DNA from: Poriferisphaera corsica
Lineage (GTDB): Bacteria; Planctomycetota; Phycisphaerae; Phycisphaerales; Phycisphaeraceae
NCBI RefSeq assembly: GCF_007747445.1
Contig: NZ_CP036425.1
Coordinates: 1,968,175-2,032,174, forward strand
Direction of reading: 5' to 3'
DNA: 64,000 bases
Under the pieces are notes generated by a model that was given only the letters and a program-made list of their open reading frames with translations, did not search any database and was not told where the DNA came from. A program made the translations under genes and the position numbers. Below, in pieces: positions 1 through 64,000 of this stretch (the stretch's first letter is position 1; each line of letters opens with the position of its first letter).

Positions 1-209
1 TATTTACTTTCGGTATGTACTTCCTCGCTCGCGCCGACTTCCTCCCAGCTTCAATCAAAATGGCTATGTTCACCATGAACGTTAACGAACAATTCAGCAA
101 TTTCTCCAAAGGTCTCATCGACATCCGCAACATCATCTACTTCCTCTCCGCCATCGCATTCTTTCTCTTCCTCGGCATAAAAACGCTTGAAACCAGACGC
201 TGGAGCTAA
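1..209 (+). CDS. ABC-2 type permease, C-terminal fragment (gene runs off the left edge)
   Basis: Only the last ~68 codons are present; the frame is open from the window edge, so the start lies outside. The visible end has one hydrophobic segment (IIYFLSAIAFFLFLGI) followed by a short basic tail ending TRRWS. The run DIRNIIYFLS before the helix is typical of the last membrane helix of GldF-like ABC-2 permeases. Sixty bases downstream comes a GldG-like protein and then a DUF4340 protein, the usual order of this cluster, which supports the call. It would form the membrane channel of an exporter of unknown substrate. Family assignment is by recognition of the tail and context only. Confidence 0.7.
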   Translation, partial: FTFGMYFLARADFLPASIKMAMFTMNVNEQFSNFSKGLIDIRNIIYFLSAIAFFLFLGIKTLETRRWS

Positions 210-268
210 ACTCTCTCGCGCCGCACTAAATTAACAGAAACAACAACGGCTCATAACAGAACAACACC

Positions 269-2461
269 ATGAGTAATCAAGATAAAACAATTTCAACCTT
301 ATCTCATCGTGCTCGTCGCACACGCTATACGCTCATCCTCGCGGTCAGCATCATCGCAGCTCTCACCATCATCATCCTCATTAACCTCATTGTTGATCGA
401 GGTTTCCGTTCTCTCTCCGAACAGGCTTCACCCGCAACTCGATACCTTCGGTACGATTTTACCGCGACACGACAATACTCTCTTTCCCCTCAAACACTCA
501 AGGTTCTCAAATCACTTGATAATGATTACCGCCTTATTACCGTCATCAACGCCACCACACCTCAAGAGCAGCGCGTCCCTGAACTCGTCAACGAGTACAA
601 GCTGTACACAAATAAGATCACAGTAGAGCAAATTAACCCAACCTCGGACGTTAAAGCTATTGCTGACTTCTATGATCAGCTCGAAGGCCGTTACACCAAA
701 CACTTAGGCCCAATTACACAAACAGTCGCTGACGGCCAAGCACTCGTTTCATCCGTCGTTGACCAGCTCAACCCCGTTGTCGAACAGCTTAAAGAATTAG
801 CTCAAAGCCCTGAAGTTAAGCCCAACCGAACGCTCTCTCAATTATTTGCTTCAATCGTCCTTAACTTCAGCCAGCAACTCAAAGCCACTGAAGACATCAA
901 TGGCACGATCACGACAAATCTGTCAACTCCCTTGCCGGCTTATCAGTCCGCAAAATCTGCCATCGTCAATCGCCTTCTCGAGTTTGATAGCGTGATTCTT
1001 GCAGAGACAATTTCAGCATTCGACAAGCTTTCACGCTCACGCTCAACCCCACCAGCGACTGCTGATGCGATGCTGAAAATTAACAAATCACTCAATATCG
1101 TACGAGATGAAATACGCCGTGATGTGACAAAATTGCAAAAGGTACAATCCTACCTGCCCTATGAAGAAGTTAGAGCAGCAATCCAAGCGAAAGGCTTCGT
1201 CGCAATCCTTGCCGATGATGAGGCGCGGATCATACCGGTAAGTAAGATGTATCGTGAACTGCCAGCCGAGTATACCGCAGCTGCAGGAGAACCTGAGCTC
1301 GGCTTTATTGGCGAAGAGCAGCTTACCGGCTCACTCATCTCAATGTCCTTTAATCCACCTCCGCTTGTCATATTCGTTCAGTCTGACGGTCAGGATGCAT
1401 TTGGTGAGAAAGGCATGTACAACCAAGTTGGTGCACGCCTCAGGACATCAAACATACAGTTAGCTCAATGGAATCCGATTCCCGCCAACAGTATGGACAC
1501 CCTTCCCAAAATTGAAAACGCTCAGCACACCGTCTGGGTGGTGCCAGCTTTTCCGGCACTTGATGTGACCAATCCCCAACACGCCACTATCCAGGCCGCA
1601 CGAGATCGTACCGCCCAATTGATCAAAGAGCGTATTGCTAAAGGCGATTCTGCATTAGTCATGATGGCTTTAGATCCGCTGAAGGAAATTGCGTCACAAA
1701 ACCCAATCATTGCCTACCTCAACAAATCGTGGGGCATTTATCCTGAAAACGATCGCGTCATTCTTTCCGAACAAGTGCAGGGACGTGATACCTTTGCAGG
1801 CACTCGTTTCAAAATAACAGAATGGCCGACCTCACTTCCCATCACACAATCAATCAAAGGGATGTCCGCCGCTGCACTCATCAGTTCGCCAATCAAACTC
1901 GATGATGTCGAAGGTATCAAGCAGTTTGCAATCATGCAGATTACCTCACCACGCATGTGGACATATAAAGATTTCACCGACTCGACTTCCTACCGCACTG
2001 CAGAATTCGACCCAGAAACTGCGTCCTCTCACTTCATTATTGGCGTTGCCGCCGAAGGCTCGCCTAAATCAGAAGCGGTATCAGAAATCGAAAATGAAAG
2101 CACCGCTATCACAACTGATAACGCAGAAAATAATCGTATTATCGTGACCTCAACATATGCATGGGCGACTGATTTTATTACGACAAATGCAGACCCGAAT
2201 CTGACTTCACAAGGGCAAAATCAAGCCGATGTATTTGGGGCCGCATTCCCTGCGAACTCCGATCTTTTTGTTAACAGTATCTACTGGCTCTCCGGTAACG
2301 ACGATCTCATTGCAGCCTCACCACGATCACAAGATCTGCGACGTGTTGGCGCAATGACTGAAAACGGCATTTTCTACTCTCGTCTTTTCCTCATCGGCGG
2401 ACTTCCCATTTTCGTTTTTGTCCTCGGTATTGCCGTCTGGTCAATCAGAAGAAGAGATTAG
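269..2461 (+). CDS. GldG-like ABC transport auxiliary protein
   Basis: 730 residues. A membrane helix at about 22-45 is followed by the hallmark start of the family (RYDFTATRQYSLSPQT, near residues 60-75), a long extracytoplasmic region, and a second helix near the C-terminus (LFLIGGLPIFVFVLGIAVW) ending in RRRD. This two-helix layout with a large external domain matches GldG/ABC_transp_aux proteins that partner ABC-2 exporters; in Bacteroidetes the GldAFG set is linked to gliding, but no gliding role is implied here. It sits between the permease end and a DUF4340 protein on the same strand, probably one operon. The substrate is unknown. Confidence 0.8.
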   Translation: MSNQDKTISTLSHRARRTRYTLILAVSIIAALTIIILINLIVDRGFRSLSEQASPATRYLRYDFTATRQYSLSPQTLKVLKSLDNDYRLITVINATTPQEQRVPELVNEYKLYTNKITVEQINPTSDVKAIADFYDQLEGRYTKHLGPITQTVADGQALVSSVVDQLNPVVEQLKELAQSPEVKPNRTLSQLFASIVLNFSQQLKATEDINGTITTNLSTPLPAYQSAKSAIVNRLLEFDSVILAETISAFDKLSRSRSTPPATADAMLKINKSLNIVRDEIRRDVTKLQKVQSYLPYEEVRAAIQAKGFVAILADDEARIIPVSKMYRELPAEYTAAAGEPELGFIGEEQLTGSLISMSFNPPPLVIFVQSDGQDAFGEKGMYNQVGARLRTSNIQLAQWNPIPANSMDTLPKIENAQHTVWVVPAFPALDVTNPQHATIQAARDRTAQLIKERIAKGDSALVMMALDPLKEIASQNPIIAYLNKSWGIYPENDRVILSEQVQGRDTFAGTRFKITEWPTSLPITQSIKGMSAAALISSPIKLDDVEGIKQFAIMQITSPRMWTYKDFTDSTSYRTAEFDPETASSHFIIGVAAEGSPKSEAVSEIENESTAITTDNAENNRIIVTSTYAWATDFITTNADPNLTSQGQNQADVFGAAFPANSDLFVNSIYWLSGNDDLIAASPRSQDLRRVGAMTENGIFYSRLFLIGGLPIFVFVLGIAVWSIRRRD

Positions 2462-2517
2462 TCGAGAAAGAAGATCATAAAACCGATTCTACCCTGTTTA
2501 CAACAAAAAACTGAGTC

Positions 2518-4725
2518 ATGAATACGAAATCAACACTCATACTTCTCGCTCTTGTGACCGCGCTCGGTTTAGCCTATTACTTTATGATGCTAAGCACACA
2601 ATCGCCTTCATCAAACCCCATCATTACGCAGCGGCAATCCGAGCTTCTATTAACCCTAGACGGCCAACCTCTCTCTGCTAGACAAATACAGCAAATTAGT
2701 ATTATCAAACGCGGTAATCCCGAGCCCCTCACGCTTGCCAAAAAGGCAAATACGTGGCAGCAAACCTCGCCAGTCCAATTTCCTCTCGATCAGGAGTACA
2801 TCACCCAACTCCTCAATGCGATAACGACACTACGGTTCACAGAATCGTTTCCTCTTGATTCTCCAAATATCCCTTCAACCCAAGATATCGGCCTTGAAGA
2901 CCCACACGCCATCATCACACTCAAGTTAGAGAACAACACTGATATCACGATTATTTTGGGCAACGAAACAATTGGTGGCAACGCTTATCTTACGCTAAAC
3001 CAATCTCCAACCATCTATGTCACGAGTAATTTGTTTCAGCAAGTCCTAACAACTGCAGAACCGCAAAATCTCTGGACAGCTTCTCTTTCGCTACCACCCG
3101 AATCAAAACTCAATCAATTTACTCTCAAAACGCCAGAATTTAGCCAAACATTTTATGCCAATGGCAATAGCTGGTACCTCAATCGAAAAGCCACCGCACG
3201 CGCCAATACGAATAACATTAAGCAGCTCTTCACTCAGCTCACACCCCTCAAAATCAAGCCCCTCGAAACCAAACTTAATCTGACATCCGAGCAGATTTTT
3301 TCGGAGTCAAACACCGTAGCCACACTCACCTGTTCACTCGCAGGTCAAAATTACACGCTCAAAATCGGCCCATCTGCTGATCTTAAAAAGCAATATGTCT
3401 ACGCATCACTAGCCTCACCCTTAACCTCAACAGATGCAGTCTTCACAATAGATTCAGACACCGCTCGTATACTCACTGAAAACATGAACTATTGGCAGGA
3501 CAATAAACTCTTCGATATACCTAAAGATCGTTTTCGTTCTATGACGATGCGTAATGCAGATCAATCCATACGCCTTGCAGTTAGTTATAACCCCATCACT
3601 GCAACGTTCAGCTATCTTAACCCCATGCCAAGCTATCCCATAGATCAGCAATTCACGAACATCTACATCAACAGCCTCCTCCAAGCGGAAGGCTCCGCAT
3701 ATATCGCCCTATCAAAGCCACTAGCAAAACCTTTCGCTTCTATCACAATCAATCAATATCGTTCTGCTATAGCGCAAACGATCAACCTCTATTCGTTCGA
3801 TAGCACCAAACATGACGTGACATGGATCACAACCGATCATGGTTCATCTAACACACTCACAACGCTTGCTGTGCGTCCCGGCGAAACGGTCGGCTACCTC
3901 CTCACCGATGAACAACTCGCAATGCTAAATCTTTCAGCCATCGATTTGCGCGATCGAACCATGGTCGATCTTTCTGTGGATCTTCCCAATTCCATCACGC
4001 TGAAGCGTTCCGATGCGCCAGCCTACAAGTTTGACAATGCTAGCGGCGATTGGTCACTCGAAGGAACATCCTCACGGTTTGAACGTCTTGCCTTCAATAA
4101 GCTCTTAGCAGCTCTCTCCCCATTACGGGCCGAGCAATGGCACTCGCAAATGGAACTCCCAAATCACGACATCTCGCTAACGCTCACATACAGACAAGAT
4201 TCACCCCCCACAGAAATTTTCATTAATTCCCGCACTCAAAATGCTCAAATTCAGACCAGTAAAACTAGCAGCGTTTTCAAGCTCAATAAGCAAATCATTG
4301 ACCTCTTGAATCTTGAGTACCGTGATCGAACAATCCTCAATCTGCTGCCTTCACAGATCATATCGATAAACATTAATAACAATCAATTGATTGCCCGCAA
4401 TCGACGATCTGAATACATATGTAACGGACTGCCCATATCAGATCAATCTATTCCCGCATCGATAATAAACGCGTTATCGTCTTTGCACGCCGATCGTATG
4501 TTTGTTGATTTACCCAAAGCGGAAGTCAAACAACAGAACATTTTTACAATCAAGACAAAATCAAAAACATACTCAATGACGATATATCAGTTTGATGGTA
4601 CATCAATCACATATGGCCAACTTACCCCGCCATCACCCGCAAGAACAATAACATTTACGATGCCAAAACAGGCTGCCGAATCCTTTGATGCCGCTGTAGC
4701 CAAACTCCCCAAACTGACGCAATAA
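2518..4725 (+). CDS. DUF4340 domain-containing membrane-anchored protein
   Basis: 735 residues with an N-terminal membrane helix (LILLALVTALGLAYYFMML) and a long exported portion rich in repeats of the pattern 'L...T/S...W.L...TA'. Such repeats, placed directly after GldG-like genes, define DUF4340 proteins. It starts 56 bases after the preceding stop on the same strand, so co-transcription is likely, and the operon ends in the hairpin at 4724-4751. It probably works at the outer face of the exporter complex; the biochemical role is not known for the family. Confidence 0.75.
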   Translation: MNTKSTLILLALVTALGLAYYFMMLSTQSPSSNPIITQRQSELLLTLDGQPLSARQIQQISIIKRGNPEPLTLAKKANTWQQTSPVQFPLDQEYITQLLNAITTLRFTESFPLDSPNIPSTQDIGLEDPHAIITLKLENNTDITIILGNETIGGNAYLTLNQSPTIYVTSNLFQQVLTTAEPQNLWTASLSLPPESKLNQFTLKTPEFSQTFYANGNSWYLNRKATARANTNNIKQLFTQLTPLKIKPLETKLNLTSEQIFSESNTVATLTCSLAGQNYTLKIGPSADLKKQYVYASLASPLTSTDAVFTIDSDTARILTENMNYWQDNKLFDIPKDRFRSMTMRNADQSIRLAVSYNPITATFSYLNPMPSYPIDQQFTNIYINSLLQAEGSAYIALSKPLAKPFASITINQYRSAIAQTINLYSFDSTKHDVTWITTDHGSSNTLTTLAVRPGETVGYLLTDEQLAMLNLSAIDLRDRTMVDLSVDLPNSITLKRSDAPAYKFDNASGDWSLEGTSSRFERLAFNKLLAALSPLRAEQWHSQMELPNHDISLTLTYRQDSPPTEIFINSRTQNAQIQTSKTSSVFKLNKQIIDLLNLEYRDRTILNLLPSQIISININNNQLIARNRRSEYICNGLPISDQSIPASIINALSSLHADRMFVDLPKAEVKQQNIFTIKTKSKTYSMTIYQFDGTSITYGQLTPPSPARTITFTMPKQAAESFDAAVAKLPKLTQ

Positions 4726-4751
4726 AAAAGTGCCGCCATACAGCAGCACTT
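4724..4751. terminator. Bidirectional terminator between the DUF4340 gene and purF
   Basis: Arms 4728-4736 and 4743-4751 pair AAGTGCCGC with GCAGCACTT with one mismatch, which is a G-U pair on the minus-strand RNA. Six A residues on the left give a U-tract for the purF (minus) transcript. It lies between convergent stops. Confidence 0.7.
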
Positions 4752-4782
4752 CACTTTTCGATTTTACAATATACTCTGATGA

Positions 4783-6306
4783 TCAACTGCCATTATGCAA
4801 GTCGATGGGGGCGCTTTCTCCTTGCATGCCATTCAAATCCTGCACCTTAGCTTGATCACTTCTCGCTATTTCCAACCTGCTCAGGTATGACGCGTCAACA
4901 TCACCCGTCACATAATGACCATCAAAAACAGAGCATTCAAATTCTTTAATATTCGGGTTCCCCTCACGAACCGATGTGACTAGATCTTTCAGATCCTGAT
5001 AGATAAGATCATCCGCGCCGATCTCTGCACAAACATCCGCAGTTGTTCGCTCGTAAGCAATTAGTTCTTGCGCTGCTGGCATGTCAATCCCATAGACATT
5101 GGGATGTCGAACTGCAGGCGCTGCAGATGAAAAATACACCTTGTTTGCTCCCGCATCACGAGCCATCTGAATAATCTCACTACAAGTTGTACCACGCACA
5201 ATCGAATCATCTACCAGAAGAACATTCTTACCTTTGAACTCAAGCTCAATCGGGTTTAGCTTCTGCCGGACTGACTTCTTCCGTTGGCTTTGCCCAGGCA
5301 TAATAAATGTTCTGCCAATGTACCGATTCTTAATAAAACCTTCGCGGTATTTAACACCCAAATGGTGTGCCACCTGAAGTGCTGATGTGCGGCTACTATC
5401 CGGGATCGGAATCACCACATCAATATGATGATCCTTCCACTCGCGTTTAATTTTTTCAGCTAAATGATCCCCCATCCGCAATCGTGCCTTATACACCGAA
5501 ACCCCGTCAATCATTGAGTCTGGCCTCGCAAGATAAACATACTCAAAGATGCACGGATTTTTTTGTGTCTTCTCCGCCGTTTGCTTCCGCTCGACCTTGC
5601 CATCCAAACTAATAAAGATCGCTTCGCCCGGCTCCACATCCCCTAATAATTCGTACCCCAATGAATCGATTGCCACACTCTCCGATGCAAGCATGTACGC
5701 ATCGCCACCATCCTGTAACTCACGTTTCCCAACAACAATCGGCCGAATCCCGTGTGGATCACGAAACGCCACCATCCCATACCCCGTCAGCATCGCAATC
5801 ACTGCATACGCGCCCTTACATCGTCGATGCACGCCTTCAACTGCTTTAAAAATATCTTTTGCTTCCGGCCGCAGCTTGCCCAAAGCCTGCAACTCATGAG
5901 CGAATACATTCAACAGTACTTCTGAATCAGATGTCGTATTCAGATGCCGCAAATCTTCACGATAGATTTCTTCTCGCAACTCGTTCGCATTTGTCAGGTT
6001 ACCATTGTGTGCCAGCGTAATCCCATACGGTGAATTGACATAAAACGGTTGGCTTTCTGCCGAGCTACAACTCCCCGCTGTCGGATACCTGACATGGCCA
6101 ATACCCATCGTTCCCGTCAGCCGCTGCATGTGCCACTGCTGAAAGACATCTCTGACCAGCCCGTTTCCTTTTCGCAGATACAACCGGCCCTCATCGCACG
6201 TTACGATACCCGCAGCATCCTGTCCCCGGTGCTGAAGGACTGTCAGCGCATCGTACAAGCCCTGATTAACATTCGTCTTACTAACAAGGCCAGCAATGCC
6301 GCACAT
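4783..6306 (-). CDS. purF: Amidophosphoribosyltransferase
   Basis: 507 residues. First committed step of purine synthesis: PRPP + glutamine to 5-phosphoribosylamine. The protein begins MCGIAGL, so Cys2 becomes the N-terminal nucleophile of the class II glutaminase after Met removal, and no propeptide is present. The glutaminase domain covers about 2-240 (HVRYPTAGS at 71-79, NGNLTN at 101-106). The phosphoribosyltransferase domain has the PRPP loop [13 protein letters not shown] at 362-374. The C-terminal extension of about 30 residues (after DASYLSRL) looks unconserved. No purine riboswitch-like structure was recognised in the 170 bases upstream. Length is normal for the family. Confidence 0.97.
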
Positions 6307-6528
6307 AAACGCAACTCCCAGTCAATCGCATCTGAATTCTGTCTCACAATCTCAGGCAATCGCACCAAAAATAGAAACAACCGTAGCCTTCAAAGAAATA
6401 CGCCCCGCTCCTGTCGTACCACTTCATTCAGCCACTTATTTTCATTTCAGGTAACCCTTGAAACATAATTATATCCGACATCCACCCTCAATGCGCATCG
6501 CCTTCCCTTCATCCACAACAAATCTCCC

Positions 6529-6921
6529 TCAAAGCCGTTGTCGACGCCCTTCTCCATCCTCCAAAAAATGCAATTCCATGTATCGAGCTACATAGTCAAT
6601 AATGCTCATCGCCTCTGGTATTTCCGGATTGCTCGTGGTTCCAAACGGCTCAAAACGCATCCCTTTAAACCGTAATACCGCCTCCTCGACAGGCAATCCA
6701 TACTGAAGAGCGATCGAAAAAGCTCTACAAAACCCCTGTACCAGTCCCGATAAAGTGGACCCCTCCTTGGCCATCTTGATAAAGATCTCCCCCGGCCGAC
6801 CATCCTCAAATAGCCCCACCGTCAGATATCCCTCGTGACCCATGATTGAGAACTTATGCGTCACTGAGTCCCGAATTTCAGGCAACTTCTCGCGGCTAAT
6901 CTCATTCTTTCGACTCATCAA
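6529..6921 (-). CDS. Stand-alone TSCPD-type protein (class II ribonucleotide reductase C-terminal domain-like)
   Basis: 130 residues. The segment GHEGYLTVGLFEDGRPGEIFI, then GLVQGFCRAFSIALQYGLP and FEPFGTTSNPEIPEAMSIIDYV, matches the C-terminal domain of B12-dependent ribonucleotide reductase (NrdJ), where the sequence GxTxxPxIxxAxSIxDYxxR recurs. No catalytic barrel is encoded here, so this is either a split subunit (NrdJb-like) or a regulatory paralogue. It lies 44 bases from the ORF end reading into mutY, divergently. The family call comes from motif similarity; the role is inferred. Confidence 0.65.
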   Translation of the reverse strand: MMSRKNEISREKLPEIRDSVTHKFSIMGHEGYLTVGLFEDGRPGEIFIKMAKEGSTLSGLVQGFCRAFSIALQYGLPVEEAVLRFKGMRFEPFGTTSNPEIPEAMSIIDYVARYMELHFLEDGEGRRQRL

Positions 6922-7102
6922 TCAAACCTCGAATCTAACGCCATTTCTCACCTACTAGCACCATATGACCCTCATACCAACCCTGTCAACTGACTTTCTC
7001 ACACCTCTGTATCGCTTCATACTTCTTCATCATCGACAAACCCTCACACACACTGTACCTTGTCAAACCCAAGATTATGACTTAATTGCCCGGTATCGCC
7101 TG

Positions 7103-8218
7103 ATGTTCAAACCCCATTCCAATACCATTAAAGCCATCCGTTCCCGCCTACTTGATTGGTACGATCAAAATGCCCGTTCACTCCCTTGGCGACCCGCTTC
7201 ACCCACATCCGCTCCCATCCCTCCATATTACACGCTTGTCTCCGAGGCCATGCTTCAGCAAACTCAAGTCGCAACCGTCATTCCCTACTTCCACCGTTTC
7301 CTCGAAACATTCCCGACGTTAGAAACGCTTGCCAACGCTGATGAGCAGCAAGTCCTCACCCTATGGCAAGGTCTCGGCTATTATCGACGTGCACGTAACC
7401 TCCACGCTTGTGCCAAGACCATCATCACCGAACATAACGGCATCATCCCTTCCGATATCGATTCCCTCCTCGCCCTGCCAGGCATCGGCCAGTACACCGC
7501 CGGAGCCATTGCCTCTATCGCCTTCAATCAGCCAGCCCCAATCCTCGACGGCAACGTCATCCGCATCCTCTCACGTATCTTTTTCATCACAGACCCCACT
7601 GATCACACTCCTGTCAAAAAACAACTCTGGTTACTCGCCGATCAACTCGTCCCCGCTCCCGTAAGTACAGATTTTCGACCCGGCGATTACAATCAGTCTA
7701 TGATGGAGTTAGGCGCTCTTATCTGCTCACCTCGTAATCCAAAATGCGACACCTGTCCCATTCAGAAACTCTGCAAAGCCTACGCCGACGGCTCCCCCGA
7801 ATCTCTCCCCGTCACCCTTCCCAAGTCCAAACCCCGTCCCGTCAATCATCACATCCTAGCCATCACCCATCCATCCCAACCCAACACATACCTCTTAGAA
7901 CAGCGCCCTCCCACTGGCTTGTGGTCAAATATGTACCAACTCCCAACCCTCGAACTCAATCACAGCAAAGACATCGCAACCGATCAACTCGCCGCCTACG
8001 CGCAAAAACATCTAAAAATCAAGCCTCAAGCCATCACTCCCCTAAAAACCTTCAAACACCAAACCACCCATCTCACCATCACTTTCCATCTCCATGCCAT
8101 TACGCCAGCATTCATACCATCACAACTCAAACCCAAAACTCAATGGCGATCGCTCGACAAACTCGCAGATCTTCCTTTTTCAAATCCACAACTAAAAGCA
8201 ATAAAAGCCATGAACTAA
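7103..8218 (+). CDS. mutY: A/G-specific adenine glycosylase
   Basis: Removes adenine mispaired with 8-oxoguanine or G. From the ATG at 7103 the protein is 371 residues and begins at the usual MutY position (IKAIRSRLLDWYDQNARSLPWR-like start); an in-frame ATG at 6965 would add 46 unconserved residues. Visible sites: catalytic Glu in SEAMLQQTQV (about E48), helix-hairpin-helix LPGIGQYTAGAIAS (125-138), catalytic Asp in ILDGNV (about D149), and the 4Fe-4S ligands C208, C215, C218 and C224 (C-X6-C-X2-C-X5-C). The C-terminal NUDIX-like 8-oxoG-recognition domain starts near 248. The stop codon lies inside the terminator hairpin. Confidence 0.95.
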   Translation: MFKPHSNTIKAIRSRLLDWYDQNARSLPWRPASPTSAPIPPYYTLVSEAMLQQTQVATVIPYFHRFLETFPTLETLANADEQQVLTLWQGLGYYRRARNLHACAKTIITEHNGIIPSDIDSLLALPGIGQYTAGAIASIAFNQPAPILDGNVIRILSRIFFITDPTDHTPVKKQLWLLADQLVPAPVSTDFRPGDYNQSMMELGALICSPRNPKCDTCPIQKLCKAYADGSPESLPVTLPKSKPRPVNHHILAITHPSQPNTYLLEQRPPTGLWSNMYQLPTLELNHSKDIATDQLAAYAQKHLKIKPQAITPLKTFKHQTTHLTITFHLHAITPAFIPSQLKPKTQWRSLDKLADLPFSNPQLKAIKAMN

Positions 8219-8230
8219 TTCATGGCTTTT
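8203..8230. terminator. Terminator shared by mutY and mcsB, overlapping the mutY stop
   Basis: Perfect 12-bp stem: AAAAGCCATGAA (8203-8214) and TTCATGGCTTTT (8219-8230), with loop CTAA. The stem has A and T runs on both sides, so it can work on either strand between convergent genes. The left arm is the coding sequence for the last residues of MutY. Confidence 0.85.
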
Positions 8231-8260
8231 ATTAATTGAATATTACATTTCGTTAGCAAG

Positions 8261-9328
8261 TTAAAGTTCACACCCTTTCAGCCGCGCCCTGATCATCGCC
8301 GCTCGCTCTGCTCTCCGCTCTACAGGATCCATCGATCGCCCTGTAATCCGTTGTAAATGCGCGGGCTGTGTCAGCAAAAACAAATCATTAACAGTTTTCA
8401 TATCAATCTTGTTGATACGCCCAAGATTGACACCTAATCGCAAATGCGACAGTAGTTGCAAGACCTCTTCAGTTCCCATCATCCGAGCGTGCTTCAGTAT
8501 CGCCAATGCCCGATAGATCTTATCATCCAACTGCTCTGGTCGTTGTTGCAAAAGCGCCTGTCTCGCCTGTTTCTCATATGCAATAATCTGCGGCACAACC
8601 GTCGTCTCAAAATCAGCCAAAATCTCCATCTCACTCTTTCCGAGTGTCGACTGATTACTGATTTGATATAGATCCCCGATCGCCTCAGACCCTTCCCCAA
8701 ACAGCCCTCTCACAGCTAAATGCATATCCCGGGCCGCACGTCTGACTTTCTCAATCTCGCCTGTCAGCTTCAACGCCGGCAAGTGCAGCATCACACTCAC
8801 GCGAATCCCGGTCCCCACATTCGTTGGGCAAGCCGTTAAGTAACCAAATCGCTGTGAATACGCATAATTCAGCTTAGATTCCAGTACATCATCCAGATGA
8901 TTGATGTGGCTAAAAGCCTCAGTCAACTGCAAACCACTGCGGAGCACCTGCATCCGCAAATGATCCTCTTCGTTAATCATGATCGCAAAAGTTTCATCAA
9001 CACCCACCGCCACAGCGCGAGGCAACTCGTTATTCGAACCGGCATGCTGTTTACTGATCAAATGCCGCTCAACTAAAAGCTCCCGATCTAACTGCGGGCT
9101 ATCTCGCAGATCAATCCATAACACATCATCATCAAGCTTCTGCTCGACAATATGTTCATGACACAACGCAAGCACCTCATGCTGCTGACGCACATTCGCA
9201 CGATTTACGAACGGAAACCCCGCAATATTTCTCGCCAACCTGATGCGGCTACTAATTACAATATCATGATGTGGCCCGCTCCCCCTCAGCCATTCCCCAG
9301 CATGATCCGTCATCTTGTTGATATTCAT
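8261..9328 (-). CDS. mcsB: Protein arginine kinase McsB
   Basis: 355 residues, ATP:guanido phosphotransferase fold. In Bacillus the McsB family phosphorylates arginines on proteins, marking them for ClpCP. Residues that can be matched to Bacillus McsB keep the same numbers: the E120-E121 pair in MINEEDH, Cys167 in ACPTNVGTG, and E212 in FGEGSEA. SSRIRLARN at 26-34 is the nucleotide-binding start. The C-terminal stretch PVERRAERAAMIRARLKG is the expected phosphoarginine-binding/regulatory tail. It overlaps the upstream mcsA by ATGA (start 9328, mcsA stop 9325), so translation is probably coupled. No ctsR or clpC is nearby. Confidence 0.93.
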   Translation of the reverse strand: MNINKMTDHAGEWLRGSGPHHDIVISSRIRLARNIAGFPFVNRANVRQQHEVLALCHEHIVEQKLDDDVLWIDLRDSPQLDRELLVERHLISKQHAGSNNELPRAVAVGVDETFAIMINEEDHLRMQVLRSGLQLTEAFSHINHLDDVLESKLNYAYSQRFGYLTACPTNVGTGIRVSVMLHLPALKLTGEIEKVRRAARDMHLAVRGLFGEGSEAIGDLYQISNQSTLGKSEMEILADFETTVVPQIIAYEKQARQALLQQRPEQLDDKIYRALAILKHARMMGTEEVLQLLSHLRLGVNLGRINKIDMKTVNDLFLLTQPAHLQRITGRSMDPVERRAERAAMIRARLKGCEL

Positions 9329-9885
9329 TCCGCACTCTCCTCAAACGTGCGGATGTCGTCCCGCAATCTCGCCGCCAACTCATAGTCTTCGCTGTTCACC
9401 GCCTCATCCAATCGCTTACGCATCCGCATCAACTGCGATTGTCTGTTCTCATCTGCCCCCGCTCTGACCGGCACTTTGCCAATGTGATGAACGCCGCCCT
9501 CATGTGCCCGCTCAAGCAAACTACACAACTGCCGCTCAAATGCCTTATAGCACTCCGGACATCCCAGTAAACTTTTCTCACGAAATTGTGCAAACGTCAG
9601 TCCGCATTCAGGACATGCAAACCCAGCCTTCACCTCCATCTCGCTCGCGTCCGCCGTTGGCCCCGTCACCGATTCATCGCCCTGATCAACCTCTTCAGGT
9701 TGCCCACCCTGCAGCTTCACAAAATTACTCAGCAGCTCATTGATCGGTGCCTGTACGGTCTTGATCGAGATCCCTTCCTCAGCCGCATGCTGATCACACA
9801 GATGCTTCTCAATCTTCTCACCGTTGATAATTTCAACCGAGTGATGCGTTGCCGCCTTGTCACATTTGTCGCATTTTCGTTTCAC
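9325..9885 (-). CDS. mcsA: McsA-like zinc-finger/UVR protein, activator of McsB
   Basis: 186 residues from a GTG at 9885, chosen because GAGAAGGG lies 11 bases upstream and the first CxxC follows at once (MKRKCDKCDK). An open frame extends to 9969 but the extra residues look unconserved. Two zinc-binding modules are visible: CDKC at 5-8 with a Cys/His group near 30, and CPEC at 91-94 with CPEC at 109-112. A UVR motif closes the protein (about 148-182, RMRKRLDEAVNSEDYELAAR). This is the McsA layout; such proteins bind and activate McsB. The ATGA overlap with mcsB supports the pairing. Confidence 0.85.
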   Translation of the reverse strand: MKRKCDKCDKAATHHSVEIINGEKIEKHLCDQHAAEEGISIKTVQAPINELLSNFVKLQGGQPEEVDQGDESVTGPTADASEMEVKAGFACPECGLTFAQFREKSLLGCPECYKAFERQLCSLLERAHEGGVHHIGKVPVRAGADENRQSQLMRMRKRLDEAVNSEDYELAARLRDDIRTFEESAE

Positions 9886-10076
9886 TAAAGCAGTACCCTT
9901 CTCAGCCCCGCCGTCCCCACATTGAATCGTCAATCTTCCCGACCATGATCCTACACAATAACTATCCACCTAGCCTTCTCACACCATAATTATCGGTTAA
10001 TTCTAAGTCCCCTATCCACGCGCATCAATCAGAAATTCCCATCCAGAAACGACTTGCCGTGAATCTATTCACCCAT

Positions 10077-10919
10077 TCATTCGCTCTGGTTGATCGTCAG
10101 CACCAGATTCCCACTCCCGGATCGGAATCCCTCCAGATCCACCGAAACATACGTATACCCCGCTGCTTTCACCACCCCGATCACGCGCTGCCTCAGATCC
10201 ACATCCCCCACGACCCTCACCAGGTCATCCTGATTCAATTCCACCCTCGCAACATCTTCGTGATGCCTCACACGGAACGCTCTCATCCCGAGTGACCGGA
10301 GTCCTCGCTCCGCACCCTCAACCCGCTCCAGCCGTTCCTTCGTTACAGGCACCCCATACGGGATTCGCGACGATAAACACGCTGCTGCTGGCTTATCCCA
10401 GCTCTGAATCCCGACCAACTTCGCAATCTCACGCACATCCCGCTTATCCATCCCTGCCTCCACCAACGGGCTCACCACCTTCGCCTCTTCCGCCGCCTTC
10501 AAGCCCGGCCGGTAATCCCCCAAATCATCCAAATTCGTCCCATTCGCCACCCATTCTGTTCCCCGCATTTCTGCCACTTGTTCGACCGATTCATACAAAT
10601 GTGATTTGCAAAAATAGCACCGGTCTCCCTCATTCCGCACATATCCCGCATCATCCATTTCCCCCGGCTTCGCCACCACCAAATCAATATCATGACGTGC
10701 TGCAATCGCGACAGCCTCCTCCAATTCATACCTTGGCAAGGACGGTGAATCCGCAATCACCGCCACCCCCTTTGTCTTACCCAGTACCTGCCGAGCAACG
10801 ACCGCGATTAGCGTCGAATCGATCCCACCCGAATAAGCCGTCAAAAGCGACCCATATCCTTCGATCACAAACTGTAGTTTCGCTAATTTTTTCTCAAATT
10901 CATTCTCAGGCATACCCAT
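10077..10919 (-). CDS. larE: ATP-dependent sacrificial sulfur transferase LarE
   Basis: 280 residues. LarE installs sulfur on the pincer nickel cofactor precursor of lactate racemase. The PP-loop SGGIDS is at 30-35, and the conserved AACLSSRIPYG has its Cys at 181, the position matching the sulfur-donor Cys of characterised LarE. An extra CYFCK pair (C101, C104) is present. An alternative start at the third residue (10913) is equally possible. No larA, larB or larC is present in this window, so the target enzyme is unseen and a role in another nickel-pincer enzyme is possible. Confidence 0.88.
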   Translation of the reverse strand: MGMPENEFEKKLAKLQFVIEGYGSLLTAYSGGIDSTLIAVVARQVLGKTKGVAVIADSPSLPRYELEEAVAIAARHDIDLVVAKPGEMDDAGYVRNEGDRCYFCKSHLYESVEQVAEMRGTEWVANGTNLDDLGDYRPGLKAAEEAKVVSPLVEAGMDKRDVREIAKLVGIQSWDKPAAACLSSRIPYGVPVTKERLERVEGAERGLRSLGMRAFRVRHHEDVARVELNQDDLVRVVGDVDLRQRVIGVVKAAGYTYVSVDLEGFRSGSGNLVLTINQSE

Positions 10920-11084
10920 ATTGTAACAACCTCAAACACCCTATCATCACAGCACTTACATCACCGAAGATTCCCACCATTTCATCCCTAATCTTCAGAG
11001 CGAATTCTCCACAATTCCTCGCCGCGACAAGGCCACAAACTTGCCTTGCGCCGAAAACCTGATATTCTTTTTCACCTACTCATC

Positions 11085-11158
11085 GCACGAGTAGCTCAAT
11101 TGGATAGAGCACTGGTCTACGGAACCAGCGGTTGCAGGTTCGAATCCTGCCTCGTGCA
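11085..11158 (+). tRNA. tRNA-Arg (anticodon ACG)
   Basis: Full cloverleaf. Acceptor GCACGAG (11085-11091) pairs with CTCGTGC (11151-11157), discriminator A. The D arm is GCTC...GAGC. The anticodon arm is CTGGT / ACCAG with loop CTACGGA, so the anticodon is ACG (read as ICG, decoding CGU/CGC/CGA). The T arm is GCAGG TTCGAAT CCTGC. No encoded CCA. No integrase or duplicated tRNA end was seen nearby. Confidence 0.97.
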
Positions 11159-11167
11159 TTAACAGTC

Positions 11168-11196
11168 AAAACCTCTTGCTTTGCAAGAGGTTTTTT
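11168..11196 (+). terminator. Terminator of tRNA-Arg
   Basis: CCTCTTGC / GCAAGAGG stem (11172-11179 and 11183-11190) flanked by AAAA and six T residues, ten bases after the tRNA 3' end. Confidence 0.9.
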
Positions 11197-11246
11197 CATG
11201 CAATCATATCCCCTCCCCTCCCTATTTTACTTAACGATTCAACCCA

Positions 11247-11277
11247 GCCACCGCTGGTGGCGGGGTGTCCCACAATC
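11247..11277. repeat. REP-like palindromic repeat, copy 1
   Basis: Begins with the near-palindrome GCCACCGCTGGTGGC followed by GGGGTGTCC, then YACAATC. The same 31-base unit with one mismatch recurs at 19315-19345 in the same orientation. It lies 42 bases from the end of the zinc-ribbon membrane gene and about 50 bases after the tRNA terminator. Flanks of both copies also share C-rich patches. Multi-copy status elsewhere in the genome is unknown. Confidence 0.7.
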
Positions 11278-11318
11278 TATCACATAATTGCCTGCAATCA
11301 CGCCCCTCCCCTTCAATC

Positions 11319-13037
11319 CTAAGCATTCGCCCATCGCAATTTCCGTATCAATCTCACATTCGCGATCAGACCCCAAATCAGTACCACGCTCACATAGCAC
11401 CCAATCAATATCACAGGCAGTACACTTCGGTTAATCACAAAACTCCCAAACACCACCTTCCCTCCTCTCTCAGCAAACCATCCCAACAACCACGGCCACT
11501 CCAGTTCCATACCCACCCAAAATCCCATCGGCACAGCCGTTAACGCGAATAGCAACACAACTGATCCCCAAACATAACACGATACCTTGTACCCAAGTCC
11601 CAACTGCCCACGCGCTCCAAACAACCCAAACACCCCATTCAAAACCCACGGCCACCACATCTGCCAACCAACCAATAGCAACCCAGCACCAATCACAATC
11701 CCCCATACTCCCTCCCAAACTAATTGCATTTTCGCATCTAAAGAATGTCGAAATCCTCTCCCACCCTCATCGAAAAAGTAGTACCACATATAAATATTCA
11801 TCGCCATTAACGACAAAACTATGGCTATCAAAATCGAACTCAGCATAAACCAATGATGCATCTCATTTACAACCCGAGTGCGCATCAATCTTCCAACCCG
11901 CTTGACTTCAAATAAAAACATCCAAGCTGTCTTCAAGTACCGCCTCACACAATCAATCGGCCTTGCAATTCTTGCCCCATCCATCGGCAAGCCGATCCGG
12001 TGAATCGGCGGCAACGAATCGCAAACATGCTTACCGCATTCGCCACAGACCTTGGCCTCATCATTAACCTTCTCTAAAAACACCTGATATCCGCACTCAT
12101 CGCAATACCCAGGCCACGGCCACGCCTCTCTGAAATACCGCCCCTTCACTCCAATCAATAAAACCATCAACGGCCCGAAAATAATCGGCAAGACCATACT
12201 CGCTTCAATGATCTCATGGTATTGAATCAAGACCCCTCCTTTTGCCAGATGTACTTCTCGCTCAGCCATATACTGCGCTCGATACGCATCTTTTTCCTCC
12301 CGTAAAGTTCCCAACTCCGCATATTGAGCAGTGGTATATCGCCCCCCCGCGGCCTGAACTTTCTTGTTTAACGTTGCAGTTTTTTGAGAAAAAACTCTCC
12401 ATGGCTCCTGATGCATCTGGTGCCAACTTAAAAAATGCTGATGTGTTGCAATATACGGATAGTTAATCAAAAACACGCCAACACAAATCATCAAGGAGAT
12501 GCAAGGCAATACACCTGCGACACGCCGATTTGCTTCACCCCATATTTCCAAAAAGCCCCGCTCATCCCCAACTTTCGCAACACGACAAACAAGCAGTAAC
12601 CCAATCCCCCAAACGCACGGCAAACTCAAAAGTCCAAAACTCACAATACCCAACAACGAAATCAATATTGGCGCATCAAATTTCCCCAAAAATGGTAGGC
12701 CGGTACTGACATTGTGCTGAAACAACTCAGGCATGAACGCCAAAAATCTCCACAGACTCCTCTCCTCATCCAGACTAAAATAACCACGAGGCCAATCACT
12801 GAAGCACATGCCAATAAAAACCAATATCCCCGTACTCAACACGACCAATGGCAATAACCTTAATCGTCCTCCAGACCCATGCATTACTGAGGCTCGATCT
12901 GCCGCATACCTCGGACGCACCCATGACCATAAAAACAACACCCACCAAGTCACGGATTGCGGCGACGCTCGCAATGCTCGCTCGTCTTGATCGATCTCCT
13001 CGACATCTCTCTTTTCATCCACTAGTATTAATTTCAT
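11319..13037 (-). CDS. Multi-pass membrane protein with a zinc-ribbon insert
   Basis: No known function. About 572 residues from the ATG at 13037, preferred over 13049 because GAGG sits six bases upstream. Several hydrophobic segments span about 60-80, 125-155, 180-200 and 280-300, with four or more in the C-terminal half (for example SSILIAIVLSLMAMNIYMWYY). Between the two membrane halves is a CxxC-X15-CxxC ribbon (C316, C319, C335, C338 in the longer numbering; YCDECGY and VCGECGK), of a type frequent in planctomycete membrane proteins. A second, shorter protein of this style lies at 48218-48886. A structured leader with its own terminator lies upstream on the same strand (13148-13420). Confidence 0.75.
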   Translation of the reverse strand: MKLILVDEKRDVEEIDQDERALRASPQSVTWWVLFLWSWVRPRYAADRASVMHGSGGRLRLLPLVVLSTGILVFIGMCFSDWPRGYFSLDEERSLWRFLAFMPELFQHNVSTGLPFLGKFDAPILISLLGIVSFGLLSLPCVWGIGLLLVCRVAKVGDERGFLEIWGEANRRVAGVLPCISLMICVGVFLINYPYIATHQHFLSWHQMHQEPWRVFSQKTATLNKKVQAAGGRYTTAQYAELGTLREEKDAYRAQYMAEREVHLAKGGVLIQYHEIIEASMVLPIIFGPLMVLLIGVKGRYFREAWPWPGYCDECGYQVFLEKVNDEAKVCGECGKHVCDSLPPIHRIGLPMDGARIARPIDCVRRYLKTAWMFLFEVKRVGRLMRTRVVNEMHHWFMLSSILIAIVLSLMAMNIYMWYYFFDEGGRGFRHSLDAKMQLVWEGVWGIVIGAGLLLVGWQMWWPWVLNGVFGLFGARGQLGLGYKVSCYVWGSVVLLFALTAVPMGFWVGMELEWPWLLGWFAERGGKVVFGSFVINRSVLPVILIGCYVSVVLIWGLIANVRLIRKLRWANA

Positions 13038-13147
13038 GCCTTGCCTCATCCAGATAAAACGTCTTGCTATCAGTATGACGCTTTTAAAACCATTCAGATA
13101 CAGGCTTATTCATTTTATTTGTGTCATAGCACCGTGAATGTGCGCAC

Positions 13148-13176
13148 AAAAAAGGGCTCAGCGTTGCACTGAGCCC
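13148..13176 (-). terminator. Strong minus-strand terminator upstream of the zinc-ribbon membrane gene
   Basis: Perfect 8-bp stem GGGCTCAG (13154-13161) / CTGAGCCC (13169-13176) with six T residues following on the minus strand. No minus-strand coding gene ends here, so it must end a non-coding or very short transcript starting in 13180-13560, or act as a leader attenuator for the gene starting at 13037. Confidence 0.85.
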
Positions 13177-13420
13177 TCGAAAGAGGAGGAGGAGGATGAA
13201 AGCTTGTTAAGACCTCTATCACAGCACATCTCGGTGTGGACTGAGGTGGTAGTTGAAGATCTAATCTTGGAGTTCTTTCGTCTGGTTCGCCTCGTCTTCA
13301 ATCGGCTTCCCAGACCGAGTTTCACTCCCGTATGCTCTTCATTATCTTCTTTCGGCTAAAGCGGAAATTACTTTGAATCATTTTCCATTTTTACTGGAAA
13401 ACGCCCATCACCCCTCCCCC
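13177..13420 (-). ncRNA. Candidate structured RNA or 5' leader
   Basis: This stretch between the divergent zinc-ribbon membrane gene and the PilZ gene has no convincing ORF on either strand but is rich in pairing: ACCTC/GAGGT (13212-13216 with 13243-13247, roughly), a small AAGAT-CTA-ATCTT hairpin near 13257-13269, GTCTGG/CCAGAC (about 13280-13315) and TTTTCCA/TGGAAAA (13381-13401). It runs into the terminator at 13148-13176 on the minus strand. No known RNA family was recognised (no SRP, RNase P, tmRNA or 6S signature seen). Boundaries are approximate; the transcript is inferred. Confidence 0.4.
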
Positions 13421-13564
13421 CACCTACAGGCCTTGTCGTAAGCATCCTCCCCACTCCTGCAGGTTCCGCTCTCTGATCCGCACAAAACGCACAGCACGCA
13501 TCACACCACCTTAAATACACCATTGAAGCACCCTTTTTACTCAATTAAATAACCACCTCGGACG

Positions 13565-13966
13565 ATGAAAAAGCTGATCAAAGGGGATATTACGTTACGA
13601 ACCAGATTCACCACTACCGGAAGGATCAGAATGGAACGCCGCAGATTTCAACGTGTGGCGGGGATTGGGGATCTTAACTGCTGTCTTGGCGAAGTCGTCG
13701 ACCTCTCCGCTGGCGGTATGCAAGTTATCCGAAAAGGCAAACAGCCCATTCAGCAAGGCGATTTTGTCAACGGTATGCTCGAACACGATGAAGGCCAAAT
13801 CGATATCCGCGCCCGAGTGGTCTGGGTTCGCAAACTCGGCTTCTTCCGTTGGGCATTCGGCCTCGAGTTCATCGAAATGAACGAGAAAGATCTCGACAAC
13901 CTCGTTCAGCTCGTCGAGTGCGGACATCACGAATGTGTCGGCCCGCGTCTCTGGGCTGCCGCATAA
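13565..13966 (+). CDS. PilZ domain protein
   Basis: 133 residues. PilZ domains bind cyclic di-GMP. The signature is visible: RRRFQR at about 22-27 (RxxxR part) and DLSAGGMQV near 45 (D/NxSxxG part), then the beta-barrel with ARVVWVRKLG and FGLEFIE. The protein is a single domain with a short basic N-terminal tail, so it probably acts as an adaptor on an unknown partner. Ends at a strong convergent terminator. Confidence 0.85.
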   Translation: MKKLIKGDITLRTRFTTTGRIRMERRRFQRVAGIGDLNCCLGEVVDLSAGGMQVIRKGKQPIQQGDFVNGMLEHDEGQIDIRARVVWVRKLGFFRWAFGLEFIEMNEKDLDNLVQLVECGHHECVGPRLWAAA

Positions 13967-13986
13967 GCCACTAAACAATCAACAAA

Positions 13987-14019
13987 AAGCAGGCTCGTAT
14001 TAATTATACGAGCCTGCTT
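13987..14019. terminator. Bidirectional terminator between the PilZ gene and cimA
   Basis: A 14-bp perfect stem, 13987-14000 with 14006-14019 (AAGCAGGCTCGTAT and its complement), five-base loop, A run before and T-rich run after, between convergent stops. Confidence 0.9.
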
Positions 14020-14043
14020 CTTATTTTCTATTCTCAGATTAGA

Positions 14044-15666
14044 TCAGACGCAAAGCGTCTCAGCTTTCGCCTCAATCAAATGATACGCAAACGCGTCCGT
14101 GAGTGCTTCCCATGAAGCATCAACGATATTCTCATTCACACCCACAGTTGTAAAGTGACGCAGTGTTTCCTGATTCTCATCTCTTACTGCAAACTCGATC
14201 ATAACGCGTACTTTCGCAGCAGTCCCTTCGTTCGGGTTCACAACGCGGACCTTATAGTCCATCAACTTGACATCATGCAACTGCGGATACGCATGCTGCA
14301 GCGCTTTTCGCAGCGCGCCATCCAACGCATTCACCGGGCCATCCCCCTCAGCAACCGTGTGTTCGTAATCATCTCCGACCTTCACCTTGACGATCGCTTC
14401 AGTTGACGATGCATTCCCATTATTCTTCAGGATCACGCAACGATAATGATCCAAATGCCAGAAGTCCGGGCACTGATTCATCGCCTTATAAAGCAGCAAT
14501 TCAAACGACGCTTCCGCCGCCTCAAACTGATACCCCTTGTTTTCCAGTACCTGCACGCGATCCAAAACTTCACGCTGCAAATCGCGATTGTTCTCAATAT
14601 CAAATTTTTTACCCAGTGTCGCCGCAATATTCGAAGCGCCCGACAACTCACTCACCAAAATTCGTCTCGAATTCCCCACACTCTCCGGCGTCACATGCTC
14701 ATACGAATGCGCGATCCGCTGAACCGCATGCACATGCATCCCGCCCTTATGGGCAAACGCCCCCGACCCAACATACGGCTGCCCCGGCACCAAATTCTGG
14801 TTCGCAAGCTCATACACATACCGTGATAGCTCTGTCAGATGCAGATTTGAATCTTCGCGCTCAAGCGCCTCAAATCCGAGCTTCAACTTCAAATTCGCCA
14901 CCACCGTGATCAAATCGACATTCCCGCAGCGTTCGCCTATCCCATTGATAGTTCCTTGCACCTGCACCGCACCCGCTCTTACAGCAACCAGCGAGTTTGC
15001 GACAGCCAAGCCACAATCGTTATGTGTATGGATCGCTATATTGGCCTCAGGCAATGTTTCTTTCAGCCTTTTGATCGTCGTCAACACAAACTCTGGCATC
15101 GACCCGCCATTTGTATCACACAGCACCAGCCGCGTTGCACCGCCCGCTAGCGCAGCCTTCAATGTCTGTATTGCATATTCAGGATTCGCCTTGAACCCAT
15201 CAAAGAAATGCTCCGCATCATAAAACACCTGCTCTACATGATCATGACCCGTACAAAACGCAATCGAGTCCTCGATCATTGCCAAGTTCTCTTCACGGCT
15301 TATCCCAAGCACTTCATCAACGTGTAAATCCCATGTCTTTCCTACAATCGTGATCACCGGCGACTTCGAATCGACCAGCGCATTCATCCCCACATCATCC
15401 TTCGCCTTAATCCCTTTTCGACGCGTCATCCCAAAAGCACACACTTTCGCATGCTTCAGATCCAAATCTCTCACCTGCTCAAAGTATGCCACGTCCTTCG
15501 GGTTCGATAGCGGATACCCACCCTCAATATAATCAAACCCAAGCTCGTCCAGCTTTTGTGTAATCTTCAGCTTGTCCACCAGCGATAACGTTACCCCCTC
15601 GCCCTGCGTCCCGTCACGCAGCGTCGTGTCATAGATCTCAATCCGTCTTGGTTGCTCGGTGCTCAT
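14044..15666 (-). CDS. cimA: (R)-citramalate synthase
   Basis: 540 residues from the ATG at 15666; an upstream GTG at 15696 would add ten residues. CimA condenses pyruvate and acetyl-CoA to citramalate, the threonine-independent route to 2-oxobutyrate and isoleucine. YDTTLRDGTQGEG (12-24) is the HMGL catalytic start, EGGYPLSNPKD (48-58) is the CimA-type version of this segment, and HTHNDCGLAVANSL carries the metal-binding His residues. The C-terminal ~130 residues form the LeuA-type allosteric domain. The Ile-rich leader and attenuator just upstream favour CimA over 2-isopropylmalate or homocitrate synthase. Confidence 0.92.
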   Translation of the reverse strand: MSTEQPRRIEIYDTTLRDGTQGEGVTLSLVDKLKITQKLDELGFDYIEGGYPLSNPKDVAYFEQVRDLDLKHAKVCAFGMTRRKGIKAKDDVGMNALVDSKSPVITIVGKTWDLHVDEVLGISREENLAMIEDSIAFCTGHDHVEQVFYDAEHFFDGFKANPEYAIQTLKAALAGGATRLVLCDTNGGSMPEFVLTTIKRLKETLPEANIAIHTHNDCGLAVANSLVAVRAGAVQVQGTINGIGERCGNVDLITVVANLKLKLGFEALEREDSNLHLTELSRYVYELANQNLVPGQPYVGSGAFAHKGGMHVHAVQRIAHSYEHVTPESVGNSRRILVSELSGASNIAATLGKKFDIENNRDLQREVLDRVQVLENKGYQFEAAEASFELLLYKAMNQCPDFWHLDHYRCVILKNNGNASSTEAIVKVKVGDDYEHTVAEGDGPVNALDGALRKALQHAYPQLHDVKLMDYKVRVVNPNEGTAAKVRVMIEFAVRDENQETLRHFTTVGVNENIVDASWEALTDAFAYHLIEAKAETLCV

Positions 15667-15714
15667 AGCGATCTCGTTTTCTTTTGGATTACTCACTCAG
15701 GTCCCAGGCGTCAC

Positions 15715-15740
15715 AAAAAAACCCTACCATCTTGGTAGGG
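15715..15740 (-). terminator. Attenuator terminator in the cimA leader
   Basis: CCCTACCA (minus strand, 15740-15733) pairs perfectly with TGGTAGGG (15729-15722) around a three-base loop, followed by seven T residues (15721-15715). It lies about 50 bases before the cimA ATG and after the leader ORF stop. The same CCCTAC arm can instead pair with GTAGGGC of the leader ORF end (15776-15770). Confidence 0.88.
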
Positions 15741-15769
15741 CTCTAGTTGGTTTATTTGAACGACAACCG

Positions 15770-15786
15770 GCCCTACATCGGGTAGG
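15770..15786 (-). promoter_or_regulatory. Antiterminator/protector segments of the cimA attenuator
   Basis: Segment 1 CCTAC (15786-15782) and segment 2 GTAGG (15776-15772) form a protector hairpin with loop CCGAT. Segment 2 extended, GTAGGGC (15776-15770), is the exact complement of segment 3, GCCCTAC (15741-15735), giving the antiterminator. Segment 3 with segment 4 is the terminator. The leader stop codon TAG (15775-15773) lies inside segment 2, so a ribosome finishing the peptide would mask it and allow termination. Confidence 0.75.
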
Positions 15787-15832
15787 TAATAATAATGGCG
15801 ATGGCGATAATGCTATTATTCGCAGTTGTCAT
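15773..15832 (-). CDS. cimA leader peptide (Ile-rich attenuation peptide)
   Basis: A 19-codon ORF reading MTTANNSIIAIAIIITYPM, with six Ile codons in an eight-codon run (ATT ATC GCC ATC GCC ATT ATT ATT), then a TAG stop. It ends 33 bases before the terminator stem and precedes cimA, an isoleucine-pathway gene. No Shine-Dalgarno sequence precedes it, but the inferred promoter would start the transcript at or within a base or two of the ATG, so it may be translated leaderless. Seen directly: ORF, codon content and alternative pairings. Inferred: ribosome stalling on Ile codons when charged tRNA-Ile is scarce, favouring the antiterminator. Confidence 0.8.
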   Translation of the reverse strand: MTTANNSIIAIAIIITYPM

Positions 15833-15839
15833 AAAAAGA

Positions 15840-15867
15840 ATTGTAACGCTTCTGCAAACCCTAGCAA
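15840..15867 (-). promoter_or_regulatory. Putative sigma-70 promoter of the cimA leader
   Basis: Minus strand: TTGCTA (15867-15862), a 16-base spacer, then TACAAT (15845-15840). These are four and five matches to the -35 and -10 consensus. The start site would fall about seven bases downstream, beside the leader ATG at 15832. Confidence 0.5.
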
Positions 15868-16097
15868 GTTCATCCTACCCTTACACCTGTTAAAACCGCG
15901 CTATCGCCACTTTCCCAACACAGATATCCACCACATCATCAGACCCGTCAGTATCCTGTTCCCCTCTCATCTTGCCATAACCCCTAACCCGACTTCACCC
16001 CCTTTCCTGTCGCATCACAATCGTCCTAAAGCTATAATCGCACACGAGAAACGTTACCTGACATACCTAATTTTTGAGAACCAACCCGCCTGTGTAC

Positions 16098-17243
16098 ATG
16101 GGTTTGGATGCTATGAAAAACCAAAAAAACGACCAACCCCCCCGTGCTGACGATCAGCTCACCACTCATCCCTCAGCCAACTACAGCCTACTCACGCACA
16201 TCACCGCCATCCTCCTCTTCCTCATCACCTTCATCCTCATCACCGTAGGCGGCAACGTCACCTCCCTCGATCAAGGCCTCGCCGTACCCGACGGTTGGAC
16301 GACCTTCGGCCACTGGACACTTATCGCCCCGCCCTCCGTCTGGTGGGAAAATATGGGCACATTCTGGGAGCACTCGCACCGTCTCTTCGGCAACGCCGCA
16401 GGTATCCTCTCCATTGCCCTCGTCCTTCTCGCTTACATCAAACAACGTGATCGCATTTGGCTACCCAACACCGCACTCCTCCTCCTTCTTATGATCGTCG
16501 TCCAAGGCATCATGGGCGTCTACCGCGTCACTGAACTTTCCACTGCCCTCGCCCTCATCCACGGCGTCTTCGGCCAAGTCATCCTCGCCACATGCGTCCT
16601 GCTCGTCGCCGCCACCAGTAAACTTTGGATCAATTACACCAAAAGTTGGAAACCGAATCAGCAGTTAACCCTCAAAACGCTCCGTATCATGAGTCTTCTC
16701 ATGGTCTTCTTCCTGCTCATCCAACTCATCCTCGGTGCAGGCGTTCGTCATTCCAAATCAGCACTCGCAATTCCAGACTTTCCCAAAATGCATGGCGAAT
16801 GGATACCACCACTTACACAAGCCGCCGTCGATGCAAAATTCGATGAATACAAAGCGCAAAAAGTCTTTACGCGTGAATACACAGTCTCCCAAGTTCATCT
16901 CCACCTCACTCACCGACTTCTCGCCTTCTTCATTCTCTTCTTCGGCCTCATCTACTTCATCATGATGCTCAAACAATCTCGCATCTCCCCCATACTCCTC
17001 GGCCCCGCCTTCACCGTCATTAACCTCCTCTTCCTTCAAGTCATCCTCGGCATCCTTGTCATCTGGTCCAATGACTACCCCATCAACGCAACCGTCCATC
17101 AGGCTTGCGGAGCCGCCCTCCTTGCAGCATGTGTCTGGGCCGCCATCCGTATCCATCTCGCAGCAGCCGGTACATATCTACCTCAAACCACGAGCACAAC
17201 CTCCTCCCCGCAAAAGCCCTCCGCACAAGGAGGACTCGCATGA
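16098..17243 (+). CDS. ctaA: Heme A synthase (CtaA/COX15 family)
   Basis: 381 residues from the ATG at 16098; an ATG at 16113 with GGATG upstream is also possible. It oxidises the heme O methyl group to make heme A for aa3-type cytochrome oxidase. About eight membrane helices in two halves, with the paired His motifs EHSHRLFG in the first half and HLTHRLLAFF in the second, plus ATVHQACGAALL near the end. Its stop overlaps the ctaB start (ATGA at 17240), so the two heme steps are translationally coupled. Strongly C-rich codon choice on this strand, shared with ctaB and the ABC gene. Confidence 0.9.
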   Translation: MGLDAMKNQKNDQPPRADDQLTTHPSANYSLLTHITAILLFLITFILITVGGNVTSLDQGLAVPDGWTTFGHWTLIAPPSVWWENMGTFWEHSHRLFGNAAGILSIALVLLAYIKQRDRIWLPNTALLLLLMIVVQGIMGVYRVTELSTALALIHGVFGQVILATCVLLVAATSKLWINYTKSWKPNQQLTLKTLRIMSLLMVFFLLIQLILGAGVRHSKSALAIPDFPKMHGEWIPPLTQAAVDAKFDEYKAQKVFTREYTVSQVHLHLTHRLLAFFILFFGLIYFIMMLKQSRISPILLGPAFTVINLLFLQVILGILVIWSNDYPINATVHQACGAALLAACVWAAIRIHLAAAGTYLPQTTSTTSSPQKPSAQGGLA

Positions 17244-18196
17244 CCCTCGCTGAGCAAAACATCACACAACCATCTATTGAACCATTAGACCAGCCAAGAT
17301 CCATCTTCGCTCGACGTTCTGACTTCATCGAACTCGCCAAAGTCAAGATCACGCGCATGGTCATCATCACCGCCTACATCGGCTACGGCTTCGCCAACGA
17401 TGCAGGCATCTCAAACGCCCAATGGTACGCTAAACTCTTCATCATGCTTCTCGGCGTTGCACTCGCCTGTATGTCCGCTTCCGTACTCAATCAACTCTAC
17501 GAAATCGACACCGACCAACTCATGGATCGCACGAAAAAGCGTCCACTGCCAACCAGCCGCATCTCCAAGACCGAAGCCCTCATCTTCGGCCTCGCCCTCG
17601 GCGTCCTCGGTATCGCCCTCCTCTCGCTATTCACCAACGCCGCCGCCGCACTCCTCTGCCTCTTCACTATCGTCTCCTACGTCCTCATATACACACCCCT
17701 CAAGCGTATTTCTCCCGTAGCACTCCTTGTCGGCGCTATCCCCGGTGCCATGCCCCCCGTCATCGGTTACGCCGCAGGCCTCGAAGGTTCTGGCTTCACC
17801 GTCTTCAATAACACCGGTTGGGCCGCATGGATCATCTTCGGCATCATGTTCGTCTGGCAAGTCCCTCACTTCCTCGCACTCGCCTGGATGTACCGTGATG
17901 ACTACGCCAAAGCCAACATGCCCATGCTCCCCGTCATCGACCCCGACGGCTCACGCACCTTCATGCAGATCCTCATTGGATGCATCACACTCGTCCCACT
18001 CGGACTCCTCCCCACCATGATCGGCATCTCCGGCCTCGCCTACTTCTTTGCCGCACTCATCTGTGGACTCATCTTCCTCTACTACGGCTACAAAGTCGTC
18101 CGCTTCCCCTCAAGACAACACGCACGCACACTCTTTCTCGCCTCACTCGTCTACCTCCCCGTCGTCCTCCTCTTCATGCTCATCGACAAAATGTAA
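17240..18196 (+). CDS. ctaB: Protoheme IX farnesyltransferase (heme O synthase)
   Basis: 318 residues from the ATG at 17240, decided by AAGGAGG nine bases upstream and the 4-base overlap with ctaA; the frame is open further upstream but lacks family sequence. A UbiA-type prenyltransferase that transfers farnesyl to heme B. First Asp-rich motif NQLYEIDTDQLMDRT (84-98) with KRPLP following, second motif YRDDYAKANMPMLP. About nine membrane helices. Works immediately before CtaA in heme A synthesis. Oxidase structural genes are not in this window. Confidence 0.95.
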   Translation: MTLAEQNITQPSIEPLDQPRSIFARRSDFIELAKVKITRMVIITAYIGYGFANDAGISNAQWYAKLFIMLLGVALACMSASVLNQLYEIDTDQLMDRTKKRPLPTSRISKTEALIFGLALGVLGIALLSLFTNAAAALLCLFTIVSYVLIYTPLKRISPVALLVGAIPGAMPPVIGYAAGLEGSGFTVFNNTGWAAWIIFGIMFVWQVPHFLALAWMYRDDYAKANMPMLPVIDPDGSRTFMQILIGCITLVPLGLLPTMIGISGLAYFFAALICGLIFLYYGYKVVRFPSRQHARTLFLASLVYLPVVLLFMLIDKM

Positions 18197-18252
18197 ATCC
18201 CCCCACTCGCCTATCCACTCGCCTCTCAATCATCTATCCATCAGTTAGCCAT

Positions 18253-19257
18253 ATGACACAAACCACCATGACACAGCCCACGACCAACACCCAATCCGCC
18301 ATCAGCGTGAACGCCCTCTCACATCAATACCCTCCGACCCGCAAAAGCACCGCTCCCGTTCAAGCACTCAACAACGTCTCATTCGCCATCACCCCCGGCG
18401 AAGTCTTCGGGATCCTCGGCCCCAACGGTGGCGGCAAAACCACACTCTTCAAAATACTCTCCACCATACTCACACCCTCAGCCGCTGACGCAATCACCAT
18501 CAACAACCACAACCTCCTCACCAACCCTCACCTCGTCCGACAATCCCTCGGCATCGTCTTTCAATCACCCTCACTCGACGGCAAACTCTCTGCCCGTGAA
18601 AACCTCACAACCCACGGCCATCTCTACGGCCTCTCCGGCCCCACCCTCAAAGCTCGCGTCGATGAACTACTACAGCAATTCAACCTCGCCGACCGTGCAA
18701 ACGACCTCACCGAATCCTTCTCAGGCGGCATGAAACGCAAAATCGAACTCGCAAAAGCTATCCTCCACCGCCCACAAATCCTCATCCTCGATGAACCCTC
18801 CACAGGCCTCGACCCCGCCGCTCGCCGCGATCTTTGGCTCACCCTCCACGACCTCATCCAACACCACGGCATGACCGTCGCTCTCACCACACACCTCATG
18901 GAAGAAGCCGAAAAGTGTGATCGACTTGCCATCTTGTCTAATGGTAAGTTAGTTGGATCAGGTTCCCCCTCCCAGCTCAAGGAACTCATCGGCGGATCCG
19001 TCATCACCATCCTCCCAGACATCCACGAATCACCTCAGCCTCTCCTCGACGATCTCGTCGCCCAATTCGACGGCTGGGAAGACGGCGGTGCTCCCGCACT
19101 CATCGACAACACGATCCGCTGCGAACACGCTCAAGGCCCTGAGATGGTCGCCAAAATAAGCGCACACCTCGCAGGTCGAATCAAATCCATCACCGTCGGC
19201 CAACCCACTCTCGAAGACGTATTCGTCCACCTCACCGGCAACAAATTTACCAACTAA
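18253..19257 (+). CDS. ABC transporter ATP-binding protein
   Basis: 334 residues from the ATG at 18253. Walker A GPNGGGKTT (56-64, Gly in place of the usual Ser), signature SFSGGMKRK (155-163), Walker B LILDEPSTGLDP (177-188), H-loop TTHLMEEAE. The ~100-residue C-terminal extension resembles ABC-2 exporter ATPases of the CcmA/DrrA type. It follows ctaB by 56 bases on the same strand, where related clusters often continue with an ABC-2 permease, but here the next plus-strand gene is absent: the repeat and a gene remnant follow. The partner permease must be elsewhere. Confidence 0.85.
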   Translation: MTQTTMTQPTTNTQSAISVNALSHQYPPTRKSTAPVQALNNVSFAITPGEVFGILGPNGGGKTTLFKILSTILTPSAADAITINNHNLLTNPHLVRQSLGIVFQSPSLDGKLSARENLTTHGHLYGLSGPTLKARVDELLQQFNLADRANDLTESFSGGMKRKIELAKAILHRPQILILDEPSTGLDPAARRDLWLTLHDLIQHHGMTVALTTHLMEEAEKCDRLAILSNGKLVGSGSPSQLKELIGGSVITILPDIHESPQPLLDDLVAQFDGWEDGGAPALIDNTIRCEHAQGPEMVAKISAHLAGRIKSITVGQPTLEDVFVHLTGNKFTN

Positions 19258-19314
19258 ATCCTCTTCCCCTATCCCCCCCCACCAGTTTTTATAACATATT
19301 CCTGCATCAAGCCC

Positions 19315-19345
19315 GCCACCGCTGGTGGCGGGGTGTCCTACAATC
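19315..19345. repeat. REP-like palindromic repeat, copy 2
   Basis: Same unit as at 11247-11277: GCCACCGCTGGTGGC, GGGGTGTCC, YACAATC, with one difference (T for C) and the same orientation. It stands 57 bases after the ABC ATPase stop in a non-coding gap. Confidence 0.7.
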
Positions 19346-19450
19346 CCATCAATTTACCTGCGCCCTACCCTTCCCCCTTTCATCCAATCGCAACCCCTCG
19401 CCTGCGTCTTCTCAAGCACTCGCACTAATCATTTGTACATACTAGCATGC

Positions 19451-19519
19451 AGAACATTCACACGCAGCTTGCACCGCATATTACATTACAGGTTCCCAGC
19501 CAAGCTGCTTCAACAGTGC
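19451..19519 (-). pseudogene. Decayed copy of the 3' end of the ArnT-like glycosyltransferase gene
   Basis: This stretch aligns with 20443-20513, the coding 3' end of the intact gene at 20415-22205, at roughly 70 percent identity over about 70 bases. On the minus strand it reads ALLKQLGWEPVM, then after a frameshift KLRVNVLH, against ALMKQFGWKPVLEF...RRVNVLY in the intact protein. A net 2-base deletion and stops make it non-functional. Similarity may continue weakly on both sides. It is the only recognisable item in the 335-base gap 19258-19592 besides the repeat. Confidence 0.65.
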
Positions 19520-19592
19520 TCTATGTTCTATGCTCTCAGCGCAGAATTTGATTTCATAGCGCCTAAGCCAAAGGTTTGAGTTCAAAGTTACC

Positions 19593-20201
19593 TTATGCAA
19601 AATCCGCTCGGGAAAGCAGTTTATTCCTCAAAAGGTGTTGTATAACATATGTAATCGAGAGGGCGTCATCCAATGCGTCGTGCCCTTTTAATGGGGGATG
19701 CTCTAATTCAAAATAATCCGCCAAGGCGTTACTAGGCGTCCGTTTAATATCCTCATAAGGCATTCCCGCAGCGAGCAAGAGCTTGCACGCGTTATCAAAT
19801 TGATGTGCGGGTATGGACGGTTCAATACCTGCGATATAGCAACTAATTGCCATCATGTTCAGTTCGTCTTTACCCCAAGACCAGAGCTTAGCACCTTCGG
19901 CAAATTCGCGAAGCTGCTCGTTGGCGTTTTGCAATGAGACACCCACGTTATCAATCGTCTGTTGCTCAATACCCGTTAGTTTTGTGAAGAATGGATCGAG
20001 TTTGTATCGATTGCCAAATCGATCAATAGGATTGACATAGGCTTTGAAGGTATCAATACAATCAAAGTTATCACTTAGTGATATTTTTACTGCTCCAATT
20101 TGGGCGATAACTGGGTCAGGATCATGTGGCCCGCACCAAAACCGCCGGTGAGCATTTTCAGTTACAAGGAATTCACAGTCAAAGACGATTGCTGTTTTCA
20201 T
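19593..20201 (-). CDS. DEDDh-family 3'-5' exonuclease
   Basis: 202 residues from the ATG at 20201 (AGGA seven bases upstream; a GTG at 20213 is less likely). The exonuclease (RNase T/DNA polymerase III epsilon) motifs are in order: ExoI IVFDCEF with D8 and E10, a central region with KLTGIEQQTID, and ExoIII GHDALDDAL with H174 and D179. Single-domain, so it resembles stand-alone nucleases acting on RNA or DNA ends (ERI-1/KapD-like) rather than a polymerase subunit. Substrate unknown. It sits between the glycosyltransferase and that gene's decayed duplicate. Confidence 0.8.
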   Translation of the reverse strand: MKTAIVFDCEFLVTENAHRRFWCGPHDPDPVIAQIGAVKISLSDNFDCIDTFKAYVNPIDRFGNRYKLDPFFTKLTGIEQQTIDNVGVSLQNANEQLREFAEGAKLWSWGKDELNMMAISCYIAGIEPSIPAHQFDNACKLLLAAGMPYEDIKRTPSNALADYFELEHPPLKGHDALDDALSITYVIQHLLRNKLLSRADFA

Positions 20202-20414
20202 ATACGTCCTCACTACGATAACTCTGTCTGCTTTGCTGCAACGTAATCAAAACTATTTTCGATCTTAGATGCAATATGAAACAGCAACAACTAAAAAGAG
20301 CAAGAATATGCCGGTTTTTGTTGTGAAATTCCGTTTACTTCAAAGCAAACCACGTTCTTTCTATGCGCACCGACCTTACGCGTTTTCGATCACAATCGTT
20401 TCCTAGCACTAACA

Positions 20415-22205
20415 CTATTCACTAGCGATATTCTTAACATAAAGAACATTCACGCGCCGCTTGTCCTGCTTGAATTCCAATACTGGTTTCCAGCCAAACT
20501 GCTTCATGAGCGCATCATTGATCTTGTCCTCATCCGCGATCATGTATGTTTTACCCCTTAAGTCCGCAGTAAACAGTTTGATATTCTCGATCGAAACACG
20601 AGGTACAATCCGCTGTGTGTAAATCAAAAATTCTTCATTGATCGCATCAGTTTCACTCGGATTAAACAGCACATACATCGGTGCTTTGCCAATCACTTCA
20701 CTCACTCGCTCAGCCTCCACGCGGATCGGATGATTACGATCCGGTGAAGCCGAGTACGCCAGCCAAATCGTCGTTGAGGCAACCAACATCCATGCCGCAG
20801 CAAGATAAATAGCTTTCATCGGCTTCTTGAACGCCACATGCTCTTTAAACCCAAGATACGCAATCAAAACCAGCGTCGGTCCCGTCACAATCACCAACGA
20901 CATCGGCAGCGGCCCAAGAATATATTTTGGAACCACTGCACCTATCTGCCGGTAATCGAGAATCTGTACGACGAACAAGCCAATACTTGCGCACACAAAC
21001 CCGATCCATTGCGGATAGATCATAAAATTTCCGCCGGGATCGCGCTCGTTATTCGCAGCCAGAGATACGTGCCAACGCAGCAATTGCGCGATGAGCAAAC
21101 CCGCAGCCGGAATGATCGGCAAAATATATCGCTGCTGCTTCGCGCCCGGAATCGACAAGATCACAAACAGCACCATGAACCACAGCCACGGCACCAACAA
21201 CTTACGCCGATCCAATCCCCCTGCTCTGACATATGGCTGGAAAAACGAGCCGAACAGGAACAGCGACCACGGCAACACAAGCCCAAGTAATCCGAAGTAA
21301 TAAACGGGGATCTGATATTCTTGCCGTGAAGCCTTGTATTCACCCCACCAAGTTTGAGCTGCTTCCGGGTAATGCATCAAAGCATAAATAAACCACGGAG
21401 CCGCAATCGCGACCGCAACGATCATCGCACTGACCAGCAATAACGTCGATCGCAAACGATGTTTCGGCGTCAGAATAATCGTCGTAATAATTGGCACAAA
21501 CGACCATAGAATCCCCAGCGGCCATCCCTTGGTCATGACCGCAGCGGCAGCAAAAAATCCAGAAAGTGCTGTGAAAATAAGTGTTTTTGTGATTTTGGGT
21601 GTAGGTCGAAACGGTTTGATCGCAGCAATCAATGATGCGACCGACATCGCCGAGAAGGCTGCCAATTCGATGTCATAAGAACCGATACGCGCTTGTTTTT
21701 GAAAAAACCACATCGTCCCGGTTGCCAGGGTGGCAATGATCGCAAATTTATGATCCCCCAGATTTAGCCCGATCCAGAACACCCCCACAAGTAAAAGCAG
21801 ACTTGATGCAACCGCGACAAGCCGCGAGCGATAAATAATGTCCTGTGGCGATCCCGCCACTGTTTCTTCGCCCATCATATCTTGGCCGGGTTTAAGTCCT
21901 GTATATGCAAGGAGATTCAACCAAACCGTGAGCGGCGGTTTCTCAAATCGCGGCACACTGTTACGTGTGGGAATGAGATACGCATCTGGTTCGGCAGCGA
22001 TGTGATCCGTGCCATGCCAACGCATCCAGGTTTCTTGCGATGAGAGGACGGTGATATTTTCCATCGTGCGATTGGAATCGGCGCGCGAGAGCGACATGAG
22101 CAGCGGTATGGTGCAAACAAAAAGGATGAGCAGCAGCGATAGCAGGTTTCGCAGCGGTGCGGGTGCGTCGGGCTCAAGGAATCGATAGATGGGTGAATCG
22201 TTCAT
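20415..22205 (-). CDS. ArnT-like (GT39/GT83) glycosyltransferase, multi-pass membrane protein
   Basis: 596 residues. An N-terminal helix is followed by an extracytoplasmic loop with the substrate-site region (ITVLSSQETWMRWHG; VPRFEKPPLTVWLN has the KPPL motif typical of the ArnT/PMT superfamily), then ten or more membrane helices and a soluble C-terminal domain of ~100 residues. Such enzymes move a sugar from a polyprenyl-phosphate donor onto lipid A or other outer-face acceptors. Acceptor not predictable here. Isolated on the minus strand with 200 bases of empty sequence after it. The strand base skew changes sign inside its 5' half. Confidence 0.8.
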   Translation of the reverse strand: MNDSPIYRFLEPDAPAPLRNLLSLLLILFVCTIPLLMSLSRADSNRTMENITVLSSQETWMRWHGTDHIAAEPDAYLIPTRNSVPRFEKPPLTVWLNLLAYTGLKPGQDMMGEETVAGSPQDIIYRSRLVAVASSLLLLVGVFWIGLNLGDHKFAIIATLATGTMWFFQKQARIGSYDIELAAFSAMSVASLIAAIKPFRPTPKITKTLIFTALSGFFAAAAVMTKGWPLGILWSFVPIITTIILTPKHRLRSTLLLVSAMIVAVAIAAPWFIYALMHYPEAAQTWWGEYKASRQEYQIPVYYFGLLGLVLPWSLFLFGSFFQPYVRAGGLDRRKLLVPWLWFMVLFVILSIPGAKQQRYILPIIPAAGLLIAQLLRWHVSLAANNERDPGGNFMIYPQWIGFVCASIGLFVVQILDYRQIGAVVPKYILGPLPMSLVIVTGPTLVLIAYLGFKEHVAFKKPMKAIYLAAAWMLVASTTIWLAYSASPDRNHPIRVEAERVSEVIGKAPMYVLFNPSETDAINEEFLIYTQRIVPRVSIENIKLFTADLRGKTYMIADEDKINDALMKQFGWKPVLEFKQDKRRVNVLYVKNIASE

Positions 22206-22581
22206 TAGGGAGTATTGTCAGCGAGGTTAGGTCGGGTGACAAGTTGGGGAAGCGCGCACAATATTGAAATTAATACGCAAAGAAATGGGTTGATATTGAA
22301 AAGTGAAATGATCGATTATGTTAAATTAAGGATCGGTAATGCAAAATATGTGTATGCATACAGAAGAAAGAGGATGTGAGCGGCACATCTGTGCGCACAA
22401 TTGGATCAAATCAGGTGATTTGAAGCGATTTTTAGGCGCGAAATGAGGGTGTTTTGAGCCAAAATGGTGCATTTACGATTAAAAAAAAGCGAAATGGACG
22501 GGAAATGATCGATTTGTGAACGCTGATTTTGGCTTTGTGCGCGCGGTTTGCGACTAGCTTGGAAAGAATATGGAGGTGTCA
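22206..22581. other. Non-coding gap between divergent genes
   Basis: No gene seen. The gap before pabB is 546 bases in all. No DnaA boxes, terminator or tRNA found. TTATGTTAAAT at 22316-22326 equals a XerD half-site but no matching XerC arm is present. The strand skew turns from C-rich to G-rich just before this gap. Confidence 0.5.
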
Positions 22582-22620
22582 ATGACGCATGCATGTGTGT
22601 TGCATGTATTTGAGCTGTAA
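22582..22620 (+). CDS. Possible upstream mini-ORF of pabB
   Basis: Twelve codons (MTHACVLHVFEL) preceded by GGAGG at 22572-22576 with ideal 5-base spacing. It ends 131 bases before the pabB ORF. No Trp run, and no terminator hairpin was found after it, so an attenuation role is not supported; it may be chance. Confidence 0.25.
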   Translation: MTHACVLHVFEL

Positions 22621-22751
22621 GATTTCCCTCGATCGGCGGTCGTGGGTGTGTCGCATTTATATTTTGTGGAGAAGCTAAGCTGAGATGAGTTTCACGCGTG
22701 GGGCATATATAAGTGCTGGTGTGTGTGTTGAGGTGGCTGGGGGGGTGAGGT

Positions 22752-24230
22752 GTGTGGCGGGGGGAAATGGGTATGATTGGTGCGATGCTTGAAAATGGTT
22801 TGCTACTTGAGATGGGTGATGGGATTGGGCTTAAGGATGTTGTGCGCGGATGGCCTGCTGAGAGGCGGTTGTTGGTTTTGAGTTCTGGGCGTTTTGATAA
22901 ACGGTGGGCGCGGCGGTGTGTGGTGGCAACGGCGGATGAAGGATGGGGATTTGTAGAGGACGAAATGCGAAGTGGTGAAGGGGAGCGGGGCGCGGGGCGG
23001 CATGTGTGGATGCGCGAGGGTGAGGTGGCTGAGGTTTTGGAGGGGAATGAAGATGATCCGTTTTCAGGATTGCGGGATGTGATGTGCGGCGAAAAAGGGC
23101 CTACGGAGCAGGGAATTTGGATGGGGTATTTGGGTTATGAATTGGGGCGGTGGGTAGAGGATTTGCCGAGCACGGGGGCGCGGGATCGGGGATGGGAAGC
23201 TGGTGTGATGCATCGGTGCAGCGGATGGTTAGTTTATGAGATGAATGAGGATGGTGGTGGCGAGTGGTATGGATGCGGTGATTGGAAGGAGGACTTGCCG
23301 GGATGGGTGAAGGATGTGTTTGAATGTGGGGATGATGGAGAAAATCGGGGGAAGGAATATGAAGTTGGCGAGTTTGTGGGTGATGTCGATCGAAATGGTC
23401 ATGAGGCGAATGTGCGGAAGGCGCTGGATTATATCGAGGCGGGTGATGTATTTGAGGTGAATGTGGCGCAGCGTTTTAGTGCTGCTTTTAAGGGGGGCTT
23501 GAAGGGGTCACGGGGTTTGTATCTGGATATGCTGGATGCTTCGCCGAGTTGGTATGGAGGGTATATGGAATGCTTGACGGCGGATAGATCTAAGCGCGTG
23601 TTAGTAAGTATGTCGCCTGAGCTTTTCTTGGAGGTCGGTCTGGATGATGAGCTGAAAGAGGGGGGAATAGTGACGAGGCCGATTAAGGGGACGCGGCCCG
23701 CGAGTGTTTGTCCGAGTGAGTTGGCGGATAGTGTGAAGGATTGGGCTGAGCTTAATATGGTGGTGGATATGATGCGGAATGATTTGGGGCGGGTGTGCCG
23801 CTATGGGAGCGTGCGGGTATTGAACGGGCGGGAGATCGAGACGCATCCAACGGTGCATCATGGGGTGGCAACGATTGTGGGAAGGTTGCGGGAGGAGTGT
23901 GATGTGGCGGATCTGCTTCGTGCGGCGATGCCTGGTGGTTCGATTACGGGGGCGCCAAAAGTGCGAGCGATGGAGATTATTGAGGAGCTTGAGGGGGCGA
24001 GACGGTGCGCGTATACGGGGGCGATGGGGATGATCGGCGGCGATCAGATGCTGCTGAATATTGCGATCCGGACGGCGATGATCGAGATGGATGAGGGTGG
24101 GGAGGGATTATTGGATTATTGGGTTGGTGGTGGGATTGTGGCGGATAGCGTGCCGCGTGAGGAATATGAGGAAACGCTGGATAAGATGGCGGCGATGAAG
24201 AAAGCAGTCGGGCAAGAATCGATTCGATAG
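22752..24230 (+). CDS. pabB: Aminodeoxychorismate synthase component I (PabB-type)
   Basis: 492 residues from GTG 22752; ATGs at 22767 and 22773 are alternatives. Chorismate-binding domain in the C-terminal ~260 residues: DYIEAGDVFEVNVAQRFSA, the PIKGTRPAS motif that marks this family, NDLGRVCRYGSV, and GGSITGAPKVRAMEIIEELE. The N-terminal part is weakly conserved. It forms 4-amino-4-deoxychorismate for folate; anthranilate synthase TrpE is the main alternative, but PIKGTRP with Lys and the single-gene context favour PabB. No glutaminase (pabA/trpG) or lyase (pabC) lies nearby. Very G-rich on the coding strand, in contrast to ctaA-ctaB. Confidence 0.85.
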   Translation: MWRGEMGMIGAMLENGLLLEMGDGIGLKDVVRGWPAERRLLVLSSGRFDKRWARRCVVATADEGWGFVEDEMRSGEGERGAGRHVWMREGEVAEVLEGNEDDPFSGLRDVMCGEKGPTEQGIWMGYLGYELGRWVEDLPSTGARDRGWEAGVMHRCSGWLVYEMNEDGGGEWYGCGDWKEDLPGWVKDVFECGDDGENRGKEYEVGEFVGDVDRNGHEANVRKALDYIEAGDVFEVNVAQRFSAAFKGGLKGSRGLYLDMLDASPSWYGGYMECLTADRSKRVLVSMSPELFLEVGLDDELKEGGIVTRPIKGTRPASVCPSELADSVKDWAELNMVVDMMRNDLGRVCRYGSVRVLNGREIETHPTVHHGVATIVGRLREECDVADLLRAAMPGGSITGAPKVRAMEIIEELEGARRCAYTGAMGMIGGDQMLLNIAIRTAMIEMDEGGEGLLDYWVGGGIVADSVPREEYEETLDKMAAMKKAVGQESIR

Positions 24231-24874
24231 TTTTTTAGTTACACTTAGAAAAATTTTAATTGATGTTATTGATCACCTTACGCAGGAAAAAATATTTCCT
24301 GTTGCTGACATAAAACTATCTTTACTTTATAAGACGATAGTTTAAATTTTGAATGTGTTGTTATTAATATGAATGTCAACGCACATTGATCTTGTTGTTT
24401 ACTCTGTAGTAATAGATCTGTTTAGCGATATATATTGACTAAAAGATGTCTGTTTTGGTTTCAAATCATTGCAATGATTCGTTTTCAGCGTGGATGTGTT
24501 CGCTATGGATTCAGTTGGTGGTCGAAGATAATAATTTATCGTTAACGGTAGAATGTACAATGAATGATATTCATATGAATTGCTGTTTTGTGAGTGTATT
24601 TATGAGGTTGGGGGTAAGTTAAGATTTATGTTGACTATGGATTGGATTGTGAAGGCATTTATCATGTGAGGCGGGCAATACATTGTTGGGCTACAAGCAT
24701 GGTAAACATTGAAATTAATCATAGGATTTAATTTGATGATGAAATGCATTGGTTGAGTATCGATATGTATTTCATTATGCATGACAAATATTGCGGTAGA
24801 AATATACTCGCAAGGTATATGTACGTGTGCATTGAAGGCGCGATAGCATCATTAAAGGTTGATCATTAATTTCA
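24231..24874. other. AT-rich non-coding gap before the GH3 gene
   Basis: About 640 bases, clearly richer in A and T than the genes on either side. Small hairpins occur (CAGGAAA/TTTCCTG near 24283-24300; AAACTATC/GATAGTTT near 24325-24355) but without a clean T-tract. No ORF looks real. It may hold the regulatory region of the GH3 gene or decayed sequence. Confidence 0.4.
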
Positions 24875-27523
24875 ATGGGAACTATTTACGTGGTCAAGAA
24901 TCTATTCATTGCGTTATTCACGATAGGAATATTCACCAGTAATATTCACGCTGAGGAACAGACTTTTAGCGGCCAAATACCGTTGAATGATCAGGCGAAG
25001 TGGGAAGAGATTTTCAAGCAACGCAAAGCATTTCAAGAGAAATGCTATGAGAATGCTCGCCAGCTTGTTGAGCAGATGACATTGAAAGAAAAGGCTGCAC
25101 TTTTTGGTATGGATTCAAAAAGTGTTGATCGGTTTGGGATTTCACGGCACCACTGGTGGAACGAGGCGATACATGGAGTGGCTCGAAATGGTCGGGCAAC
25201 TCAATTCCCGGTTTCTATTGCGATGGGCAGCACGTGGGATCCGGAGTTGATTTATAACATGTCCTCAGCGATTGGTCAGGAAGCGCGGGCGAAATATCAT
25301 GAATCGCCTGGAAAGGTAAGACGCTATGAGGGGTTAACGATTTGGAGTCCAACGATCAATATGGCTCGTGATCCGCGATGGGGAAGGAATGATGAGACGT
25401 ATGGTGAGGATCCGTTTTTAACTTCGGAAATGGCGGTTGCGTTTGTTAAGGGGATACAGGGTACGCATCCTGAGTATTATCAAACGATCGCGACGATTAA
25501 GCATTTTATTGCGAATAATACTGAGCATAATCGTGAGTTCTCTTCGCCGCAGATTAAACAGTCTGTATTACGTGATTATTACATGCCGGCATATCGCGAG
25601 GCGGTTCAGAAGGCGGATGCGCAGTCAATTATGACGGCGTACAATGGTGTGAATGGTGTGCCTTGCACGGTGAATGAATGGTTGCTGACAGATGTGCTGC
25701 GGAATGAGTGGGGGTTTCACGGTACGGTTGTGACCGATGTTGGTGCTCCAAAATTTTTAGTAACGCGTCATAAATATGTAGAGACTTATGCTGAGGCGAT
25801 TGCGTTGATGATTAATGCGGGGGTTGATCTTAATGCAATGGGTACGGATTTGTTATACAAGTATCTTGGTCATGCGATTGAACGAGGGCTAATAACAGAT
25901 GGAGCGATTGATCGTGCGATTACTCAGAATTTGACGACGCGTATGCAATTGGGACAGATCATTGATGATTCTAGTAACCCATACAAGAACACGCCGATGT
26001 CTGTTGTCGGCAGTGATGAGCATTTGGCGATTGCGCAGGAGATTGCTGAAAAGGGTACGGTTCTGCTTCAGAATAAGCCAGTCAAAGGTAATGCTTTGCT
26101 GCCATTGGGTAGTAGGAAGATAAAAAAAATTATTGTGGCGGGGCCTTATGGTAATGTTGGTGAGCTTGGCGGATATAGCGGTACGCCGACGCGGCGTGTT
26201 TCGACGGTCTATGGTGCGCTAAAAGAGGCGGCGAAGGATGTCGATGTTGAACTTGAAGTATGGATGAATTTTTCTGAGCCGGTGCCGATTCCAAATAGTA
26301 ATCTGCGGCCACCAGTGGGCTTTGAAGGAGAAACAGGTTTAAAAGCAGAGTATTTTAGAGGGACGGCTGTTCAAGGTGTGCCTCAAGCTGTTCGTCTTGA
26401 CCCGTCAATTGACAGGGAATGGGAGAAACCTCTTGAGAATATCGATCCAGAAGTGCCGCAGCCACAGTTTGCTGTTCGCTGGTCGGGTTCGCTTGTGCCA
26501 GATGTTAGTGGTGAGTATAAAATCAGTGTTAAAGTTGATGACGGCATGCGGGTTTGGCTTGATGGTCAGGAGATCATCAATGAATGGAGGCGGGGGGCGG
26601 CTCGGGTCGTGGACGCTACACCTGTGAATCTTGAGGCTGGAAAAGCTTACCCTTTGAGAGTTGAGTTCTTCGATAATGGCGGTAAAGCGAGCTCGCATTT
26701 GATGTGGTCGCTAAAAGAAAAGCCAGAAGAGAATAAAATTGAGGAGCCGGATTCAACGGTTGTTGTTTTTGTGTGTGGATTTAATCTACAGATAGCTCGT
26801 GAATTTGTTGATCATGAGGATCTATCGTTGCCTGAAATCCAGATGAGATCGCTTCGGAAATGGTTGGCCAAAACAAAGAATGTGATTGTTGTTTTGAATG
26901 GCGGCACGATTATTACTGAGCCGTGGCTGTTTGAGAATGTTCCTGCTGTTCTGCATGCTTGGTACCCGGGGCAAGAGGGTGGGTATGCACTATCGAATTT
27001 GTTGCTTGGCAAGTCGAATCCATCGGGTCACTTACCCATGACTTGGTTTAAGTCTGTGGAGCAATTGCCGCATTTAGATGATTACGATGTTACAAAAGGC
27101 AGAACGTATCAGTACTCCACTGCGATGCCGCAATTTCCGTTTGGGCATGGCTTGAGTTACACCAGTTTTAGCTATGAAAACGTCAAGCTATCGAGTGATC
27201 GATTGGCTGAGGATGATACAATCTTGGTGAGTTTGAACGTGCGAAATACAGGTGATGTGGCAGGTGCTGATGTGGTTCAGATTTATGCTCGAGACTTAGA
27301 TCCTACGAAACAGAATGTGATTAAAAAGCTTGTTGGGTTTGGTCGAGTTGAAGTTAAGCCGGGACAGACAGAAGAAGTTAGTATTGAGATTCCCGTCGAG
27401 AGGCTTGCAAGTTGGAATCAGAGTAAGCAAGTGATGGATGTTGGACAAGGAAAATTTGAGTTGCAAATTGGGACTTCAAGCCGTGGTATTGAGGCTCGCG
27501 AAACTATTGAAATAAGCCAGTAG
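24875..27523 (+). CDS. Secreted GH3 glycosidase with PA14 insert
   Basis: 882 residues. Signal peptide at 1-26 (LFIALFTIGIFTSNIHA). The GH3 N-terminal barrel includes GRNDETYGEDPFL (170-182), KHFIANN (209-215), and the nucleophile Asp288 in FHGTVVTDVGA. The GH3 C-terminal domain is interrupted by a PA14 domain at about 488-613 (GLKAEYFRG ... VDDGMRVWLDGQ), and a fibronectin-III-like domain ends the protein (about 770-880). This layout is known from beta-glucosidases and beta-xylosidases on plant or algal polysaccharides; the sugar cannot be told from sequence. Single gene flanked by AT-rich gaps. Confidence 0.92.
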   Translation: MGTIYVVKNLFIALFTIGIFTSNIHAEEQTFSGQIPLNDQAKWEEIFKQRKAFQEKCYENARQLVEQMTLKEKAALFGMDSKSVDRFGISRHHWWNEAIHGVARNGRATQFPVSIAMGSTWDPELIYNMSSAIGQEARAKYHESPGKVRRYEGLTIWSPTINMARDPRWGRNDETYGEDPFLTSEMAVAFVKGIQGTHPEYYQTIATIKHFIANNTEHNREFSSPQIKQSVLRDYYMPAYREAVQKADAQSIMTAYNGVNGVPCTVNEWLLTDVLRNEWGFHGTVVTDVGAPKFLVTRHKYVETYAEAIALMINAGVDLNAMGTDLLYKYLGHAIERGLITDGAIDRAITQNLTTRMQLGQIIDDSSNPYKNTPMSVVGSDEHLAIAQEIAEKGTVLLQNKPVKGNALLPLGSRKIKKIIVAGPYGNVGELGGYSGTPTRRVSTVYGALKEAAKDVDVELEVWMNFSEPVPIPNSNLRPPVGFEGETGLKAEYFRGTAVQGVPQAVRLDPSIDREWEKPLENIDPEVPQPQFAVRWSGSLVPDVSGEYKISVKVDDGMRVWLDGQEIINEWRRGAARVVDATPVNLEAGKAYPLRVEFFDNGGKASSHLMWSLKEKPEENKIEEPDSTVVVFVCGFNLQIAREFVDHEDLSLPEIQMRSLRKWLAKTKNVIVVLNGGTIITEPWLFENVPAVLHAWYPGQEGGYALSNLLLGKSNPSGHLPMTWFKSVEQLPHLDDYDVTKGRTYQYSTAMPQFPFGHGLSYTSFSYENVKLSSDRLAEDDTILVSLNVRNTGDVAGADVVQIYARDLDPTKQNVIKKLVGFGRVEVKPGQTEEVSIEIPVERLASWNQSKQVMDVGQGKFELQIGTSSRGIEARETIEISQ

Positions 27524-28053
27524 GGACAAATTCAACAAGATCGTGATGGTGATTTTTTAACAATACAATGATCAAATTGAATTCAAGTGGATGGGTGTCG
27601 CGAGGCTGTGTGAAGTGCTAATGCGATGCTCATTTTATATGTAATGAGATATAATAAAATATACGATGTTATAGAGTATTTGAAGTTTTCTATGTGTGAC
27701 TATTGAATAGCTCACGGCTATTGGCGACATACACAGGCGTTTTACATATCAATTGGGTTGTTCTCAACATGGTCGAGTTATGATATTCAGTTGCGGGATT
27801 GCCCAAGTCATCGGTGGTGATTGGTCTGTGTTATCGGATAATACAGTAGGGCCAGATTTGAGTGTTGAGGTAATTCTTGTGCTGATATTTGGGGATAGAA
27901 TTAATGTAGTGTTAACTAGAAGAGTATTGGATCGTTTGATGGTTTGGTAATCGAGCGGTTGATGTTGTTATGCGCGTGGTGTCGATGGATGAGGTATGCG
28001 ATTGATGCGATGACTATTGTCGAAGAACGAATGAGCAATCGAAAGTTTAAACA
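27524..28053. other. AT-rich non-coding gap between the GH3 gene and the metal ATPase
   Basis: About 530 bases without a convincing gene, RNA or terminator. A 65-codon frame at 27753-27950 lacks a ribosome site and any recognisable sequence. Confidence 0.4.
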
Positions 28054-30120
28054 ATGATGGTTTTTCATAAAGGTATGCAGTACCACAGCGGACATGATCG
28101 GGGTGGTGGTGTGAGTGGGGGTGGGGTGTGTTGTGGTGACCATGATCATGCTGGTGTGGCAGGGCATGGGGGATGGTTGGGTGAGAATTCGGAGTTGATC
28201 TATGCGATAGCGTCTGGAGTGTGTTTGGTGGTGGGAGCGCTGCTATGGTGGCTGACTGGATTGCCAGAATGGGTGGGGTTGGTGTGGGTGCTGGGAGCTT
28301 ATTATTTTGGTGGATGGTATACGCTGAAAGAAGCGATTGAAAGTGTGAGCGGCGGGCGGTTTGAGATTGATTTTTTGATGCTGGTGGCGGCGGGGGGGGC
28401 GGCGTATTTGGGTGAATATGGGGATGGTGCATTTTTACTTTTTTTGTTTAGTTTGGGGCATGCACTTGAACATTATGCGATGGGGCGGGCTAAGCGTGCG
28501 ATAGAAAGTTTGGCTGAGCTTACGCCGACGTTTGCGCGGGTGATCCGAGATGGTCAAGAAGTCGAGGTGGGTATTGAAGAGATTGTGGTGGGGGATTTGG
28601 TGAAGGTCAGACCGGACGAGCGGATCGCGGTTGATGGGGTTGTCGTGGAGGGGGGGAGTGAGGTTGATCAGGCTGCGGTGACGGGAGAGAGCGTGCCGGT
28701 TGAGAAGGTTGCTTATGAGGTGGATGGTGGTGAACGTTCCAGTCGTGTGATTGAGATGATTGATCGGGTTGGGAAGGAGAGTTTGGTTTTTGCGGGGACG
28801 ATTAATGGTCGCGGGTCGATGTCGGTTGTTGTGAGTAAGGCGGCGGGAGATTCAACGTTGTCTCGGCTGATTAGAATGGTGAAAGAGGCTCAAGGGAAGC
28901 GATCGAGAACTGAGTTGCTGACTGCGGGGTTTGAGCGTGTGTACGTGCCGTGTGTGATCGGGTTTGTGGTGATGCTGTTGTTTGCATGGGTGGTGATTGA
29001 TGAGGGGTTTGATGTGAGTTTGTATCGAGCGATTGCGGTGCTGGTGGGAGCGAGTCCGTGCGCGTTAGCGATTGCTACGCCGAGTGCGGTGTTGTCTGGA
29101 ATTGCAAGGGGGGCGCGAGGTGGGATACTGATAAAAGGTGGTGGAGCACTTGAGGCGTTGGGTGAGGTGGATGTGGTTGCGTATGACAAGACGGGGACGT
29201 TAACGAAGGGTGAGCCTCGGCTGGTGGATGTGGTGAGTTGTGAAGGTGTGAGTGAGCGAGAACTCTTATCGGTGGCAATGGGCGTTGAGAAAGAGAGCGG
29301 CCATCCGCTGGCGATGGCTGTTGTTGAAGGGGCTAATCATCGATTAGATGGTGGCGATGGCGTAGAGGTGGAAGAGGCGGAGAGTGTGACAGGTTTTGGG
29401 GTGAAGGGTGTAATTGATGGTGAAGCTGTGATGGTTGGCAAGCTGGGAATGTTTGAGGAGGTAGGCGGCGAGGCTAAGGCGGAGGTAGAGCGTGAGGTTG
29501 GGCGGCTGAGTGACGGAGGGCGAACAACGATGGTGGTGAAGAAGGGGGAGCGATATTTGGGTGTGCTTGGTGTGATGGATGAGGCCCGTGAGGAGGCTAA
29601 GGTGGTTGTAGCGATGATGAGGGAGATGGGCGTTAAACGGCAGGTGATGTTGACGGGGGATCATGAGCGGGTGGCTGAGGCAGTGGGGCAAGCGGTAGGG
29701 GTTGATGAAGTGATGGGGGGGCTGCTTCCAGAGGATAAGGTGGGAGCCGTGGAGCGATTGGGGACGGGGGGAGAGGTTGTGGCAATGGTGGGTGATGGTG
29801 TGAATGATGCGCCTGCGATGGCAAGGTCAGGGGTTGGGATTGCGATGGGAGCGGCGGGGAGTGATGTGGCGTTAGAGACGGCGGAGGTGGCACTGATGTC
29901 AGATCGTTTGGGAGGGTTGCCGACGGCTGTAGGGCTGGGGCGGAAAGCAAAGGTGATCGTGCGAGAGAACTTATGGATTAGTTTGGGAATGGTGGGGATA
30001 TTAATTCCGGCGGCCATGTCGGGCTTGGAGATTGGGCCGGTGGTTGTGCTGCATGAAGGGTCGACGGTGGTGGTGGTGTTTAATGCTCTAAGGTTGTTGG
30101 GGTATGGGAAGGGTGAGTAG
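28054..30120 (+). CDS. P1B-4-type heavy-metal ATPase (CtpD/CoaT-like)
   Basis: 688 residues. Heavy-metal P-type ATPase: TGES at 210-213, phosphorylated Asp378 in DKTGTLT, the HP pair in SGHPLAM, and GDGVNDAP in the hinge. The membrane metal motif is SPC (334-336) rather than CPC, and the last helix has HEGST (667-671). SPC together with HEGxT defines the P1B-4 group, which exports Co2+ and in some cases Fe2+, Ni2+ or Zn2+. The N-terminus lacks a CxxC domain but has a His/Cys/Gly-rich tail (about 5-38, GVCCGDHDHAGVAGHGG) that may bind metal. No MerR- or ArsR-type regulator adjoins. Confidence 0.9.
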   Translation: MMVFHKGMQYHSGHDRGGGVSGGGVCCGDHDHAGVAGHGGWLGENSELIYAIASGVCLVVGALLWWLTGLPEWVGLVWVLGAYYFGGWYTLKEAIESVSGGRFEIDFLMLVAAGGAAYLGEYGDGAFLLFLFSLGHALEHYAMGRAKRAIESLAELTPTFARVIRDGQEVEVGIEEIVVGDLVKVRPDERIAVDGVVVEGGSEVDQAAVTGESVPVEKVAYEVDGGERSSRVIEMIDRVGKESLVFAGTINGRGSMSVVVSKAAGDSTLSRLIRMVKEAQGKRSRTELLTAGFERVYVPCVIGFVVMLLFAWVVIDEGFDVSLYRAIAVLVGASPCALAIATPSAVLSGIARGARGGILIKGGGALEALGEVDVVAYDKTGTLTKGEPRLVDVVSCEGVSERELLSVAMGVEKESGHPLAMAVVEGANHRLDGGDGVEVEEAESVTGFGVKGVIDGEAVMVGKLGMFEEVGGEAKAEVEREVGRLSDGGRTTMVVKKGERYLGVLGVMDEAREEAKVVVAMMREMGVKRQVMLTGDHERVAEAVGQAVGVDEVMGGLLPEDKVGAVERLGTGGEVVAMVGDGVNDAPAMARSGVGIAMGAAGSDVALETAEVALMSDRLGGLPTAVGLGRKAKVIVRENLWISLGMVGILIPAAMSGLEIGPVVVLHEGSTVVVVFNALRLLGYGKGE

Positions 30121-30136
30121 CGGTTAGGGATGGCAT

Positions 30137-30171
30137 AAAAAAAAGGCATCGAAATGAATCGATGCCTTTTG
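30137..30171. terminator. Bidirectional terminator after the metal ATPase
   Basis: Twelve-bp perfect stem AAAAGGCATCGA (30141-30152) / TCGATGCCTTTT (30159-30170), A run before and T run after, between convergent stops at 30120 and 30190. Confidence 0.9.
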
Positions 30172-30189
30172 AGTTTACCGTTGAAGGGT

Positions 30190-31551
30190 CTATTGAAGTA
30201 CTGCGTTTTCGATGCGAACTTCGTAGGATTTGATTTCGGCGTCGTATTGGCCGGCATTGTCGGATGTGACGGAAGCAAATTGCTCGCGTGCATCTTGGAT
30301 GGCTTGCTCAGCGTCTTTGAGGATTTGAACTTGCTTGTTAGAGATGTTGTTGTAAATCTCTCTGACGAAAGCGAGTTCTTCTGAGGAGATCGAGGTGTTT
30401 GAACCGTTGTTGTTGTCGATAATGACAGCAATGTTTTCGGCGAATGACGCGGCGGCTGATGCCTGCTCGGACAGGATGTTGGCTAATGCACAGTAAGCGA
30501 TGAGCAGGTCGTTTTGAACCTGAGCACGGCTTGATGAAGACGCTTTGCTGGAGGCTTGCTGGAGAGCAGCGATGGAAGCGGTTGCGCTTTCGATGGCGGC
30601 GTCAAAACCCTTATTCACATCTTGAGCATAGTCGGTCGTGATCTTATTGAATTCCTGGCGGAATGATTCGTAAAGGTCATCACGTTGACGGACAGCATCT
30701 TCGAGGTTTTGTTTGCTGGCGTTTGAGGCCACTTTGGCGGCTTCTTTGCCTGCGTTGAGTTCATTGACAACATTGGTTGCGGCTTGGGTTTCGGTGGCAT
30801 TGAGTGAGAGTGCGACTTGAAGGCGTTCGGCTGCAGCGGTTAGCTTGTCGGATTCGGCAGACGCTTCGTTTGCTTTACGGAGTTCTGCGGAAGCTTCAGC
30901 TTCGAGTTTGTAAGCCATATCGCCGGTGACTTTGAAAGCTTTATTTTTCAGTTCACGTGCGTTTGCGAAGTGAGTCTGAGAATTATCGAGGTAAGCTTGC
31001 TTTTTCTTGTCGATGGCATTGAGCTTGGATTGGACTTCTTTTGCAGCAATCGCGAGTTGGCTGATGCGCTGTTGCTGGATTTTGATTTCAGCGGAAGCGG
31101 TGTTAACGATTGGTGAGACGTCGATGGAAGTATCGATGTCTTTGACGGTGGATTCAGCGTCATCGACGGCGACTACGTAGCGAAGCAGTGAAGCGGCTTT
31201 AGGGCCGATCTTTGCGAAGAGCTTTTTGGCGCTATCGAGTTCGAAGCGTGCGTTGGAGAGGAGGATGTCGGCTTTTAGCTGTGAGGCTGCGACGACTTGG
31301 TAATCGGCACCGTCTTTCTGAACCTTTGAGAGGTCTTTGAGTGCTTTGGCGAGTTCAATGTTGCGGAACTCGTCGAATGGGATGCCTACGCTTTTATTGG
31401 GGTCGTAGCTATTGTCTGCGACGTTGATTTGAGCGATAGCTTTGTCGAGATTTTCTTGAGCTGTTGCGGTCTGAGCGGCCTGTTGATCGCAACCAACGAT
31501 GGTGAGACCGGACAGGGCTAACGAACTTAACATGATCAGTGTCTTACGCAC
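30190..31551 (-). CDS. Coiled-coil lipoprotein
   Basis: 453 residues, no recognised family. Start is GTG at 31551, supported by GAGG nine bases upstream. Signal peptide with lipobox IVGC, so Cys21 would be the lipidated N-terminus. The rest is almost wholly alpha-helical, rich in Ala, Gln, Lys and Glu, with heptad-like stretches from about 165 to 300 and 395-450, suggesting a long periplasmic coiled coil. Ends at the terminator shared with the metal ATPase. Function unknown; an envelope structural or spacer role is a guess. Confidence 0.75.
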   Translation of the reverse strand: MRKTLIMLSSLALSGLTIVGCDQQAAQTATAQENLDKAIAQINVADNSYDPNKSVGIPFDEFRNIELAKALKDLSKVQKDGADYQVVAASQLKADILLSNARFELDSAKKLFAKIGPKAASLLRYVVAVDDAESTVKDIDTSIDVSPIVNTASAEIKIQQQRISQLAIAAKEVQSKLNAIDKKKQAYLDNSQTHFANARELKNKAFKVTGDMAYKLEAEASAELRKANEASAESDKLTAAAERLQVALSLNATETQAATNVVNELNAGKEAAKVASNASKQNLEDAVRQRDDLYESFRQEFNKITTDYAQDVNKGFDAAIESATASIAALQQASSKASSSSRAQVQNDLLIAYCALANILSEQASAAASFAENIAVIIDNNNGSNTSISSEELAFVREIYNNISNKQVQILKDAEQAIQDAREQFASVTSDNAGQYDAEIKSYEVRIENAVLQ

Positions 31552-31675
31552 GTGTCAATCCTCATATGAAGCCGCGATTGGCGGATGGTAAACGTCCTAA
31601 TAAGATAGCCGAAAAACGGGGCATTTAAAACGATTACGCTGAATTAAAAGTTATAAACAGTGAGCCGATTGAGGC

Positions 31676-32899
31676 TTAGTTGTTGTTTGGTGTTGGTTTA
31701 GGTGAGGCGGGAGAGTGTGGTGAGTATTTGACGCCATAGTCAGGGACGGGGAGTTCCTGGTAGAGGCCTTTGATCCAATAGATTGCGTCGATGAATCTCT
31801 GGTCTTCTTTGCCCCTGAAGAAAGGTCTCCAGCCGGTTACTTTTGGAGCTGGGTATTCGGCGACGTCACGGGGGAGGCCCCATTGGAAGAGTATTGATTT
31901 TTCGGGATCTGCGCGGTTGATGAGGGGCATGCCGTCGCGTTCGAGTTGGGTGAGGATGAAAAAGTTTGAGTAGGCTTCGAGTTCGTCGTGTGGGCGGCGG
32001 TCGAAGAGGATGAGGCCGGGGATGGTTGTGTTGTTGAAATATTTTTTAAAATACTTGCTGGCGTAGGAAGCGTTGAGCTTTTGTCGCCAATATTTGAAAG
32101 CGGGAGGATCGTCGAAGATTTCGATGCCTCGGTAGAGTTCGCGAGCGCCGAGTTCGAAGAAGAGGTCGATTTGTTTGTAGCCCTTCTTGCCATAGAAGCG
32201 GGAGCGTTCACGCTTGCCTTTGGGGACAGCCTCTTCGGCGTTGTATTTTTCGAAGAGTTTATCGATATTTTCGCGTGGGATTTTGATGCGTGGTTTATAG
32301 GCATCGAGATCGGCGGGGAGCTCCCAGAGCCGAATGAGGTTCATGTCTTCATCAGAGATGAGTTGGCTACGCTCGATTTGGTTTTTTGAGCGGGAATTAG
32401 GTTTTGGTTTCTCAGCGGTTTCAGGCTTATTCTTTGCGGTTTTGGTTGCTTGCGCGGCTTTGTGTTGTTGCATTGCGAGGCGTGTGTTGATGACTTTGAG
32501 TAAGCGTTTTGCGGGGCCGTGTCCGGGTTTATCTTTGAGTATCGCATCGAGTTCACGTTTTGCGATGGCATATGCTTTGATGTCATTCATCGAATATGCG
32601 AGCGACATACGAGCGTTGAAGTCATCGTCTTTAATGTCGAGGCGTTTTTCGATGTAGATTTCTTCAGGTGTTTTTGCGATGGTGACATTTTTGATGAGCT
32701 TCTTCTGAAGCGGAATTTTTTGGCCGGTGATGTTGATGATGAGGACTTTGTCGGCGTCTTTGACTTTTTCGCCTTTGTGGATGGTGCCATCGATCATTTC
32801 GACGATGAGATTTTCGGCGAAGGTAGAACTCGTGAGCAGGAACGCTGCGAGGAAAAAAGAAGCGAGGGGAACAAGAGAGCGTTTGAAAGAAAAAAGCAT
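31676..32899 (-). CDS. Exported protein of unknown function
   Basis: 407 residues from the ATG at 32899, chosen because GGAGG lies upstream and a signal peptide follows at once (LVPLASFFLAAFLLTSSTFA). The longer open frame to 33136 has no such features. After the signal comes a small beta-rich segment (LIVEMIDGTIHKGEKVKDADKV), which resembles the DGTxxxGxV start common in planctomycete exported proteins, then a helical tetratricopeptide-like portion (about 70-140), a Lys/Pro-rich linker, and a C-terminal region with many aromatic residues. No catalytic motif recognised. Confidence 0.7.
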   Translation of the reverse strand: MLFSFKRSLVPLASFFLAAFLLTSSTFAENLIVEMIDGTIHKGEKVKDADKVLIINITGQKIPLQKKLIKNVTIAKTPEEIYIEKRLDIKDDDFNARMSLAYSMNDIKAYAIAKRELDAILKDKPGHGPAKRLLKVINTRLAMQQHKAAQATKTAKNKPETAEKPKPNSRSKNQIERSQLISDEDMNLIRLWELPADLDAYKPRIKIPRENIDKLFEKYNAEEAVPKGKRERSRFYGKKGYKQIDLFFELGARELYRGIEIFDDPPAFKYWRQKLNASYASKYFKKYFNNTTIPGLILFDRRPHDELEAYSNFFILTQLERDGMPLINRADPEKSILFQWGLPRDVAEYPAPKVTGWRPFFRGKEDQRFIDAIYWIKGLYQELPVPDYGVKYSPHSPASPKPTPNNN

Positions 32900-33236
32900 G
32901 GGTTTGCCTCCAGAGGGCGATGCTTTGTGATTGAAGAGAAGGTTGGAATGTGGCAGGCATGGGGGGCTGGCCACAAGGGAGCGGCGTGGAGTAGGCGGAA
33001 AGCCGCGGGTGTGATTGTGGTACACGGTCAAACGGGGAGAAGGAGATTGGCTCCAAATCATTGATCCGAGTGACGTTACAACAATGGGTACAGTATAAAT
33101 GATGATGGCGTTCACGAAAACCGTGGAATTGGGCAAATTAAGAAAACTGGAGCGATTTTTTGTGTGTTTTTAATTTATGGCAAGCCAGCGAACAGATGTT
33201 CTTACATGTAATGGAACCGAGCGTGACAAAAATGAC

Positions 33237-33264
33237 AAAAGCCCAGGTTGCGACCTGAGCTTTT
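33237..33264 (-). terminator. Terminator of the response regulator gene
   Basis: Stem AAAAGCCCAGGT / ACCTGAGCTTTT (one mismatch) in 33237-33264, 31 bases after the stop of the minus-strand response regulator. Confidence 0.75.
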
Positions 33265-33294
33265 GTGAGCTTGTTGGGATTCGAATAACGTGAA

Positions 33295-33747
33295 TTATTC
33301 TTCGTCTGCTTCGTAGTCTGCGTCGTCATCAAAGTCGGCGACAGGTTCTCTTGGCGGCATTGCGTCAATGAGTTCCTGAGCGAGGGTGATGAGGCGTTCG
33401 AGGCGGACAGGCTTAAGCATGTAGCCGTCAACGCCAAGCGCTTCTGCGTACTGTTGATGGCGGCGGCCTTCGTTGGCGGTGACCATGACAACGCGAGGTG
33501 CGTTTTCGAAGCGTTTGATTTTTTCGAGAACGAGGAAGCCGGAGCGTTTGGGAAGCATCATGTCGAGAATGACGAGTTCTGGCGGATCGACTTCGCAGAT
33601 TCTAACGGCGGAGTTGCCGTCGCCACAGGATTGCGTGAGAGCGCCTTCGGCTTGGAGTGCGTTGTCGATGGCTGCGCGGACTTCGTAGTCATCATCGACG
33701 ATGAGGATCTTGCGTCCTTCGAGTCTTAGTTGTTCATCTTCGAGCAT
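33295..33747 (-). CDS. Single-domain response regulator
   Basis: 150 residues from the ATG at 33747 (AAGGAAA upstream). Receiver domain at about 12-130: acidic pair in ILIVDDDYE, phospho-acceptor Asp in LVILDMMLPKRSG, Thr in MVTANEG, Lys in YMLKPV. No output domain; the last ~20 residues are a very acidic tail (FDDDADYEADEE). Such stand-alone receivers act through partners, in chemotaxis-like or phosphorelay systems. No histidine kinase lies next to it. Confidence 0.88.
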   Translation of the reverse strand: MLEDEQLRLEGRKILIVDDDYEVRAAIDNALQAEGALTQSCGDGNSAVRICEVDPPELVILDMMLPKRSGFLVLEKIKRFENAPRVVMVTANEGRRHQQYAEALGVDGYMLKPVRLERLITLAQELIDAMPPREPVADFDDDADYEADEE

Positions 33748-33872
33748 GTTTGATTTCCTTATCGAATGAGCGGATGACGCGCTTGGGGCGTGAATCCGTA
33801 CACAGATTGTTACGTCAAGTAAAAACGCGGTCAAGCGAGCGTTTTTGTTGTTGCAAGTTTAAGAGCGTTTTG

Positions 33873-33916
33873 CGAAATAGCATTTCGATGATATTTAGAT
33901 CTTTATACTAAATATC
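33873..33916. promoter_or_regulatory. Two adjacent inverted repeats in an empty gap
   Basis: CGAAAT/ATTTCG (33873-33878, 33882-33887) is followed directly by GATATTTAG/CTAAATATC (33890-33898, 33908-33916). The gap 33748-34132 has no gene. The elements lie upstream of the response regulator and after the LpxL-type gene, both on the minus strand. No T-tract, so an operator or RNA structure is as likely as a terminator. Confidence 0.3.
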
Positions 33917-34132
33917 TTGCTTTGGTTAGCCTGCTGCTGGATGCAGTTAAGGTTATTAAGGCAATCATCACGCGAACTACTCTAATTGTCGGCCACTGAA
34001 TAGGTTAGTGTCGTGTTTGGTGGGCGAAAAAACGTGAAAAAGCGTGAAAAAATAAATGAGTTGCTGTTTAAAGCATCGACTGAGTGGTGTGGATTGGTGC
34101 AAATTCGCGTGATTCGTGGTGCCTGAGACACA

Positions 34133-35152
34133 TCAGGCAGGGTTGGAAACGGGGGGGTGTTTTAGGATTTCCATTTCCTTGGGGGTCATCCATGGGAGGG
34201 ATTCGATGTTGCGCTGTAGGGCTTTGGGTAGGGGCTTGCCGAGGCGTTCGTGCCTAGGGCGAGATTTCCATCGGCGGTGCATCCAGAGGTATTGAGCAGG
34301 TCGCATGCGGACCATGGTTTCGAGTGCGCGTGAGTATCGTGCGGTGATGTAGTATAAGGGATCGGGTTGATTGGCCCAATCTTCGGGGTAGATCGTGTCG
34401 ACGACGCCCATTTCGAAGGAAAAACCGGGGGTATCTCGGTGGGCGTAGCCGCAGATGACTGGGATGTTCTGGTTCATGGCAAGGAGGCCGATGGATTTGT
34501 ATGTGGAGGCGAGTCGGCCGAAGAATGGGACGAATAGGCCTTTGTCACCTGCGTTTTGATCGGCGATAAAGCCGAGTGTGCCACCGGCATTGAGGACTTG
34601 CAGCATTCGTTCGGTGGCATCGAATTTGGTGATAATTCGCATGCCTTTGGCCTCACGGATGCCGAGGAGCCAATCGTTGATGAGGGGATTGTCGATGGGA
34701 CGGGCAATGGCATCAATGTCGTAGCCAAGCATGGCTAGGTAGTATCCGAGGACTTCCCAGTTGCCTATGTGCCCGGTAAGCATGATGGCGGGCTGGCGTG
34801 CATTGAGGATTTCGAGTGTTGGGCCCATGTTGCGGACGGTGATTCGATCGGCCCAGGTATCGTGCTGAATTTCACGCGGGGTGTGGATAACCTCAAGCGC
34901 AAGGCGGAGGAAATGTTGAAATGACTCGCGGGTGACATGGTCGACTTGTTCGGGGGACCAGTCTGGGAAAGCGATGGCGATGGAGTTACGAGCACGCTCT
35001 CTGTGGCGTTTGTCGATGAGATAGAAGTACTTTGAGAGTTCAGTGGCAGTACGTAGGTTGCGATCGGCATCAAACATGGTGAGTCCCATGGCGGCGAGGC
35101 GAGCGGCCATGTATTGATACCAGTTAGTGAATTTGCTTTGGTTACGTGCCAT
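34133..35152 (-). CDS. LpxL/HtrB-type lysophospholipid acyltransferase
   Basis: 339 residues. The family adds a secondary acyl chain to lipid A on the inner membrane. The catalytic H-X4-E motif is present in TGHIGNWE (H128, E133), followed by ARPIDNPLINDWL, FIADQNAGDKGLFVPFFG and a C-terminal MHRRWKSRP, all in the family order. An N-terminal hydrophobic segment is short. Fits a lipid A-containing outer membrane, which planctomycetes have. Acyl chain and exact acceptor not predictable, so no gene symbol is given. Confidence 0.85.
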   Translation of the reverse strand: MARNQSKFTNWYQYMAARLAAMGLTMFDADRNLRTATELSKYFYLIDKRHRERARNSIAIAFPDWSPEQVDHVTRESFQHFLRLALEVIHTPREIQHDTWADRITVRNMGPTLEILNARQPAIMLTGHIGNWEVLGYYLAMLGYDIDAIARPIDNPLINDWLLGIREAKGMRIITKFDATERMLQVLNAGGTLGFIADQNAGDKGLFVPFFGRLASTYKSIGLLAMNQNIPVICGYAHRDTPGFSFEMGVVDTIYPEDWANQPDPLYYITARYSRALETMVRMRPAQYLWMHRRWKSRPRHERLGKPLPKALQRNIESLPWMTPKEMEILKHPPVSNPA

Positions 35153-35221
35153 GCAGGTGGATATTTTAGCTGATTCGATGGTGATGTGGTGCTGCGATTG
35201 ATGAAGTCGTCAGATGTGGAA

Positions 35222-35256
35222 AGAAAAAAGGCAGGATGATGAGTCATCCTGCCTTT
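35222..35256 (-). terminator. Terminator of the coiled-coil/BRCT-like gene
   Basis: A 13-bp perfect stem (35227-35239 with 35244-35256, AAAGGCAGGATGA and its complement) followed on the minus strand by six T residues, 20 bases after the stop. Confidence 0.9.
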
Positions 35257-35276
35257 GTAAATGTTATGAATTAGAT

Positions 35277-36557
35277 TTAGCGCTGGTAGTAGCCGACGAG
35301 GGCGAGGAAGCGGTTTTGGTTGAGTACTGGGATCTTGAGTGTGCGGGCTTGACCGACGAGTTCCTGGTAGGTTTCGTAGTCTTTCTGAGCTTGCACGATG
35401 AGTTCGATTTGAGCAGGGTCAGTGATGTTGTCGGTGAGCGGTGCGGGGACTTCAGGCTCTTCGCCGAGGACGAGGAAGTCGATGTCAGCAGTGATCTTGC
35501 TGGTGAGTGTGCCGCCCCAACGCTCGATCATGCTGAGAACTTGCTTGTGGTCTTCGCGGGTTGTCGCACCTTTGCCGTTGATGTCGAAGTCGCCGTAGAC
35601 GTAGAACTTCTGGCCAACGTATGGGTTGTAGACTGCGTTGACGATCTGATCACCAGAGGTGACAGCCTTGCCGCGGTTAAGTCGAACGATGCGAGCGGTA
35701 GCACTGTTTTCGTCGACTTTGATGACTTCGATGGTTGCTTTGCCGCGAAGTGCATCGTAATCGTTGAGCTTGATGAGTTCGCCAGCGTTGAAGATTTCAA
35801 AGGTCATACCGAGCTGGATGCGGTTATTGTAACCACGGTTGATGTAGACGAGGTTGGTGTCTTGTTCTGTGACGCCAGAGATTTGGCCGTCAGCAGAGGT
35901 GATTGCCACAGAGTTGTCGCCGTACTCTTTACCAGCGTTAAGTTCACCTTGAAGGCGTTTAACTTCCGAGGTAAGCGATTCATTTTTGCGTGTAAGCTCG
36001 GCAATTCTGCCTTGAAGCTCTGAACGCGTGTCTTTCATTTGGCCTTGGAGCTGGGCACCCATCTGATCGATGCGGTCGTATTGGTCCTTGGCAAATTTGT
36101 CGTGTTTGGCGATTGTGCCGCTGATCTGTGACTGAGCAGCGTTGTAATCTTTTTTGGTCTGGTCGCGTTGAGCTGCTGCTTGCTGCGCCATGTTTGAGAA
36201 GCGTTTGTTTGAAGCTTCAGCATCTTCGATGTTTTTTGAAGCTGCTTTGAGCTTGGCGTTGAGTTCAGCGATTTTGCCTTGTGAGGCAAGAACTTGAGAA
36301 TCAAGATTAGCCTTTTGATCAAGTAGCTTTGAAATAACGCTGCCGGAGCCAGATTTCAGAGCGGCGATTTCATCGCGGCTTCTTTCGCCTTTAGTGACGA
36401 ACTGGTTGAGCTCTTTCTGAGCGCTCTCCATTTCTTCCGTAACATTGCCCTTTTGGACATAGAGGAAGAGAGAAATGAAAGCGAAAATAATTGTGGCTAG
36501 AACTGAGCAGACTAAAGCTACTACTACGCCTCCACCGCCGCTACGTGCACGTGCCAT
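35277..36557 (-). CDS. Membrane-anchored coiled-coil protein with a BRCT-like C-terminus
   Basis: 426 residues from the ATG at 36557 (GGAG upstream; the open frame extends ten codons further). One membrane helix at about 12-34 (VVALVCSVLATIIFAFISLFLY), a long coiled coil (about 40-220, with LDSQVLASQGKIAELNAKLK and further heptads), a beta-rich domain (about 225-320, NRIQLGMTFEIFNAGELIKL), and a final ~100 residues. This last part has a BRCT-like pattern: FYVYGDFD, then IERWGGTLTSKITADIDFLVLG, then a helix ending IPVLNQNRFLALVGY. Which side of the membrane holds the C-terminus is not clear. Function unknown. Confidence 0.7.
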   Translation of the reverse strand: MARARSGGGGVVVALVCSVLATIIFAFISLFLYVQKGNVTEEMESAQKELNQFVTKGERSRDEIAALKSGSGSVISKLLDQKANLDSQVLASQGKIAELNAKLKAASKNIEDAEASNKRFSNMAQQAAAQRDQTKKDYNAAQSQISGTIAKHDKFAKDQYDRIDQMGAQLQGQMKDTRSELQGRIAELTRKNESLTSEVKRLQGELNAGKEYGDNSVAITSADGQISGVTEQDTNLVYINRGYNNRIQLGMTFEIFNAGELIKLNDYDALRGKATIEVIKVDENSATARIVRLNRGKAVTSGDQIVNAVYNPYVGQKFYVYGDFDINGKGATTREDHKQVLSMIERWGGTLTSKITADIDFLVLGEEPEVPAPLTDNITDPAQIELIVQAQKDYETYQELVGQARTLKIPVLNQNRFLALVGYYQR

Positions 36558-36588
36558 ATGCAAACTCCAGGTTATGCTGAATGTCAAT

Positions 36589-36654
36589 GGCCGTTCGAGG
36601 GAGTGTTGGGGAACGGCCTTAGTCCAGTCCTGATTAACGAGACCTAAGTCTCCA
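36589..36654 (-). promoter_or_regulatory. Structured leader before the coiled-coil/BRCT-like gene
   Basis: Two hairpins lie just upstream of the start on the minus strand: GGCCGTTC/GAACGGCC (36589-36596, 36611-36618) and GAGAC/GTCTC (36641-36654). No T-tract. The whole gap 36558-36909 (about 350 bases) has no gene. Confidence 0.35.
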
Positions 36655-36909
36655 CAAGTGTCTTAGAGAATCGGACTTTCGTCAAGTGCTAAGCGCTGTA
36701 AGTCCAGTAAAATTCTCACCAAATATACGATGTTGAAGAGGCTGAAGCACCTCTAAGTGTCATTCTATGCTATTGGGTCAGTTTTACGAGGGTTAAAAAG
36801 TGCGGAAAAACGCGAAAAGTATGGCGATTTTCCAATTTGCAAGTGAGCAGGTTGCTTGCGGTGTGTCTTTGCGTGATTGAAGTGGGTTGACTGGCCGAAA
36901 TAGAGAAAA

Positions 36910-37371
36910 TTATTTGATTTCAACAGTAAATTCGACTTCGACTGCTGCATCGAGCGGTAGTGCGGAGACGCCGACGGCTGATCGAGCGTGAATGCCCTTG
37001 TCGCCGAGAGCTTTTGCGAGGAGTTCTGAGGCGCCATTGGCAACGAGATGTTGCTCGGAGAAGTTGGCGTCAGAGCTGACGAAAACGCCAAGTCTTACGA
37101 TTTTGACGAGGCGATTCCAATCGTTATCGAGTGCGCCTGCAATTGCGGCGAGGCCGTTAACGGCACATTGAGCTGCTGCTGCTTGTGCGTCTTCGAGTGA
37201 GCATCGAGAGGGGATTTGTCCTGTTGCGGTGAGCTGGCCGTCTTTCATGGGGATTTGGCCGCTGAGGGTGAGTGTGTTGCCAGAGATCTGCCATGGGACG
37301 TAAGCGGCAACAGCTTTGGGAGGGGCAGGTAGTTCGTAGCCGAGTTCGGCGAGTTTTTCTTTGATATTCAT
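36910..37371 (-). CDS. RidA/YjgF family protein
   Basis: 153 residues, full-length for the longer RidA subgroup (YjgF/chorismate-mutase-like trimer). Typical segments: NTLTLSGQIPMKDGQL, AQCAVNGLAAIAGAL and GIHARSAVGVSALPLDAAVEVEF. In the subgroup with deaminase activity a conserved Arg lies in the R-S-A-V segment, which is present here (HARSAVG). RidA proteins hydrolyse reactive enamines/imines formed by PLP enzymes. Single gene; neighbours give no hint of a special substrate. Confidence 0.9.
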   Translation of the reverse strand: MNIKEKLAELGYELPAPPKAVAAYVPWQISGNTLTLSGQIPMKDGQLTATGQIPSRCSLEDAQAAAAQCAVNGLAAIAGALDNDWNRLVKIVRLGVFVSSDANFSEQHLVANGASELLAKALGDKGIHARSAVGVSALPLDAAVEVEFTVEIK

Positions 37372-37445
37372 CGTGTTTACTCACAAGGTTTGTCGGACTG
37401 GAATGACATAAACAATCATATTTCCGACGTTGCAATGAAATCCAA

Positions 37446-38513
37446 TTATTTTTTGGATTCAAGAACGGAATTAACTTTATAGTTGGCAACGAAGCTGATG
37501 GGGATTGAGGTTTCAGCGACAGCGTCGTTATTTTCGTCTGTAATGCGGATTTTAAGGCGGAATTTACCGACGCCGATGCGTGCGGGTAGAGTGAATTTCA
37601 TGGCGGTGTAGAAGTCGCGGCGTGGATTGCGGCAGACGTCTTTGATGCGTTTGGCTTCGTGTTTCCAGACCTGATAGCCGTTGGAGTCGTAGAGGGAGAT
37701 TTCCTGCTTGAGATTGGCCTCGTATTGATCATTAGGGGTTTGATTGATTTTGTAGTTATCGAGTTCGCAGTAGAGAGCGAGGCGGTTATCTTTGCCTGCG
37801 AGGAATGTGGTTGATTCGAATGGTTTGTATACGCCGTAGCTGAGGACGGAGTAGATGAGTTTGGCTGTGGTGATATTGAGTGGCTGGTTGCCAAACAATG
37901 AGTTGAGCTGAAGGTCAATTTTCGCGCGATCGAGTTTATATTTTGAATCGGCAGCTTGGGAATAGAGGGCCAGGAGCATGGCGTGATAGCGTTCGACCAT
38001 GCGCTTTTGGTTCGGGGAGAGTTTTGTTGTGATTGACCAATCCATCTCCTGATTTTGATCAAGGAGGGAAAGCGATGCTGCGAGCATTGCTTTCTGCAGG
38101 GCTGGTGAATTTTCTTCTCGGCTGCGGCGGATGAGTTCAGAGAGGATTTCTTGTTGTTCGAGGCCTGCGAGTGGGTTTTTAAGGTCAACTGAGATAGCAA
38201 CAGGCGGTGTTGTGGGCTCTTCAACTATGGGGGCTTGGTTTGCTTGCTGGGGTGATGGATTAGGTTGAGATGGTTTTATATTAGTGGTGAGTGGGGGAGC
38301 GGGTTGTGTGGGCATGGGCTGTTCGGCGAGTTGCGGCTGAGCTTTGAGTTGCTCGACAAAACTAGAAATTTCTTTGAGTTTGTCGATCTCGGATTGGGAG
38401 AGTGAGTTCTGTTTCTTGCTTGAATATGGCGCAGTACAAGCGGGAAGGAAGAGAGTGATGATGAGCAGCGCGGCCAAAATGTTTACGGATGTGTGGCGAA
38501 AAGGTCGCAACAT
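37446..38513 (-). CDS. Lipoprotein of unknown function
   Basis: 355 residues. Lipobox LPAC with the Cys at 26. A Pro/Gln-rich low-complexity linker (about 58-100) is followed by a helical part and a C-terminal beta-rich region (RLALYCELDNYKINQTPND ... ARIGVGKFRLKIRITDENND) that looks like an immunoglobulin-type fold. The start at 38513 is supported by AGGAGGCATC just upstream. No family recognised. Confidence 0.7.
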   Translation of the reverse strand: MLRPFRHTSVNILAALLIITLFLPACTAPYSSKKQNSLSQSEIDKLKEISSFVEQLKAQPQLAEQPMPTQPAPPLTTNIKPSQPNPSPQQANQAPIVEEPTTPPVAISVDLKNPLAGLEQQEILSELIRRSREENSPALQKAMLAASLSLLDQNQEMDWSITTKLSPNQKRMVERYHAMLLALYSQAADSKYKLDRAKIDLQLNSLFGNQPLNITTAKLIYSVLSYGVYKPFESTTFLAGKDNRLALYCELDNYKINQTPNDQYEANLKQEISLYDSNGYQVWKHEAKRIKDVCRNPRRDFYTAMKFTLPARIGVGKFRLKIRITDENNDAVAETSIPISFVANYKVNSVLESKK

Positions 38514-38721
38514 GATGCCTCCTGCAAAAGGCTGATGATGGTCAGCGTGGCTCGTCCGTGAGCTTGAAAGCGACGTTTAAGTCATCATTGAAAACGATTG
38601 GTTTCAATTACTTAAATGAATAAGGAGCATGATAGCTGAAGATCCAGCCCCGCGTCTATCTTTTACAGAAGTCCACAAAAGGAAAATGTGTGAGCAAGAT
38701 GCGTAGAAGAGAAATGGGTGT

Positions 38722-39741
38722 TTAGAGGGCACCGAGCTTGAAGGTAAAAGTTTCGAGGTTGCTGAGAGCATTGCCAAGGCCAGACTTTGAGCGTTTGTCC
38801 ATTTGAACGGCGTTGTCGAAGACAGTCGCGATCGCACCGGGCTTTGAGCCGAGGATGGAGAGTGCGCGGAAAAATTTTTGTTGGCGAGGACCCCAGAGTT
38901 TGAGTTGTTTGGCGATGGTGGCATCGGGGATTTTAGCGAGCTTCATGGAACGCGCATTGGCGAATTTTCGCATCAGATCAGCAACGAAATACATGACCAG
39001 AACATCAGGCTTCCCTGAGAGATCGATGAGTTCGTGGAGCATTTCGATGGATTTGCCAGGGGTATTGTTGACGATCCCGTCGAGGATCGCTTCCTGAATG
39101 GCCCAAGCTTCTTCGTCAGAACCTTTTTGGGTCGTTTGTTCAACGAGTTGGGCGGTGATGGGTTGGTCGGGGGATGAGGTCATGAGTGAGAGTTTGCCGA
39201 GCTCTGTGTCGAGCATGAGCAGGTCTGGGCCGAGACGCTCAACGAGGAGTTGAGCGGCGGGGCGATCGATTTCGGTTTTGTACTGTTTTTTGCAGTGTTT
39301 CACGGCCCATTGGATGGCTTGGGCTTGGGTGGCCGGTTCGCATTTGATAATGGCGCCGATTGGGGTAATTTTCTTATCGAGATTACCTCGGTGCCATGTA
39401 TTGGCGCGGAGAATGAGGGTGGCGTGATCAACGGGAGCGTCGGCGTAGCGTTCGAGTGCGTCGCGGTGAGATTTTACGAATTGATCTGCATCCTCGACGA
39501 TGACGATTTTGTAGGTCATCATGAGCGAATAGGCGCGAAGTTCGTCGAAAACGTCAGCGAGTGTGGCAGTGCGGGAATCGAAGTTGAATGTCTCAACTTC
39601 ACCATGTTGCTTGGCAAGGGCATTGCGGAGAGTGGTGAGGTGCTCGCGCTTTTGCATCTCATCAGGGCCATGTAGGACGAGTATGCGCGTTGAAGCGTCA
39701 ACAGTTGCGGCGGGTTTGGATGTAGCTTTTTTCTTTGCCAT
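38722..39741 (-). CDS. holA: DNA polymerase III subunit delta
   Basis: 339 residues. Delta opens the sliding clamp within the clamp-loader complex. The start has the delta-type sequence ILVLHGPDEMQKREHLTTLRN, then FNFDSRTATLADVFDELRAYSLMMTYKIVIVEDAD (delta's AAA-like domain I), a lid region with LVERLGPDLLMLDTELGKL, and a C-terminal collar domain. A basic N-terminal tail (MAKKKATSKPAAT) precedes. Neighbouring mgtE and the lipoprotein are unrelated in function. Confidence 0.9.
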   Translation of the reverse strand: MAKKKATSKPAATVDASTRILVLHGPDEMQKREHLTTLRNALAKQHGEVETFNFDSRTATLADVFDELRAYSLMMTYKIVIVEDADQFVKSHRDALERYADAPVDHATLILRANTWHRGNLDKKITPIGAIIKCEPATQAQAIQWAVKHCKKQYKTEIDRPAAQLLVERLGPDLLMLDTELGKLSLMTSSPDQPITAQLVEQTTQKGSDEEAWAIQEAILDGIVNNTPGKSIEMLHELIDLSGKPDVLVMYFVADLMRKFANARSMKLAKIPDATIAKQLKLWGPRQQKFFRALSILGSKPGAIATVFDNAVQMDKRSKSGLGNALSNLETFTFKLGAL

Positions 39742-39764
39742 GCTTGGGTCAGTTTACAAGAAAA

Positions 39765-41189
39765 TTATGGAATGATAAGCCAGGTGGCGAGGCCGAAGAT
39801 GAGCGCGAAGCCGCAAACGTCGGTGATGGTAGTGAGAATTGGCCCGGAAGCCATGGCGGGGTCCATTTTGAGACCTTTGAGTACGAGTGGAACCGTGCCA
39901 CCGATGATGACGGCAATGATGCAATTGAAGAAGAATGCGAGTGCCACGACGAGGCCAAGCATTGGTGCGATATTGGGTTGGCCTTGTAGTGGGCCAAGGT
40001 CAAAGCTGCCGACACCCCACGCGAGTAAGCCGATCAGTATTCCAAGGATCAAGCCATTGATGATGCCGACCGCAGCTTCCTTGATAACAGTTCGCCAGAT
40101 GTCGGTTGGGCGGACAAGGCCGAGTGCTAACTCGCGCATAGAGACGGCAACAGCTTGGTTGCCTGAGCAGCCGCACATGTCGGAGATCATGGGCATGAAA
40201 ACAACGAGTGCGACGATCTGTGAAATCGTATTTTGGTAATAGATTAAAACACCAGCAGCGATGAGGTTGAGGAAAATGTTTGGGCCAAGAAAAGCGAGGC
40301 GGCGAGCGGCGCGCGGGAATGTGGGCATGGTACGCATTTCGTCGCCAGCGATGATGCCGCCGAGTCGGAGGAGTTGGCGTTCAGAACGGTCGCCAAGTGC
40401 TTCTTCCATGTCGGCGCGCTTTAGGACGCCGACCATTTTGTTTTGCTCGTCGAGTACGGGAACGGCGTTAAAAAAGATGGCGTCGAAGAAGTCTTCGAGG
40501 AAGTCGAGGTGGTCGTTGACGTGAACAAATTTTGGGGAGGACATCATGATGTCTTTGACTTTGACTTCGGGGCGACACATGACCATGTCACGCATGCGAA
40601 CAACGCCAAGGAGTTCTTCCTGCGGGTTCACGACATAGAGGTATTGGACGTCGTATTCGTGATATTCTTCTGCATTTTGACGGATATTGTCGGCCATATC
40701 GCCGACGGTGGTGTCGCCGAGGAAGGTGAGGAATTCGGTGACCATGAGGCCGCCAGCGGTATCGCTGTCGTATTTGGATAGAAGCCTGACATCTTCGGCT
40801 TCCTCAGGCTCCATTTTTTCAATAATGGCTTCGGCGTCATCGTCGTCGAGTTCGCCGATGATGTCGGCCTGTTCGTCGGACGGTAGTTCGTCGATAATAT
40901 CGGCTGCGTCATCGGGGTGGAGTTCCTCGATAATGTCGGCGGCTTGTTGGTGAGAGAGTTCTTCGACGATCCAGGCGGCGGCGTCGGCGGGGAGCCGAGT
41001 GAGGAGGCTTTTCTGATCCTCTTCATCAAGTAGCGAGATGGTACGGGCCATTTCGCCGGAGGGGATTTCGTAGACGAAAGATTCGAGTTTGTGGTTATCC
41101 GAGGTCGAAAGAATCGCTTCGAGCTGTTCGATAGGCTCGAGTTTAGGATCTGTGATGGATGGCTTTGATTGCTCTGGCATAGCTGGCAT
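39765..41189 (-). CDS. mgtE: Magnesium transporter MgtE
   Basis: 474 residues. Cytosolic N domain with the repeated acidic helices characteristic of MgtE (QQAADIIEELHPDDAADIIDELPSDEQADIIGEL is part of it; positions about 78-125), a CBS pair (about 145-260), then five membrane helices from about 295. The membrane part carries FMPMISDMCGCSGNQAVAV, the MgtE pore signature around GNxGxQ (here GCSGNQA), and KMDPAMASGPILTTITDVCGF near the end. A Mg2+-gated channel. No M-box-like leader recognised upstream. Confidence 0.95.
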   Translation of the reverse strand: MPAMPEQSKPSITDPKLEPIEQLEAILSTSDNHKLESFVYEIPSGEMARTISLLDEEDQKSLLTRLPADAAAWIVEELSHQQAADIIEELHPDDAADIIDELPSDEQADIIGELDDDDAEAIIEKMEPEEAEDVRLLSKYDSDTAGGLMVTEFLTFLGDTTVGDMADNIRQNAEEYHEYDVQYLYVVNPQEELLGVVRMRDMVMCRPEVKVKDIMMSSPKFVHVNDHLDFLEDFFDAIFFNAVPVLDEQNKMVGVLKRADMEEALGDRSERQLLRLGGIIAGDEMRTMPTFPRAARRLAFLGPNIFLNLIAAGVLIYYQNTISQIVALVVFMPMISDMCGCSGNQAVAVSMRELALGLVRPTDIWRTVIKEAAVGIINGLILGILIGLLAWGVGSFDLGPLQGQPNIAPMLGLVVALAFFFNCIIAVIIGGTVPLVLKGLKMDPAMASGPILTTITDVCGFALIFGLATWLIIP

Positions 41190-41340
41190 TCCCGAACAGA
41201 GTCAAATCGATAGTTGGGAGAATCGGCTATAGGGTCGTTTCAGCAAATGAAGTTTGTTGAATAACGACACGATTGACCGCACTGAAATTCCCCTTGTGGG
41301 CCCTGCCCTTGTTGGCTTAGATCATCGGGGATAGCGTGAT

Positions 41341-42132
41341 CTAGCCGATTCTAGATGGTATACCAGACTTATGTGCTGCGATGTGTGCTTGCCAATGGTT
41401 GAGCTGTTTCAGATGAGTCAATTCAAAGTGCAGCGGAGTGATGGTGGTGTATCGTTGGAAGATCGCATCAACATCAGTGTCGGGGTCGATTCGGCTGAAT
41501 TCCATAGCATTATGTACGGCGTATGTTTCGTGGCCATCGGGATCTGAGTCAGATTTATAGCGAGTGATCATGGGGGCGTGAGAAATGGGAACGGCTTTAA
41601 TGCCGACAGGAGGATCGCCGGAGTCGAGTATTGGGATGTTGATGTTGATGACCGAGTGAGCGTCGCGAGGGCCGTCGATGACGAGTTTGATGGCTTCACG
41701 AGCATGTATTGCGGCTTGTTCCCAGCGGATGTTATCAAAGTCACCGATATGCAGTGAGACTGCAATCGCGGGTATGCCTTCGAATGCAGCTTCGCGTGCG
41801 GCGGCAACTGTCCCTGAGTAGATGACGTTGATGCCGATGTTGGCGCCGGCGTTCATGCCTGAGATGACAAGATCAATGGGTTTGTCTGAGATGGCTTCGA
41901 CGGCGAGTTTGACGCAGTCAGCGGGGCGGCCGTGAACGGCGTAGCCAGTGAAGTCAGGGTAGGTTTTGTGTTCGACGGGGACAGGCTTGTGGAATGTGAC
42001 AGCGTGGCTCGTGGCAGATTGCACGGTGGCAGGAGCCACAACGAGGATATCGCCAAGGTCTTTGATGGCGTTGTAGAGCGCGATCAGACCTGGTGCTTCG
42101 ATGCCATCGTCATTGGTGAGCAGAATCCGCAT
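41341..42132 (-). CDS. surE: 5'/3'-nucleotidase SurE
   Basis: 263 residues. Metal-dependent nucleoside monophosphatase. Starts MRILLTNDDGIEAPG with the metal-binding D8-D9 pair, then APATVQSATSHAVTFHKPV, VHGRPADCVKLAVEAI, and SGMNAGANIGINVIYSGTVAAAREA carrying the Asn and Ser of the active site. All family motifs are in place. It lies in a run of unrelated minus-strand genes. Confidence 0.95.
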   Translation of the reverse strand: MRILLTNDDGIEAPGLIALYNAIKDLGDILVVAPATVQSATSHAVTFHKPVPVEHKTYPDFTGYAVHGRPADCVKLAVEAISDKPIDLVISGMNAGANIGINVIYSGTVAAAREAAFEGIPAIAVSLHIGDFDNIRWEQAAIHAREAIKLVIDGPRDAHSVININIPILDSGDPPVGIKAVPISHAPMITRYKSDSDPDGHETYAVHNAMEFSRIDPDTDVDAIFQRYTTITPLHFELTHLKQLNHWQAHIAAHKSGIPSRIG

Positions 42133-42231
42133 GATTTGATTGTATCACTCCTCATGCAAACACGCTCTAGTGAATGGATTTTTCACAATCGGGGCATAGA
42201 AATTGAAATCTATGACTATTGTTTGCGTGGT

Positions 42232-43320
42232 TTATTGGGGGGCTGAGGTTGATTGTCGGATGACAAGTTCTGAGCGTAGCGTTTGATTTTGGAGTTGGAG
42301 GGTTTCGCCACGGAGGTATTCGACGAGTAGAGAGAGGGCGGCGTGGCCGGTCTCGATGAGTGGCTGCTTCATGGTGGTGAGGGGGGGGAGGAGATACATT
42401 GCGCTGCGTGGGTCGTCGACCCCGATGACGGAGATTTTCTCAGGGACTGAGAGGTGGAGCTTGTTCGCTACCTCATAGGCGTTGAGTGCGAAGTAGAAGC
42501 CGGAGGCGAAAATCGCTGTGGGGCGGTTACTTGAGGCGAACATTGTGCTGAGCTGCGTTTTTTCTGTTTGGCTGAGGATATTGCTTTGCGAGAGAAGGAT
42601 GTGGTCGCCGGATGTACCAAGGCCGAGTTTTTTACAAGTTTGAATGTAGCCGGCGTGGCGGTCATAGTTGTCAGAGAGGATGAGAGGTCCGCCGACATAG
42701 GCGATTTTTCGGTGGCCAAGTTGGTAGAGGTGCTCGACTGCTTGCCTGCCGAGATCAACGTTGTCGACGCCGACGGAGGCGATGTTTTTCATTTCGGTGT
42801 TAGCCGCGAGAACAATGCCGGGTGCCTCTTTGGGGAGTCGAGAGTTGAAGTAAGCGACTTCATTTTGCATTGGGTTGATATGGATGTAAGCGTGGCATGG
42901 GTTGGACATGTCGGATTCGTAATGAAGTAATGCGACTTCGACACGGTGGTTATTGGCGGCTTGACGCATGCCTTCGAGAAGTTGGCCGTGATAGTGGTCA
43001 CCAATCATGGCTTGCGAGCGGATGACAACACCTATACGAAGGAGTTGCTTGAGTTGTCGTTCACGTTCATTTTGATCGACGATGAATGTGCCGAGGCCTT
43101 GGCGGCGGTCGAGGATACCGGCGCTGACGAGTTCTTGTAAAGCGCGGTGAACCGTAACAACGGAGACTTCAAGAAGGCGAGAAAGCTCCTGAGTGCTGTT
43201 GATACGTTCGCCAGGTTTGAAGTGAGCAGACTCGATTGCGGCAAGAACCGTGTCTTTGACGTATTGGTGAAGAGGTTGATCCCTGCGGGGTACTAAATCT
43301 TTGAGTGATTGACCGTTCAT
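42232..43320 (-). CDS. GntR-type/LacI-type chimeric transcription regulator
   Basis: 362 residues. N-terminal GntR winged helix at about 18-80 (FKPGERINSTQELSRLLEVSVVTVHRALQELVSAGILDRRQG) fused to a LacI-like periplasmic-binding effector domain (about 90-355: RIGVVIRSQ, VGVDNVDLGRQAVEHLYQLGHRKIAYVGGP, ISVIGVDDP). This fusion is the AraR-like class, sugar-responsive in known members. Effector and target are not evident; a carbohydrate locus such as the GH3 or GH20 gene in this window is a possible target, but no shared operator was found. Confidence 0.88.
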   Translation of the reverse strand: MNGQSLKDLVPRRDQPLHQYVKDTVLAAIESAHFKPGERINSTQELSRLLEVSVVTVHRALQELVSAGILDRRQGLGTFIVDQNERERQLKQLLRIGVVIRSQAMIGDHYHGQLLEGMRQAANNHRVEVALLHYESDMSNPCHAYIHINPMQNEVAYFNSRLPKEAPGIVLAANTEMKNIASVGVDNVDLGRQAVEHLYQLGHRKIAYVGGPLILSDNYDRHAGYIQTCKKLGLGTSGDHILLSQSNILSQTEKTQLSTMFASSNRPTAIFASGFYFALNAYEVANKLHLSVPEKISVIGVDDPRSAMYLLPPLTTMKQPLIETGHAALSLLVEYLRGETLQLQNQTLRSELVIRQSTSAPQ

Positions 43321-43567
43321 GCGCGTGTTAATTCCCAGCTAATAATAGCGAACCCACTGAAGTCTTTGCCATATGTTTCATATTAGCAAAGGGTTAAAAG
43401 CCTTGCGGTCTGATGTTTAAGTCAATAAAGACAGCACGACTGGGCGTATTTTATACCTTTTCTGGGGGTAATTTGCGAATGATTCATGTCAAAGTTAGCG
43501 AAGTTATTTCAGAAAAGTCTGGAAAAACGAGATGATTTCAGAAGCAGTTTCATTAAACAGTGGCAAA

Positions 43568-43591
43568 TAAAAAGCCCGGTTTAACCAGGCT
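43568..43591 (-). terminator. Terminator of hisC-hisB
   Basis: AGCC-c-GGT / ACC-a-GGCT imperfect stem (43573-43591), followed by five T residues on the minus strand, 30 bases after the hisB stop. Confidence 0.7.
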
Positions 43592-43621
43592 AGGGTATAT
43601 ACTTATTTTGGCGATAAGGCT

Positions 43622-44206
43622 TTAGAGTGAGCCTTTAGTGCTGGGGATTTGGTCTCCGGTCACCGCAATGGCTTGGCGTAGAGCGCGGCCAAAGGCTTTG
43701 AAAACGGCCTCGGAGATATGGTGGTTATTCTCACCCCAAGGGACTTCAATGTGGAGATTCATTTTGGCGTTATTGACGACGGCATTGAAAAACTCTTTGA
43801 CGAGTTGTACGTCGAACGTGCCGATTTTGCCATGACCTTTGAAATCAACGTGGAAGACAAACGCAGGGCGGCCTGAAAGGTCGAGAGCAACACGGGCAAG
43901 AGATTCATCCATGCAGACATCAGAGGAACCGTAGCGTTCGATACCCCTTTTATCACCGAGTGCTTTGTCGATGGCTTGACCGAGGACGATTCCGACATCT
44001 TCGACGGTGTGATGGTCATCGACGTGAAGATCACCTTTTGCGGTAATGCTGAGGGCAATTTGGCCATGGCGGGCGATGTGATCGAGCATATGGTCAAAGA
44101 AACCGACACCTGTATTCATTTCGTAGCCGGAGTCGTCGAGATCAAGGTCGAGCTTGATCTCGGTCTCGTTTGTTTTTCGTTCAATTAGTGCGGTGCGGTT
44201 GCTCAT
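43622..44206 (-). CDS. hisB: Imidazoleglycerol-phosphate dehydratase
   Basis: 194 residues. Sixth step of histidine synthesis. Family motifs: GVGFFDHMLDHIARHG (33-48), DVHVDDHHTVEDVGI-type segment (LHVDDHHTVEDVG), and the second copy PWGENNHHISEAVFKAFGRALRQA, with the His residues that bind the two manganese ions. Overlaps hisC by ATGA, so the two are translated together. Monofunctional; no phosphatase domain. Confidence 0.96.
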   Translation of the reverse strand: MSNRTALIERKTNETEIKLDLDLDDSGYEMNTGVGFFDHMLDHIARHGQIALSITAKGDLHVDDHHTVEDVGIVLGQAIDKALGDKRGIERYGSSDVCMDESLARVALDLSGRPAFVFHVDFKGHGKIGTFDVQLVKEFFNAVVNNAKMNLHIEVPWGENNHHISEAVFKAFGRALRQAIAVTGDQIPSTKGSL

Positions 44207-45288
44207 TTGAGTTCTTTCATTGCTTGGAGGAGAGTGTCGTTTTGCTCTGGCGTGCCGATTGAGATGCGGATCTTATCACGCATATTGGCCATGCTGAAGT
44301 GCCGAATGTATATGTGCTGTTCGGCAAGCTGCCGGTAGATTGCCTCCGCCTGCGGTGCATCTTTGGGTGGGATGGCGAGCAGGAAGTTGGTTTGACTGGG
44401 GAATACGTGGTAACCCATGCCAATGAGTTTATTTTCGACACGTGACCGCTCTGATTTTACTAAATCCCATGTTTTTGCGACATCATCGTGTGCCAAAATG
44501 GCTGCGGTCGCGAGTTTTTGAGAGATAAAATCGGTGTTATAGCTGTCTTTGGCCTTATTTAGTGTGTCAATGATGCTGGCAGGGGCGATGCCATATCCGA
44601 AACGGAGGCCGGCGAGTGAGTAGCCTTTGCTGAATGTTCGTGAGATAAGGACGTTGTTGAGGCCAGAGTTTTCACGAACGAGGTCGAGCGCATTGAAATC
44701 GGCAAAATCGGCATAGGCTTCGTCAATAATGAGGATGCCGTTGAAAGCTGTGGCGATCATTTTGAGTTGATCGATTTCATACACACGGCCTGATGGGGCG
44801 TGGGGATTTACGATCATGGCTAATGTACAGCCTGCTCGATTCCACTGCTCCGCCAAATCAGTAGGCATCTGATATTGGTCATCGAGGTCGATAGAGACAA
44901 TTAGGGCGTCATGAATGTCCGCGAGAACGTTATAGAGCGAGTAGGTGGGGTCAGTGAGTCCAAGAGCGCCTTTTTTCTTTGAATCGCTATTAGGCTCACA
45001 GTAGCAGGTGATCGCGAGGCGTAGTAGTTCGTCGCTGCCATTTGTTGCGATGACCTGATCGGGTTGGACGCTATGGACTTTTGCGGTTGCTTCTCGGAAC
45101 TCAATCGCGGTGGCTGGGGGGTATTTCCGCAGATGCTCGCCCTGAATGGACGACAATGCATCCATAATGCTCTTTACGGGCGGATATGGGTTTTCGTTGG
45201 TGTTGAGCTTGATGATATCCGCGGCCTTAGGCTGCTCACCCGGCGTGTATGCACTCAAGCGTCTGATATTATCTCGTTCATAACTCAT
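44203..45288 (-). CDS. hisC: Histidinol-phosphate aminotransferase
   Basis: 361 residues from the ATG at 45288 (a GTG at 45306 adds six residues). PLP fold type I: IIKLNTNENPYPP (28-40), ATNGSDELLRLAI, the Asp of MIVNPHAPSG and IIDEAYADF, and the Schiff-base Lys in SRTFSKGYSLAGLRFGYG. Converts imidazole-acetol phosphate to histidinol phosphate. Overlaps hisB. Other his genes are outside the window. Confidence 0.95.
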   Translation of the reverse strand: MSYERDNIRRLSAYTPGEQPKAADIIKLNTNENPYPPVKSIMDALSSIQGEHLRKYPPATAIEFREATAKVHSVQPDQVIATNGSDELLRLAITCYCEPNSDSKKKGALGLTDPTYSLYNVLADIHDALIVSIDLDDQYQMPTDLAEQWNRAGCTLAMIVNPHAPSGRVYEIDQLKMIATAFNGILIIDEAYADFADFNALDLVRENSGLNNVLISRTFSKGYSLAGLRFGYGIAPASIIDTLNKAKDSYNTDFISQKLATAAILAHDDVAKTWDLVKSERSRVENKLIGMGYHVFPSQTNFLLAIPPKDAPQAEAIYRQLAEQHIYIRHFSMANMRDKIRISIGTPEQNDTLLQAMKELK

Positions 45289-45393
45289 GGCTACCCAGTT
45301 TCCCACTACACGCTCAGCTGGTCAACACGACAGATTTGAGGTGTAGGGCTCTTAACACTTTACCCACGCAAAACTTCATTTAAACTGTCATTA

Positions 45394-46947
45394 ATGATAC
45401 ATCACCAATTGCCCAATATTTCTGCCGTGACTGATCGCCTAAAGCGATCAAAAATAGCGTTTATTATGATGCTGTTGGCCTTCAGTATGGCCTATGTGTC
45501 ACCTTTACGGGCTCAAGATCCGGCATACGATTCGGGAGTTTTACTACTACGAGCGGCCACACGGGCGTCTCGAACAGGACAGCATCACATGCTGCTCCAG
45601 TCAATTCGACATCTGAAAGACCCGGAATTACAACCCATCTATCAATCTCTGGTCGCGTCATCCAATCCCACGCTCAATATTCACGGCGTCTTAGCTCTGG
45701 GGGAAATAGATCCCGCGGGCCATGTGGATATCAATACGATTGCTGAGATGACGGATACGATCGTTCAAGGCCAGATTATTACAAATGCGCTGGATTCAGA
45801 TTTACTCAATGATGAGCAGTTGGCGCAATTGCTGAATTGGCCTGGACTGGATATTGGCGTAAAGCTGTTGATCATGACGCGGAAGCTGAATCTAATCGAT
45901 GAACAGGCAATTAACGATCTAAAAGGTGCGTTGGAATCCAAGAAGCTAGGTCGAAGATCCTTAGCGGGATACATTCTGAATGAAATAAACCAACCTGATG
46001 GGAAGCAATATCTTAATGATCTAGATCTCACAGATGATTCTGAGCGTGATGCCATCAGGCAGCAACTACTTGGGATTACACTTCGTAATCAGTACCCTGC
46101 ATATGCTCCCTGGGCTTTGAAAATTGCTAAGGATGCGGATGTACCAATCAAGCTACGTAACACAGCGATTATTGCAGCTCTTAGATTTAAATTGCCAGAG
46201 GCTGAGCAGGCTTGGTTTGATTTATATGAAGGCACCGAAAAATTTTCAGTCAAACTCCGCTTGTCTTATAGTGCCCTATCGGTTTCGCCTTTCATCGGGC
46301 CTGCAATCTTTGAGCACTTAAGCAAATCTGATATTTCGCTCATTAAGCAGATTGGTATGACGGGGAAAGCCGTATCTTTGCAATCCGATGATATCGCTGA
46401 CCAAGTGATTGCCTTGATTGAGACGCAACACAATTTAGCGATCAATTGGGCGCAAAGATATGCTCGCGAATACGCTTCGCCAGATAATGCGAATATGATT
46501 TTGCTCGGCATTATTCTGTCATATGAAAAAGCGAATGAGAAAAATCGAGAACAACGATTGCTTGATTCTGTAGCTGCATCACAGTCGTTATATGACAAAG
46601 ATCCTGAGTTAGCGAAGAGTGTATTGACCGAAATTGCTAACGATCCCAAAACACATTTCAGGCTGACTCAAGCAATCATGCTGGGATTAGTTCGATCTCG
46701 AAACCCTGGCATTTCTTCACTTGTGCAGCAGATCAGTTCATATAAATCAGCTGAAGCAGAGTCATTAGCCTTGTTAATCAAGGCGAGAGAAAGTCAGCCG
46801 CTTGATCGCAAGCAGCTTGAAGAACTGGGGCTTATTGTTCGAGGTGGGAGCGAGTTACGAGAGTCACTGCGTATACAGGCAGCCTGGCTCTATTTGAAAT
46901 ATACTCAGCAAACTCAAAAGGCAATTGCTGCGGTTCTTGCACGCTGA
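45394..46947 (+). CDS. Exported helical-repeat protein
   Basis: 517 residues. The signal sequence is preceded by a basic stretch (KRSKIAFIMMLLAFSMAYVSPLRAQ, cleavage after LRAQ or nearby). The mature part is almost entirely alpha-helical in pairs, with HEAT-like spacing (NPTLNIHGVLALGEIDP; GRRSLAGYILNEINQPDGK; VPIKLRNTAIIAALRF). This suggests a solenoid. No enzyme motif. Start choice is uncertain. Lies divergently from hisC and upstream of the DegT aminotransferase. The strand base skew returns to C-rich at about this point. Confidence 0.65.
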   Translation: MIHHQLPNISAVTDRLKRSKIAFIMMLLAFSMAYVSPLRAQDPAYDSGVLLLRAATRASRTGQHHMLLQSIRHLKDPELQPIYQSLVASSNPTLNIHGVLALGEIDPAGHVDINTIAEMTDTIVQGQIITNALDSDLLNDEQLAQLLNWPGLDIGVKLLIMTRKLNLIDEQAINDLKGALESKKLGRRSLAGYILNEINQPDGKQYLNDLDLTDDSERDAIRQQLLGITLRNQYPAYAPWALKIAKDADVPIKLRNTAIIAALRFKLPEAEQAWFDLYEGTEKFSVKLRLSYSALSVSPFIGPAIFEHLSKSDISLIKQIGMTGKAVSLQSDDIADQVIALIETQHNLAINWAQRYAREYASPDNANMILLGIILSYEKANEKNREQRLLDSVAASQSLYDKDPELAKSVLTEIANDPKTHFRLTQAIMLGLVRSRNPGISSLVQQISSYKSAEAESLALLIKARESQPLDRKQLEELGLIVRGGSELRESLRIQAAWLYLKYTQQTQKAIAAVLAR

Positions 46948-47007
46948 GATGCCTATGATTCTTAGTTTTACCTTTCCCTGTGTTCTCACAAGAATTTGGA
47001 TCAAACC

Positions 47008-48195
47008 ATGAGCGAAATCCCCTTAAGTCAACCTGATATTACCGACAAGGAAATTAACGCGGTTGTTGACACATTACGATCAGGTCGTCTCTCCATCGGG
47101 CCACGTCGTGATCTGTTTGAACAAATGGTTGCTGAGCGATGCAAGCGTCATGAAGGGATTGCCGTCTCATCAGGTACCGGCGGTTTGCATATGCTCATGG
47201 TTGCCCTTGGCATCGGGCCTGGCGATGAAGTGATCACGACGCCATTTTCATTTATCGCTTCCGCAAATTGCATATTGATGGTCGGTGCGAAGCCCGTTTT
47301 TGTCGATATTGATCCATCCTCACTTAATATTGATCCTTCGAAGATTGAGCAGGCAATCACACCAAAAACAAAAGCGATTATCGCTGTGCCAGTTTTTGGT
47401 AACACACGGCATATGGATCGCATCGAGCAAATCGCTCAAGTTCATGAGATCACACTCATTGAAGATGCTTGTGAAGCCTTGGGTGGTATGTGCGCGAATC
47501 GACCCGCTGGCAGTTTTGGCCGCGCCTCCGTATTCGGCTTCTATCCCAATAAACAGATCACCACCGGCGAAGGTGGAATGATCGTGACCAATGATTCGCA
47601 TCTCGCCAATGTATGCCGGTCACTTAGAAATCAAGGACGTGCAGAAGGCGCACCTGCTCCAGCAGCGATGTCATCTGTACCCGGCGATAATTGCGGTTCA
47701 TGGCTTGCTCACGATCGTCTTGGATACAACTACAGGTTGTCGGAAATCGCATGTGCCTTAGGTTGTGCTCAGATGGAGAGGTTGGATGAAATTCTCGAAA
47801 AACGCCGTGTTGTTGCTTCACGTTATATGCAAAAATTGATGGATTGGGACGATCTGATTTTGCCGAATGTAGCGCCAGGTACAGAAGAAACCACGTCATG
47901 GTTTGTATTCGTGATCAGATTGTCTAACCAGTACAACGGTACAGAACGTGATCGCGTCATCTCAGGCATGCGCCGCCATGAAGTGGGTGTATCAAACTAT
48001 TTCCCATGCATCCATCTTCAGCCATTCTACCGCCAAAGTTTTGGCTACAAACAAGGTGATTTCCCAATTTCAGAATCGATTAGCCAGCGAACGATCGCTT
48101 TGCCATTCCATAGTAATCTTGACGAAACGCAAATTGAACTTGTCTGCCACACTTTGAAAGTCATGTTGCAGAGAGAGCAACTACTCAAACGATAA
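47008..48195 (+). CDS. DegT/DnrJ/EryC1/StrS family aminotransferase
   Basis: 395 residues from the ATG at 47008 (the open frame begins at a TTG four codons earlier). PLP-dependent sugar aminotransferase family: IPLSQPDITDKEINAVVDTLRSG start, GTGGLHMLMVALGIGPGDEVITTPFSF, DACEALGG, and the Schiff-base Lys in FGFYPNKQITTGEGGM. Probably makes an amino sugar nucleotide for surface polysaccharide. A NeuD/PglD-type acetyltransferase, which often acts after such an enzyme, lies 9 kb away at 57509 but not in one operon. Confidence 0.88.
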   Translation: MSEIPLSQPDITDKEINAVVDTLRSGRLSIGPRRDLFEQMVAERCKRHEGIAVSSGTGGLHMLMVALGIGPGDEVITTPFSFIASANCILMVGAKPVFVDIDPSSLNIDPSKIEQAITPKTKAIIAVPVFGNTRHMDRIEQIAQVHEITLIEDACEALGGMCANRPAGSFGRASVFGFYPNKQITTGEGGMIVTNDSHLANVCRSLRNQGRAEGAPAPAAMSSVPGDNCGSWLAHDRLGYNYRLSEIACALGCAQMERLDEILEKRRVVASRYMQKLMDWDDLILPNVAPGTEETTSWFVFVIRLSNQYNGTERDRVISGMRRHEVGVSNYFPCIHLQPFYRQSFGYKQGDFPISESISQRTIALPFHSNLDETQIELVCHTLKVMLQREQLLKR

Positions 48196-48217
48196 CCAAA
48201 ATTCCACCGGGGTTATA

Positions 48218-48886
48218 ATGAATCAGCACACAACAGGTACTTCGAATCAAACCGAAGATTTTGATCCTTATGATTTAGCAACAGATACAACACATCTCTA
48301 CACTCGCCGAGACATCAATGCCATCCCGATAGCGCCTGGTACTAAAATAAATACGACGACCAAAGCCAAATATTGTCTTGATTGCAGCTATGATTTGCGC
48401 GGCACCAAATCGAGGCAATGTCCAGAGTGCGGACGGACGTTCAATCCAAGTGATTTTAATACATTTGCTTTAACATCTGGTGATGCACGTAAGCTACGAC
48501 AACAAGGCCTTTGGTCTTGGCTGACCCCTTTGATTGTTACCGTATTGCCATTGATATGCTACATTGGTCTTTACAGCGCCGCATTAGTCGCTAAACCGGG
48601 GACAGCTATACACGATGTGATGATGATTATTGCAATTACGCTCATCGTAATCAGTCCAGTATGGTATGTTGCCACTTTCATCACCATCATGCGTTGTTTT
48701 GCTCATCATTACAATACATTAAGTAAACTATGCATTATGATGCCAATCGCATGTTTGGTGTCAATCCCGATATTGCTGATCGGCAGATTTAGCTCTTACA
48801 GTTTTGTATTCGTCTTGATTTGTATCGTTTTTTATTTCATAGGCGTGATGTTCTATGAAAGTCACTCAGATGCATGGACATCGTAG
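48218..48886 (+). CDS. Small membrane protein with a zinc ribbon
   Basis: 222 residues. A disordered N-terminus is followed by a zinc ribbon CLDC-X11-CPEC (C53, C56, C68, C71) and four membrane helices (about 100-120, 128-155, 168-190, 195-215). This ribbon-plus-helices layout is common and unassigned in planctomycetes; the 11319-13037 protein has the same ribbon style placed between helices. Starts 22 bases after the aminotransferase, so the two may be co-transcribed. Confidence 0.7.
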   Translation: MNQHTTGTSNQTEDFDPYDLATDTTHLYTRRDINAIPIAPGTKINTTTKAKYCLDCSYDLRGTKSRQCPECGRTFNPSDFNTFALTSGDARKLRQQGLWSWLTPLIVTVLPLICYIGLYSAALVAKPGTAIHDVMMIIAITLIVISPVWYVATFITIMRCFAHHYNTLSKLCIMMPIACLVSIPILLIGRFSSYSFVFVLICIVFYFIGVMFYESHSDAWTS

Positions 48887-48899
48887 TACGTAAGGCTAA

Positions 48900-50435
48900 T
48901 CATAGCTCGTGCTGTAGTCTTTTGATGTTGATCATAAATCGCTTTATCAGTACATCCGAGTTCTCACGTTTGACTGCTTTGCTTTCTCTCAGTGATTGTT
49001 GCTCTTTAATCAGTTCTTTCATGAGGTAATTCTTTAAGAGCGTGGAGAATCGAGATGAGCGGCTGGGATTATACGATCTCAAAGTATCACTCAAGCACGC
49101 GCTTGCACACAAAAGTAATCTAACAATCAACCAAAGGGGAGCTTCCTGGTAATCAGGTAGATGCAGTTTTACGGTAGAGCCGATATAGGACTGGAAATAC
49201 CGCATTAATAAGCTGTGAATTTGTATACCTTCATGTAAATACTGGTCAAACTCCTTTAGCTCATAAGCCCTTGGATTATTGGCATCAATCTGACTTCTAA
49301 CATGATTGGCTTTGAATTTTACATAGTTATATCGAACGAATAGAGATCGTATAATCTGGTCAGATATTCTGGGTTGTTCTAAAAAAACAAGCAAATCATT
49401 CGGCAAGCTGGGCCAATCAAGTCTTGTCACTTTTCCCTGATTCAACTGTGATACGATTTCTTCAATAGACTGGCGACGAATTACCGTCTCTGCATCATCG
49501 CGATCGAACACATTGAGCATTAAATAATCGATATTGATATCAGAGATGAGACGATATTTTACTTCATTGATGATTCGGTAGATCGTACTCAGAGAACGGT
49601 TATAGCGATTCGCAATTTTCTGAGTTTTTATCCCCCACACATGCATTCGCATAATACGCTGTTTTTCTTTTGCTTTTATCCCCTTGTCCTTCGTGATAAA
49701 AACAGCATTCTTTTCAGCTTTGTCATCATGTTTTCGAATGATCTGGCGAACTGTCTCATTGGCCAAGTCTAGTTCGCGGCTAACATGCACTGCGATCCGA
49801 TTAAATGATAAATCAGGATTTGATAAACGATGTGATTTGGCAAGCTCAATGACTTGCATGTGAATTTGCTCATCATGACGCTGGAAATGTGCAGCATGGT
49901 GAATTCTATTTTTATTTTGTTTCTGGAAATTTTCAATCGCTTTTTCGGTAAAGACGATTTGCCTTTTTTTACCTTTAGTGAGTCTTACCTGTCGCCACCG
50001 TAAGCCCTCTTTTCGCCATCGCATTACGGTTTTTGTGCTGACATTAAAACGGTCAGCCAAATCACTAATTAGTACGACAGGCTTCGTGTCCTCATTCCCA
50101 TCCAATTCAAGTGATCGAGTAATTGCATCAATCATTAAGCGTAAATCAGGTTTGATTGCTTCACCAATTAGCAATACCTCATCGTCATGGCCAACTCGGC
50201 TATCTGTTAATCGATAAACTACAAAATCAAGTGGATAATATTGTTCATCAACAATCTGATCGTGCAGTTTCTCCGCACGTTGATACTGCAATTTGCGTTG
50301 CTTGGCAGGTGCATAAAGCAATTGGCGATTTAGCGTTTCTAATTCTCTGCAAAGAAACCCTTTGTTGCCAGATGCCGCGATACGCTGTCTACGCGGATGT
50401 CCGATATTATCTTTTGCGTTTTTCGCTTTCGCCAT
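48900..50435 (-). CDS. Planctomycete sigma-70 relative with three N-terminal HTH motifs
   Basis: 511 residues. Three HTH-like segments: 121-146 (LISDLADRFNVSTKTVMRW, MerR/excisionase-like), about 207-236, and about 256-292 (IKTQKIANRYNRSLSTIYRI). Then a sigma-70 pattern: LPNDLLVFLEQP (345-356) and LFVRYNYVKFKA (365-376), which match the 1.2-2.1 start of planctomycete sigma factors, and YNPSRSSRFSTLLKNYL (455-471), which matches FDPSRGxKFSTYAxWxI of region 2. The aromatic residues of 2.3-2.4 are missing and nothing like regions 3-4 follows; the protein ends 40 residues later. Probably a regulator or divergent sigma factor. Follows mqnA by 36 bases. Confidence 0.6.
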   Translation of the reverse strand: MAKAKNAKDNIGHPRRQRIAASGNKGFLCRELETLNRQLLYAPAKQRKLQYQRAEKLHDQIVDEQYYPLDFVVYRLTDSRVGHDDEVLLIGEAIKPDLRLMIDAITRSLELDGNEDTKPVVLISDLADRFNVSTKTVMRWRKEGLRWRQVRLTKGKKRQIVFTEKAIENFQKQNKNRIHHAAHFQRHDEQIHMQVIELAKSHRLSNPDLSFNRIAVHVSRELDLANETVRQIIRKHDDKAEKNAVFITKDKGIKAKEKQRIMRMHVWGIKTQKIANRYNRSLSTIYRIINEVKYRLISDINIDYLMLNVFDRDDAETVIRRQSIEEIVSQLNQGKVTRLDWPSLPNDLLVFLEQPRISDQIIRSLFVRYNYVKFKANHVRSQIDANNPRAYELKEFDQYLHEGIQIHSLLMRYFQSYIGSTVKLHLPDYQEAPLWLIVRLLLCASACLSDTLRSYNPSRSSRFSTLLKNYLMKELIKEQQSLRESKAVKRENSDVLIKRFMINIKRLQHEL

Positions 50436-50471
50436 ACCCGTTTCCGCTATCCATCATGTCGCTACTTGGCG

Positions 50472-51344
50472 CTAAAAGCGTTCGCCCGCATAGATCGTCA
50501 TTTTCTTAAGCTCAGTAATTAAACCTAATTCGTGTGCATACTCCGCAAACATTTTTATCCCCTCTAGTTCTTTTTGGCCAATTGGATATTTCAAGATTTC
50601 TCCTAAGTATCTTTCAGCCCAATCCATAGGCCAACCATGTGGTTCAGCATATTTTTCAGCAAGTTCCTTGATACGTCCGCTATTTTTGATCTGGATCTCA
50701 GACAAGATCAAGGGCAATTGGCCAAGCGATTTATTCTTCTTAGTCATCCACAAAGCAAAGACAAATGGCTTGCCCGTCATCTCCCACCATGCCTGCCCAA
50801 GATCTAGTTGGTGTTTATAAGCGCATCCGCATGGCGCATCATTGACCACCTTGTCTCCAATCAGCAGCATGGCCTCAGGATCAATAGCATCTTTCCCATC
50901 TGCCTTCCGGTCTTTCGCAATATAACTAACTAGCTTGGGTTTGATATGAAACGTTTTTTGTAGAATTACTTTAAGCAGCGCAACACTCGTGTGGCTTTCC
51001 GTGTCCGCATACACTTCCGTAATCTCTGGAATGGGGACACGACTAAACAGCCTTACTGTCAGTGTTTGCCCAGCACATCCAATCCCACTACTAGGCACCA
51101 TGACCAGATCCTCCTGCGAGCGGAAATAGTCAATCACCGGGCATAGAGCAATATCCACCTTATCTTCTTCTAATTCCTCAATCAGGTCAGCAGGAACACG
51201 ATATGAAACTCCTACCCCCGTAATATCCTCTAGCCCTTCGATCAGCGGCTTAGAATTGAGATAACTCACGCAACCCACGCGACATATCTGTGCACTCATT
51301 TCCTCTTTCGTCGCCCCGACTGTCTGCAAATTAGGCTCAGTCAT
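50472..51344 (-). CDS. mqnA: Chorismate dehydratase (futalosine pathway)
   Basis: 290 residues from the ATG at 51344 (AGAGG upstream; the open frame reaches 51428). MqnA/MqnD periplasmic-binding-like fold: CRVGCVSYLNSKPLIEGL at the start, KVDIALCPVIDYFRS, MVPSSGIGCAGQTLTVRLFS, AMLLIGDKVVND and FALWMTKK. It dehydrates chorismate to 3-enolpyruvylbenzoate, the entry to menaquinone by the futalosine route. MqnA is favoured over MqnD by the IGCxG and LLIGD segments. The sigma-like gene lies downstream on the same strand. Confidence 0.9.
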   Translation of the reverse strand: MTEPNLQTVGATKEEMSAQICRVGCVSYLNSKPLIEGLEDITGVGVSYRVPADLIEELEEDKVDIALCPVIDYFRSQEDLVMVPSSGIGCAGQTLTVRLFSRVPIPEITEVYADTESHTSVALLKVILQKTFHIKPKLVSYIAKDRKADGKDAIDPEAMLLIGDKVVNDAPCGCAYKHQLDLGQAWWEMTGKPFVFALWMTKKNKSLGQLPLILSEIQIKNSGRIKELAEKYAEPHGWPMDWAERYLGEILKYPIGQKELEGIKMFAEYAHELGLITELKKMTIYAGERF

Positions 51345-51455
51345 GATATCCTCTGTATACTTTGGGAGTCCTTTGCAGCTCCTATTGACTGCTGCTGACA
51401 CCCAGCATAACACGAACCCTTCCTGCACGTAAGGGCATCACAGAATCAACCGATC

Positions 51456-52850
51456 ATGAACACAAAAGATGAAAATCCCACCGCTCAGATACTTGTAGTC
51501 GATGATGAAGTCGGACATGCGGAAGTCATGGCTGAAGGCCTACGCCGTCTTGGTCACGTCTGCACCATTGTCCATGACCTTCCTTCAGCCAAAGATGAAC
51601 TCAGTCACGGCCAGTTCGATCTCATCGTCACCGATCTCTCAATGGATGGTGAAAAAGATGGCCTTGACGTTCTAGCAGAAGCGCGCAAAACCCAAAACAA
51701 CGCTGAAACCATCATGGTCACAGCTCACGGTGATGTGCCTACCGCGAAAGCTGCGATCAAAGGCGGCGCCTTTGACTTTATCGAGAAACCCATCGATTTA
51801 GATGTTCTTCGCACTTTGTGTTCAAATGCCATTAATACAGTTTTCCTTCGTGACGAGAATACCTCACTTCGTCAACGCATTGACGAACACTACGGCTTCG
51901 AAGGCATCATCGGCCACTCCCCTGCCATCCGTAACCTGATCCAAACCATGCGTCAGGTCGCGCCGTCCAACATCCCTGTTCTCATTACCGGCGAATCAGG
52001 CACAGGTAAGGAACTCGTAGCTCAAGCGCTTCACAACAACTCCAAACGCGCAAAAAAACAATTCGTTCCTCTCAACTGTGCAGGCCTCTCCGAATCCATC
52101 CTCGAAGACGAACTCTTCGGCCACGTTCGCGGTGCATTTACCGGTGCCGATCGTGAACGCGAAGGCCGTTTCGAGTACGCCAACAACGGCACACTTTTCC
52201 TCGATGAAGTCGGCGACATGCCACTTCCAATGCAAGCCAAACTTCTTCGTGTGCTTGAGTCCGGCGAAGTCGTCCGTCTCGGTTCAAACAAAGTCCTGCA
52301 TGTCGATGTCCGTCTCATATCTGCAACCAACCGCGATCTCACGAATAAGGTTAAAGAGGGTACATTCCGAGAAGATCTTTACTTCCGCATCAAAGGCGTT
52401 GAACTTCACCTCCCCTCACTGCGTGAACGCCGTGAAGACATTCCGCTTCTTGTGAGTCACTATGCGAATCAGTTCGCACAGCAACTCGAAAAACCAGCAC
52501 CCGAGATCGCAGAAGATCTCAATATGATGCTTATGCAATTCGATTGGCCCGGCAACGTTCGTCAACTCATCAATGTGGTCCAGAATATGGTCATCATAAA
52601 CACCGAAAACCGTCTTGATCCTCAGCACCTTCCACAAGAAATCAAGCAAGCACTCGGCTCGGATTCATCCTCAGATACCACATCATCCATCATTAACGAT
52701 TCAGCCGGCCTTCGACTCGATCAGATCGAAAAACAAGCGATCCGCAATGCACTGCGCATTAACGCAGGCAACCGCGAACAAGCCGCAAAAATGCTCGGCA
52801 TCGGTGAACGCACCCTCTACCGTAAACTCAAAGAATACGGTTTGAAATAA
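51456..52850 (+). CDS. NtrC-family sigma-54-dependent response regulator
   Basis: 464 residues. Receiver (about 10-125, acidic DDE at 16-18, phospho-Asp60 in LIVTDLSMDG, Lys in EKPID), AAA+ domain (about 147-375: Walker A GESGTGKE at 179-186, sigma-54 contact loop GAFTGA at 226-231, Walker B LFLDEVGDM, arginine-finger region), and a Fis-type HTH at the end (IRNALRINAGNREQAAKMLGIGERTLYRKL). It activates RNA polymerase with sigma-54. No histidine kinase adjoins; mqnA is divergent from it. Confidence 0.95.
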   Translation: MNTKDENPTAQILVVDDEVGHAEVMAEGLRRLGHVCTIVHDLPSAKDELSHGQFDLIVTDLSMDGEKDGLDVLAEARKTQNNAETIMVTAHGDVPTAKAAIKGGAFDFIEKPIDLDVLRTLCSNAINTVFLRDENTSLRQRIDEHYGFEGIIGHSPAIRNLIQTMRQVAPSNIPVLITGESGTGKELVAQALHNNSKRAKKQFVPLNCAGLSESILEDELFGHVRGAFTGADREREGRFEYANNGTLFLDEVGDMPLPMQAKLLRVLESGEVVRLGSNKVLHVDVRLISATNRDLTNKVKEGTFREDLYFRIKGVELHLPSLRERREDIPLLVSHYANQFAQQLEKPAPEIAEDLNMMLMQFDWPGNVRQLINVVQNMVIINTENRLDPQHLPQEIKQALGSDSSSDTTSSIINDSAGLRLDQIEKQAIRNALRINAGNREQAAKMLGIGERTLYRKLKEYGLK

Positions 52851-52884
52851 CGATACCATTTTTACAAATATTCAGAAAGATATT

Positions 52885-53931
52885 ATGGGGCAATCAACTG
52901 AAGTGGATAGATCAGGTATTTATTTTACCTCATCAGGTAAAGCGGCGTTTACATCACTTATAGTCATATTTGGTTTGGGATACGTGGGTATTATTTCCAA
53001 AGGTGAATATGATGAGTTGTTTAAAATGACATTATCCGTCGGAATGGTTTTTGCAATATTACTTGTTCCATTATTTTTAGCTGGTAAGGTTTTTGGCAGC
53101 AACAAAGTATTTAACAAAACTTTTGCATCACTTACTGCAATACTCTGGATTATTTTTGGAATTTTAGTAATTGTAACACTCTTTACTCGGGTTTATGACC
53201 GAGATTATATTAATCTAGAGATCCAAAGTTTTTTAAGTAAAGAAGAAGAACTTCATAGTGTTGTATCTAATTTGCATTTCAAAAACTATGATGAGCAAAA
53301 AGTAACTATGCACATGGATACATTGCATAATTTACAGCGTAAAAAATACAAATTGATAATGCAACAAACAAATAGCTTCGATGAACTATCGAAAGTTGTA
53401 TTCTATGATTTGCGCAATGAAGTTAAGATTTTTACTTCTCAAATAGACCCGATTGGTAAAAGTCTGTATCCCAACAAAAACTCAGGACTATTTGATCATT
53501 GTAATACACAAGAGAAATTACAAGTAGTCATTGATAGAATTACAATGATTGACCATCTTAATACCACTTCTATTAATTTGATTGAAAATTACCAAAAAGA
53601 TTTTGAAGTACGTTTGTTGGATCTCGGGCTATCACAAAATGAAGTTGATTATCAAAAAACCAATTTATTCGATGAGCAGATGAATAGTGCGCTCGATCTA
53701 GTAACTGGTCTTTTAGAGCTTGATCATAAAATTACAATGGAGCTATTGAGTCTAGCTAGAAAATTGAATCTAGATTGGAAAAAATGGCGGTATGATAACA
53801 GTTCGAATATATTAATATTCGATGATAAATTATTACAAATGATTTATATTGGATCATTAAGGCAAGTTGATTCATTTCATCGTGATAAAGATGACTTGCA
53901 GTTAATTTACGACAAAGAAAACGGAAGCTAA
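52885..53931 (+). CDS. AT-rich membrane protein of unknown function
   Basis: 348 residues, no family recognised. Three hydrophobic segments at about 20-40, 48-68 and 84-105, then a mostly helical cytoplasmic part with Lys/Asp/Asn/Ile-rich composition and coiled-coil-like stretches. Base composition is far more AT-rich than both neighbours (many aaa, aat, att, tta codons). Follows the NtrC-type gene by 34 bases. Composition and lack of relatives suggest recent acquisition, but no mobile-element sequence flanks it. Confidence 0.7.
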   Translation: MGQSTEVDRSGIYFTSSGKAAFTSLIVIFGLGYVGIISKGEYDELFKMTLSVGMVFAILLVPLFLAGKVFGSNKVFNKTFASLTAILWIIFGILVIVTLFTRVYDRDYINLEIQSFLSKEEELHSVVSNLHFKNYDEQKVTMHMDTLHNLQRKKYKLIMQQTNSFDELSKVVFYDLRNEVKIFTSQIDPIGKSLYPNKNSGLFDHCNTQEKLQVVIDRITMIDHLNTTSINLIENYQKDFEVRLLDLGLSQNEVDYQKTNLFDEQMNSALDLVTGLLELDHKITMELLSLARKLNLDWKKWRYDNSSNILIFDDKLLQMIYIGSLRQVDSFHRDKDDLQLIYDKENGS

Positions 53932-54008
53932 ATTTTCATAGATACCTTGGATGATCGAGGTAAATTCAGCTATATATTCTTTATAACACCATGGCATACG
54001 GAAATGTT

Positions 54009-54488
54009 ATGAAAATCAGAATCGGACACGGCTTCGACCTGCATCGCCTCGAACCCGGCCACAAACTTATCGTTGGCGGCGAGCACCTCGAACACGACCG
54101 TGGTTGCGACGCACATTCCGACGGCGACGTTGTCTATCACGCCGTCACAGATGCCATCCTTGGTGCTCTTGCTCAGCAAGACATCGGCCAGCTTTTCCCT
54201 GATAACGATCCAAAGTGGAAAGGTGCTGATTCATATATCTTTGTCGAGGAAGCCGTGAAACGCATGCAGCAAGCTGGCTATGCAATCGGCAATATGGATA
54301 TCACCATCATCCTGCAACGCCCAAAGCTTTCGCCCCATAAAGATGAAATTCGAAATAACCTTGCAAAGCTTCTTCAATGCAATCTTGATCAGGTTAACAT
54401 CAAAGGCAAAACTCATGAAAAGGTCGATTCTCTCGGTGAAAACCGGTCAATCGCTTGCCATGTTGTGACGACATTGATTGCATCCTAA
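54009..54488 (+). CDS. ispF: 2-C-methyl-D-erythritol 2,4-cyclodiphosphate synthase
   Basis: 159 residues from the ATG at 54009 (GGAA six bases upstream); an in-frame ATG at 53991 would add six residues beyond the usual IspF length. Non-mevalonate isoprenoid pathway. RIGHGFDLHRL (metal ligands Asp and His), LIVGGEHLEHDRGCDAHSDGDVVYHAVTDAILGA, IGQLFPDNDPKWKGADS and AHEKVDSLGENRSIACH-type end (KTHEKVDSLGENRSIACH) are all present. Complete and typical. Confidence 0.97.
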   Translation: MKIRIGHGFDLHRLEPGHKLIVGGEHLEHDRGCDAHSDGDVVYHAVTDAILGALAQQDIGQLFPDNDPKWKGADSYIFVEEAVKRMQQAGYAIGNMDITIILQRPKLSPHKDEIRNNLAKLLQCNLDQVNIKGKTHEKVDSLGENRSIACHVVTTLIAS

Positions 54489-54511
54489 TTTCCCATCAAA
54501 TCAGAATAATA

Positions 54512-54547
54512 AAAGGCTTGCTGAATCATCAGCAAGCCTTTGTTTTT
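54512..54547. terminator. Bidirectional terminator after ispF
   Basis: A 13-bp perfect stem: AAAGGCTTGCTGA (54512-54524) / TCAGCAAGCCTTT (54529-54541), loop ATCA, T6 tract on the plus strand. Between ispF and the convergent GH20 gene. Confidence 0.92.
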
Positions 54548-54564
54548 TACGATCTAACGCTTAA

Positions 54565-57378
54565 TTACTCGACAATCGTCATCCCCGCCAATATCCAACC
54601 CACCTGTTTCGAGCTTGGAGCAAACTTTATGGACTTCACTTTTTTGCTCGGCATTTCATTCACCCAGCTTGAGATAAACAGCACCATACGGCCGCCCTCA
54701 CCTCCTTTACCCATCCACCCCGCATTCAGCGTCGTTGATGTCTTACCAGCGATCAAACCACTTGTGTTTACATCCGACATCAATGGATAAACCACTTCAT
54801 TGCCATCCTCGAACACAACTGTCATCTTCGCGATCTCTGTGCCAGGCATCACATTCGATGCGCCAGCATTCAAGAGTGCAATTTCCTTCGCTGCGACACC
54901 ACCAAGATCAAACGTTACGTCTTCATAAGCTTTAGCAGAGGTTGCTGAACTATTACCGATCATCAGTAATTTCTTGCCGCGCATATCAAACGAGTAGCCT
55001 TTCATGTTTACCACATCGTCCGGCAACACACTCAGATTATAACCCGTACCCGCCATCGGCCAGGTCGCACGCGAGACATTACCAACTTGACTCATGTCAA
55101 TCAGTTTACCACCTTTGACCTCAACAGCTTTCGGTGCATACAACTGATTAAACACATCGCCTTGCGTGTAAGGCAACTCAGAAGGCTTCTCCTTACGATT
55201 GCCCCACGCATACTCAGCGGTTAGCACATGACCCGCAAATTGATTGAATGCAGCTTTGATTGTCGCTTCATTCGGGAAGAAGCCGCACCACATGGTCTGC
55301 AATTGCCCCAGATTGCCAGCAGCTTTCACATCCATCGCCATCTGATAAATATTTGCGGGTGTCGCCCACACGCAACCAACAGTATCAGCACCAGTTTCTT
55401 TGAAGATCCACTGACTCTGATACTTTTTAGCCGCCGCATAATGCCAATCGCCAATGATCACATTCTCAGGCAAATTCTCCCGGCAATAATCTGCTTCCTC
55501 TTGCGATTCTGCATTCGTAGCATCCGGACTTTCACCTTTAAACAGCATCATGTCACTCCACACCATCGAACGAATACCACGCTCTTTAAGATATGAAGCA
55601 CTCTTATTCATGAAATCCATGAATAGTTCAGCAACCTTGTCATCACTTGAATATTGCGGACATGCAGGATTCGGGAATATGCCCGCAGCATCAACCTCAT
55701 CATGCCCGATGTGCATGATCTTAGGTTGGAACATTTCAATCGCTTCATCGAAAATCGAGAAGACAACTTCAAATGTTTTCGGATTCTTTGTACAGACCGC
55801 ATACTTTGCATCCCAGTCTTCACAAATATCTTTGTTCTGATCATTATTGAACAGCCATCCACAATGCCCCGGCACATTGACCAACGGCATCGGCTCAAGA
55901 AAATTCTCTCTTGCTAACGCAACCAATTCGCGTACCTGAGCTTTTTCCATTGAGTCCGGATACGCCATCGCAGGATTTGTATCCCACTTTATTTTGTCGA
56001 TTTCGATCACAACCACATTCATTTTTAGCGGTGCAAATACGCGCTCAATTAATTTGCGATCCATCTCATAACCAGATTTTGCCGGGAAGAAAAGCGCTCC
56101 TCTAAACTTCATGTCTGGCCAGTCAGTTACTTCAATTGCAGGCAACTCCAAGCCTTGTTCATCAATACGAAGTAACTGCTTCAAACTCTGCAAGCCAAAG
56201 AACGCGCCACGCATCGTCGAAGATACGATCTTCACTTCATCGCTTGTCGCTTGAAGCATGTAGCCTTCTTCGTTTTGATACCAACGGCTACTCGTTTGGC
56301 CTGCAATCGCTGTTTTTCCTAGTTTTTTGCCAGACAAGCGAATCACGACACTGTCATCAGCACTCTTAACCCACTGTGTTTCTGATAGCTCAATTCCATC
56401 AAACATCGCAATGGTGCGAGCAACCGCACGATCCAAACGCTCATCACCTTCAGGACGCTGTATGGCGCAGAATACTTGATCACCCAAAATGACCGTCCCA
56501 TGACCTTGTTTCATTTTCTTAGGCTTAGGCACGATCAACTCACCAGTTTTCGCATACCCTTTCACCGCTTCCGATTGAACGCCGTCTAACTTTCCACTGT
56601 ACGATTTGCGTTCAGTAGTTTGTTTGTGAGCATCAAGCGTTAGACGCATCGACCATTTCAGATTCTTCGCATCCTTCATTCCTGCCGGCTCAACGTTGTA
56701 GCCACCCCAGAACAAAGGCATTACTTTCGACCAGCCTGATGTATAGTTTCTTGCGTCAAAAAATAGCACGCGTTGCGGCGCATCAAAATCAATGGTTAAT
56801 TCGCCAAGTGTACTGTCGAATACATATTTTTTGGCACCATTAACCAAGTCAGATTCCCACATCCCGCTTTTCGTAGGATATACATCGACTTTGCCTTTGA
56901 ATGAAGACCCATCTTTTTTCTTGCCCCGATACTTCTTGCCACCGATCAGGTTCGCATTGAAATACCCCATGTTAAACTCAGCTTGGCAAGCCTGATTTGT
57001 TGTCAACTTGCCAGAAAATGTAATCTCAACGGTTCTCGCATCCACCACAGTCATGGTGTACTCCGCGGTGAACGCATCAGATTTCCCAACAGCTTTCACA
57101 ACCTGTTTACCGTTCGAGTCTAATCGCTCGATAGTTGTTTTATGGGCACCTTCGCCGTAAAGCGTTCCCAACCAGCCCGGCTTAACGACATACAACGATG
57201 ACTTCCAAATCACCGGCACCCCGTCATACGAAACCGACAACCCCGATTTCTGATTGAAATCGATCGCCCAACCTTCTCCCTCAGCCGCAACCGCTTGGCT
57301 CATGACATTAAAAAAGCACGCCATTGCCAATATCGGCAATATGACATGCGACCAGACGACTCGTCTCTCTAAATTCAT
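54565..57378 (-). CDS. Exported GH20 beta-N-acetylhexosaminidase
   Basis: 937 residues; start supported by GGAG upstream. Signal peptide at about 1-32 (ending QAVAA). N-terminal beta-rich part (40-260), GH20b-like domain (about 280-420), then the GH20 catalytic barrel (about 425-760) with the catalytic pair D560-E561 in MHIGHDEVDA and a C-terminal domain. The barrel opens with WPDMKFRGALFFPAKSGY. It would release terminal N-acetyl-hexosamine from chitin fragments, glycans or peptidoglycan; the natural substrate cannot be read from sequence. Longer than usual because of the N- and C-terminal accessory domains. Confidence 0.9.
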   Translation of the reverse strand: MNLERRVVWSHVILPILAMACFFNVMSQAVAAEGEGWAIDFNQKSGLSVSYDGVPVIWKSSLYVVKPGWLGTLYGEGAHKTTIERLDSNGKQVVKAVGKSDAFTAEYTMTVVDARTVEITFSGKLTTNQACQAEFNMGYFNANLIGGKKYRGKKKDGSSFKGKVDVYPTKSGMWESDLVNGAKKYVFDSTLGELTIDFDAPQRVLFFDARNYTSGWSKVMPLFWGGYNVEPAGMKDAKNLKWSMRLTLDAHKQTTERKSYSGKLDGVQSEAVKGYAKTGELIVPKPKKMKQGHGTVILGDQVFCAIQRPEGDERLDRAVARTIAMFDGIELSETQWVKSADDSVVIRLSGKKLGKTAIAGQTSSRWYQNEEGYMLQATSDEVKIVSSTMRGAFFGLQSLKQLLRIDEQGLELPAIEVTDWPDMKFRGALFFPAKSGYEMDRKLIERVFAPLKMNVVVIEIDKIKWDTNPAMAYPDSMEKAQVRELVALARENFLEPMPLVNVPGHCGWLFNNDQNKDICEDWDAKYAVCTKNPKTFEVVFSIFDEAIEMFQPKIMHIGHDEVDAAGIFPNPACPQYSSDDKVAELFMDFMNKSASYLKERGIRSMVWSDMMLFKGESPDATNAESQEEADYCRENLPENVIIGDWHYAAAKKYQSQWIFKETGADTVGCVWATPANIYQMAMDVKAAGNLGQLQTMWCGFFPNEATIKAAFNQFAGHVLTAEYAWGNRKEKPSELPYTQGDVFNQLYAPKAVEVKGGKLIDMSQVGNVSRATWPMAGTGYNLSVLPDDVVNMKGYSFDMRGKKLLMIGNSSATSAKAYEDVTFDLGGVAAKEIALLNAGASNVMPGTEIAKMTVVFEDGNEVVYPLMSDVNTSGLIAGKTSTTLNAGWMGKGGEGGRMVLFISSWVNEMPSKKVKSIKFAPSSKQVGWILAGMTIVE

Positions 57379-57508
57379 CAGTTATCTCCAGCGCGTTCAG
57401 CGCAATGCATAAAGCACCTTCTCGGATGCTGCAGGGAACAAACAATCCAAGGAACCCACTGGTTAATAACGATTTAACTAGTTTTTCACCCCTCCGTCAA
57501 CCCGATAG

Positions 57509-58156
57509 TCAGCTCGCACTCACTTGAGACAATTCTTTTGCTGGCATCCCCACAACACGAGCGCTCTCTCGTACATCCGTTGTGACCACTGCCCCCGCAC
57601 CAATTGTCGCATACGCCCCAATCTTGACTCGTGGTAATACCCTGCTGCCAAGCCCTACCATTGCGCATGTTCCTACACTCACGCCACCGCCCATCACACA
57701 TCCCGGCCCTACATGCGCGTATTCATTCACTTGGCAATGATGCTCTACCACAGCTCCGCTATTGATCACCACGCCATCTCTTAAAAATGCACAGCTATTG
57801 ATGATCGAGCCCGCTCCTACAAATACGCCCTGCCCCATACCAACGCTCTCGCTCACCATCGCACTTGGATGGACCACATTGGCAAGATGCCGCCCCGAAG
57901 CAACCAAATCACTCGTGATCCGTCTTCTCGCCAGATTGTCTCCCACCGCCACAATAATCGCTGCTCCCACAACCCGCTCATCATTCAGCTGAAATAGCGG
58001 CAAACTCATCTCATCACCCAGCTTTGCTTCATCATCCACAAAACCCAAAACCTGAAACCCCGCCAACTTTGCCGCCTCTGCGATCACATGGCCATGTCCA
58101 CCAGCACCATAAATCAGCAGCGCCCCCTGACCCTTTTCTTTAATCTGATCTGTCAT
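57509..58156 (-). CDS. NeuD/PglD-type sugar O/N-acetyltransferase
   Basis: 215 residues. N-terminal Rossmann-like part (LLIYGAGGHGHVIAEAA) and a C-terminal left-handed beta-helix with hexapeptide repeats (VGMGQGVFVGAGSIINSCAFL; GVSVGTCAMVGLGSRVLPRVKIGAYATIGAGAVV). The HHCQVNEYAHVGPG segment has the acetyl-transfer His of PglD-type enzymes. Usual job: acetylating an amino sugar nucleotide for sialic-acid-like sugars or bacillosamine. Good ribosome site (GAGGA). May serve the sugar made by the DegT-type aminotransferase at 47008. Confidence 0.85.
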   Translation of the reverse strand: MTDQIKEKGQGALLIYGAGGHGHVIAEAAKLAGFQVLGFVDDEAKLGDEMSLPLFQLNDERVVGAAIIVAVGDNLARRRITSDLVASGRHLANVVHPSAMVSESVGMGQGVFVGAGSIINSCAFLRDGVVINSGAVVEHHCQVNEYAHVGPGCVMGGGVSVGTCAMVGLGSRVLPRVKIGAYATIGAGAVVTTDVRESARVVGMPAKELSQVSAS

Positions 58157-58401
58157 CGCTTCATTCCTCGTTCTACGTGATCCTTTTCATACCAACTCTC
58201 AGCCAATTATCGGCTCATCCCACACACGCTCATCATAACCCTCTCCTAAACATAACCACCATCCCGCATCCCAATCCCTTTATATCCCCCAAATCCTACA
58301 ACCCACACCTTACCTGCAAGAATCATTCATCCACATCCATCCATTGCCGCGATATCATGTATTGTCGCAATCATACTTCCAGTTTTTCACGGACCGCATC
58401 C

Positions 58402-59127
58402 ATGACCTATCTCACACGCGCCCAAGTACGTTCTGTTGATCAGCTCGCCATCTCCCAACTAGGCATCCCTTCCATCGTCCTGATGGAAAATGCCGGCCGC
58501 AATGCCGCCAATATCATCCGCAAACTCATACTCCCTGAGCATGACATTACCCCATCTGATGCCCAGATTGCCATCATTTGCGGCTCTGGCAACAACGCTG
58601 GAGACGGTTACACCATCGCTCGCCATCTCCACAACAACCAACTCAATTTAACCCTCTACGCAGTAAAACCGATCAAAAAGCTCACCGGCGACGCCCTGAC
58701 CAATGCCAAAATATGCCAAAAAATGGACATTCCCATCATCCCTATTCAATCCAAACCCCAGATTGAAGCCGCTCGGCCAACCTTCGCCCATGCTCATATT
58801 GTCATCGATGCCATCCTCGGCACCGGTTTCACTGGCTCCGTCCGATCTCCAATCGACACGCTCATTAACACCATCAACTCTCTACAGCACCCCACCATTA
58901 TCGCCATCGATACCCCTTCAGGCCTTGAAATCGATGCCGGGGCCCCCTCAAACGCCACCATTACCGCTCATCACACCATCACCTTCGTGGCACCAAAAAT
59001 CGGCTTTAAACAACCCTCCGCCACCCCTTTTCTTGGTCATCTACACGTCGCGCCCATCGGCGTGCCACCGCAACTCGTTGCGTATATTCTGCAATCCACC
59101 ACCATCCCCCCAAACGCCGCCTCTTAA
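58402..59127 (+). CDS. nnrE: NAD(P)H-hydrate epimerase (YjeF N-terminal domain only)
   Basis: 241 residues from the ATG at 58402; an ATG at 58357 would add 15. Repairs damaged (hydrated) NAD(P)H by epimerising the R form. Motifs: MTYLTRAQVRSVDQ, GIPSIVLMENAG, ICGSGNNAGDGYTIARHL, VIDAILGTGFTG, and AIDTPSGLEIDAG. Many bacteria fuse this to the NAD(P)HX dehydratase; here that domain is absent and must be encoded elsewhere if present. Confidence 0.9.
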   Translation: MTYLTRAQVRSVDQLAISQLGIPSIVLMENAGRNAANIIRKLILPEHDITPSDAQIAIICGSGNNAGDGYTIARHLHNNQLNLTLYAVKPIKKLTGDALTNAKICQKMDIPIIPIQSKPQIEAARPTFAHAHIVIDAILGTGFTGSVRSPIDTLINTINSLQHPTIIAIDTPSGLEIDAGAPSNATITAHHTITFVAPKIGFKQPSATPFLGHLHVAPIGVPPQLVAYILQSTTIPPNAAS

Positions 59128-59344
59128 CCCCCCAAACTTGACGACCCTTCCTCCTTCTGCCAAAATACCCCGCTCACTGGCTTTACATACATCTGTACAG
59201 CCTAAAATAGTTACGCTACAAACCCACGGGACGCCCCCGCCATCAGCAATCCTGATCGCCTCAGTCCCGCGTACTGACCAACAGGCCACGGCTAACCAGC
59301 CTCTAATATGGTCAAAAACACAGAATTTTCGAAAGACGCTGAAA

Positions 59345-59662
59345 ATGTTGGAAAACATCGCAACCGGTTCGACCATCAATATTAAAGTCGTGAAGCAACC
59401 TACTTCCGAAGCCGCCCGCAAGACACTCGTTCGCATCCTTTCCAAAGACGCTGACGCTGTCGCCGACAACAAGCGCCTCAAAGACACCCGTAAGGCTAAC
59501 TACAATCCACAGCCTCGTGGTGGCCGCCTTTACTCGGGTCGCATGATCAAGATCCGCAACGTTAAGGGCAACATCGGTGAAACCGGTACAATCAAAGCAA
59601 CCTACGACGTCATCAAAGACCTCGGCTCAGTTGCTCGCTTCCTCGAAATCGCTTCTGCATAA
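59345..59662 (+). CDS. Conserved-looking small basic protein
   Basis: 105 residues from the ATG at 59345; upstream the frame is open but lacks protein-like sequence. Rich in Lys and Arg: INIKVVKQPTSEAARKTLVRILSKD, NPQPRGGRLYSGRMIKIR and VKGNIGETGTIKATYDVIKDLGSVARFLEIA. The first part resembles a short conserved protein seen in many planctomycetes (family of unknown function; recognition from memory, low certainty). The size and charge would fit a nucleic-acid-binding protein. Ends at a terminator. Confidence 0.6.
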   Translation: MLENIATGSTINIKVVKQPTSEAARKTLVRILSKDADAVADNKRLKDTRKANYNPQPRGGRLYSGRMIKIRNVKGNIGETGTIKATYDVIKDLGSVARFLEIASA

Positions 59663-59685
59663 TCTGCAGCAAAACAGATAAATTT

Positions 59686-59719
59686 AAAACCTCGCAGCGT
59701 GAAGCTACGAGGTTTTTTT
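59686..59719. terminator. Terminator after the small basic protein gene
   Basis: AAAACCTCGCAGC / GCTACGAGGTTTT stem with one mismatch (59686-59716) and a T7 tract on the plus strand. Nearly the reverse complement of the terminator at 60566-60592. Confidence 0.85.
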
Positions 59720-59775
59720 ATGCCTTATTTCAAAATTCATCCGTGAGCAATATTCTTCATCTCTACTTCCGTTGC

Positions 59776-60525
59776 TCAAATCTTCTGTGCGACATAGACC
59801 CCGTAGCTATAGTACGAGTGATATTTCTCATACAACGCTATCTCTTCTTTCTCCGCCTCAACAATCGCTAGCGATTCATCATTTTGATCGTACCGCTCGA
59901 TAAAACTTGGAAAACGATCACGCATCGGCATGTAATAATTTTCCAACCAACAATGTGGCTGCAAGTAGAAGTAACCTTTCGGGCAGTACCCATGACGTTC
60001 CAATGCATTTATCTTGGCTGAAGCCGTATCAATCTCAGCGTATGCGCCTTCCCAATACGCCTGTAATTGATTTGGCCGGGTTTCACTTAACCAGGTAATC
60101 TCAGAAACAACCATAATCCCGCCTGGTTTTATTAACCGCTTCCATTCTGCAATCCCATTCTCAAACCCCATGTTGTAAATCGCCCCCTCTGACCAGATCA
60201 CATCAAACGCTTCATCCTCAAATTGCAACGCATCCATCGAACAATTCAACGTTTCAATCCGATCCGCAACACCATGCCCATTCGCCCGTTTCTTAAGTGC
60301 CTCGAGAAAATCCTCCAGGAAATCCACCGCAACAACTTCCGCATCTAACTCTTTCGCCAACTGAATCGTAGACGCGCCTGTGCCGCACCCAATATCCAAA
60401 ATCCTTAGTGACTTTGATCGATCAAGACCAGCCAATGTCATCGCCAGATTTGTTTCCGCTTCACCGCCCGGCCCCTGTCTTGTGCCATCAATATGAAGAT
60501 CAATCAACAGTTTATAGTCATCCAT
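59776..60525 (-). CDS. SAM-dependent methyltransferase (class I)
   Basis: 249 residues from the ATG at 60525 (GGAG seven bases upstream); a GTG at 60546 is the far upstream option. SAM site RILDIGCGTGASTIQLA (motif I, about 42-58), AVDFLEDFLEAL (motif II), CSMDALQFEDEAFDVIWSEGAIYNMGF (motif III region) and LIKPGGIMVVSE (motif IV). The target is unknown; it resembles UbiE/type 11 methyltransferases on small molecules. Flanked on both sides by near-identical inverted terminators. Confidence 0.85.
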   Translation of the reverse strand: MDDYKLLIDLHIDGTRQGPGGEAETNLAMTLAGLDRSKSLRILDIGCGTGASTIQLAKELDAEVVAVDFLEDFLEALKKRANGHGVADRIETLNCSMDALQFEDEAFDVIWSEGAIYNMGFENGIAEWKRLIKPGGIMVVSEITWLSETRPNQLQAYWEGAYAEIDTASAKINALERHGYCPKGYFYLQPHCWLENYYMPMRDRFPSFIERYDQNDESLAIVEAEKEEIALYEKYHSYYSYGVYVAQKI

Positions 60526-60563
60526 ATGTCGCTCCATTCTCAACACAATACATTGTATAACAC

Positions 60564-60596
60564 AAAACCTCGCAGCTTCACGCTGCGAGGTTTTTT
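60564..60596. terminator. Terminator between the methyltransferase and the chemotaxis receptor genes
   Basis: Perfect AACCTCGCAGC / GCTGCGAGGTT stem (60566-60592) with AAAA before and T6 after on the plus strand. The chemotaxis-receptor transcript (minus) reads it with a weaker T4 tract. Differs in one base from the reverse complement of 59688-59714. Confidence 0.8.
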
Positions 60597-60630
60597 AATG
60601 GCATACATCAAACACTGATGCAAATAAAAC

Positions 60631-62637
60631 TTACGCAGAAATCTTGAACTGCCCAACAATACTCTGAAGCCGTTCACTCTTCTCGCTCAGCGTCAGAGCC
60701 GCTTGAGACGCCTGATTCGCTCCCTCTGCGCTCTGCTGGATCACTGCAGAAATACTCGATATGTTATTCGAGATTTGCTCGGACGCCGCCGATTGTTCTT
60801 CAGCCGCCGCCGCAATATTCTGCACCATCGCCGTTACTTGGCCGCTGCCTTCAACAATCTGATCCAATGACTGCCCTGCACGTTGCGCTAATTCCACACC
60901 ACGCGTTGCGATCTCATCACCACTATTCATCCGTTCAACAGCAGAGTTCGTACCCTCCTGAATCGTCTGAATCATATTGCTGATATCATCCGTCGCCTTG
61001 GTCGTGCGGTCAGCCAACTTCCTCACTTCATCTGCCACAACAGCAAATCCTCTGCCATGCTCCCCTGCCCTCGCCGCTTCAATGGCCGCGTTCAGCGCCA
61101 ATAAATTCGTTTGATCTGCTACGTCATTAATCACTTCAACGATCTGCCCAATCTTCTCGCCTTGCTCACGCAATTCCCCCACAGCAACCGAAGATTCGCT
61201 CACAACCGTTGCGATTTCATTAATCCCCTGAACCGTATCCTGTACCACACTTCCGCCCTCATCTGCCGTACGATTCGCTTCCTCCGCCAATCGATTCGCA
61301 TCCGCAGCCTTCTGAGCAACCTCGATTACGCTGCTGCTCATTTCTTCAACAGCAGTCGAAACCTGTGTCACCTGATCACGCTGCTCCTGCATCCCCTGCG
61401 CCATTTCCTCAGCACTCGCAGCAATCTCCGTGGATGTCGCTGCGACATCACCCGTTGCATCAGAAACCTCAGAAACAATCCCTCTCACCTTCTCTACAAA
61501 TGTATTAAACCATCTAGCCAGTTCGCCAATCTCATCCTTAGAATCAACCTCGACGCGCTTCGTTAAGTCCCCCTCGCCCTGTGCGATATCCTTAATCCGA
61601 TCAACAATCGATTCGATCGGCTTCACAATGCCTCTCGTAATAACAAACGCAATCAACATCGCGATAACTGAAGCCGCAATCAAACCAATGATGTTCAGTG
61701 TATTTGCCCATTGGACTGTTTTTACCGAGTCTTTTGAGAAGGTTGTTGCTTGTGCCAGCCCACTACTTTGAGCGCCGCTAGTCAATTCCTGGATACTCAC
61801 ACCCGACTTCACACACATCGCTAAACCATCATTGATCAATTTCCATGCTGCAATAATCCCAGATTCCGCAGCGCGGCAATCAACCGCCGCCTTCCTCATT
61901 TTATTCAAACACTCAAGATTCTCCTTCTTCGTCGTATTATCCCGGAGCCGATCAATGTGCTTCATAATCTCGTCAAGTGTTTCGAGACCCAGTTTCATAT
62001 GCTCCGGATCACGATTCGCAATACTTTCAAGATTGATAATTCTGCAAGATGCGCCCAACGCCCCGATCTCTTTCGCTTCGACAATTTTCAAATGCCGATC
62101 GTGTACTTTCTCAACACTGCCCGACGCGATGTCATCTTGAAGCCCACTCTCTTGCATCTCAAGGTATTGGTTCAACCCTCCCAAAAACGCCATATACAAT
62201 GCGCCCATTGCCTGTGAATCTTCCGCAGATTTTTGCGCGCCTTCTTCAATCGTGGCTATACCCTGCATGTATTCGACCAACAAGTCTTCCGCGATATTGA
62301 TCGCATCACGCAGATCTTCTGCCCCTGTTTCCTCCGCGATTTGAAGCCCCTTCTTGTTTGAAGCCTGCATCGTAGATGCTAATTCTTTCGCTTTCGCCAA
62401 CACATGTTCATCAAAACTATAGGAGTACTTCATCGTTTCGAATCGCATCAACCGCGTTGTACGCTCCGCTTCTGAGCCAATATTGATCTTCGGGATCGTC
62501 ATATTGGACATGATCTGTGCTTCACGTGAGATCCCGTTCATCTCGTATATGGTCAACCCGCCAAGCCCCAGAATCATTGCAATTACAACTGCAAAACCCA
62601 GAATCATTTTCTTCTTGATATTCATTTTCTTCAGCAT
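60631..62637 (-). CDS. Methyl-accepting chemotaxis protein
   Basis: 668 residues from the ATG at 62637, with GGAGG nine bases upstream. N-terminal helix ([19 protein letters not shown]-like, about 12-30), extracytoplasmic sensor of ~300 residues with many helices, second helix ([23 protein letters not shown], about 320-345), HAMP (about 346-400, [17 protein letters not shown]), then the signalling coiled coil with the hairpin tip [39 protein letters not shown]. Sensor ligand unknown. No che genes nearby. Confidence 0.95.
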
Positions 62638-62832
62638 GATGTTTGCCTCCATCCTACCCCTGATATTTAGATAAATTAGTAATGTCATCTAAAGTACTTG
62701 AGCTAATTTATATGACTTGCCTGTTCCGAATAAAGCCCACCGAAACAGTAAATCTTACGACACTCCCATCCCCGATATTTTTAAAGGCGACTCAAACAGC
62801 CCGGCCACCTCACGAATAGAAATCTTCGATTC

Positions 62833-63747
62833 TCAATAACTCATCGCAAAACCAATTACACCTATCGGTTTGAATGAGTCATGTCCATCGTTGTAACTAC
62901 GTGGCGAATCACCAATCAAAACAAAATCCACGCCCGCATTAACTTGCCAGTTCCCATACGACTTCGGCAGCATCGTCAAAGGCATGTCTGTCGAAACCCC
63001 AAGTTTTGCAAAACCAAAACTCGAATCATTCGTTCCGTAGTAATCGCGTAAACCAAACCCAATCGTTACCGGCAAATTCAACCGCATCGGCATAGATTTG
63101 CTATCACTCAATGTAAAACCTGGTGTGATACCCAGATCGACAAACCCACTCTTTCTTTTGCCCGGGATCCCCATAAACGTGTTGTCCACTTCAATGCTTA
63201 ACATCCCCCATGGCTGCAACCCATTAAACCCTTCTATCTCAACACCCCATGCCTCCCATAATCCGCTATCGTCATAGTTAAATTTACCATACAACTCCGT
63301 CGCCGCATCACGCGTACCACTTGGCCAACATATCGTGTGCACGCCGCCTTCAAGCATCCAGCCGCCATCCAGCACAAATTGCACCCCAGCAAAATAATCA
63401 TTCTCATAAAACTTCTCCGGCGAATTCTTCGCCGTCGTCCGCTTCTCGTGAATGCTTCCCCATCCCATCAAGTTGATATTCACCCCCTTAACCCGATCGC
63501 CCTCGCTCCCTTGATATACGTTAAAGCTTGCCACCGCCCATGGCTGCAGGATCACACCATCATCCTCAAAAATGAGGCCGCGTAAGTGATACGCGCTCAC
63601 CGTATTCGCACCAGCCATCACATGAAGTCGACCTGTATTGATAGCGGCTTCTGTATCCTGTGCGTTTAAATCGATGTCCCCGATCAAACCCGTAATCATG
63701 ACCCCCAACCCTATTGCCCTGAAAATACTCTTACATGAAAAATACAT
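62833..63747 (-). CDS. Exported protein, likely outer-membrane beta-barrel
   Basis: 304 residues from the ATG at 63747 (GGAGG eight bases upstream). Signal sequence (SIFRAIGLGVMITGLIGDIDLNAQ), then alternating hydrophobic/polar beta strands with many Gly, Trp and Tyr (VDNTFMGIPGKRKSGFVDLGITPGFTL; NLPVTIGFGLRDYYG), ending IGVIGFAMSY with a terminal aromatic residue, as beta-barrel proteins often do. No family recognised. Its promoter region carries a 21-base palindrome. Confidence 0.7.
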   Translation of the reverse strand: MYFSCKSIFRAIGLGVMITGLIGDIDLNAQDTEAAINTGRLHVMAGANTVSAYHLRGLIFEDDGVILQPWAVASFNVYQGSEGDRVKGVNINLMGWGSIHEKRTTAKNSPEKFYENDYFAGVQFVLDGGWMLEGGVHTICWPSGTRDAATELYGKFNYDDSGLWEAWGVEIEGFNGLQPWGMLSIEVDNTFMGIPGKRKSGFVDLGITPGFTLSDSKSMPMRLNLPVTIGFGLRDYYGTNDSSFGFAKLGVSTDMPLTMLPKSYGNWQVNAGVDFVLIGDSPRSYNDGHDSFKPIGVIGFAMSY

Positions 63748-63791
63748 CGTTATGCCTCCGAACAATGAGATAGCTGACCGTCATATAGCGG

Positions 63792-63812
63792 TCTAACTTA
63801 CAGTTAGTTAGA
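63792..63812. promoter_or_regulatory. Near-perfect 21-base palindrome, candidate operator
   Basis: Arms TCTAACT and AGTTAGA with inner AC/GT symmetry and a single mismatched pair around the centre. It sits 45 bases upstream of the ATG of the exported protein gene, in the expected promoter region, with TACTAT (possible -10) beside it on the minus strand. The size resembles sites of TetR-type repressors, but no regulator is in the window. Confidence 0.5.
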
Positions 63813-64000
63813 TAGTAATTTCTTATCTACACTACGTTGAATTATGAACGCGCATTGCCCATATATTTTTTGCGCGTGATGTTGAACACAGACGTGTAAG
63901 CATTTCCCCTACCTCTTACGCCAGCTTTTATCGTCGCATTTTCGGTTCCACATAACAGTATTAATAATTTTTACATAGTGAAACCCCGATAATATCGCTT
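63813..64000. other. Right-edge non-coding sequence
   Basis: AT-rich, with no gene, RNA or terminator recognised up to the window end. Confidence 0.4.

Follow-up and report, generated by a model that had tools for sequence, protein, structure and literature searches.

Ribosome-mediated attenuators like those of the trp, his, leu, thr, and ilv operons of enterobacteria combine a leader peptide rich in codons for the end product with mutually exclusive terminator and antiterminator structures ahead of a biosynthetic gene, and in the trp leader of E. coli the leader stop codon lies between segments 1 and 2. For ilvBNC of C. glutamicum, the accessible parts of two reports describe a short leader with mixed Ile, Val, and Leu codons together with a terminator and an antiterminator (PMC11857589, PMC10272879). 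A comparative study of Actinobacteria, as far as its available text goes, presents leader peptides and the LEU element before branched-chain genes, with a pseudoknot at leuA where other attenuator elements are missing (PMC1262725). Short leader genes near structural genes have been compiled with Planctomycetes included, though the available sections of that work hold no cimA attenuator (PMC4833913), and another paper, in its accessible portion, only cites the Corynebacterium attenuation work (PMC13158618). The original prediction for the locus studied here knew of no such description for cimA in a planctomycete, and in the open-licence full texts searched we likewise found no described cimA attenuator and, judging by titles and abstracts, no described attenuator in Planctomycetota.

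The leader of cimA, encoding citramalate synthase, on the minus strand of our window (the whole 64-kb stretch of DNA that was analysed) resembles the enterobacterial attenuators in its end-product-rich peptide, its exclusive hairpins, and the biosynthetic gene downstream, whose product belongs to the pathway of the leader's amino acid. It differs from them in the gene and the phylum (Planctomycetota), in a stop codon that in this group often falls into the antiterminator arm, and in that a conserved protector was not found. Compared to ilvBNC, the leader has mainly Ile codons and belongs to another gene and phylum. Sequence comparison and structure prediction give Ile-specific codons, two mutually exclusive pairings, covariation, and a fitting geometry, and we consider it highly likely that this leader controls cimA by ribosome-mediated transcription attenuation in response to charged tRNA-Ile. 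This would place classical attenuation at citramalate synthase and in Planctomycetota.

Promoter-like site, open reading frame (ORF), antiterminator arm, terminator hairpin, and cimA follow each other in this order (Table 1). The interval that had been singled out begins at the -35 box of the promoter-like site, which is weak taken alone (a shuffled 551-base region yields 0.7 such sites on average) and whose -10 box lies 7 nt before the leader ATG. The proposed Ile-rich ORF with its six Ile codons was confirmed and its segments could be located, including antiterminator 2:3, terminator 3:4 with its T-run, and the placement of the stop codon inside segment 2. GTAGGGC and GCCCTACC are separated by a spacer of 28 nt, and GCCCTACC and TGGTAGGG by 4 nt, followed directly by seven T. 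The terminator has a predicted folding energy of -16.3 kcal/mol (z -5.4) and the antiterminator one of -15.9 kcal/mol (z -3.95), the latter being longer than the 7 bp first proposed because a further stretch pairs above it. A simple terminator scan listed no terminator in the leader region, presumably because it counts part of the T-run as stem. A scan of all 64 kb on both strands for the same architecture, with one residue of any kind filling at least 5 of 20 codons and with hairpin and helix scores of at least 17, gave two units, the cimA leader and one Arg-rich match at 40409 with a helix at the cut-off.

Table 1. Coordinates of the cimA leader elements in the window
Feature	Position	Strand	Details
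Promoter-like site	15840..15867	-	-35 box TTGCTA at 15867, 16-nt spacer, -10 box TACAAT ending at 15840; 9/12 consensus matches
Leader ORF MTTANNSIIAIAIIITYPM	15773..15832	-	ATG at 15832, stop TAG at 15775-15773; 19 codons
Ile codons of the leader ORF	15811-15806, 15802-15800, 15796-15788	-	Codons 8, 9, 11, 13, 14, 15
Segment 1 CCTAC	15786-15782	-	Candidate protector with segment 2; conservation beyond chance not found in relatives
Segment 2 GTAGGGC	15776-15770	-	5' arm of the antiterminator; contains the leader stop TAG
Segment 3 GCCCTACC	15741-15734	-	Common to antiterminator and terminator
Segment 4 TGGTAGGG	15729-15722	-	3' arm of the terminator
T7 run	15721-15715	-	Predicted intrinsic terminator
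cimA	14044..15666	-	Citramalate synthase; TIGR00977, 641.7 bits (cut-off 450); alternative start GTG at 15696

The assignment of the downstream gene as cimA held up, with the listed LeuA family models all below their cut-offs for its product. Its supposed role as the isoleucine-specific entry enzyme needs qualifying, since the window's genome (a single contig of 4,291,168 bases) carries two threonine-dehydratase-like genes above the TIGR01127 cut-off, so that cimA may not be the sole entry into isoleucine synthesis.

For a comparative view, CimA proteins were searched in 397 genomes of the class (294 with a match) and 294 genomes of the phylum (260 with a match), where the weaker matches are probably LeuA. 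Upstream DNA was taken from 110 of the class matches listed (best first, some skipped), one of which was too short, from 40 outside the class, and from the best 80 of 547 named records, of which 26 repeated earlier ones and 54 were new. The resulting 203 cimA upstreams (109 + 40 + 54) still contain near-identical relatives. We scored a unit when a hairpin with T-run lay within 300 nt of the gene and was preceded, at a distance of 15 to 75 nt, by the end of an ORF whose last 20 codons include at least 3 for Ile. A T-tailed hairpin was found in 140/203 upstreams and the full unit in 112 (50 from the class, 16 others, and 46 named records), while 91 fell short, 63 of these lacking a hairpin by the rule used. 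When at least 5 identical residues in 20 codons were demanded, Ile scored in 67/203 upstreams and the runner-up, Ala, in 15. This enrichment is bound to the reading frame: for 53 of the 75 class upstreams with a hairpin, those whose stop lies in segment 2 or starts at most 3 nt before it, Ile accounts for 19.2% of the last 20 codons ahead of the stop, compared to 2.5% and 0.7% when the two remaining frames are read. On the reverse strand, a unit appeared in 1/203 upstreams, with hairpins in only 16. The best control is leuA, where the same program, run on upstreams from 26 of the 27 genomes searched, found a hairpin in 23/26 and a Leu-rich leader in 21/26 but an Ile-rich one in 0/26. Upstreams of trpE (8), ilvD (8), hisG (8), and ilvB (11) gave 0/35 for Ile, Leu, or Val, though these test little because only 5 of them have a hairpin. 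As judged from these sequences, the Ile-leader pattern at cimA exceeds chance. Among five ilvA-like upstreams we found no unit with a hairpin, L289 having an Ile-rich ORF without one. Attenuator candidates sought at trpE, ilvD, and hisG in 8 genomes each came to nothing; the trpE upstream of L282 has an ORF with three Trp near a weak hairpin that we did not count as an attenuator.

The Leu codons at leuA, set in the same layout, also bear on a reading of the cimA leader in which the ORF is not translated and the RNA acts as a riboswitch, a T-box, or a protein-binding leader responding to isoleucine, to tRNA, or to some other signal. Any leader RNA with alternative pairing would look alike, yet no Rfam family reached its gathering score in the window stretch or in sets of 15 and 10 loci, and by eye the non-Ile residues of the peptides vary between lineages (although leaders of family f14 share VRAGII, and those of f10 share ITPRQRG-like ends), which together make such a leader extremely unlikely. 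With an E-value threshold, Rfam returned only weak, unrelated, or Thr_leader-like matches for the window and the 15 loci; over the window leader, Thr_leader (RF00506) scored 26.2 bits against a gathering score of 55, and the leader is thus not a member of that family.

The two pairings of the proposed attenuator were followed through 108 of the 112 units, leaving out L145, L153, L165, and L207 (no anchor, possibly accidental), which gave 57 distinct cores. Each core combines three stretches of 7 nt, taken from around the stop, from segment 3, and from segment 4; Ile content was the sole basis for picking the stop, and the 2:3 pairing played no part in choosing the cores. The terminator cores are 97.2% paired with two-sided changes at 6/7 pairs and a covariation of 0.709 versus 0.300 in shuffles, partly by construction because the arms were chosen as a hairpin. 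The antiterminator cores are 73.2% paired (90% when the hairpin type dictated the stop type) with two-sided changes at 5/7 pairs, and their covariation of 0.412, versus 0.256 in shuffles, was reached by 0/500 shuffles, while versions slid out of register gave 0.059 to 0.172. Several points weigh against 2:3: the number of further pair types was not above shuffles (264/500), 37/500 shuffles reached its number of two-sided pairs, the stop codon fixes or restricts three of the columns, and counts of this kind are inflated by relatedness among the sequences. The contrast between the arm types of different lineages also supports the antiterminator. Arms of type CCTC[AG]G reach a helix score of 17.4 with segment 2 windows of their own type versus 10.9 to 13.2 with others, CCCTG[CT] arms 20.1 versus 9.0 to 17.2, and CCCTGAG-like arms 19.6 versus 12.8 to 18.1; the window's CCCTACC arm is not separated from the CCCTG[CT] type (19.0 with each). 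Ranking each own window against swapped ones is weak over 90 units (a median of 0.19 of the swapped windows perform equally well) because members of one lineage have similar arms. Many relatives thus keep the Ile-rich ORF and both pairings 2:3 and 3:4. The protector 1:2 (CCTAC/GTAGG) that had been proposed alongside them is present in the window, but over the 112 units such hairpins are no better than shuffles, of which a median of 0.53 reach the observed score; in only 5/112 units did at most 0.05 of the shuffles do so.

Across the 112 units, the best segment 2 contains the entire leader stop in 69, compared to 10.4% expected for random positions, and in 24 further units segment 2 begins at most 12 nt after the stop. 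Its identity follows the arm: CCCT[GA]-kind arms go with TAG in 55/64 units and CCTC[AG]G arms with TGA in 28/33, so that the stop seems to serve as both signal and pairing partner. The T of the stop faces G in 40 of the 57 distinct cores and A in 17, with A in the window. It is in this light that we judge whether the hairpin could be a constitutive terminator or a leftover operon end next to an accidental Ile ORF. Hairpins with T-runs are generally common between genes, but the gene upstream of the leader, COX15/CtaA, is divergent on the plus strand, so that the hairpin does not terminate an operon lying upstream, and many genomes repeat the Ile enrichment, the alternative pairing, and the placement of the stop; we therefore give this explanation hardly any credence. 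Side by side with these observations, leaders of family f12 (L092, L099, L103) have TGA or TAA followed directly by CCCC, which could face a G-rich segment 3; their best segment 2 takes in the TGA in L092 and begins directly behind the TAA in L099, and in L103 it is located elsewhere.

The geometry of the units fits ribosome-mediated attenuation. The last Ile codon begins a median of 15 nt before segment 2 (quartiles 13 to 19; 73 of 90 units), which is about the reach of a stalled ribosome as given by its footprint, and the stop lies a median of 34 nt before segment 3. When the window transcript is folded up to segment 3, the predicted probability of 2:3 is 0.99 with a ribosome stalled at Ile codon 8, 11, 13, or 15, 0.71 without a ribosome, and 0 with a ribosome at the stop; in this last state, the full transcript forms 3:4 with a probability of 1. 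At equilibrium, a stall at Ile13 or Ile15 still leaves the terminator of the full transcript ahead of the antiterminator, and a stall at Ile8 or Ile11 makes the two about equal, so that antitermination would need a kinetic decision; timing is what decides in known attenuators. In a two-state folding of all 112 units, segment 3 is paired upstream at 0.73 when the ribosome is stalled compared to 0.17 when it is at the stop, and a difference above 0.3 was seen in the expected direction in 90 units, in the opposite one in 2, and not clearly in 20. The Ile ORF, the covariation of 2:3 and 3:4, and the folding all support the attenuation logic that had been suggested for this leader, from which we infer the behaviour of the RNA, that is, transcript start, leader translation, stalling, termination, and the response to isoleucine. 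RNA polymerase would start almost at the leader AUG, and a ribosome would begin the leader peptide at once. When isoleucine is short, this ribosome would stall at the Ile codons with its leading edge short of segment 2, leaving segment 2 free to pair with segment 3 as the antiterminator so that transcription continues into cimA. When isoleucine is plentiful, the ribosome would reach the UAG stop inside segment 2 and mask it, segment 3 would pair with segment 4, and transcription would end at the T-run. By this mechanism, cimA is very probably switched on when isoleucine is scarce.

The proposed start close to the leader AUG finds parallels among the relatives. An in-frame ATG exists in 106/112 units and a promoter-like site with at least 9/12 matches in 65, and in 40/112 units the -10 box ends 5 to 10 nt before the leader ATG, compared to 14/2100 in shuffles, a contrast that is somewhat flattered because the shuffles were anchored on one ATG while the search was free among ATGs. 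Transcripts start 6 to 8 nt after the -10 box, and with this spacing they would begin at or beside the leader ATG. Only 2 of these 40 units have a Shine-Dalgarno-like 4-mer before the leader ATG, which says little because only 7/40 have one before cimA. This arrangement suggests that the leader ORF is near-leaderless. Together with the stop-in-arm rule, such a start may make the cimA attenuator a variant of classical attenuation, and we lean towards the view that this variant, with the stop as an antiterminator pairing element, a UAG or UGA identity co-evolving with the terminator, and a near-leaderless leader, operates over much of Planctomycetota. A precedent for such a start is ilvBNC of C. 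glutamicum, whose leader transcript, according to the accessible part of the report, starts one nucleotide from the start codon (PMC11857589).

The leaders at leuA and ilvB suggest a branched-chain set in which cimA has an Ile leader, leuA a Leu leader, and ilvB perhaps a Val leader with a different layout. Upstream of leuA in the window's own genome (L260 of G000) and in a genus mate (L263 of G001) lies a Leu-rich leader, MNNERSIRLSSIQLDLGLSLGLLILRS and a relative of it, with a terminator-like hairpin between leader and leuA, and such a unit is found in 21/26 leuA upstreams. These planctomycete leuA hairpins set them apart from the leuA leaders of Actinobacteria, as far as the latter are covered in the available text of PMC1262725. 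The ilvB leaders bear on the idea that the cimA leader ORF acts by Rho-dependent termination or translation coupling with the hairpin being secondary: a Val-rich leader without a detected terminator precedes ilvB in the same family, so that more than one leader mechanism may coexist. At cimA, however, the terminator ends a median of 59.5 nt ahead of the aligned start of the gene, and the terminator arm shows both pairing and covariation with segment 2, so that we hold such a mode of action to be very unlikely. The ilvB leaders themselves (L123, L119, L122, L124, L125) are small Val-rich ORFs 210 to 380 nt upstream of the gene that end in VVVI, VLVI, VAVS, or VVVS with TGA, followed by a near-invariant block TGAGCGG..GACCCGC; no terminator was detected behind this block, and they apparently represent another leader mechanism.

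If the cimA leader is indeed a ribosome-mediated attenuator, it would work only with a ribosome close behind RNA polymerase, and its wide upkeep would mean transcription-translation coupling at these genes. Coupling in planctomycetes would then perhaps extend to lineages with elaborate internal membranes; a spatial separation of transcription and translation has reportedly been claimed for Gemmata. The cimA leader could thus serve as a natural reporter of whether ribosomes trail RNA polymerase in planctomycetes.

On the level of sequence, the case stands for a predicted isoleucine attenuator at cimA that occurs in much of the phylum and has a leucine counterpart at leuA. By the family labels of our genome search, most sampled members have the unit in f3 (4/4), f1 (10/14), f10 (14/19), f50 (10/11), f91 (2/2), and f12 (3/4), of which f50 and f91 lie outside the window's class. 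The unit is found in part of f14 (10/25), f8 (5/20), f16 (4/9), f68 (1/4), and f35 (1/4) and in none of the sampled members of f22 (0/4) and f72 (0/2), and 24 further families sampled once or twice gave 2 matches in all. Among the named records, the unit occurs for example in Phycisphaeraceae, Planctomycetaceae, Schlesneria, and Fuerstiella, and also at two near-identical loci (labelled Gemmataceae and Singulisphaera) whose leader bears Ile and Val; no hairpin was found in the named records L181, L185, L196, L199, L236, and L238. Some leaders carry additional motifs. Those of families f8 and f14 (e.g., L063, L027, and L087) are longer and contain an inverted repeat GCGGAC ... GTCCGCGC with its halves 49 to 79 nt apart, which is present in 23 of the 27 upstreams containing GTCCGCGC, is kept in L084 where no T-run hairpin was found, and could possibly form a pause or start-masking stem ahead of the Ile codons. 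The peptide core AQGVRV is common to the cimA leaders of L220, L221, L223, and L243, which have fewer Ile codons and several for Val, and this core is encoded over a small inverted repeat, GCGCA GGGAG TGCGC, whose last base is T in L221 and L223.
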